Source: Candidatus Raymondbacteria bacterium RIFOXYA2_FULL_49_16
GTDB taxonomy: Bacteria > Fibrobacterota > OXYB2-FULL-49-7 > XYB2-FULL-49-35
Length of the DNA: 23,978 nucleotides
Direction of reading: 5' to 3'
NCBI GenBank assembly: GCA_001789205.1
Contig: MFYT01000101.1
Span: 1 to 23,978, forward strand
Shown here: positions 1 to 23,978 of the stretch, one piece after another
How the letters are laid out: the number at the start of each line of letters is the position of its first letter
Position numbering within the stretch: the first letter of the stretch is position 1
The notes under the pieces: generated by a model
Seen by the model: only the letters and a program-made list of their open reading frames with translations
Databases searched by the model: none
Told to the model about the DNA's origin: nothing
Made by a program: the position numbers and the translations under genes

Positions 1-230
1 CTGTTATTGCATGAAATCCAGATGGGTGATTACCCGTATTCCCAGAGGCGTGCGGCAAGATATCAGTGTGGATAAATTATACTGTCTGAATCACAGAAAC
101 TGGTGTTTGACATATTAGGTGTTAATCAGCGATAGACAAAAATAAATAGACTGTATGTGGTATTCCCGGCAGCGCCTTAAACTCCTGTAAAAACAGGTGC
201 AAGTCCCGTTTTAATATATGGCGGTACGGT
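1..230. other. Gene-free edge region
   Basis: I see no credible gene here on either strand. A short hairpin (CCTGT at 184-188 with ACAGG at 193-197) competes with an alternative pairing (AAAAC 190-194 with GTTTT 208-212, plus GG/CC). A perfect -35-like TTGACA lies at 107-112 on the plus strand but has no convincing -10 at the right distance. A small plus-strand RNA ending in the hairpin at 242-260 is conceivable but unsupported. The sequence is AT-rich compared with the flagellar genes. Confidence 0.4.
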
Positions 231-260
231 AAAAATTAAAAACCCCCTATTTCAGGGGGT
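229..260 (-). terminator. Rho-independent terminator of the flagellar operon
   Basis: A perfect 7-bp stem (ACCCCCT at 242-248, AGGGGGT at 254-260) closes a 5-nt loop. Read on the minus strand, the stem runs straight into a T-rich tract, seen as A-rich plus-strand sequence at 231-242. It begins 30 bp past the fliY stop codon, so it ends the long minus-strand flagellar transcript. It also marks the real 3' end of the operon: the fliPQR/flhBA genes that often follow are not joined here. Confidence 0.9.
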
Positions 261-289
261 CTGTTATTTCCTGAATGCAATGCAGGATT

Positions 290-1345
290 TTACCGTAGGT
301 TCTTGAGCCGTTCTTCGGGGCTGATGAGCTTCACGATCCTGATCCCGAAATTCTCGTCAACCACCACGACCTCGCCCTTTGCCACGACCTTGTCATTGAC
401 CAGAAGGTCAACAGGCTCGCCGGCCATGCGGTCGAGTTCTATAATGGAGCCAGGCCCCAGTTCAAGGATCTTCTTGATGGACATATTGGTGCGGCCCAGT
501 TCAATGGCCACCTGCAGGGTGACGTCAAGAAGCATGTCAATCTGCGGATTGCCCGTGGATGTGAACTGCGACGATTTGTCGTTTGCCAGGTGATGGCCTG
601 TTGGCTGCGAGAAGTTCTGCATGGGCATGGCATCACTGCCTCCGCCCAGGTCGCCAAAGTCAAACCCGCCGGCAGCCGCAGTGCCGTCAGCTTCGGGTTT
701 TGCGCCAGCAGCGGGAGCAGCCGCTTTTTTGCTGGAAAGCTTGATCAGAGTTTCAGCAACTTCATTGGGAATGAGCATGCCAAAGGTCGCGTCTTTCACG
801 TCCTCGATTTTCATGATCATTTCCGCGTACTGGCTGTTGGAGGCCACGGGCGCGCTTGGCTTGAAATCCTCGATGGAGGAGGAGCCCATGGCCACATGCT
901 CTTCGAACTGGGTGCCAAAAGTGGAGACCACGGCGCCCATGATCTGGTTGGTGAGTTCGGTAATGGCGTCCTTGTGGTCTTCCTCGTACGCGGCGCTGCC
1001 GTCGCCCATCATCATGAGGTCAGCGAGCACGGCAACGTCTTTTTTCGAGTACACAAAATACACCGGGCCATTGACTCCCTGCAGAAGGTCGACCTTGATG
1101 AGCACGGCGTCGGCCGCAAAGGGTTCCAGCCTTTTGGCGTCGGATGGCGCCACGGACTTGATGGTAACCTTGATTTCCTTGCCCAGCACAGTGATCAGCA
1201 CCGTTGAAATTTGCTCGGCCACCACCGTCAGCGGGACCTTGAGCGCGTCGGCGCTTATGGCGACGGACGCCGCCGCTGTTCCGTCTCCCCCGGCATCGGG
1301 GATCAGGTTGTCAATGTCGTCCTGAGACAGCATATCATTGTTCAT
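290..1345 (-). CDS. fliY: Flagellar motor switch protein FliY (CheC-like + FliN domains)
   Basis: Component of the flagellar C-ring that sets rotation direction; FliY proteins of this type can also dephosphorylate CheY-P. The N-terminus (residues 6-15, SQDDIDNLI) resembles the CheY-P-binding peptide of FliM. Residues about 35-200 form a CheC-like region with one clear E-x-x-N phosphatase motif (E130, N133, in ITELTNQIMGA). A low-complexity Ala/Gly linker (about 205-265) leads to a C-terminal SpoA/FliN domain (about 267-345). At 351 aa it is far longer than plain FliN (about 130 aa), which supports FliY or a FliN-Y fusion. The ATG has GAGGAG about 7 nt upstream and overlaps the fliM stop by 11 nt, so translation is probably coupled. 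A second CheC active site is not obvious. Confidence 0.92.
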   Translation of the reverse strand: MNNDMLSQDDIDNLIPDAGGDGTAAASVAISADALKVPLTVVAEQISTVLITVLGKEIKVTIKSVAPSDAKRLEPFAADAVLIKVDLLQGVNGPVYFVYSKKDVAVLADLMMMGDGSAAYEEDHKDAITELTNQIMGAVVSTFGTQFEEHVAMGSSSIEDFKPSAPVASNSQYAEMIMKIEDVKDATFGMLIPNEVAETLIKLSSKKAAAPAAGAKPEADGTAAAGGFDFGDLGGGSDAMPMQNFSQPTGHHLANDKSSQFTSTGNPQIDMLLDVTLQVAIELGRTNMSIKKILELGPGSIIELDRMAGEPVDLLVNDKVVAKGEVVVVDENFGIRIVKLISPEERLKNLR

Positions 1346-2372
1346 AGGTCATCTCCTCTTTATTGATGAAACTGGTCACTTGGATCGCTTTTTTCCTGCC
1401 TACCAGCCCTGGCTTGCCCTCCATCTTGAGCTGGCCGTTAAGCTTGATGCCGAGTTTGCTATCAGCGCGACGGTCGAGACAGAGGACATCGCCTTTCTTC
1501 ATCTGGAGCAGATCGCGCACTGAAATAGTGACTGTGCCAACCTCGGCGGACACGGCTATGCTCCGGCTCTCTATCTCTTTTTTGACCACTTTTTCCGTTT
1601 CGCGGGTGCTCACGCGCTGCGCGGTCATCCACGATTCACCCGAGAGCTTGCCGATGATGCTTTCGAGCACCATAAAGGGGAAGCAGAGGCTGATAAGGCC
1701 CGAGCCATTGGCCATGCGGACCTCCAGGGAGATGAGGATCACGGTCTCTCCCGGGGGCGCCACCTGTACAAACTGCGGATTGGTCTCATAGTTGACTATT
1801 TTGGGGTTAAAAATGCCGATGTGCTCCCACACGTCCTTGAGGTCGGAGAGGGCGCGTTCGGTGATTTTCACCATGACGCTTTCCTCAATGGTGGTGAGTT
1901 CGCGGTTCTGTTCGCTGGTCTTTCCCTGGCCGCCAAAGAGGCGGTCGATCATGTAGAAGACCAGGGAGGGGTTGATTTCGAATATGGCGTTTCCCTCGAG
2001 TGGCTCCATCTGAAAGACATAGATGCAGCTCGGATTGGAAATTGACATTATGAATTCAGAATAGGTGAGCTGGTCCACTGACACAAGTTCTATCTCGACC
2101 AGGGTGCGCAGGTACGAGGTCATTGTGGTGGAGAAGAGGCGCGCATACCCTTCGTGGAGGTTCTGCAATGTTCGCATCTGGTCCTTGGAGACACGGTCGG
2201 GCCTCCTGAAATCGTAGATCTGGACCGAGCGTTCGCTGTCCGCGACCGTGGCCGCGACCGGCGCCGCGGCGTCGGACCGCGCTGCCGCGGGTTCGGCCCT
2301 GCCGCCCAGATCACCCGCTGAAACAGCGGACAATAGCGCGTCAACTTCTTCCTGGGAGAGAATGTCGCTCAT
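1335..2372 (-). CDS. fliM: Flagellar motor switch protein FliM
   Basis: C-ring protein that binds phosphorylated CheY and passes the signal to FliG. The N-terminal CheY-P-binding peptide is intact (residues 5-14, LSQEEVDALL). A charged/Ala-rich linker follows to about residue 50, then the middle domain (about 55-240) with the conserved NLHEGYARLFSTTMTSYLR helix. The GGxG FliG-contact motif appears as GGQG at 147-150. A C-terminal SpoA domain (about 255-335) pairs with the FliY/FliN SpoA domain. Length 345 aa is normal. An AGAGGA ribosome binding site precedes the ATG, and the gap to fliL is only 9 bp. High confidence from motifs and operon position. Confidence 0.97.
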   Translation of the reverse strand: MSDILSQEEVDALLSAVSAGDLGGRAEPAAARSDAAAPVAATVADSERSVQIYDFRRPDRVSKDQMRTLQNLHEGYARLFSTTMTSYLRTLVEIELVSVDQLTYSEFIMSISNPSCIYVFQMEPLEGNAIFEINPSLVFYMIDRLFGGQGKTSEQNRELTTIEESVMVKITERALSDLKDVWEHIGIFNPKIVNYETNPQFVQVAPPGETVILISLEVRMANGSGLISLCFPFMVLESIIGKLSGESWMTAQRVSTRETEKVVKKEIESRSIAVSAEVGTVTISVRDLLQMKKGDVLCLDRRADSKLGIKLNGQLKMEGKPGLVGRKKAIQVTSFINKEEMTYEQ

Positions 2373-2381
2373 GGCGTCCTC

Positions 2382-2963
2382 TTACTGAAAGACAAAACTC
2401 GAAAAATAGACGTTTTTTATGGTTTCTGGCTCGGGAAAGACCTTGTTGAATTCATTTTTCAGCCTGGTGCATATCTTTTTCTTTCCCTCACGGTCCTTGA
2501 TATCGTCAATTTCGCAGGAACTCAGGATGCCAATGGCAATGTCCCTGAGCTTGGGCAGACGTTTTTCGACTTCAGGATTGCCGCCACCGCCTTCTTTCTC
2601 GCCGTGTCCGCCGCCACCCTCGGCAGAAGCCTCAAATTCGAGCACCAGCGCTGCCTTGAGAAAACGGTCCGCGTCTTTCCCTGAAAGATTGACCAGTACA
2701 TCAATAGGCGACTCGAGCGTTGCGCCCATGGATGTTTCTATCTCGCGCTGCTGCTCCTCAGTCTGCTTTTTCACCCGCTCAGCCACTACTTCCGGATCTT
2801 CGGGCCGCAGTCTGTTGATGACAACCACCACGACGATTGCCTGGAGTATGACAATGCCCGCGATGATAGCAGCCATGATGATATAGTTCGGCTTTCCCGC
2901 ACCGGCGGCCGGCTTTTCCTCGGCCTGTTCTTTTTTCTCCTGTGCATTTTTTTCTTCGGCCAT
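2382..2963 (-). CDS. fliL: Flagellar basal body-associated protein FliL
   Basis: Single-pass inner membrane protein that surrounds or stabilises the stator complexes. It has a short Glu/Lys-rich cytoplasmic tail (1-23), one strong membrane span (about 27-50, IIMAAIIAGIVILQAIVVVVV) and a periplasmic stomatin-like domain. That domain includes the family pattern of a hydrophobic beta strand (LVLEFEASAEG) and a C-terminal VYFSSFVFQ strand. A Gly/Glu-rich insert (about 115-130) interrupts the periplasmic domain and is probably a flexible loop. Length 193 aa is normal. AAGGAGAG lies just upstream of the ATG. motA/motB, which precede fliL in the spirochaete-type order, are missing: flbD is the direct upstream neighbour, 56 bp away. 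Confidence 0.93.
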   Translation of the reverse strand: MAEEKNAQEKKEQAEEKPAAGAGKPNYIIMAAIIAGIVILQAIVVVVVINRLRPEDPEVVAERVKKQTEEQQREIETSMGATLESPIDVLVNLSGKDADRFLKAALVLEFEASAEGGGGHGEKEGGGGNPEVEKRLPKLRDIAIGILSSCEIDDIKDREGKKKICTRLKNEFNKVFPEPETIKNVYFSSFVFQ

Positions 2964-3019
2964 TATCTCTCTCCTTTACATAATATCGGACAACGGGGAG
3001 GGCGCATTAATAATATATG

Positions 3020-3244
3020 TTAATCGCTGTCCCGAACGGTCCTTTTCTCTATGACCGCGATGCTGTTCGTGATCGATTTCCGGTAGGCGATGATCCGCTC
3101 AATGAGCTCGTCCACGCTGTCTTTGCACAGGTGCTTGTGGCCCGTGGTCAGAGTGATGACCGTGTCGGGCGTGGACTCCATGGTCTCCACCAGTTCGGCG
3201 TTGATGACAAACTCCTTGCCGTTCAGTTTCGCTACCTTGATCAT
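3020..3244 (-). CDS. flbD: FlbD/SwrD-family flagellar protein
   Basis: Small (74 aa) conserved protein of the FlbD family, called SwrD in Bacillus, where it raises flagellar motor torque; the exact mechanism is unknown. The sequence is typical: MIKVAKLNGKEFVINAELVE at the start, then ESTPDTVITLTTGHKHLCKDSVDELIERIIAYR, matching the family pattern of a strand-rich half followed by one amphipathic helix. It sits between flgE and fliL, its usual neighbourhood. The ribosome binding site is modest (AAAGG about 10 nt before the ATG). A GC-rich hairpin lies between flgE and this gene and may lower or separate its expression from flgE. Confidence 0.93.
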   Translation of the reverse strand: MIKVAKLNGKEFVINAELVETMESTPDTVITLTTGHKHLCKDSVDELIERIIAYRKSITNSIAVIEKRTVRDSD

Positions 3245-3280
3245 GCGCTCTGCCTTTCTCTCATTCTATGTCCGGATAGG

Positions 3281-3309
3281 GCGGCGGCCCCGCGTTTTGG
3301 GACCGCCGC
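3281..3309 (-). other. Strong intercistronic hairpin between flgE and flbD
   Basis: An 11-bp stem (one G-U pair in the minus-strand RNA) pairs 3281-3291 with 3299-3309 around a 7-nt loop. It lies 18 bp after the flgE stop and 36 bp before the flbD start. No T-tract follows on the minus strand, so it is not a classic terminator. A role in 3'-end protection of the hook mRNA or in partial attenuation would fit, since the hook protein is needed in large amounts and FlbD is not. Structure seen; role inferred. Confidence 0.6.
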
Positions 3310-3327
3310 GTTACCGGATCAGATTAT

Positions 3328-5754
3328 TTACCGCACCAGATTCACCAGTTCCTGCAGCATGGAATCGCTGGTCGTGATCACCCGGGCGTTCGCCTGATAG
3401 CCGCGCTGGGTTGTCATCATGTTCGTGAACTCGGTCGCCAGTTCAACATTCGAGAGTTCGAGCGCGCCGGGCTTGATTTTGCCCGAGCTCGAGATACCCG
3501 GTATGCCGAGAATGGCATTGCCCGAATTGCTCGATTCTGAGTAGATCGAGTCGCCTCTCTTGAGAAGGCCGCCGGCATTACGGAAATCCGCGGTGAGTAT
3601 CTGCGCAAGCGGCTTGCTTATGCCGTTGCTGAACGCTCCGGAGATGACGCCGAATTCGTCGACCGAGATTTCCATCAGTTTTCCCGAGGGATAACCGTCC
3701 TGGTTTATCGCGGCAACAGTCGTGGGCGACTGGAACTGGGTGATTCCCGTATGACTGCCCGGAGCGCCCCAGTTGAGCGTCATGTCCAGGACCCTCGCGC
3801 CGTTGTTCGGGTTGATCCGGATAGTGGATACGCCCGAATCGTCGAACGTGAATGACGCAGGAGAGCCGTCGAGACCAAAGGTGATTCTGCCTGTGCGGCC
3901 GCCGAGAATGGTTTCGCCTGCGTTGGTCGAGATTTCCCAGTTCCACGTTCCGGGGTTTTTAATGCCCGTGTGCGTAAAGGTCATGGTGACTGTGTGCGCC
4001 TGGCCCGAGTCATCGTACACTTCAATTGAGGTGTCGTAGACGCCGGTGTCGCGCGCAGCCTGCAGCTGGGTGGTGACCAGGTTGGCGTTGAAGCGCGTGG
4101 GCGCGTCGGAATTGGGATCAGCATTGTCCGCAAGCAGCGTGAAATTATTCAGGGAGAAGGGGGTTTCCGGCTGGCCGCGGATCACGATGGCGCCTTCAGG
4201 TATCTGGTCGTCATCAGTGTTTACGGCATTGACCGATACTGACAGGTTGTTGTTGATGGTGCCGTCGCGTTCGGGCAGGTTCAGCGTGTTCCTGACCTGA
4301 TCGAGTATTTCCTGCAGGGTTGTAGAAGTGTTGATGTCAGTGGTACCCTGGTCAAAAAGGAAACCAGATGAGTTTTTAGGCGTGTCGCCGATAAGCGCGG
4401 TCAGGATCATGTCATCGCCGTTTTCAATGTCAATAAGCTCGCCTGTTGACGTATAGAGCTGCGCCTGCGGATTGCCGATGCCTACCGCCGGCGAACCTGC
4501 ATTAAATAACTCGTAGTCGTACATGTAGTCGCTTGCCAGGGCCGGACGCAGGATAACATCGGGTGAATTGGAATAGTTATCTCCAACGGTCGAGTCTGCA
4601 TAGATTGTTGAATTGAACGAAAAGGCGTTTGACACATAGGTCTTTGATATTGGCCTGTCGCTGGTTACGGTCAGGTTTTTTATGTCCTGAGTACTGGTAC
4701 CGCCGTCGGCAACACCGAGATTTTCGACACGGATTGAACCATCGGGCATAATGCCAACCCGCGCGCCAGTTGCGTTTGAGCCGCCACCGCTGTTCCAGGC
4801 TGTTCCGGTCAGAAAATCCTGCATACACATGAGCAGCTGGGACAGGGTTGCAACGCGGAATTCAGTATCAGTTATTTTTGTCGCCTGTGCCGGGTCTTCA
4901 ACAACTTCAAAGGTGGCTGTCAGGGTCTCATCGTTGCCGCCAAGGTCTTGAATGGTGGCTGATACCTTGAGGTTATCACCGAGCTTAATGCCAAGGCTCT
5001 GTCCGCCAGCATTGTGAAGGCCGGTCAGAAGCGTGGAATTGGTAAAAGCGGTATCTGTGGCAAGGTTTCCAATAGCAGCGGCTGCGCCAGCATGGTCAGC
5101 GCCAGCTGCGCCAAAATCATTGTCACCTGTGCCAGTGGAAATGTCATATGTGTTGAATTCCTGCACCTTGTGATAGAAAGGCTGGGTGTACAATACTGTT
5201 CCCAATGCCTCACTATCGGAGTTCAGGTTGCCTGCATATTCGACTTGTTTGGTTTCATTTGCAGGCGCCTGCTGCGAAAAGGGTATCTGGATGTCGCCGA
5301 CCGCAGTGCCAACAGGGAAGGTGCCGTCTTCTGCTGCCTGGAAGCCCTGAAGGATGAAGCCGTTGGTGGGACTGACCATGCGTCCTTCGGAGTCGAACTG
5401 GAAGGCTCCGGAGCGGGTGAAATAGTTACCCGCGCCATTGCTGACCACGAAGTACGAACTGCCTTCAATGGCAAGGTCCGTGATCTGGCCGGTTGACTCG
5501 AGATTGCCCTGGGTAGTCAGCGTATCAATGCTTCCCACAGCCATGCCAAGACCTACCTGGATTGGATTGGTGCCGCCCTGAAACCCCGGTGGCCGTGACG
5601 ATCCCTTGAGCAACTGGGCCATAGATTCCTCGAAGGTGACGCGGCCGGCCTTAAAACCGGTCGTGTTCACATTGGCAATGTTATTGCCAATGATGTCCAG
5701 CTTGACCTGATGGTTTCTCAGGCCGCTGATTGCGGAGTAGAGTGATCTGACCAT
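3328..5754 (-). CDS. flgE: Flagellar hook protein FlgE (long form)
   Basis: Subunit of the flagellar hook, exported through the flagellar type III system. The N-terminal rod/hook signature is clear (residues 4-40: LYSAISGLRNHQVKLDIIGNN, then IANVNTTGFKAGRVTFEE). The C-terminal D0 helix is also clear (LSNVELATEFTNMMTTQRGYQ, then ANARVI...LVNLVR). Between them is a greatly enlarged middle region: 808 aa in all, about twice enterobacterial FlgE (about 400 aa), so extra outward-facing domains are expected at about 140-560. There is a single cysteine, Cys310. A strong AAGGAGGAG precedes the ATG, fitting high expression. The downstream neighbour is flbD and the upstream neighbours are the TIGR02530 gene and flgD, a normal hook gene block. 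Confidence 0.96.
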   Translation of the reverse strand: MVRSLYSAISGLRNHQVKLDIIGNNIANVNTTGFKAGRVTFEESMAQLLKGSSRPPGFQGGTNPIQVGLGMAVGSIDTLTTQGNLESTGQITDLAIEGSSYFVVSNGAGNYFTRSGAFQFDSEGRMVSPTNGFILQGFQAAEDGTFPVGTAVGDIQIPFSQQAPANETKQVEYAGNLNSDSEALGTVLYTQPFYHKVQEFNTYDISTGTGDNDFGAAGADHAGAAAAIGNLATDTAFTNSTLLTGLHNAGGQSLGIKLGDNLKVSATIQDLGGNDETLTATFEVVEDPAQATKITDTEFRVATLSQLLMCMQDFLTGTAWNSGGGSNATGARVGIMPDGSIRVENLGVADGGTSTQDIKNLTVTSDRPISKTYVSNAFSFNSTIYADSTVGDNYSNSPDVILRPALASDYMYDYELFNAGSPAVGIGNPQAQLYTSTGELIDIENGDDMILTALIGDTPKNSSGFLFDQGTTDINTSTTLQEILDQVRNTLNLPERDGTINNNLSVSVNAVNTDDDQIPEGAIVIRGQPETPFSLNNFTLLADNADPNSDAPTRFNANLVTTQLQAARDTGVYDTSIEVYDDSGQAHTVTMTFTHTGIKNPGTWNWEISTNAGETILGGRTGRITFGLDGSPASFTFDDSGVSTIRINPNNGARVLDMTLNWGAPGSHTGITQFQSPTTVAAINQDGYPSGKLMEISVDEFGVISGAFSNGISKPLAQILTADFRNAGGLLKRGDSIYSESSNSGNAILGIPGISSSGKIKPGALELSNVELATEFTNMMTTQRGYQANARVITTSDSMLQELVNLVR

Positions 5755-5810
5755 GGTAACTCCTCCTTTTGTGTGGCGCCTCAGTCGTTCAGCGCCGGAT
5801 CAAGGAGCCC

Positions 5811-5830
5811 TCCGGAATGGCTATTCCGGA
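5811..5830 (-). other. Perfect hairpin in the flgE leader
   Basis: An 8-bp perfect stem (TCCGGAAT at 5811-5818, ATTCCGGA at 5823-5830) with a GGCT loop lies in the 94-bp gap upstream of flgE. A second, weaker stem (GGCGC 5775-5779 with GCGCC 5792-5796) is nearer the flgE ribosome binding site. There is no T-tract. Together these make a structured 5' leader for flgE that could stabilise the message or be a processing site. Confidence 0.5.
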
Positions 5831-5848
5831 TCCAGCCCCGGTTAATAT

Positions 5849-6145
5849 TTATGCAATTACCGCACTATCGATATTTGTAAATATGTTGTCCTTAACGCTT
5901 TTGCCGTCCATGGCGGTGATGACGGTCCTGTTTTTAATGTTCACGATAAGGGCCAGGTCCTGCATGAGCACCAGGGAATCGCGCGAACCTTTGGTAGCCG
6001 CCCTGTCAACCGCGCCCGAAAGCCGGTCCATGAGCTCCGCGGAAAAATCAATGCCGCGCGATTTAAGCCGCGTCTGCGCGTGCGAGCTGAATGTAAGCGG
6101 CCGCGCCTGGCCTATCCGCTGCGCCAGAAGGGTGTTCTGCTCCAT
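5849..6145 (-). CDS. TIGR02530-type flagellar operon protein
   Basis: A 98-aa protein matching, by length, position and sequence pattern, the small uncharacterised 'flagellar operon protein' family found between flgD and flgE in Firmicutes, spirochaetes and others. Features seen: FSSHAQTRLKSRGI near the N-terminus (the family's H-x3-RLxxRxI pattern), a helical middle, then DLALIVNIKNRTVITAMDG and a terminal NIFTNIDSAVI strand. It has no membrane span or signal peptide. Its AAAGGA ribosome binding site overlaps the flgD stop codon, and only 13 bp separate the two genes, indicating coupled translation. The function is not established for the family; a role in hook assembly is inferred from its constant neighbours. 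Confidence 0.85.
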   Translation of the reverse strand: MEQNTLLAQRIGQARPLTFSSHAQTRLKSRGIDFSAELMDRLSGAVDRAATKGSRDSLVLMQDLALIVNIKNRTVITAMDGKSVKDNIFTNIDSAVIA

Positions 6146-6158
6146 GGTCCCTGGTCCT

Positions 6159-7097
6159 TTAATTCTCCACTCGCTCTTTCACCGCGATAATGGACGCGAT
6201 GGGCATGGTGGATGTATAGTATTCGTCAATATCAGGATTGTAGCTCTTTACGTCGAGCATGGTGCCGTTAGCGCCAAAAGTGATTCCGTTCACGCTTCCC
6301 TGTTCGAAGATGTAGGCGTCGATGGGCGTGGAATTCAGTTTGGCCGCAATCTCAAGTTTGTACACACCGGGCATGAGCGGTTGTCCTTCGTTGTCCTTTG
6401 CGTCGAGGGTAATACGGTATTCGCCGGTTTGTTCGTCTTTGTATTGGTCTGAAATGGAGTTCGCCTTCATTGAACGCACCACAGTGCCATCAGCATCGAG
6501 CAGTCGTATCTCCACGTCGTTCGCCGGGCTGTCCGTGTGGAAGGTGAGGGTCTTGGCGTCCATGGAACCCTTGTTGTTCATGTCCATGAGAAGACTGTCG
6601 ACCTTGACGCGCACGTCTTTGCCGATGAGGCCCGCGGTAAGCGCGTTGTTCATGGCAAGGCTGGCAGCTGACTGCGAGGTCAGCGAATTGGTGATGGCGT
6701 CCATGGAATTTTTCAGTGCGTCAGCGGACTCGGTCTGCACAGTGAGACTCTTATGAAAACTGTCATCCATGCTCGTGATGCCGCTACTCATATTGGTGAT
6801 GCCTTCGAGCTCTGAGAATTGGGCCATCTGCGCGATAAACTGGGTGTCTTCCATGGGATTGAGCGGGTCCTGATATTTGAGCTGAACAGTGAGCAGCTTC
6901 AGGAACTCATCTTTTCCCATGGTCTTTTGGCTGGAGAAAAGGTCGTTTTTGCTGCGCGATGAAGAAAGTTCGGCGGCATTGGTCGCGGAGAGACCGCTCT
7001 GCGTGAAGCTGGAGGTCAGCTTTTCCGGTGTGGCTTTTTGGGTGAGTGATTTGATGAAATCCTCTCCCGAATAGACTGTTTCGATTTCATTTGCCAT
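6159..7097 (-). CDS. flgD: Flagellar hook assembly (cap) protein FlgD
   Basis: Scaffold that caps the growing hook and allows FlgE subunits to polymerise. The defining FlgD motif is at residues 61-100 (KDEFLKLLTVQLKYQDPLNP, then MEDTQFIAQMAQFSELE). A coiled or helical segment (about 100-150) follows. The C-terminal half has the FlgD Ig-like/tudor core (about 160-312), including the common PLMPGVYKLEIAA strand pattern. At 312 aa it is longer than Salmonella FlgD (232 aa), mostly through N-terminal residues 1-58. An AAAGGA site lies before the ATG, 13 bp after the fliK coding end. Confidence 0.95.
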   Translation of the reverse strand: MANEIETVYSGEDFIKSLTQKATPEKLTSSFTQSGLSATNAAELSSSRSKNDLFSSQKTMGKDEFLKLLTVQLKYQDPLNPMEDTQFIAQMAQFSELEGITNMSSGITSMDDSFHKSLTVQTESADALKNSMDAITNSLTSQSAASLAMNNALTAGLIGKDVRVKVDSLLMDMNNKGSMDAKTLTFHTDSPANDVEIRLLDADGTVVRSMKANSISDQYKDEQTGEYRITLDAKDNEGQPLMPGVYKLEIAAKLNSTPIDAYIFEQGSVNGITFGANGTMLDVKSYNPDIDEYYTSTMPIASIIAVKERVEN

Positions 7098-7110
7098 GGT
7101 GCGTCCTTTG

Positions 7111-8883
7111 TTAGGCTACGAACTCGACTGTATTGTAGCCCAGTTTCCTTCCTGTTTCAAGTCCCGCGGTTGTTCCCGCGTCTGCAAGACCCTGAGCGCC
7201 GGTCCCGGCGTAACGGGAAATGCGCATGCTGCCGCGCATACGCCGGCCGCGTTCAGCCAGGTCCCTGCGGAAAAAATTGTTGCCGTCATCGCCGCTTGCC
7301 ACTGTGACTTCGAACCGTTCGACCTTTATGCCGCTCTCTTCGAGCGCGGTCTTAAGCGACTGGACATTATTTTCGACAATATGCTTTACGTTCTCGTTTT
7401 CGACCTGCATGCGCGCAAACACGATGTTGCGTTCAATGTCGAGGCTTATCCGGACCTGGCCCAGGTGTTCCGGCTTCAGCTGGATGTTTATTTCCGAGCC
7501 ATTCGCGCCTTTGAAGAGCTGGAAGCGGGAGATGATCTGTCCGACAATATCTTTTTCATGGGTGTTGGCCGTGGCCGCATTATAATTGGCGCGCGCGGCG
7601 AGGATCTCAGCGGGTGCTGACTGCTGGGGTTCGGTCCTGGGCGCTGTAACCGCATTGGCAATTGCTTCCTTTAGCGCGGCGAGGTCTTTGATGAAGGGGT
7701 TTTTTTCTTCGCTGGTTTCCTGCTTGGTCTCGGGTTCCTGTTTCAGCAGGTCAGCCGCGGTTTCCTGCGGCGTTGCAACGGCTTGCTTCTTTTCAGCAAC
7801 CGCGGGTGATGCGCGCTCTTCGGTCTGTTCAGGCGCCACGTGTGTGTCTGTTTTTTCGTGCTTGCCAGCAGTCTCTTTTATCAAGTTTTTCGCCTGTACG
7901 GCGGTTAGCACAGCCTCAATGATTTCAGGCTTTTCCTGCTTGGCAGTTTCCTGAGTATCGGACGTTTCTTCCGCTGTGGGGGCCGGGTTGTCCGCAATCG
8001 TGGTTTTTTCTTCCGTATCCTGTTCCTGGACCAGGGGGACTTCTGTTTCAGGCTGCGGCTTTTGCGTGCCGGACTGCATGGCCTTAGCTTTGTCTGTGTT
8101 TGTTTCGTCACTGGTTTCAACAACCGCGGCCGAGGTCTGTGGTATAGAAACAGCTGACTCTTGCGTCTGTTCACCGGGTGCGTCTGTTTCTGGTTTCTGA
8201 TCGCTTGTTTGCGCGGACGCATCAGCCGCGGGCGTGTCCTGAATGGAGGAAGCGATAGGGATTGCGCCTGTTTCCTCACCTTTTGAATTTTCAACCACAA
8301 AATCCTTAAGATCAACCAGATTTTTGAGTTCGGTCAGTGTTTCCTTGAGTCCGGTGAGCAGCGCGGCCATGGATTCCACGGACACGTCAGTGTTGTTACC
8401 AAGGAGTTCTGAAATGCGTCCAGCCAGGTCGTCGTTGGCCATTGGCTGTTGCGTTTCACCGGAATTTATTTTTTCAAGAAAGTTTTTAAGCAGCGCCAGG
8501 AGTTGCTTTGCCACGCCAGGCTCTGCCAGGGTTTCCGCGGACACGGTGATGCCCAGCTTTTCAAGCATTTTTTTCACTGATTCGGCTGTTTCGTCTATTT
8601 TCTGGTCGATTTTCGTGGTACCAGCAATGCTTTTTCCCAGTACTTGGGCTGCTTGCGTTGAAGCCTTGTTCTCGTTCGCCACCGCTACCTTGGGATCTTG
8701 GCTGTTGTTGCTCTCAATGTTTTTTCGAAGCGTTACGCTAAAATCGTTTGCCACAGGCTGGTCAATGGCTGTTGATTCAGCCGGTCCCTGGTTTCGCGCT
8801 TCAAGCCCTTCGGACCGCCTTGGCCATTTTGCAACAGGCAGTGAATCGAAGAGCTTATCTATTGATATGGTGCATTTGTTCAT
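7111..8883 (-). CDS. fliK: Flagellar hook-length control protein FliK
   Basis: Molecular ruler that stops hook growth and switches export specificity. The C-terminal Flg_hook domain is at about residues 446-528, with the diagnostic INIQLKPEHLGQVRISLDIE and later ENVQSLKTALEESGIKVERF patterns. The middle (about 190-420) is long, low-complexity and rich in Glu, Thr, Ala, Gln and Lys, with few hydrophobic residues, as expected for a disordered ruler. The start (ATG at 8883, MNKCTISIDKL) has only a weak ribosome binding site and follows the flbB-like stop by 11 bp, so coupling is likely. At 590 aa it is longer than Salmonella FliK (405 aa), which may go with the long hook protein. The last 60 residues after the domain are basic and divergent. 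Confidence 0.93.
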   Translation of the reverse strand: MNKCTISIDKLFDSLPVAKWPRRSEGLEARNQGPAESTAIDQPVANDFSVTLRKNIESNNSQDPKVAVANENKASTQAAQVLGKSIAGTTKIDQKIDETAESVKKMLEKLGITVSAETLAEPGVAKQLLALLKNFLEKINSGETQQPMANDDLAGRISELLGNNTDVSVESMAALLTGLKETLTELKNLVDLKDFVVENSKGEETGAIPIASSIQDTPAADASAQTSDQKPETDAPGEQTQESAVSIPQTSAAVVETSDETNTDKAKAMQSGTQKPQPETEVPLVQEQDTEEKTTIADNPAPTAEETSDTQETAKQEKPEIIEAVLTAVQAKNLIKETAGKHEKTDTHVAPEQTEERASPAVAEKKQAVATPQETAADLLKQEPETKQETSEEKNPFIKDLAALKEAIANAVTAPRTEPQQSAPAEILAARANYNAATANTHEKDIVGQIISRFQLFKGANGSEINIQLKPEHLGQVRISLDIERNIVFARMQVENENVKHIVENNVQSLKTALEESGIKVERFEVTVASGDDGNNFFRRDLAERGRRMRGSMRISRYAGTGAQGLADAGTTAGLETGRKLGYNTVEFVA

Positions 8884-8894
8884 ATGTATAGTCT

Positions 8895-9482
8895 CTATTT
8901 TCCTGTTGTGCTTGCCATCATTTTGCTGATGGCGCCTGTCCGTTCCTTTGAAATTGAGCCCATGGCCGCCATAAGTTTGGCCTTTGCCCGGTCGTCGCCC
9001 ATTTTCCTCATTATCTGGACAATAAGTTCGTTTTTCAGGGTAAAAAGAATGGGCGCCGCCTCTTCTGAACGCATGGAACCGTAGATTGAGGAGAGTTGTT
9101 TGATCCTGCGGTCCTCAAGCTCCTTGCTTTGGGTCACCAGTTCCTCGAGGCGCAGACGGGTCTTGTTCAGGTCTTCGGTTTGGATGCTTATCTCTTTTTT
9201 CAGCTTGGTGAGCCGCTCTTCGTCTTCCGCTATTTTGCGTTCTTTTTCAGCAATCTCAGCGCGTTGCAGTTCAAAGGCCTTGAACGCTTTAGTATGTACT
9301 ACCGCGAGCGATTCCTGGTATGCGGAATATTCTATGGTTTTTACGGTTTCTTCCTTTGGTTTCTTAGGTGTCCAGCCATATGAAAAGCTGAGGAATCCGG
9401 TCGCGTACATGGCGATCAACAATACTATGGGGAAGAGGCCTGTTGCCACTGCCGCGATTATGATGATATCTTTTAATTTCAT
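8895..9482 (-). CDS. FlbB/MotE-like flagellar protein
   Basis: Membrane-anchored coiled-coil protein in the position flbB holds in spirochaete flagellar operons (upstream of fliK and flgD). One membrane span is at about 6-28 (IIIIAAVATGLFPIVLLIAMY), followed by a long charged coiled coil (about 60-128). The C-terminal domain (about 130-176, IYGSMRSEEAAPILFTLKNE then LIVQIMRKM) has the repeating pattern of MotE/MgtE-N domains. In known cases FlbB forms a periplasmic collar and MotE is a chaperone for the stator protein MotB. The function here is inferred from domain layout and synteny. The AAGG ribosome binding site lies in a small hairpin (9485-9502). It is the first well-supported gene of the operon. 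Confidence 0.8.
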   Translation of the reverse strand: MKLKDIIIIAAVATGLFPIVLLIAMYATGFLSFSYGWTPKKPKEETVKTIEYSAYQESLAVVHTKAFKAFELQRAEIAEKERKIAEDEERLTKLKKEISIQTEDLNKTRLRLEELVTQSKELEDRRIKQLSSIYGSMRSEEAAPILFTLKNELIVQIMRKMGDDRAKAKLMAAMGSISKERTGAISKMMASTTGK

Positions 9483-9484
9483 AT

Positions 9485-9502
9485 CAAAACCTTAAAGTTT
9501 TG
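9485..9502 (-). promoter_or_regulatory. Hairpin enclosing the flbB-like ribosome binding site
   Basis: CAAAAC (9485-9490) and GTTTTG (9497-9502) form a perfect 6-bp stem in the minus-strand mRNA. Most of the AAGG ribosome binding site is in the loop and its last G is in the stem. It ends 2 nt before the ATG. It could modestly tune initiation of the first operon gene; the stem is AU-rich and weak. Confidence 0.4.
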
Positions 9503-9737
9503 TTTTATGTTTTGGGCCATCAAGCCCATTCTCAAAAGATGATGATATGCAATCAACATGCCTTTTTTTAAAAGACCCTTTTTGATGGTTTTAATCATTT
9601 GCTTATCAAGAGGTTACTGGTGCGGCAAGAGTGCTAATAAAACGCTTAGAATATGAAGGAGTATGGAAAAATTTTCCCTTAATTTGCCGCCTAAACGTTT
9701 GAAATTTTGGAAGATAAAGCGGAATTTGAACTCAAAC

Positions 9738-9860
9738 CTAATTGCTGGCTTTATGGAACCGATGCAGTAAAATAACGGCAAAAATCAGGACAAGAAAAAA
9801 GGCAAGGCCTTTAACATTCTCAAAAAATACCGTTGAGTAGTTATTAATCAGGAAATTCAT
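9738..9860 (-). CDS. Possible 40-aa single-span membrane protein
   Basis: A complete small ORF (ATG at 9860, TAG at 9738) upstream of the flbB-like gene on the same strand. The predicted peptide starts MNFLINNYSTVFFENVKG and has one hydrophobic segment (about residues 18-32, GLAFFLVLIFAVILL), then a basic tail (HRFHKASN), which suggests an N-out/C-in membrane miniprotein. The ribosome binding site is weak (AGAGA about 8 nt upstream). AT-rich DNA produces such hydrophobic ORFs by chance, so support rests on position, complete start/stop and the positive-inside tail. I do not recognise a family. Confidence 0.35.
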   Translation of the reverse strand: MNFLINNYSTVFFENVKGLAFFLVLIFAVILLHRFHKASN

Positions 9861-9908
9861 AGGTCTCTAATCAATTGTCGGTAAAACAGATAAAAACTTT
9901 ATAAAATT

Positions 9909-9936
9909 TAAAGATATTTTTTCCATATTCCGATAA
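9909..9936 (+). promoter_or_regulatory. Sigma-28 (FliA)-like promoter
   Basis: TAAAGATA (9909-9916) followed after 12 bp by TCCGATAA (9929-9936). The enterobacterial sigma-28 consensus is TAAAGTTT, an 11-bp spacer, then GCCGATAA, so seven of eight -10 positions and six of eight -35 positions match, with one extra spacer base. It ends 41 bp before the ATG of the plus-strand gene at 9978, a normal leader length. This suggests late-flagellar control of that gene. The spacer length and lack of a second example are the main doubts. Confidence 0.5.
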
Positions 9937-9977
9937 CTAATATAAAAGGATTAAGCGTTTAAAGAAAGGGGCGTTTT

Positions 9978-10769
9978 ATGAAAAGTCAACCCTTCTTAAG
10001 TCTACGCGAACATAAGGTCCAGGATACCTTCAACGAGCTTCTTACTATCCTGATCCGCGGGCGCATGGATTCAGGCTTCAGGAGCAATTCGTTCGAATTC
10101 GACGAAGACGTCAACATGTATCTTGCCCAGCTGTTGTACAACCATCTTGATCCTGCGTATCTTGCTGAAAAAGGCCGGTACGTGCATTTATACGAATCTG
10201 ATCTTATTGCGCTCCAGGAAGGGGACCTCGATTTCCGGAAACGGTACAATCTGTATAAATATACGGCAGACCACATCCTGTTTACCCTGGGGATCATGGG
10301 TAATATTCACAGGAAGAGCAAGATGGCAAACAACGCATTCCGTCTTAGCAATGACGTGTATGAGGGCAGGGCGCGCGCCTATTATATGTATGCCGCGTCC
10401 TATATCCAGAAACTCAGAGGTAAAAACAGCGGCGTCGCCGAGACCCTGGTGAAGATCGCTGACAATTTTCTGATATACCAGGACGTTCTTGCCACCATCA
10501 GGGGAAAATACCTCAATATTGTGGAGAAATTCTCTGACGGCGAATGGTTCCATTTTGTGTACAAGAACGTCATTCATCGCGAAGGCATTGATTCAGAGGT
10601 CTATGTGAAACTCATGGACGAGTTTCTTCTGCATCTTTCAGCGTGGAAAAAGAGCCATGATCAGAGGGACAAGGACCTGCTCAGGATATTGGGCGCTGAA
10701 CTAAAACGCCTGAATCCGGCTTTTTCCTGCAATATAGAGCCGGTCCTGTCCATGCAGAATGCCGCGTAA
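9978..10769 (+). CDS. Unrecognised 263-aa protein, possibly flagellar-regulon
   Basis: I do not recognise this family. The protein is soluble by appearance: no signal peptide or membrane span, and mainly helical. It has many Tyr/Asp/Arg residues (for example RYNLYKYTADHILFTLGIMG and EGRARAYYMYAASYIQKLRG) and a strongly charged C-terminal third. Three short cysteine-free helical blocks suggest an all-alpha fold. A good AAAGGGG ribosome binding site lies 6 nt before the ATG, and a sigma-28-like promoter sits at 9909-9936. It is divergent from the flagellar operon and convergent with the esterase gene, only 14 bp away, with no terminator seen between. A motility or chemotaxis-related cytoplasmic role is an inference from promoter and place alone. 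Confidence 0.85.
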   Translation: MKSQPFLSLREHKVQDTFNELLTILIRGRMDSGFRSNSFEFDEDVNMYLAQLLYNHLDPAYLAEKGRYVHLYESDLIALQEGDLDFRKRYNLYKYTADHILFTLGIMGNIHRKSKMANNAFRLSNDVYEGRARAYYMYAASYIQKLRGKNSGVAETLVKIADNFLIYQDVLATIRGKYLNIVEKFSDGEWFHFVYKNVIHREGIDSEVYVKLMDEFLLHLSAWKKSHDQRDKDLLRILGAELKRLNPAFSCNIEPVLSMQNAA

Positions 10770-10783
10770 AGGCAAAGCCAGGG

Positions 10784-11746
10784 TCATAACCCGCGCATGA
10801 ACCTGAATCTCCGGTCGTCAAAACCGGGAAGGTCTTCGTGGCCAAAATCAGGATACATGACAAGTGATTTTTTGCCCCTGATTTTGTTGTATGCCGCGAA
10901 CTGGGTTGACGGCGGGCAGATCTTGTCCATAAAACCAATTGCCATCATGATTTCAGCCTTGATCCGCGCGGCCAGGTGCTGCACGTCAATGTAGCCAAGC
11001 TGCGTAAAGACCTCTTTTTCCCGTTCATGGGTGGGGTCGAACCTGCGGAACCAGTCTTTCAGCTCCTCGTAGGCGGCTGCCGCAAGGTCCATTTCCCAGA
11101 CGCGCTGGTAGTCGCACAGAAAGGGAAATGCGGGAGCGGCCTTTTTTATCCGTGGTTCGAGCGCCGCGCACGCGAGCGTGAGTCCGCCGCCCTGGCTGCC
11201 GCCCATGGCGCCGACCCGTTTGGGATCAACACCGGGCATTTTCATGACAAGGCCGGCCAATTGGGCGGCATCGAGGAATATCTGGCGAAAGGTCATGTTT
11301 TCGGGTTTGTCACCAAGCCCGCGCACAATATGTCCACGCAGTGTCCATCCCTTGACTCCGCCTGTGTCGTCGGAAAGGCCTCCCTGGCCCCTGCAATCAA
11401 GAGCAACGACCGTGAATCCCGCGGCAACCCAGGCCAGTTTGTCAAACCAGTCCCCTGAACTTCCGGAATAACCGTGGAATATGACAATGGCGGGCCCTGG
11501 TTTCAGGATTGTTTTTGGCCGGAGCAGTTTCGCGTGCACACGCGCATTGCCCACGCCCGTGAAATACATATTATAGCAGTCAGCATAGGGCGCCTCGAAC
11601 GCGGCTTTTTTCAATTCGACCCTGGGATTGACCGCCCGCATCTCAGAAAGGCCCTTGTTCCAGAATGCGTCAAAGTCCTTTGGCCTGGGGTTGATTCCTT
11701 TATAGGTCTTCAGTTTTTTCAGGGGAAAATCAAAAGTGAGAGGCAT
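10784..11746 (-). CDS. CE7 family acetyl xylan esterase / cephalosporin C deacetylase
   Basis: Alpha/beta hydrolase of carbohydrate esterase family 7, which removes acetyl groups from xylo- and other oligosaccharides in the cytoplasm. Motifs seen: N-terminal family start (PLKKLKTYKGINPRPKDFDAFW), oxyanion-region HGYSG with Tyr93, the CE7 RGQ motif at 119-121, nucleophile elbow GGSQGG with Ser184, acid Asp274 (FMDKICPPST) and the terminal GHE with His303. The triad is therefore complete. Length 320 aa is normal and there is no signal peptide. A clear AGGAG precedes the ATG. With the nearby beta-mannosidase this suggests degradation of acetylated plant hemicellulose fragments after import; the real substrate is not known from sequence. 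Confidence 0.93.
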   Translation of the reverse strand: MPLTFDFPLKKLKTYKGINPRPKDFDAFWNKGLSEMRAVNPRVELKKAAFEAPYADCYNMYFTGVGNARVHAKLLRPKTILKPGPAIVIFHGYSGSSGDWFDKLAWVAAGFTVVALDCRGQGGLSDDTGGVKGWTLRGHIVRGLGDKPENMTFRQIFLDAAQLAGLVMKMPGVDPKRVGAMGGSQGGGLTLACAALEPRIKKAAPAFPFLCDYQRVWEMDLAAAAYEELKDWFRRFDPTHEREKEVFTQLGYIDVQHLAARIKAEIMMAIGFMDKICPPSTQFAAYNKIRGKKSLVMYPDFGHEDLPGFDDRRFRFMRGL

Positions 11747-11853
11747 GGGAGGCTCCTGGGTTTAAGAGTGATAGGCGCGAGGCACGAGACCTGTGACCCG
11801 AAGCATGCCGGAAAACAGTCTCGTTCTTCAGACCTCGGCCCTCATTCCTGACA

Positions 11854-12381
11854 TTAGACATAGTACTTACTTGTTCCTTTTATGCTGACCATCTCGCCAA
11901 AATACATTCTGTGATAATCCTTTTTCGGATACATGGCATGGGCTTTTTTGGTCAGAAAACGCCGCGGTGCAAGATCGTCAAAGTACATTTTCCTGCATTC
12001 AACGATCAGCTCAGCTTCAGCATAGCCTGGCGCGCCGATCTTTGATGACGCCAGGGGCGTAAGGCCGGATGCGGCGATTTTGTCAATGTCCCTGCCTGAT
12101 TTTGATCCGCACAGGGAAAGGGCCTTCCTGTATTTTACGGGAAACGAGCACAGGGTAAAGGTATCGTATTTTTCCATGAACGTGTATGTATGGCGTACCG
12201 GGCGGACAAGGACCATTGCCATGGGCATGCCCCAGATGACGCCAAAAGCGCCCCAGCCAACGGTCATCATGTTGTAGGCGTCTTTACTGAAATCTCCCGC
12301 GGTAAGCAGGAGCCAGTCTTTTTCCCATTGCTTTGACACGGACACAATAAAATCGTTCGGCGCTATTTTTTTTAGTTTCAT
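11854..12381 (-). CDS. Flavin reductase-like (FMN-binding) domain protein
   Basis: A 175-aa protein of the flavin reductase-like split-barrel family (Pfam Flavin_Reduct type), which binds FMN and usually serves as an NAD(P)H:flavin oxidoreductase or a diflavin electron carrier. Recognisable stretches are LLTAGDFSKDAYNMMTVGWG (residues about 25-45, the flavin-binding opening), the VLVRPVRHTYTFMEKYDTFT strand-loop, and the SFPVKYRKALSLCGSKSGRDIDK segment. It has no signal peptide or membrane span. An AAAGGAG ribosome binding site precedes the ATG. It lies 107 bp upstream of the esterase gene on the same strand and is divergent from the beta-mannosidase. Its link to sugar metabolism is not clear; it may simply be a neighbour. 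Confidence 0.85.
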   Translation of the reverse strand: MKLKKIAPNDFIVSVSKQWEKDWLLLTAGDFSKDAYNMMTVGWGAFGVIWGMPMAMVLVRPVRHTYTFMEKYDTFTLCSFPVKYRKALSLCGSKSGRDIDKIAASGLTPLASSKIGAPGYAEAELIVECRKMYFDDLAPRRFLTKKAHAMYPKKDYHRMYFGEMVSIKGTSKYYV

Positions 12382-12496
12382 GCCAGCTCCTTTATGACAT
12401 AAAATAACATTTTCAGCGCCATCGTCTCAATGCTTCACGCCTGCCATGGCCAACAATTATATTTAGTCCGGTTTCGTCATCAACAAGGAGGCGCAT

Positions 12497-14962
12497 GTGG
12501 GTGTTCTACGAGGTCTGTTGGATGGTGTCTGGCGGGTCCGCGATACGAAAACTTCACAGTTCTTTGAGGCGCGGGTGCCGGGATGCGTGCACCTGGACCT
12601 GCTGCGGAACAAGAAAATTCCTGACCCCTTTTTCGGCGCCAACGAATTGGACCTTGGATGGATAGAGGAAAAGGACTGGGAATACAGCCGTTCCTTTGCC
12701 CTGCCAGCCCATATTCTGGAACAGGAACATATCGAACTTGTTGCTGAAGGCCTTGATACTGTTGCCGTTGTTTTTCTCAATAACCATCTGGTGGGCCGCA
12801 TTGCAACCATGTTCGCGGGGTTCAGATTTGCCATAAAAAAGTTTCTCAGGCCAGGACGGAACGATATACGCATTGTCTTTGAAAGCCCCCTGAAATACAT
12901 ACGAAAGACCGGCGCCACTCCCAATTTCAGGGACACGTCCGAAGTCATGGCAGGCCGCGCCGCCATCCGCAAGGAACAGTGTTCTTTTGGATGGGACTGG
13001 GGCCCGCGCTTGGCCACGTCAGGCATCTATAAATCCCTTAGTATCGAAGCCTGGTCAACCAACCGTATCGCCTCGGTCCTTCTGCGCCAGTCTCACCGCA
13101 GGGGCCGGGTGTCGCTTTCCATAGCGCCCGCGTGCGCGAAAAAGCTTTCCGCGCGCCAGCGCTTTTACACTCGTATTCTGTTCAATGGCGCAGTGGTGGC
13201 TGAAGGTGCGTCCAAAGTCCTCACCATCAAGGACCCCAACCTGTGGTGGCCAAATGGCCTGGGCGCGCATCCGCTCTATACCGTGGAGGTGTCGCTCTAC
13301 GATGGCCACAGGATAATTGACCTGTGGGAGAAAAAAATAGGTCTGCGTACCGTGGTGTTTGACCGGCGCAAAGACGCATGGGGCGAAAGCTGCCAATTTG
13401 TGGTGAATGGCAAGCCGGTCTTTATGAAAGGCGCGAACTGGATCCCCGCGCACAGCTTTGTGAGCGCGGTGACCCGGGAAATGTATGATGGGCTTCTTGA
13501 TTCCGCTGTCCACGCGCACATGAACATGCTGCGCGTATGGGGCGGCGGCATCTATGAAATGGACGATTTCTACGATCTGTGCGACCAGAAGGGCCTTCTT
13601 GTCTGGCAAGATTTTATGTTCGCTTGTTTCCAGTATCCCGGTAATAAACGCTACCTGTCCCTTGTGGCAAAGGAGATTTCCTTTCAGACACAGCGGTTGC
13701 GCCACCACGCCTGCCTCGCGCTCTGGTGCGGCAACAACGAGATCGAGGCGATCGCCGTGGACAGAAAGGTCGTCTTCGACAAAAAGGCGTATAGCGACCT
13801 GTTTTACCGCCTGCTTCCGCCCATTGTCAGGAGGCACAGCCCCGATACGGACTACTGGCCCTCGTCACCCCACAATCCAAAAGGGTATATGCACCTCCAA
13901 GAAGAGGGGTCTGGCGACTGTCATTTTTGGGACGTGTGGCACAAACGCTATCCCGTGAGCGCCTACGAGGAGACGCGGTTCCGTTTCTATTCCGAATTTG
14001 GCATGCAGTCGTATCCTTCGCCCGCGACAGCGGCCGCGTTTGCCGCTCCCGGCGATCTCAATATTTTCCGCACGGTCATGGAAAATCACCAGAAAAACGG
14101 GGCTGGCAACATGATCATCTTCGACTATATGTCAAAGTTGTATCCCTTTCCCAAGGACTATGCCTCGCTTTCGTATATGTCGCAGCTGAACCAGGCGCAC
14201 TGCATGCGCGTGGCTGTGGAGCATTTCAGGCGTTCCATGCCCCGTACCATGGGAGCGCTCTACTGGCAGCTCAATGACTGCTGGCCAGTGGCTTCGTGGT
14301 CAAGTATCGAGTTTGACGGGACGTGGAAGGCGCTCCACTATGCTGCCCGCAGGTTTTTTGCGCCGGTGCTGGTGTCTGCGCGGCTTGTAGGGGAGGAAAA
14401 GACCGGGCGCAATAATTTCAGGATCAACACAATTTCGGGAGTAGAACTCTATACCGTGTCCGACAATCCCGAGCCACTCAAGGCCAGCCTGGGGTGGATG
14501 CTGTATCATCTTGACGGCAGGGTGCTTTTACGCGGCGCCATGCCGCTCACGCTTTCCTATGGAAAATCACTTCTGAGAAAGAAACTGGATTTTTCAACCC
14601 TGATCGGAACATTCGGCAGGGAACATATGTATCTCAGGTATTATATCAAAAAAAGCGATACAATATTGTCTCAGGGAACCGCGCTTTTTGCCGCGCCCCG
14701 GTTTATCGATCTCAAGAAGGAAAAGATGCGCGTTTTTGCCAGGAAATCAGGTGAATGCGCGTTTACGCTGACGCTCAACGCGAAACACTACCAGCACATG
14801 GCCGCGTTTACGGTCAATGGGTCGCGGTTTCAGGCGACAGACAACTATTTCGACCTCTACCCCAACGAGCCGCGGACTGTCGAGGTAAGAACAGGCAGGG
14901 CAATGGGTTTGGACGAGTTCAGGCATTGCCTGAAGGTGTGGTCCCTGGCTGACGCGTATTGA
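12497..14962 (+). CDS. Beta-mannosidase, glycoside hydrolase family 2
   Basis: Exo-acting enzyme releasing mannose from the non-reducing end of beta-1,4-manno-oligosaccharides. The GTG start is chosen because AAGGAGG (12485-12491) lies 5 nt upstream and the overlapping ATG at 12495 is out of frame. Domain order is classic GH2: N-terminal sugar-binding jelly roll (about 5-185, with GWDWGPRL at 165-172), Ig-like domain (about 190-290), TIM barrel (about 300-640), then C-terminal Ig-like domains. Catalytic residues are visible: acid/base Glu415 in CGNNE and nucleophile Glu500 in YSEFGMQSYPS. Length 821 aa is normal. No signal peptide, so cytoplasmic. Together with the CE7 esterase it fits use of acetylated mannan oligosaccharides. 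Confidence 0.95.
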   Translation: MGVLRGLLDGVWRVRDTKTSQFFEARVPGCVHLDLLRNKKIPDPFFGANELDLGWIEEKDWEYSRSFALPAHILEQEHIELVAEGLDTVAVVFLNNHLVGRIATMFAGFRFAIKKFLRPGRNDIRIVFESPLKYIRKTGATPNFRDTSEVMAGRAAIRKEQCSFGWDWGPRLATSGIYKSLSIEAWSTNRIASVLLRQSHRRGRVSLSIAPACAKKLSARQRFYTRILFNGAVVAEGASKVLTIKDPNLWWPNGLGAHPLYTVEVSLYDGHRIIDLWEKKIGLRTVVFDRRKDAWGESCQFVVNGKPVFMKGANWIPAHSFVSAVTREMYDGLLDSAVHAHMNMLRVWGGGIYEMDDFYDLCDQKGLLVWQDFMFACFQYPGNKRYLSLVAKEISFQTQRLRHHACLALWCGNNEIEAIAVDRKVVFDKKAYSDLFYRLLPPIVRRHSPDTDYWPSSPHNPKGYMHLQEEGSGDCHFWDVWHKRYPVSAYEETRFRFYSEFGMQSYPSPATAAAFAAPGDLNIFRTVMENHQKNGAGNMIIFDYMSKLYPFPKDYASLSYMSQLNQAHCMRVAVEHFRRSMPRTMGALYWQLNDCWPVASWSSIEFDGTWKALHYAARRFFAPVLVSARLVGEEKTGRNNFRINTISGVELYTVSDNPEPLKASLGWMLYHLDGRVLLRGAMPLTLSYGKSLLRKKLDFSTLIGTFGREHMYLRYYIKKSDTILSQGTALFAAPRFIDLKKEKMRVFARKSGECAFTLTLNAKHYQHMAAFTVNGSRFQATDNYFDLYPNEPRTVEVRTGRAMGLDEFRHCLKVWSLADAY

Positions 14963-14985
14963 CGGGCGTACGGTCCGCGTATTGT

Positions 14986-15918
14986 TTATTGGAACACCGT
15001 CATCCGTTTCTCAACAAGCGCGGCCATTGTCTGTTTAAGGTCCGGCGCCAGGAACGAATCCTCAATGCATTCCTTCATCCGCGGCAAAGCAACACAAAGC
15101 TGCCTGTACATCGCGTCACGCTGGCGAACAGAAAGCTCAAGCGATCCGGCCAGCGCATTGAAGTCCGCGCGTACCAAACCCGATTTTTTTCCATTGATAG
15201 TCAGCGCGGTCTCCTCCCTGTCTTCAGGCATGGCCAGGACCGTGGAGACCAGATCGTATGCAGGGCTTAACCTGATACCCTGGGGTGACTGTATCAGGGA
15301 ATAATTCTTAAGATGCATGTCCGCGTTTCCAGATACGAAAGAAAAGACCGCCCTTAAAAATAAATCGAGCGCATCAATGCCGGGATATACGCTGTAGCGC
15401 CGGAGCAGCCTTCCTACCCGTTCGACCGAGCCCTTGTACTTGTCTTCCGTCAGCCGTTCCGATACCTGGCACAGGTCTTCCATTGCCGTCTTTGCACCTG
15501 TTTTGTCCCTGTCGATCCTGCGGCTGATAAAACAGAGTTCTCTGGAACCAAGCCGGACTAGCCCGCAAGGGACAATGGGTATGCCTGCCAGCGCGGCGCA
15601 GCGCATGACTAATTCTTCGTTCTCAGGTAAACAAGGATACTCCTCAACCGGCGGTTTAAGGACAAAACGGCCCCACATTCCCACAATGGTGAAACGTGAC
15701 CGCCCGCCTTTTTTCTCAATACCAAGCGAAAGTTTTTTCTGGACACCGGTCACGGAAATGCGGTTGAGTACATTATATGCGGCGTATTCTTTGAGTTTTT
15801 CGAGAGTAAGGTCCATTTCCGGCACTGGTGAGGAATCGAAAAATGCTTTACTGCATGGAGCATGATAATCCGTGCCGGGGTCCAATTCCTTACGGCACAA
15901 AAGGCATTGATTACGCAT
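14986..15918 (-). CDS. HipT-like serine/threonine kinase toxin (HipBST system)
   Basis: HipA-fold kinase lacking the N-terminal HipA subdomain, as in the tripartite HipBST system where HipT phosphorylates an aminoacyl-tRNA synthetase (TrpS in E. coli). Seen: an N-terminal zinc-knuckle-like Cys5/Cys8/His19/Cys22; a Gly-rich loop SVTG at 55-58, equivalent to the autophosphorylated S-x-S loop of HipT, here Ser55 and Thr57; ATP-binding Lys88 (RFVLKPP); catalytic GNADMHLKN with Asp200; and metal-binding Asp222 (SPAYDLVS). All kinase residues are intact, so the toxin should be active. Length 310 aa. The ATG overlaps the hipS-like stop by 8 nt, with GGAGG just upstream. The target here is unknown. 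Confidence 0.88.
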   Translation of the reverse strand: MRNQCLLCRKELDPGTDYHAPCSKAFFDSSPVPEMDLTLEKLKEYAAYNVLNRISVTGVQKKLSLGIEKKGGRSRFTIVGMWGRFVLKPPVEEYPCLPENEELVMRCAALAGIPIVPCGLVRLGSRELCFISRRIDRDKTGAKTAMEDLCQVSERLTEDKYKGSVERVGRLLRRYSVYPGIDALDLFLRAVFSFVSGNADMHLKNYSLIQSPQGIRLSPAYDLVSTVLAMPEDREETALTINGKKSGLVRADFNALAGSLELSVRQRDAMYRQLCVALPRMKECIEDSFLAPDLKQTMAALVEKRMTVFQ

Positions 15919-16234
15919 TGCCGCCCTCCACGCGTACCGCGCCTATGCAGTCCCGGCATACGGTAAGCAAAAGGCCCATCCGGTCTTTTTCATCCAGTTT
16001 CCAGTTTCGTGCGGTAATGGACAGAAGCCATCCTTCGGGAATTAAGCCGTCAAAAAAGGGAATCATGGTCTTTGATTCGTACGGCTCGTTCCGGAGGGGA
16101 AGGGTGACGCTGACAGGTTCAGCGTCCGGCAGGCCAAGATATGCCTGATCGTATGAAAAATAATATCCGGCATCAGACTCCCCGATGATACCCGCGAAAC
16201 GGGACTTGACGTAGACCTTACCGCGCCGCATCAT
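15911..16234 (-). CDS. HipS-like antitoxin (HipA N-terminal subdomain as separate protein)
   Basis: A 107-aa protein corresponding to the N-subdomain 1 of HipA, made as a separate polypeptide; in HipBST this subunit (HipS) neutralises HipT. Family features: VYVKSRFAGIIGES and YLGLPDAEPVSVTLPLR near the N-terminus, the conserved PFFDGLIPEGWLL at 59-71 (HipA proteins have FxNLLPEG) and CIGAV at 96-100 (matching GxxxIGAV). The start MM is inside the last codons of the hipB-like gene (17-nt overlap), with AAAGGA about 8 nt upstream. It is a true separate gene, not a frameshifted HipA: both junctions have their own start codons and ribosome binding sites, and the kinase gene is in another frame. 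Confidence 0.88.
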   Translation of the reverse strand: MMRRGKVYVKSRFAGIIGESDAGYYFSYDQAYLGLPDAEPVSVTLPLRNEPYESKTMIPFFDGLIPEGWLLSITARNWKLDEKDRMGLLLTVCRDCIGAVRVEGGNA

Positions 16235-16451
16235 CTTCGATTTCCTTTATAGAAAGCGGGCCGGCGCTATGTCCAAAAAGTCCAAGGATCTGGTTGAGTC
16301 TGTCAAGACGGATGGTTTTTTTCCCCTGTTCAACATCACGGACAAAACGGAGGCCGACCCCTGCTTTGACTGCCAGCTCAACTTGGGTCAGGTGCAGTTC
16401 CTTCCGCTTTTCTTTTAAAAATTGTGAAAAAACATTTCGTTTTTTATTCAT
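16218..16451 (-). CDS. HipB-like HTH regulator
   Basis: A 77-aa Xre/Cro-family DNA-binding protein heading the hipBST-like operon. The helix-turn-helix covers about residues 21-44 (LTQVELAVKAGVGLRFVRDV then EQGK), with the EQGKKTIRLDRLNQILGLFG segment typical of HipB. It would repress its own promoter through the three palindromes upstream, as HipB does in E. coli. The ribosome binding site AAAAGG, 6 nt before the ATG, is itself part of the first palindrome. The downstream hipS- and hipT-like genes overlap in series, which argues for a fixed ratio of all three products. Confidence 0.9.
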   Translation of the reverse strand: MNKKRNVFSQFLKEKRKELHLTQVELAVKAGVGLRFVRDVEQGKKTIRLDRLNQILGLFGHSAGPLSIKEIEDDAAR

Positions 16452-16453
16452 GT

Positions 16454-16471
16454 TATACCTTTTAGGGTATA
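16454..16471. promoter_or_regulatory. hipBST operator 1
   Basis: Palindrome TATACC, 6 bp, GGTATA, immediately upstream of the hipB-like start codon. It contains the ribosome binding site, so the bound region overlaps the translation start zone. The E. coli HipB operator is TATCC, 8 bp, GGATA, so the half-sites are closely related in form. Confidence 0.8.
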
Positions 16472-16492
16472 GATATTACTTAATTCGTTAAT

Positions 16493-16521
16493 AATATACC
16501 TTAAAGGGTATAAAAATACAA
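16493..16521 (-). promoter_or_regulatory. hipBST promoter
   Basis: On the minus strand, TTGTAT (16516-16521) and TATATT (16493-16498) are separated by exactly 17 bp. The -10 matches five of six consensus bases and the -35 matches three of six. Predicted start near 16486 gives a leader of about 35 nt. Operator 2 lies between and over these elements. Confidence 0.65.
16495..16512. promoter_or_regulatory. hipBST operator 2 (core promoter)
   Basis: Same 18-bp palindrome form as operator 1 (TATACC, 6 bp, GGTATA), 41 bp away. It fills most of the space between the proposed -35 and -10 and overlaps the -10, so binding should block RNA polymerase directly. Confidence 0.8.
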
Positions 16522-16534
16522 GTTATTAATTATT

Positions 16535-16552
16535 TATATCAGTTCGGGTATA
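16535..16552. promoter_or_regulatory. hipBST operator 3 (one mismatch)
   Basis: TATATC, 6 bp, GGTATA: one base off the other two operators and 40 bp from operator 2. The even spacing of the three sites, close to four helical turns, puts them on the same DNA face. Confidence 0.65.
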
Positions 16553-16615
16553 ACATTATCTTGGTATTAGAAGCGAATGATATAGTTTGCTAGCGGAGCA
16601 ATGGAAGCCACAAGG

Positions 16616-17671
16616 TCAGACCCGCGTTGTCAGATACATGGGAAGATATTGGACGCGCGGCGCCTTTTCCGTTTTTCCAAGCGCAATTTCAGCAGCCAGG
16701 CGGCCCATGTATTCAGCGTTCCATGTGCAGTACCAGACCGGTTTCTGATGTATGAGCGTGGGCTGTTCTTGCTGTGAAAACGCCACCACATCGTAGGCCG
16801 CGGCCTCGGTGGGCGCCTTTTCAAGCAGTACGTCCTTGACTATTTGTAGAAGGTCCGAGTCCGGGACAATGATGCCTTTGCAGTGGGAATGCTTTTCAAG
16901 AATGCGGCTTATCGCGACTACCGGTTCCTCATGCACCCGCAGCGCAACTTTTTTCCACAGGCAGACGCAATTCAGTTTTTTTGCGGCTTCTGACGAACCC
17001 TTCCAGCGCATGATGTTCGCCCTGTTGAACACCCGGGAATAGGTATGGTAGGGGTGGAGAAAAAGGAAGCGCCGGTGTCCCTTTTCAAATAGCTTTTTTA
17101 CCGCAAGCTCGCCGCCCTGGATGTTGTTTGGCAGTACCATGTGTTTTTTACTATACGCGTCGAAAAGGTCCGCGTGCACAATGGGTATGCGCAGGCGTTC
17201 TATCTCCCTCCGGAGAGGCCGGTCATCTAGTTCCACGGTAATGAGGGCTGTGATACCCAGGGCATGGATCTCCTGGTATATCTCCTGTATTGTCTTGTTC
17301 CTGGTCCGGATAATATAAAGGTGGCTTTTGGTCTTGTTCGCCACGTGTTCTATGCCCTTGAAAATATACTGGTAATAGGAACCCGCAAGCGATGAAAACA
17401 GGGAGAGAACAAGGACGCCAAACCTGTTTTTTAACGGTTGCAGCGCAGGAAGCAAGGCGGTTCCATGGCGCACGAAAGTGCCTTTTGACCGGATTCCCAC
17501 CACAAGCCCTTCCTCCTGTAATAGCCGTATGGCGCGTTTTATTGTGCCTCTTGAGCAGCAAAGCGTAAGGGCCAGCTGTGTTAGATGCGGCAATTGGGCT
17601 GAAGGGGGATAGATACCTTCAAGTATGTCTTTGCGTAGCTTGTTATAGATGGAAAGGTATCTCATTTCCAT
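16616..17671 (-). CDS. GntR-HTH / LacI-type sensor transcriptional regulator
   Basis: Sugar-responsive repressor type: a GntR winged helix (residues about 5-69, with the LPHLTQLALTLCCSRGTIKR recognition helix and EGLVVGIRSKGTFV wing) fused to a LacI/periplasmic-binding-like effector domain (about 83-351, FGVLVLSLFSSLAGSYYQYI, HRRFLFLHPYHTY). AraR of Bacillus has the same layout. It is divergent from the type IX-secreted protein gene 149 bp away, which is a likely target. The ribosome binding site is poor. A perfect TATAAT lies at 17688-17693 (minus strand), implying a very short leader, and a small palindrome (CCAT, 3 bp, ATGG) overlaps the start codon and could be its own operator. The effector is unknown. 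Confidence 0.88.
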   Translation of the reverse strand: MEMRYLSIYNKLRKDILEGIYPPSAQLPHLTQLALTLCCSRGTIKRAIRLLQEEGLVVGIRSKGTFVRHGTALLPALQPLKNRFGVLVLSLFSSLAGSYYQYIFKGIEHVANKTKSHLYIIRTRNKTIQEIYQEIHALGITALITVELDDRPLRREIERLRIPIVHADLFDAYSKKHMVLPNNIQGGELAVKKLFEKGHRRFLFLHPYHTYSRVFNRANIMRWKGSSEAAKKLNCVCLWKKVALRVHEEPVVAISRILEKHSHCKGIIVPDSDLLQIVKDVLLEKAPTEAAAYDVVAFSQQEQPTLIHQKPVWYCTWNAEYMGRLAAEIALGKTEKAPRVQYLPMYLTTRV

Positions 17672-17820
17672 AAAATGGTATGACTTTATTATAACCTTAC
17701 TAACTTTTTATAAATAAATATACATTTTTGCCTCATGTTTGATATATATTATTTCATAATGCAAGATGAGCGTTGTTTGGAAAATCCGTTAAATAAAACC
17801 AATGTTTAAAGGAGGAAAAA

Positions 17821-18939
17821 ATGGCTAAAATGCTGGGTGTGGCGCTGGTGTTTGCTATGCATGTAGCAACGTATTGCCAGTTGGTCCCAGGTACTCATGT
17901 GTATTGGTACAAAGCTTTGACCAATGGGTACAATTTGCAGGACCAGGGCGGGCCAAACCTTCCGGAAGGGATTATTGTCCACGAAGGAAAGATAGCCTCA
18001 GCAAACTACAGCCCGGGTTTGGGATATGCGGGAGGTGGTTTTAGCTGCGGTTCAAATACAAACGACGACCAGGGCTGGTGCGGTGTGTTTTTCCCCGGCG
18101 ATCTGAACAATATCGCCAATGCCGGCGGTCATGTTGATTCCGCTTTTATCCGCGGCGAATACCAGGACGTATGGAGCAGCAACGGCCCTTTGTGCCACGA
18201 AGGCCCCATTGCTGTCAGGTGCGGCGTTGTGGACGTTTCCTTTGGCATTATGATGTGGGGCAGCATTGAAGCGCTTCCCGATGACGCCAAATGGGCTGAT
18301 CTTGATCCCATGAATAACCTTAGTTTTGACATGGGCATTGCCGGGGCCGAAGAGACCATCAATTTTCAGGCACTTGCGGGAAGACCTACGGGAAATTCCG
18401 ACACTCCCCTGCTGGATAGTCAGTTTGTTAAGTTTGACGTGACCGACCAGGTCAATTATATCCTCGATAATGTAAGCGCTACTTCGGCCTGGGCGATAGT
18501 ACTGCTTTCTTCAATAGGCGCGGGCAGCACTGGCAAGTTTTCGATCAGCGCGGGAGAAAACGCGGGCGGGACCGCCCAGGACTCGACAATACTGGTCAAA
18601 AATTCTTATTGGACACAGGACGGCAACACCGCCCATCTTCTTGCCTATGGGTCGCTGGCGCCGATCAGCGTTGAGAAGACCCCGGACATGAAGGGCGGAT
18701 TCTCGCTTGACAACAGCCCCAACCCCTTTAATCCCACGACCACCATTACCTACAATACACTGGGTCGCAAGGGTATGCTCACGATATACGGCTCCACCGG
18801 CAAAGTGGTGCGCCAGGCCGCGGTCAGCGGCAGCGGTTCTCTGGTATGGGACGCGCACGATATGCCCTCGGGAATTTATTTTTCGCGTCTGACCATCGGC
18901 AATACTACTTTGTCCAAACGAATGGTGATGCTGAAATAA
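17821..18939 (+). CDS. Secreted protein with type IX (Por) C-terminal sorting domain
   Basis: A 372-aa exported protein. The first 20 residues look like a signal peptide (short basic start, hydrophobic LGVALVFAMHVATYC). The C-terminal 79 residues (294-372) form a T9SS type A sorting domain: FSLDNSPNPFNPTTTITYN, then LTIYGSTGKVV, DMPSGIYFSRL and the final SKRMVMLK. The middle (about 25-285) is rich in Gly, Asp and aromatics with four closely spaced Cys (GFSCG..GWCGV, PLCHE..VRCGV). Its DQVNYILDNVSATSAWAIVL segment has the flavour of a carbohydrate-binding or cohesin-like beta domain, but I do not recognise the family. A very strong AAAGGAGG ribosome binding site suggests high expression. The divergent GntR/LacI regulator next door may control it. 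Confidence 0.85.
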   Translation: MAKMLGVALVFAMHVATYCQLVPGTHVYWYKALTNGYNLQDQGGPNLPEGIIVHEGKIASANYSPGLGYAGGGFSCGSNTNDDQGWCGVFFPGDLNNIANAGGHVDSAFIRGEYQDVWSSNGPLCHEGPIAVRCGVVDVSFGIMMWGSIEALPDDAKWADLDPMNNLSFDMGIAGAEETINFQALAGRPTGNSDTPLLDSQFVKFDVTDQVNYILDNVSATSAWAIVLLSSIGAGSTGKFSISAGENAGGTAQDSTILVKNSYWTQDGNTAHLLAYGSLAPISVEKTPDMKGGFSLDNSPNPFNPTTTITYNTLGRKGMLTIYGSTGKVVRQAAVSGSGSLVWDAHDMPSGIYFSRLTIGNTTLSKRMVMLK

Positions 18940-18998
18940 GGCCGGGTACCATGGCGTATCGGGCAATGTCCGGTTAAAAACAACACATGCGATTTTTG

Positions 18999-19022
18999 TC
19001 CGGCGGGACAGAGCCCGCCGGA
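18999..19022 (+). terminator. GC-rich hairpin, probable terminator
   Basis: A perfect 9-bp stem (TCCGGCGGG 18999-19007, CCCGCCGGA 19014-19022) closes a 6-nt loop, 60 bp past the stop of the secreted protein. The following plus-strand sequence is T-rich but broken (TTTTATCATTTTT at about 19031-19043), so termination may be partial. No T-tract is present on the minus strand side. Confidence 0.6.
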
Positions 19023-19097
19023 TATTCTGGTTTTATCATTTTTAACCAAACACTACAGAAAACAAAATATAGGTTCAGTTCCTCGAAATTGCACAGG

Positions 19098-19439
19098 CTA
19101 TCGGGCCACCCCATCACTCTCCGCTTCCATCAGCCATTTCCTCACGGGCATTGACCGGACGGTCCCGGACCTTCCAAACCAGGAAAATTCCTTGACCTTC
19201 TCGACGCTCCTGGTAAGCATCAACAGGTCTTTGCACGCCAGGTCGTTTCCCGCGGTGACCAGGGCGCGCATCTCCCGTTCCCGCGTCAGCGGGTCGCCAG
19301 GATCCCAGCAGACCTGTATGAGACGCTGCACCCTATTGTCTTGATATACCACAAAGTCTACCGCTCGGACGTCAGCGCCTCTCATGGAGCTTTGAAGAAT
19401 AAAGATAAAAAATTGTTCCCGGGGAAATGATAGAGTCAA
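19098..19439 (-). pseudogene. C-terminal remnant of a DUF4143-type AAA ATPase
   Basis: The reading frame (opening with TTG) carries only the tail of the common ATPase/DUF4143 family: VDFVV (27-31), LIQVCWDP (40-47), TREREMRAL (52-60), DLLMLT (71-76) and MPVRKWLME (97-105), in the expected order and spacing. Full proteins are about 400 aa, with Walker A/B motifs at the N-terminus; none of that is present upstream, where the metallopeptidase-like lipoprotein gene runs instead. The first about 23 residues do not look like the family. It is therefore a truncated relic, left after a deletion or insertion that joined it to the lipoprotein gene. No ribosome binding site of note. Confidence 0.7.
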
Positions 19440-20935
19440 CGTATTGGAACGCGTGGTAAAAATCCGCGTCTCTGGCCCTTGTCTATACAGGTAGCTGGCG
19501 TAGCCATGTTACGGCCTGCTTTGGCTGCTCCTGCAGGCCAGGCCACCACAGAAAGGTCTTTCAGAATAGAGAGATACCGTTCACCAGCCTCAGAGGGGAA
19601 GCCTTCCATGATAATAAGCGCATTTCCAGATTGTTCCATATGGAAGGTTATTTCATCGGACAATCCGAAACATACGCCCGAGTCGATGACAACAACATTT
19701 CGTTTCTGTTCAAAAATGGAAACATACGCCTCAGCGAACCTTGCTGCTGATAGGCTATCCTGCCAGTATGAATACCAGTATAAGGAAAGTGTGTCGGCCT
19801 CGGCATTACCGGCAACGACAAGGCGGTCTGAAACCAGATTCTGGGTCAGGGAAAAATAATCCGTGATTCCCCATTCGCGCAGAAGGGTGATTGTCATTAT
19901 CTGACCAAGTTCGTCATAATCGAATACGGTGCGCGTAAGAAACAATGTGTCAACAAATGACGAGAACTCAATCATGTAATTCTCGCGTGAAGGAGCAAGA
20001 TAATTATCCACATTGAGAATCTCGCGTGACTTGATCGGCGGATGAGCGAAAAGGGAGTCTGCCCGTTGCCACTGGTTATTATCGATCATTTGCTTGAACG
20101 CGGGAGGGCCATAGGCATACGCCCAATAGAAAGGAAGCGTTGAGATATATCTGACCCCGGAGGCGTGGTCGGCGAGTACAAGACTATCAAGAAAGCCTTT
20201 GTAGTCAGACAGGTATGCGCTAATAGAATAAAAACTGGTGGGATAGGTACCAACCGCATCCTTGTATTGTTGCAGTATGGCGGCATACTCAGCCTCGCCC
20301 TCGACGAGATAATTGGTCGCATAGTAACTGTCTGAGAACACGACATTGTCCGTGAGCTGTATTCTTTTTTTGTAGATTGTTGTCAAATTATAGTATTGAT
20401 CCTGAATCGCGTGGACGTATTCATGAAATAGTGTGTACCGGAAGTAGCTTGGTATGGAGATGGCGGTATCAGCAATAATTATATAGATAGAATCTGTTCC
20501 GGGAACGTAGAAACCAGACACGTTATTAGTAAACACCGAATCCCGGTCTGAGAAATAATCATCACCTGGCATAAGAAAACCTTCGTATACGAGCGTGCGA
20601 TTAATTCTTTCCCGTTCAAGCGCCGAACGGGCGTCAGTGCTGTTTGACCGTTCATAATAATTGGTCATATATTCGGTACGGGTGAGTCCGGTCACGGTAA
20701 TGGGCCGGAGCAATCTTTTTCCGAGGCACGCCTCGGCTTCCCCGTTCATACTGTTCGCCAGTACACCGATTTGTGATTTCAGGTAATCGATCCAGGGTAG
20801 CGATTTTTGTTCAGGAGGGTCTTCCTCGGGGTCTGGACCTGCGGGGTTTCCACTGCAGCCGAGCATGAGAAGACAATACGTAAAAAAGAATACAGAGAAA
20901 ATCAGACGGCTATTAATTTTTAGGTTTGAAAACAT
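19436..20935 (-). CDS. Lipoprotein with HExxH metallopeptidase motif
   Basis: A 499-aa exported lipoprotein: hydrophobic leader with lipobox LMLGC (Cys27), followed by an acidic, proline-rich linker (PAGPDPEEDPPEQ). The peptidase-like core has HEYVHAIQDQYYNL (His171, Glu172, His175) and a downstream VEGEAEYA (212-218), whose glutamates could be the third zinc ligand, as in gluzincins. The motif form HExxHAxQDQ is seen in other uncharacterised surface proteins. Probably acts at the cell surface or in the periplasm; substrate unknown. The last about 25 residues (NMATPATCIDKGQRRGFLPR...) look unlike the rest and end at a junction with the ATPase remnant, so the natural C-terminus may have been replaced. 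The ribosome binding site is poor: GGGAG lies about 12 nt upstream, which is too far. Confidence 0.8.
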   Translation of the reverse strand: MFSNLKINSRLIFSVFFFTYCLLMLGCSGNPAGPDPEEDPPEQKSLPWIDYLKSQIGVLANSMNGEAEACLGKRLLRPITVTGLTRTEYMTNYYERSNSTDARSALERERINRTLVYEGFLMPGDDYFSDRDSVFTNNVSGFYVPGTDSIYIIIADTAISIPSYFRYTLFHEYVHAIQDQYYNLTTIYKKRIQLTDNVVFSDSYYATNYLVEGEAEYAAILQQYKDAVGTYPTSFYSISAYLSDYKGFLDSLVLADHASGVRYISTLPFYWAYAYGPPAFKQMIDNNQWQRADSLFAHPPIKSREILNVDNYLAPSRENYMIEFSSFVDTLFLTRTVFDYDELGQIMTITLLREWGITDYFSLTQNLVSDRLVVAGNAEADTLSLYWYSYWQDSLSAARFAEAYVSIFEQKRNVVVIDSGVCFGLSDEITFHMEQSGNALIIMEGFPSEAGERYLSILKDLSVVAWPAGAAKAGRNMATPATCIDKGQRRGFLPRVPIR

Positions 20936-21246
20936 CGTCCGGATTGGAACTCCCTGTCAAGAAAAATAGTCTCTTCTTGTCGAGAAACCAAGAAAATAAT
21001 GGGCTCCGCCAGCATGGTAAGCGTGAGCCTTCAATCATCGTATGATGGGGGATCCCCGAGTCCGCGTAGTATCGACCCCATTCTCGATCCTCGGTCCTGA
21101 CCATGGGTCTGTCTTGCGGCATTTCACACCCCTTCATCAGCGCAAAGGTAGCATGCTGTCCTAGGGTACTGGCAGGAACATGCCAGGTATTGTCTAATGT
21201 CAATACCGCTTGATGTGTTGCAAGTCATTGTCAACACATATATTTA
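20936..21246. other. Intergenic stretch before the cassette-like region
   Basis: I see no credible gene in these roughly 310 bp. A weak possible promoter for the lipoprotein (TTGGTT, 17 bp, TATTTT on the minus strand) lies just upstream of its start. The rest has no terminator, tRNA or clear repeat. Its base composition changes toward AT-rich near 21200, where the accessory region begins. Confidence 0.4.
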
Positions 21247-21263
21247 CGCGACTTCGTGTCGCG
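21247..21263. other. Hairpin at the edge of repeat copy A
   Basis: CGCGAC (21247-21252) and GTCGCG (21258-21263) form a perfect 6-bp stem with a TTCGT loop, 9 bp from repeat copy A. It lies downstream of the minus-strand rhuM-like gene and could help end its transcript, though no good T-tract follows. Confidence 0.4.
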
Positions 21264-21272
21264 ACCAACCAA

Positions 21273-21338
21273 CAACGCCGGTAACCTGTGCGCCTCAGGC
21301 GCATCAGGTTGAGCGGCAATGTTGCCTTGCGCTAGGGC
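21273..21338. repeat. Imperfect palindromic repeat, copy A (attC-like)
   Basis: Nested arms pair in order: CAAC 21273-21276 with GTTG 21321-21324; GCCG 21277-21280 with CGGC 21314-21317; ACCTG 21284-21288 with CAGGT 21305-21309; TGCGCC 21289-21294 with GGCGCA 21298-21303. T21304 is unpaired. The right arm (21304-21331) is identical to copy C and one base different from copy B. Small internal loops lie between the arm boxes. The layout of outer and inner boxes with an extrahelical base and a variable tip resembles integron attC sites, though the GTTRRRY end is imperfect here. Confidence 0.75.
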
Positions 21339-21384
21339 CATAAGGTACACCTCACAAGAAACGTCAAGATATTTCATGGTTTTT

Positions 21385-22416
21385 TTATGTGCCTTCCTTT
21401 TCATGCTTACCCGTGATCTTTTTGATTTCTTTGTCAAAATCGGAGATGTAGTTTTTGTCCTGCTCTTTCCTGAATATTTCATATTCCTTACTTGCCAGCG
21501 CGAGGGCGACTTCATGGCTGATTGAACCGGCATTTGTAAGAATTTCATACTCACTGAACTTCAGAAAAGCATTCAATTTATCTGTCCAGTCTTTCATGTA
21601 CATGGCCCTGTTCCGGATTGCCTGTATTTCCGCATAGTCTAAATACATGCTGACAACGCGGTTTAAATGGTCGAGTTCACCTTTGTTCAAATAATTTTTT
21701 GCAATCGCCACATCACTTGTCATAATTTTGCTTCCGGTCCCTTTCCGCCATGATGTAAGACCCATGTTTGGCTTTGCATGATTGGCGCGGGAGGCGACTA
21801 TTTCAGCGGCGGTTTGTCCGGTGATGGCAAAATGCAGTTTATTTTGGACTGTAGCGAAGAACTCCTTTGTAATATCAGCCTTGGGGGAGTAATCAATGGA
21901 TGTGGCGTAGAGATCGGTGATTTTCTGATACGCCATTCGTTCGCTGGAACGGATGTCCCGGATTTCTTCCAGCAAATCGTCAAAAAACCGGGCACTGAAG
22001 CGAGACCCATACTTAAAACGGTCGCTATCGATTGCAAAACCCTTGTGGATATACTGTTGTAGAATGGTCGTTGCCCATTGGCGGAACTGGGTGCCTCGTT
22101 CAGAATTGACTCGGTATCCTACGGCTATGATGGCTTCCAATGAATAACAGAACACCTTTCTCGCGATTTCTCTTTCTCCCTCTTTTTGAACTACCGAGAA
22201 TTCCTCGGTAGTTGCCGCTTCATCGAGTTCGTGCTCCTTGAAAATATTTTTAAGGTGCAGAGAGATATTATCGGCAGTGCATCCAAATAGTTCCGCCATG
22301 CGTTTTTGTGAAAGCCAAATGTTTTCCTTCGCATAAAGCACTTCGATATTGATTTTCCCGTCAGGAGTTTGATAAACGGTAATTTGATTGTCCGGTAGTT
22401 TTTTAGTTTTTGCCAT
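21385..22416 (-). CDS. RhuM-family (virulence-associated) protein
   Basis: A 343-aa protein of the RhuM family, common on islands and beside toxin-antitoxin or restriction genes; its biochemical function is unknown. Typical segments: ITVYQTPDGKINIEVLYAKE, then NIWLSQKRMAELFGCTADNI (an HTH-like segment, about 25-58), REIARKVFCYSLEAIIAVGYR and NSERGTQFRQWAT (about 85-117). The C-terminal helical half (KADITKEFFATVQNKLHFAI; SDVAIAKNYLNKGELDHLNR) continues to a charged tail. Length is normal for the family and the frame is intact. The ribosome binding site is weak (GGGAAAACC). It lies between repeat copies A and B and is clearly more AT-rich than the flagellar and mannosidase genes, consistent with acquisition by transfer. 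Confidence 0.9.
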   Translation of the reverse strand: MAKTKKLPDNQITVYQTPDGKINIEVLYAKENIWLSQKRMAELFGCTADNISLHLKNIFKEHELDEAATTEEFSVVQKEGEREIARKVFCYSLEAIIAVGYRVNSERGTQFRQWATTILQQYIHKGFAIDSDRFKYGSRFSARFFDDLLEEIRDIRSSERMAYQKITDLYATSIDYSPKADITKEFFATVQNKLHFAITGQTAAEIVASRANHAKPNMGLTSWRKGTGSKIMTSDVAIAKNYLNKGELDHLNRVVSMYLDYAEIQAIRNRAMYMKDWTDKLNAFLKFSEYEILTNAGSISHEVALALASKEYEIFRKEQDKNYISDFDKEIKKITGKHEKEGT

Positions 22417-22778
22417 GGTTTTCCCGGTGATTCATGAGTTTTAAGCCTTCCAATTATATAAGTAAGTCATTGATATAATATAAGATATGGAATTAAGTGC
22501 TTTCCATACCTCTTTTCTATTAAATAAAAAACTAACCCTATTACAGGTGAGATATTCTTTGATGTCCAGTATTTTTGTCAGCATTTTCAATCCATGTCCG
22601 CACCGTTTCTCAAGTTCGCGATCGGTTCTGGAGCCCCAGTGCCAAACCGTGGCGCCTGCCCTGAGCCTTGCCGAAGGGTCAGGTTGAGCGGCAATGTTGC
22701 TTTGCGCTGGGGCTCATTCATAATAATCCTAACCATTTAATCCCCAGTGTCAGAGTGTTTTCTCCCGTGTGCCTTTTA
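22417..22778. other. Intergenic region between rhuM-like and NTase genes
   Basis: These 362 bp hold the upstream region of the minus-strand rhuM-like gene, with a TATAAT at about 22455-22460 (minus strand) but no good -35, and repeat copy B (22631-22715). A plus-strand reading frame here ends in the peptide PALSLAEGSG, a known by-product of translating a widespread palindromic repeat, and is not a gene. Confidence 0.5.
22631..22715. repeat. Imperfect palindromic repeat, copy B (attC-like)
   Basis: The outer arms GAGCCCCAG (22631-22639) and CTGGGGCTC (22707-22715) are perfect complements. The inner arms CCTG (22655-22658)/CAGG (22680-22683) and CCCT (22659-22662)/AGGG (22675-22678) pair with T22679 left out, the same unpaired base as in copies A and C. 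The conserved arm (22679-22706) differs from copies A and C at one position. The tip (22659-22678) resembles the palindrome CCCTGAGCTTGTCGAAGGG that is scattered through many bacterial genomes. Confidence 0.75.
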
Positions 22779-23333
22779 TTACTTCTCTTTTTTTTGTTCC
22801 AAAAGTCTGCGTTCAAATTCTTTAAGTTTTTCAGGCCGTTTTTCACGCTCCGCCCATTTTCGAATATTATCCATATCCACTTCGTTCATCTGGCAGATCA
22901 TGATGGCTTGCTCAAGACATTGCGCATCGTTCGCATGAAAGTAACTTGTGAGGCGGTCTTTGGCGGAATCCGTAGCCGAGAGCAGGGAAAGGCTGCCGGT
23001 CTTGAATTTCAGTTCAACAGGCTTAATTTTAAGTTCTTCCCCAATTCCAAGCGGGCCAGGCGGAAATTCGACGGAATAAACGACGGATTTGTTTATATAT
23101 ATTCTTCCAGTCTTATTGAACCCAAGTTCGGACATGACCCGGTCAATGACTTTTTGGTTCTCGCTCAGGACATAATTTACCACAAAATCGAGATCGCCAG
23201 TCACATATTTATTGTTGCTATAAATTTCTACGCAAGCCCCTCCGGAAAGGGTGGCTTTCAGTCCTTCTTTCGACAAAGCTTCACAAATGATAGCTGCAAG
23301 TTCTCCAATTGAAAGGGTGCTTAAATCATTCAT
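22779..23333 (-). CDS. Nucleotidyltransferase-fold protein (AbiEii-like), TA pair
   Basis: A 184-aa protein with a minimal nucleotidyltransferase fold: GG at 31-32 followed by the metal-binding D47-x-D49 (SGGACVEIYSNNKYVTGDLD), then a strand with VELKFKTGSLSLL and the helical signature LLSATDSAKDRLTSYFHAND (about 117-136). Proteins of this type (AbiEii/MenT-like) act as toxins that modify tRNA or other targets when paired with a winged-helix antitoxin. Its start overlaps the stop of the upstream winged-helix gene by 4 nt (ATGA), with AAAGGTGG as ribosome binding site. The C-terminal tail is very charged (EKRPEKLKEFERRLLEQKKEK). Whether it is toxic or housekeeping cannot be told from sequence. 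Confidence 0.8.
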   Translation of the reverse strand: MNDLSTLSIGELAAIICEALSKEGLKATLSGGACVEIYSNNKYVTGDLDFVVNYVLSENQKVIDRVMSELGFNKTGRIYINKSVVYSVEFPPGPLGIGEELKIKPVELKFKTGSLSLLSATDSAKDRLTSYFHANDAQCLEQAIMICQMNEVDMDNIRKWAEREKRPEKLKEFERRLLEQKKEK

Positions 23334-23695
23334 GTGCCACCTTTTTTCTCAAGGTCTTCCAGAAGAATGACAGGCTTGCCCTTTGCCCTGGGTCTGCGCC
23401 GGTTGAAAAGGAGTTTTTGCTTCAAATCAGGAGGATATGCATCAATGGCTTTGAGCAGCAATGCGGATAATTCCTTCCGCAGATAAAATCTGGGATTCAT
23501 CTGGTATGCTATTGTACGGCCATACGGTTTGGAAATCAGCACACCATCAGCCTCCAAACGATTCAGTTCCCGTTTGATTGGGCGATCCGGACATTTCCAG
23601 AATTCGGTTATTTCCGCGGCGTATCCTTCTTCCCTTGCCGCAATAAAGACGAGTATGCGTTCTCTGCTGAGCGAACCCAATAGAGTTTTTAACAT
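23330..23695 (-). CDS. Winged-helix regulator/antitoxin paired with the NTase
   Basis: A 121-aa protein with an ArsR-like winged helix in its first 80 residues (SLSRERILVFIAAREEGYAA; KCPDRPIKRELNRLEADGVL as recognition helix; SKPYGRTIAYQMNP as wing). A basic tail follows (KLLFNRRRPRAKGKPVILLE). It overlaps the nucleotidyltransferase-fold gene by 4 nt and lies upstream of it, the usual order for antitoxin/regulator then toxin. AGAGGG is 4 nt before the ATG. A 12-bp perfect palindrome at the predicted transcription start suggests self-repression. Confidence 0.82.
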   Translation of the reverse strand: MLKTLLGSLSRERILVFIAAREEGYAAEITEFWKCPDRPIKRELNRLEADGVLISKPYGRTIAYQMNPRFYLRKELSALLLKAIDAYPPDLKQKLLFNRRRPRAKGKPVILLEDLEKKGGT

Positions 23696-23742
23696 ATAGC
23701 CCTCTAGTTCTCAAAAGACTGTCTTGTAAGGGTTAATTATTG

Positions 23743-23754
23743 ACCCATATGGGT
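23743..23754. promoter_or_regulatory. Candidate autoregulatory operator of the wHTH-NTase pair
   Basis: A perfect 12-bp palindrome ACCCATATGGGT sits on the predicted transcription start of the pair. A further half-site GGGTTA lies at 23730-23735. The palindrome is the right size for a dimeric winged-helix protein. Binding by the encoded regulator is inferred. Confidence 0.6.
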
Positions 23755-23757
23755 TAT

Positions 23758-23786
23758 AATATAACTTATTCTTCGCTCAAGTTCAA
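23758..23786 (-). promoter_or_regulatory. Promoter of the wHTH-NTase pair
   Basis: On the minus strand TTGAAC (23781-23786) and TATATT (23758-23763) are separated by exactly 17 bp; four of six and five of six bases match the sigma-70 consensus. The start would be near 23751, inside the palindromic operator, giving a leader of about 55 nt. The -35 lies at the end of repeat copy C, so the repeat itself supplies part of the promoter. Confidence 0.6.
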
Positions 23787-23888
23787 CGTCAGGCCGGTAA
23801 CCTGCGCGTGACAACCAATTCTAAACCCTTTCTGGAACCTTGGTTCCCTATAACATGGCGTCAGGTTGAGCGGCAATGTTGCCTTGCG
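23784..23888. repeat. Imperfect palindromic repeat, copy C (attC-like)
   Basis: Arms pair as in copy A: CAAC 23784-23787 with GTTG 23878-23881; GCCG 23793-23796 with CGGC 23871-23874; ACCTG 23800-23804 with CAGGT 23862-23866; CGC 23805-23807 with GCG 23858-23860. T23861 is unpaired. The tip is a 50-nt insert with its own perfect hairpin (GGAACC 23834-23839, GGTTCC 23842-23847). Box GTTCAAC (23781-23787) fits the attC RYYYAAC consensus exactly, and its complement fits GTTRRRY. The 28-nt right arm (23861-23888) is identical to copy A. Confidence 0.75.
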
Positions 23889-23978
23889 ACTACCACATAG
23901 TTTGATAAAAACATACCCCTAGTGCCACGACCACTTAATTTTTACACTTTTTGTATTTAAATTTTTCTCGCGCTTTTT

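Follow-up and report, generated by a model that had tools for sequence, protein, structure and literature searches.

Three TATACC-N6-GGTATA palindromes lie upstream of hipB in the window (the whole stretch of DNA analysed, 23,978 nucleotides). They are very probably operators through which a hipBST operon regulates itself, set in a rigid array at which HipB would repress its own expression with cooperative contacts between neighbouring sites; we put the probability of this reading at roughly 0.9. Pairs of the same palindrome at the same spacing also occur in phage genomes without hip genes, where they may act as decoys for HipB.

Three evenly spaced palindromes precede a hipBST operon

Genes were assigned using Pfam and NCBIfam searches. 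The features of the locus, in coordinates of the window, are as follows.

14986..15918, minus strand: hipT, 310 aa, HipA_C kinase (2e-40, and relatives)
15911..16234, minus strand: hipS, 107 aa, homologue of HipA N-subdomain-1 (Couple_hipA, 2e-25)
16218..16451, minus strand: hipB, 77 aa, HTH repressor (TIGR03070 couple_hipB, 74.3 bits, above the cut-off; HTH_3)
16454..16471, no strand: putative operator O1, TATACCTTTTAGGGTATA, 0 mismatches to TATACC-N6-GGTATA, ending 2 bp short of the hipB ATG
16458..16461, minus strand: Shine-Dalgarno AAGG, from sequence, within O1 and 6 nt ahead of the hipB ATG (16451)
16493..16498, minus strand: -10 box TATATT, from sequence, 5/6 consensus bases, 17 bp past the -35 box
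16495..16512, no strand: putative operator O2, TATACCTTAAAGGGTATA, 0 mismatches
16516..16521, minus strand: -35 box TTGTAT, from sequence, weak, 3/6 consensus bases
16535..16552, no strand: putative operator O3, TATATCAGTTCGGGTATA, 1 mismatch, upstream of the promoter

The genes run in the order hipB-hipS-hipT and overlap by 17 and 8 nt, and in profile searches Couple_hipA was confined to hipS and HipA_C to hipT. Judged by this anatomy, the operon is a tripartite hipBST toxin-antitoxin module, in which by homology HipS would be the antitoxin and HipT the toxin. Residues 31-44 of HipB, a stretch that takes in the expected recognition helix, are near-invariant among 81 homologues. The array occupies the gap between the hipB start and the stop codon of a GntR-type gene (16616-17671, minus strand), the product of which has a GntR HTH and a weakly matching Peripla_BP_3 sugar-binding domain.

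The first-pass annotation had described two exact palindromes and one with a single mismatch, with centres 41 and 40 bp apart. A pattern scan of the window confirmed this for O1-O2 and O2-O3, respectively, and at up to 2 mismatches the three sites were the sole matches within the window. Dinucleotide shuffles of the window averaged 0.27 matches, and 1 shuffle of 100 reached 3 or more, a count that leaves the clustering of the sites aside. In the entire 5.43-Mb genome, exact TATACC-N6-GGTATA occurs only as O1 and O2 of the window. A regulon, which had been proposed to lie elsewhere in the genome, found no backing, as the search for further sites gave no second pair genome-wide. The nearest single-mismatch site by eye, TATACCCTTAAGGGGATA at C2:29015 (L313 position 3016), was rejected as a regulon candidate because it lies within an 887-codon ORF, at the 5' end.

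O2 occupies the 17-bp spacer between the -35 and -10 boxes and overlaps the -10 box by 4 bp, as the first-pass annotation had it. The -35 box is weak, and a sigma-70 promoter scan called nothing over the array. The placement of the ribosome-binding site in O1 was likewise correct, with AAGG at 16461-16458. This overlap brings in the possibility that O1 is chiefly an RNA hairpin masking the ribosome-binding site, and the predicted structure does contain a UAUACC/GGUAUA stem around AAGG. The fold is weak, however (-5.5 kcal/mol, z -1.4, with 18 of 200 shuffles equally stable), and O2 overlaps the promoter, with O3 further upstream and outside the transcript. We consider it very unlikely that O1 acts mainly as such a hairpin.

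The array is conserved across hipBST loci

Relatives of the operon were sampled solely by HipT similarity (43-50% identity). The sample covered Bacteroidota, Cloacimonadota, Ignavibacteriae, Fibrobacteres, KSB1, Dadabacteria, one contig labelled Methanimicrococcus and four viral contigs. A consensus scan placed O1 at about -20, O2 at about -61 and O3 at about -102 from the hipB ATG in most of them. With the window counted in, the set comprised 76 non-redundant upstream regions of hipBST. All of them have 2-4 sites each, giving a total of 231 sites compared to 0.95 in dinucleotide shuffles. Adjacent steps measured 40-42 bp in 149 of 155 cases (41 bp in 103, 40 bp in 35 and 42 bp in 11), and two of the six remaining steps stem from one weak extra match. 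The O3-O2 and O2-O1 steps are about equally rigid. Between loci the half-sites are 88-90% identical and the spacers 48% (37% when shuffled). The strongly conserved number, position and spacing at orthologous loci support the assignment of the palindromes as hipBST operators. Lack of conservation there, which had been named in advance as grounds for abandoning this assignment, was checked for; the array is conserved, so the assignment survives.

A TAnnTTTG motif, which we take to be the -7 promoter box of the Bacteroidota type, ends exactly on base 2 of O1 in 37 of the 40 loci where O1 begins with TG. O1 departs from TATACC in these Bacteroidota-type loci because the -7 box overlaps its start. 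The window has a sigma-70-like promoter with O2 at the -10 box and the Bacteroidota have the -7 box at O1; the promoter has thus moved and the array has stayed in place. The array also accompanies plasmid-borne hipBST operons (L315-L318), namely those of Runella slithyformis (conjugative plasmid pRUNSL02, L315), Hymenobacter psoromatis (weaker sites), Bacteroides finegoldii and Persicobacter.

TATACC pairs mark hipB loci in cellular genomes

Cellular genomes were searched for two TATACC-N6-GGTATA sites at any spacing of 22-52 bp. The search covered 167 genomes of the window's phylum, 247 of Bacteroidota and 241 of one order, the last two sets overlapping in part (~650 genomes). It returned 29 distinct places, all with a spacing of 40-41 bp, and 28 of these were at hipBST, at a lone hipB or at decayed hip genes. 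The reversed pattern gave 0 matches in the cellular genomes searched. The pair is thus a near-exclusive mark of the hipB family in these genomes, and TATACC-N6-GGTATA pairs at 40-41 bp can serve as a sequence signature for hipB loci.

The one exception, in genome G663 (L578:8531-8589), is a pair with no hip gene nearby. With a looser pattern applied to five further genomes and excluded from the count, genome G171 showed a 39-bp pair away from hipBST, within a long inverted repeat. A pair is retained at a decayed hipB in genome G333 (L312:6672-6970), and at L579, L580 and L581 pairs survive at a hipB without hipS and hipT or at a hipT remnant.

The GntR/LacI-type gene adjacent to the array (16616-17671) raises the question of whether the palindromes are sites of another regulator, such as the protein encoded by that gene. 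This is extremely unlikely, since the pair tracks hipB regardless of the neighbouring genes in 28 of 29 places among ~650 genomes, and the relatives gathered via HipT alone nevertheless all have the sites.

The fixed spacing points to probable contacts between neighbouring HipB complexes

By homology with the HipBST systems of Legionella and E. coli, we infer that HipB binds the palindromes of the window and represses the operon. One HipB dimer would occupy each 18-bp site (TATACCC-N4-GGGTATA type). HipB bound to O2 would block RNA polymerase at the promoter, HipB bound to O1 would cover the start region and the ribosome-binding site, and O3 would be occupied further upstream. HipB or HipB2S2T2 complexes on adjacent sites may contact one another in a set geometry, with cooperative binding as the result. 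As the 40-41-bp repeat is kept to about one base, such contacts between neighbouring complexes, and cooperative binding through them, are likely.

The operators might alternatively be independent, with their spacing set by constraints of the promoter and translation start and no contact between neighbours. O1 does lie at the start codon, and in Bacteroidota it overlaps the -7 box; the Legionella data suggested that occupancy is intermediate, with no clear cooperativity (PMC10653801). Three observations argue against independence. The O3-O2 step is as rigid as O2-O1 though no gene start lies between O3 and O2; the step is the same in the window and in Bacteroidota although the promoter is placed differently; and phage pairs without any hip gene, described below, keep 40-41 bp. 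We therefore regard independent operators as unlikely and favour cooperative contacts in a rigid array.

The first-pass annotation had described the operators as helically phased. The spacing, nearly always 40-42 bp, supports this with a reservation. If a turn takes 10.5 bp, 40-42 bp corresponds to 3.8-4.0 turns (3.8-3.9 for 40-41 bp), which would put neighbours almost but not quite on the same face; whole turns result only at ~10.25 bp per turn (3.9-4.0 turns for 40-41 bp). Other types of hipBST operator are spaced at 31 and 61 bp (L079), 61-62 bp (L104-L115), 70 bp (L103) and 71-72 bp (Legionella). All of these spacings come close to an integral number of turns for a repeat slightly below 10.5 bp, a period that was fitted post hoc. 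It is plausible that neighbouring sites are on one face of the DNA. The hipBST of L079, a contig labelled as the archaeon Methanimicrococcus, has sites 61, 61 and 31 bp apart. The array offers a fixed ruler for modelling HipBST-DNA assemblies.

TATACC pairs occur at the same spacing in phages

Viral contigs were searched for pairs with free spacing as in the cellular genomes, and the matches were grouped into families by similarity of the pair. We found 89 viral stretches; subtracting one true hipBST locus left 88, in 38 families. The spacing was 40-42 bp in 33 of the 38 families (binomial p ~1e-28), and the inner six bases, which the search left unspecified, agree with the profile of hipBST operators (p 5e-35). 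A control pattern matched in shape and composition gave 0 matches in the viral contigs, and chance was for this reason rejected as the source of the phage pairs. Each of 22 whole viral contigs (17-366 kb) has exactly one pair. No HipB above the cut-off was found in 28 whole viral contigs, with weak matches in 2. The idea that the pairs are operators of a phage-encoded HipB was rejected on this ground.

Examples of the viral pairs (L127-L215 and others) are L129:3899-3956, L169:11839-11897 and L378:923-981. They are set in unrelated intergenic gaps: some are ahead of a head protease gene, others ahead of a glycosylase-like gene, and those in L169, L195, L209, L156 and L177 are between or beside tRNA genes. 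Near-identical phages are without the pairs. L321 has ~60 bp more than the near-identical, pair-less L323 and L324, and in L232 the two flanking sites are additional to what the near-identical L234 and L235 have; for the L378-L380 group, substitutions distinguish the pair from the sequence of relatives that lack it. A pair is present in 3 of 80 head-protease relatives, and its place is not shared by all three. The nearest named relatives of one viral family are Nonlabens (Bacteroidota) phages, and three phage regions compared with named phages by blastn gave 0 matches. Separately, 16 viral contigs without hipBST (for example L128, L136, L140, L171, L181 and L198) have TATACC pairs 27 bp apart. 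These may be sites of another regulator and were kept apart from the candidate decoys.

hipBA-type pairs in phages keep the hipBA step

The viral contigs were likewise searched, with free spacing, for pairs of TATCC-N8-GGATA sites. Among the matches listed, 42 of 49 viral families have a spacing of 27-28 bp, which is the O1-O2 step of the K-12 hip operators, 112 of 120 viral stretches have exactly two sites, and 6 of 126 viral TATCC pairs are near hipA. Enterobacterial phages (L443-L562, among the matches listed) carry a single TATCC-N8-GGATA pair at 27-28 bp, mostly without hipA nearby. In Escherichia phage SaltyDalty (L583:12365-12410) the sites at 12365 and 12393 are the genome's only ones at up to 1 mismatch. 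ECP1 (NC_049926, L584:8492-8537), the recorded host of which is MG1655, has an exact site at 8492 and one with one mismatch at 8520. Both pairs adjoin a hairpin that resembles a terminator, close to the lysis genes and distant from the repressor region. Lambda has 0 pairs, and HK639 and mEp390 have 0 in the stretches examined. TATCC pairs spaced at 51 bp were rejected as decoys; they resemble phage immunity operators, and the L482 pair has a divergent HTH repressor gene beside it.

Phage pairs may be decoys for host HipB

Host-type operator pairs at host spacing are thus found in phages without hip genes. From sequence comparison, a single pair of host hip operators, cognate in both sequence and spacing (hipBST 40-41 bp, hipBA 27-28 bp), may serve phages as a decoy for HipB, a reading to which we give somewhat less than even odds. 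The differing origins of the pairs, their single copy, their placement in any permissive gap and their constant spacing are as expected of a decoy. The pair would titrate HipB or retain the inactive HipB-toxin complex on the phage genome, and would thereby blunt a kinase toxin-antitoxin defence. The fixed spacing in phages would mean that the recognised unit is a pair of contacting complexes. Some of the hipBA-type sites could instead serve a regulator, of the phage or of the host, with similar specificity, and it is possible that phages place a gene under HipB control. A 40-41-bp ruler in phages without hipBST suggests phage mimicry of toxin-antitoxin operators. If this is correct, Hip kinase modules would be linked to phage defence, and phages would have a counter-defence consisting of DNA sites alone.

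Comparison with known hip systems

The window array resembles that of E. coli K-12 hipBA in having several 18-bp palindromes ahead of hipB, the product of which is an autorepressor in K-12. The K-12 system has two genes, however, and four TATCC-N8-GGATA sites 28, 39 and 28 bp apart, and the window fits neither this sequence nor these steps. The E. coli O127:H6 hipBST operon, like that of the window, has three genes with short overlaps. HipB of E. coli O127 represses its own promoter (PMC10627512), and in O127:H6 HipB alone is sufficient for this repression (PMC10627512, PMC6581861). In the literature searched, we found no description of the O127:H6 hipBST operators, nor a paper describing the TATACC array. 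Divergent hipBST loci of the window's own phylum (L104-L115) also have paired palindromes across the hipBST promoter, but these are of the TGCAATATATTGCA type and 61-62 bp apart, unlike the TATACC sites of the window at 40-41 bp. No description of these sites was found in the literature searched either.

The closest format is that of Legionella HipBST, which has three evenly spaced 18-nt operators with 6-nt inverted repeats (PMC10653801). Legionella HipB binds its operators in gel shifts, and HipT and HipS add to the complex (PMC10653801). The window array likewise consists of three even 18-bp sites of 6-N6-6 form over the promoter of a hipBST operon. The first-pass annotation had treated the 6-bp spacer, in place of 8 bp, as a departure from the E. 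coli type; this does not stand, as both types span 18 bp and 6-N6-6 is the Legionella format (PMC10653801). The two arrays differ in sequence and step: Legionella operators have 53-bp gaps (71-bp steps), and at the hipBST of L. adelaidensis (NZ_LR134418, L314) the sites are of the TTACTG-N6-CAGTAA type with steps of 71-72 bp, whereas the window has TATACC-N6-GGTATA sites at 40-41 bp. Set against the literature searched, the TATACC array at 40-41 bp appears new in its sequence and step, and its three-site 6-N6-6 format is already known from Legionella.

Follow-up and report, generated by a model that had tools for sequence, protein, structure and literature searches.

The window analysed here is a 23,978-nt stretch that makes up the whole of contig C101. 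It carries three folded repeats (copies A, B, and C) within 2.6 kb, which bound two units of minus-strand genes and are adjoined by part of a group II intron. The features are as follows.

21054 to 21269, minus strand: truncated group II intron, 5′ part, lying immediately downstream of copy A in cassette orientation.
21274 to 21329, minus strand: predicted attC, copy A; R″ CAAGGCAAC at 21329-21321, tip of 15 nt, L′ CAGGTT at 21288-21283, R′ GTT at 21276-21274; extrahelical bottom-strand bases G 21311 and T 21304.
21329 to 21389, minus strand: leader upstream of copy A, starting at the stop codon of the RhuM gene.
22416 to 21385, minus strand: RhuM-family protein (PF13310, 1.1e-106; PADLOC PDC-S05).
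21276 to 22646 (1371 bp), minus strand: putative cassette 2, with the RhuM-family protein and attC copy A; limits predicted by the attC crossover rule.
22645 to 22704, minus strand: predicted attC, copy B; R″ CAAAGCAAC at 22704-22696, tip CCCTTCGGCAAGGCTCAGGG, degenerate L′ CAGGCG at 22658-22653 (minus strand), R′ GTT at 22647-22645; extra outer stem GAGCCCCAG/CTGGGGCTC; extrahelical bottom-strand bases G 22686 and T 22679.
23333 to 22779, minus strand: nucleotidyltransferase-like protein (called from a GG..DLD-type motif in its sequence; DUF2204 matches weakly).
23695 to 23330, minus strand: wHTH protein (PADLOC PDC-M05A, 3.8e-9).
22647 to 23786 (1140 bp), minus strand: putative cassette 1, with the wHTH and nucleotidyltransferase-like proteins and attC copy B; limits predicted by the attC crossover rule.
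23785 to 23886, minus strand: predicted attC, copy C; R″ CAAGGCAAC at 23886-23878, tip of about 48-50 nt, L′ CAGGTT at 23804-23799, R′ GTT at 23787-23785; extrahelical bottom-strand bases G 23868 and T 23861 in the L″ region; predicted crossover between 23787 and 23786.

A pattern check confirmed that the three copies have a 28-nt arm in common with at most one mismatch, as originally noted. On the gene (minus) strand, each repeat presents, in order, AAC (R″), an L″ with extrahelical bases, a variable tip, a matching L′, and GTT (R′). The extrahelical bases are a bottom-strand G followed, seven positions nearer the tip, by a T, both on the R″ arm. In published attC sites, only AAC and GTT are conserved, the extrahelical bases lie on the R″ arm (G in L″, T 6 to 8 nt further), and the bottom-strand AAC usually has a G next to it (PMC2727003). 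Among the ten copies in the genome (see below), AAC in R″ and GTT in R′ are present in all, the G and T are seven positions apart on the R″ arm (T kept in 9/10, with C instead in the copy on C107), and G follows AAC in all except copy B.

Copies A (z = −3.9; 0/200 shuffles as good) and B (z = −4.4; 1/200) fold on the plus strand, with a weaker fold for copy C (z = −1.7; 9/200). The same T had been said to be unpaired in each copy; this held at 21304 and 23861, while T 22679 of copy B is unpaired only in the register common to the ten genome copies, the minimum-energy fold of copy B pairing its tip slightly differently.

The original prediction had also assigned an exact RYYYAAC/GTTRRRY box to copy C only. 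This objection arose because the boxes were read in the wrong direction: the conserved arm, taken for the R′ side, is the R″-L″ half, hence the seemingly missing boxes. Because the GTTGAGC stretch falls inside L″, the conserved arm cannot be R′; that role belongs to the GTT on the variable side. Even so read, the R″ sequence CAARGCAAC does not fit the full core consensus; the R′ of copy C (GTTGAAC) fits GTTRRRY. The deviation of the R boxes in most copies counts against an attC identity, as does an L′-R′ spacer that ranges from 5 to 10 nt. The consensus mismatch was nonetheless not taken to exclude attC, because conservation in published sites is confined to AAC and GTT. A coding reading of the repeat (QGNIAAQPD...) was ruled out as a general explanation, the leaders on C23 and C21 changing frame and stops following in several copies.

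The opposite arms differ in sequence yet stay complementary, as had been noted, and the data now attribute this to compensatory changes. Base pairing across copies was 89% versus 78% when shuffled, double-change cells in the ten-copy pairs numbered 17 versus 5.9, and covariation was 0.289 versus 0.112, a value reached by 0/500 shuffles; slid controls led to the same conclusion. Exact copies of the arm's 21-nt core number five in the 5.43-Mb genome: three lie in the window, one on C21, and one on C23. Allowing up to three mismatches gives eight places, versus none for a reversed control pattern. A search with a model of the repeat found ten sites genome-wide above 40 bits. The genome holds at least ten attC sites, spread over six contigs and including two array-like series of units, in the window and on C1.

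A covariance model made for this analysis from 11 known attC sites only, and distinct from that of IntegronFinder, gave copy A as the top match in the window (23.5 bits, E = 6.5e-4) and copy C as the second, at a low 9.2 bits, both on the predicted strand. Copy B was missed in this window scan, which counts against the attC reading. The copies on C21 and C23 scored 26.8 and 24.5 bits, within the range seen for genuine attC sites kept out of the training set (dfrA1, 21.9; blaOXA-21, 24.6). Across the whole genome, the only matches at E < 0.05 were the C21 site and two C1 sites, all in the same repeat family; the two C1 sites, top genome matches of this model, had been left out of the training of the repeat model. 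Several other candidates were rejected. A C56 site with three mismatches to the arm has no attC right half, the covariance-model matches at C21:225 and C65:6731 belong to a different repeat without attC arms, and the three arm-pattern matches in GTDB genome contigs all lie within one conserved Sulfurospirillum coding region and are not attC. IMG/VR gave no match, and a comparison of the window with Rfam at gathering score gave none either.

A repeat of this kind could in principle be a non-integron modular element (a palindromic MITE, a REP-like element, or a terminator) whose position behind genes is accidental or serves to end transcription. Its dispersal over several contigs, its non-canonical R boxes, and the homology that extends upstream of R″ for 46-60 nt in other copies, and up to about 180 nt in two, would suit such an element, as would the tip of copy B and of the C33 copy, which resembles a palindrome widespread in bacteria. 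We consider this very improbable, given that a model built on attC alone matches the repeats on the right strand, that both extrahelical bases sit at the published spacing, that the right boundary at GTT is sharp (R′-side homology among copies ends just past GTTGTT), that a group II intron is inserted after attC, and that the units form two array-like series.

The gene units found between the repeats, a wHTH plus nucleotidyltransferase cassette and a RhuM cassette, bear out the prediction and have the right orientation for cassettes. Both the gene pair and the RhuM-family gene are of kinds that occur among toxin-antitoxin genes or candidate defence genes. Cargo at attC sites in the genome comprises RhuM, a Gp49 plus HTH pair, FRG, and a PsyrT/ShosT-like phosphoribosyltransferase.

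No integrase had been visible in the window, and the assembled genome encodes no integron integrase above the curated cut-off (best scores, 219 and 212 bits versus 265). The two best recombinases lack the IntI-specific insert, profile positions 181-234 being unmatched, and no intI with that insert next to an attI, as in a complete integron, was found. One could suppose that a tyrosine recombinase without the insert, encoded on C26 or C109, serves the sites in place of a true IntI. The fit of the C26 protein to the integron integrase model is nearly as good as its fit to the XerA model, that of the C109 protein is better than its fit to XerA, both score higher on the integrase model than on the XerC/XerD models, and IntI4 from the attC complex is the top PDB match for the C109 protein. 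Such a role nevertheless seems extremely unlikely: both proteins lack the insert that is the hallmark of integron integrases, similar partial matches in other genomes of the phylum look like general recombinases, and the contig ends read beside the integrase-like genes on C26 and C109 contain no visible attI or attC.

Overall, the extrahelical geometry, matches to the known-attC model, covariation, orientation, cargo, and an intron at TTGT/T support the predicted attC-bounded gene-cassette array. Because no integron integrase was found in the assembled genome, the array is classed not as a complete integron but as a CALIN, defined as a cluster of attC sites without an integron integrase (PMC9024848); three sites lie in 2.6 kb with no intI nearby, a statement limited by the contig end. 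We put at about 90% the probability that the three repeats and two cassettes are a CALIN, either what remains of a chromosomal integron or an end of one that assembly has separated. Since nothing of the contig lies outside the window, the array is truncated on its integrase-proximal side. It is possible, if on balance unlikely, that the integron is complete and its intI lies in an unassembled gap; near-identical attC sites interrupt assembly, which would explain why the contig ends within the array. Consistent with this, 92 bases separate the R″ box of copy C from the contig end, C21 begins within an attC, copy A and the C21 copy are identical over 63 nt, suggesting recent activity, and integrons in draft assemblies are known to end up divided into CALINs (PMC9024848). 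Against it, the assembly is rated 100% complete, in 112 contigs, and still yields no IntI above the cut-off.

As for how a CALIN of this type would work, each repeat would fold as an attC hairpin when the plus strand (the attC bottom strand) is single-stranded. The extrahelical G and T would be recognised by an integron integrase, supplied in trans or by a gene once present here. Its cut would fall within the bottom-strand R′ box, after AA and before C (G^TT when read on the gene strand), and a unit flanked by two sites would be excised or inserted as a cassette. We infer the loss or absence of the integrase, the mobility of the cassettes, and the crossover positions.

The intron piece in the window (RF02012, 21.4 bits, below gathering) matches a complete intron on C1 at 90% over 147 nt. 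The 5′ end of this intron has only two copies in the genome, each directly after an attC, one of them copy A. The insertion point on C1 is GCGTTGT/TCGCGACACG, i.e., the TTGT/T of group IIC-attC introns, and in both C1 and the window the intron is on the same strand as the cassettes. The leader of copy A recurs at attC sites on C23, C33, C21, and (as a half site) C107, where the preceding genes are unrelated; the genes preceding leader-bearing sites include RhuM, the Gp49 plus HTH pair, and a YspA-like gene, among others. A rather doubtful proposal is that a leader plus attC module moved behind new genes, perhaps by means of a group IIC intron, and that the shared leader and abutting intron pieces record attC-gene joining. 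If true, such transplantation would make one step of gene-cassette formation visible. The shared leader and its adjoining intron pieces are natural material for studying how genes acquire their attC sites.

The find is fairly ordinary, and its host is uncommon; our search of the open-access literature found no integron paper for this lineage, probably Fibrobacterota. It gives that lineage a set of at least ten attC sites without an integrase, and it shows that extrahelical-base geometry allows attC sites to be recognised even where their core boxes are non-canonical. Two features are unusual: the non-canonical R boxes and the 46-60-nt leader that is shared by attC sites lying behind unrelated genes.

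Class 1 cassette attC sites (aadA1, aadB, and aac(6′)-IIa; about 60 bp) match copy A in total size and in arrangement: AAC, 8-9 nt, an extrahelical C (gene strand), a 6-nt L box, an extrahelical A, a tip of about 15 nt, the L′ box, and GTT. Copy A differs in its core boxes (CAARGCAAC and GTTG, not RYYYAAC/GTTRRRY), in one extra base between AAC and the extrahelical C, and in a partly paired R-L spacer. Like group IIC-attC introns of the S.ma.I2 type, the candidate intron, with an RF02012 domain match and a maturase over cut-off, begins right after the attC stem-loop at TTGT/T. Typical IIC-attC introns are inserted in the bottom strand, opposite to the cassettes (PMC7923331), whereas this one is in cassette orientation (top strand), which counts against the attC reading. 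A parallel in composition is Halorhodospira halochloris, with its integrase-less array, truncated group II introns, and toxin-antitoxin cassettes (PMC7923331). Both have an attC cluster, a genome without intI, a truncated group II intron, and toxin-antitoxin-type cargo; the present case differs in host phylum (inferred to be Fibrobacterota), in sites dispersed over six contigs, and in its short arrays. Elsewhere in the same phylum, five genomes (G004, G006, G018, G054, and G057) carry IntI-linked attC arrays with the same extrahelical geometry but, unlike the window, encode a true IntI that passes the cut-off and have canonical TAAC/GTTA cores. The L-box letters AACCTGA...CAGGTTAA are common to the sites described here and to attC sites in other genomes of the phylum (G007 and G055).

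The three attC-like repeats of the original prediction (copies A, B, and C) are real, all having in common a 28-nt arm with at most one mismatch. The window spans contig C101 completely (23,978 bases); the genome amounts to 5.43 Mb over 112 contigs and has a completeness rating of 100%. Compared with shuffled sequence, folding was far better for copies A (z, -3.9) and B (z, -4.4), with copy C at z -1.7. Every gene between the repeats lies on the minus strand.

About 23785-23886, minus (gene) strand: copy C; extrahelical G at 23868 and T at 23861 (plus strand)
Predicted crossover 23787/23786
Cassette 1, between copies C and B, 1140 bp, minus strand: wHTH (PADLOC PDC-M05A) plus nucleotidyltransferase-like protein
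About 22645-22704, minus strand: copy B; extrahelical G at 22686 and T at 22679 (plus strand)
Predicted crossover 22647/22646
Cassette 2, between copies B and A, 1371 bp, minus strand: RhuM (Pfam E 1e-106; PADLOC PDC-S05)
About 21274-21329, minus strand: copy A; extrahelical G at 21311 and T at 21304 (plus strand)
Predicted crossover just after 21276

On the gene strand each repeat reads CAARGCAAC-ATTGCCG-CT[C]AACCTG[A]-tip-CAGGTTA.CGGC-(0-6 nt)-GTTG, where the bracketed C and A are the two extrahelical bases, seven positions apart; relative to this layout the right arm of copy B is degenerate. In published attC sites (PMC2727003) conservation is limited to AAC (R'') and GTT (R'). Both extrahelical bases belong to the bottom-strand R'' arm, with the G inside L'' and the T 6-8 nt closer to the tip, and in most cases a G comes next after the R' AAC on the bottom strand. 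All ten genome copies have AAC and GTT; nine have the extrahelical T (C107 has C instead), and nine, all except copy B, have the G following AAC. The conserved arm had been taken for the R' side, wrongly, since its GTTGAGC falls within L''; this misreading explains the apparent absence of boxes and the conservation past the crossover. By pairwise comparison, R'-side homology ends just past GTTGTT, the expected attC crossover place (G^TT).

A covariance model was trained on only 11 known attC sites (class 1 cassettes from plasmid records and IntI-linked sites from two same-phylum genomes), with long tips cut to 15 nt. Run with filters off, the model scored copy A highest of all window positions (minus strand, 23.5 bits, E 6.5e-4) and copy C next at 9.2 bits, a score not significant alone; it did not find copy B. 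Copies on contigs C21 and C23 scored 26.8 and 24.5 bits, within the span of held-out true attC sites (dfrA1, 21.9; blaOXA-21, 24.6; dfrA15, 42.2 bits). Genome-wide, only two C1 sites and the C21 copy reached E <0.05. A grammar derived from known sites matched the gene strand at copies A and C, where mononucleotide-shuffled windows gave an expectation of 0.15 matches per strand; one chance match fell on the opposite strand.

The 21-nt arm core is also intact on C21 and C23 and present with one or two mismatches on C33 and C107. Further copies, which the original prediction proposed to look for, were recovered with a second model, built from eight of the repeats with tips shortened likewise: ten genome sites exceeded 40 bits (window, 3; C21, 2; C1, 2; C23, C33, and C107, 1 each), both C1 sites being absent from the training set. 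Across the ten sites, in an alignment fitted to the model and hence biased towards structure, 89% of cells were paired (78% in shuffles), 17 cells had changed on both sides (5.9 in shuffles), and the covariation score was 0.289 (0.112 shuffled), each value reached by 0/500 shuffles; slid controls gave 31-42% pairing. Clear compensatory changes occur at the C1 sites (GCCAAT/ATTGGC, GCCGTT/AACGGC).

A profile search of the assembled genome found no integron integrase above the curated cut-off (265 bits). The two best matches, on C26 (219 bits; 11271-12413 of stretch L024) and C109 (212 bits; 10804-11604 of L025), both scored as whole proteins, are integrase-like tyrosine recombinases without the IntI-specific insert, profile positions 181-234 being unmatched; in the C109 protein ~24 residues stand in place of the 66 in IntI4. 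Similar partial matches are present in other genomes of the phylum. IntegronFinder defines a CALIN as at least two attC sites and no integrase (PMC9024848); the window array is a CALIN under this definition, with the caveats that the contig ends on the integrase-proximal side and that draft assemblies inflate CALIN counts. The cassettes would most likely have travelled through recombination of their folded bottom strands by an integrase. Copy A and a C21 site are identical over 63 nt, which suggests recent spread, in which case the integrase would have been recently lost or be unassembled. Outside the array, window positions 14986-16400 (minus strand) hold a split HipBA-type toxin-antitoxin module: HipA extends over two adjacent ORFs (HipA_C domain, 14986-15918; short upstream ORF, 15911-16234), and an HTH protein starts just upstream.

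Upstream of R'', pairwise comparison further revealed 46-60 nt of homology among C21, C23, C33, copy A, and a C107 half site, extending to ~180 nt in two of these. The copy A leader starts at the RhuM stop codon, and the genes upstream of the leader are unrelated (copy A, RhuM; C23, a Gp49-type toxin plus HTH; C21, an FRG/PRTase/YspA-like group). Transplantation of a leader-plus-attC module is the most interesting candidate explanation of the shared leader, albeit an improbable one. Two half attC sites comprise the leader and R'' to about CAAGGC(AAC). The one on C107 (L022:3406-3463) then runs directly into the interior of a group II maturase gene, the one on C21 (L019:10336-10379) into an apparent IS end.

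In copy B (22635-22715) an additional outer stem, GAGCCCCAG/CTGGGGCTC, pairs the end of cassette 1 with the start of cassette 2 and spans the predicted crossover. The tip of copy B (22653-22688) and that of the C33 site (L021:1000-1040) are CCCTTCGRCAAGGCTCAGGG, resembling a palindrome widespread in many bacteria, as though a second palindrome had been inserted into the tip of the first. A different dispersed repeat, CGCAAGGCAACAG...CTCTTGCTGACRCGGGTGAAGCCGCGCAGCAAAGC (L019:225-291 and, on C65, L114:6731-6797), has in common with the attC family only its CGCAAGGCAACA start.

The C1 attC at 6040-5973 is immediately followed by a complete group II intron starting at GTTGT/TCGCGACACG (RF02012, 82.6 bits; RF00029, 65.6 bits; maturase TIGR04416, 351 bits). 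A truncated copy (90% over 147 nt; RF02012, 21.4 bits, below gathering) follows copy A, these being the only two genome places with the intron 5' part, and a third fragment lies behind the C107 half site. Introns of the group IIC-attC type use TTGT/T of attC sites as their insertion point, and a helping role in cassette formation has been proposed for them (PMC7923331); the intron here is atypical in sharing the cassette orientation.

The repeat type was absent, bar one weak match, from 59 relatives searched, in a comparison set where the present genome is the sole member of its family. No paper on integrons in this bacterial group was found in the open library searched. One family within the phylum carries ~10-90 Fib_succ_major domains per genome, which makes Fibrobacterota the likely phylum. 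True IntI occurs in 5/60 genomes of the phylum (G054, G006, G018, G057, and G004; L049-L054), several with canonical attC arrays adjoining it; some sites in IntI-linked arrays are ~130-160 bp long. The attC sites of two other genomes of the phylum, G007 and G055, have the same L-box letters as the repeats here, yet canonical AAC/GTT cores. Class 1 attC sites, e.g., aadA1 (AAC-AATTCGTT-[C]AAGCCG[A]), have the same layout as the present repeats with one base less.
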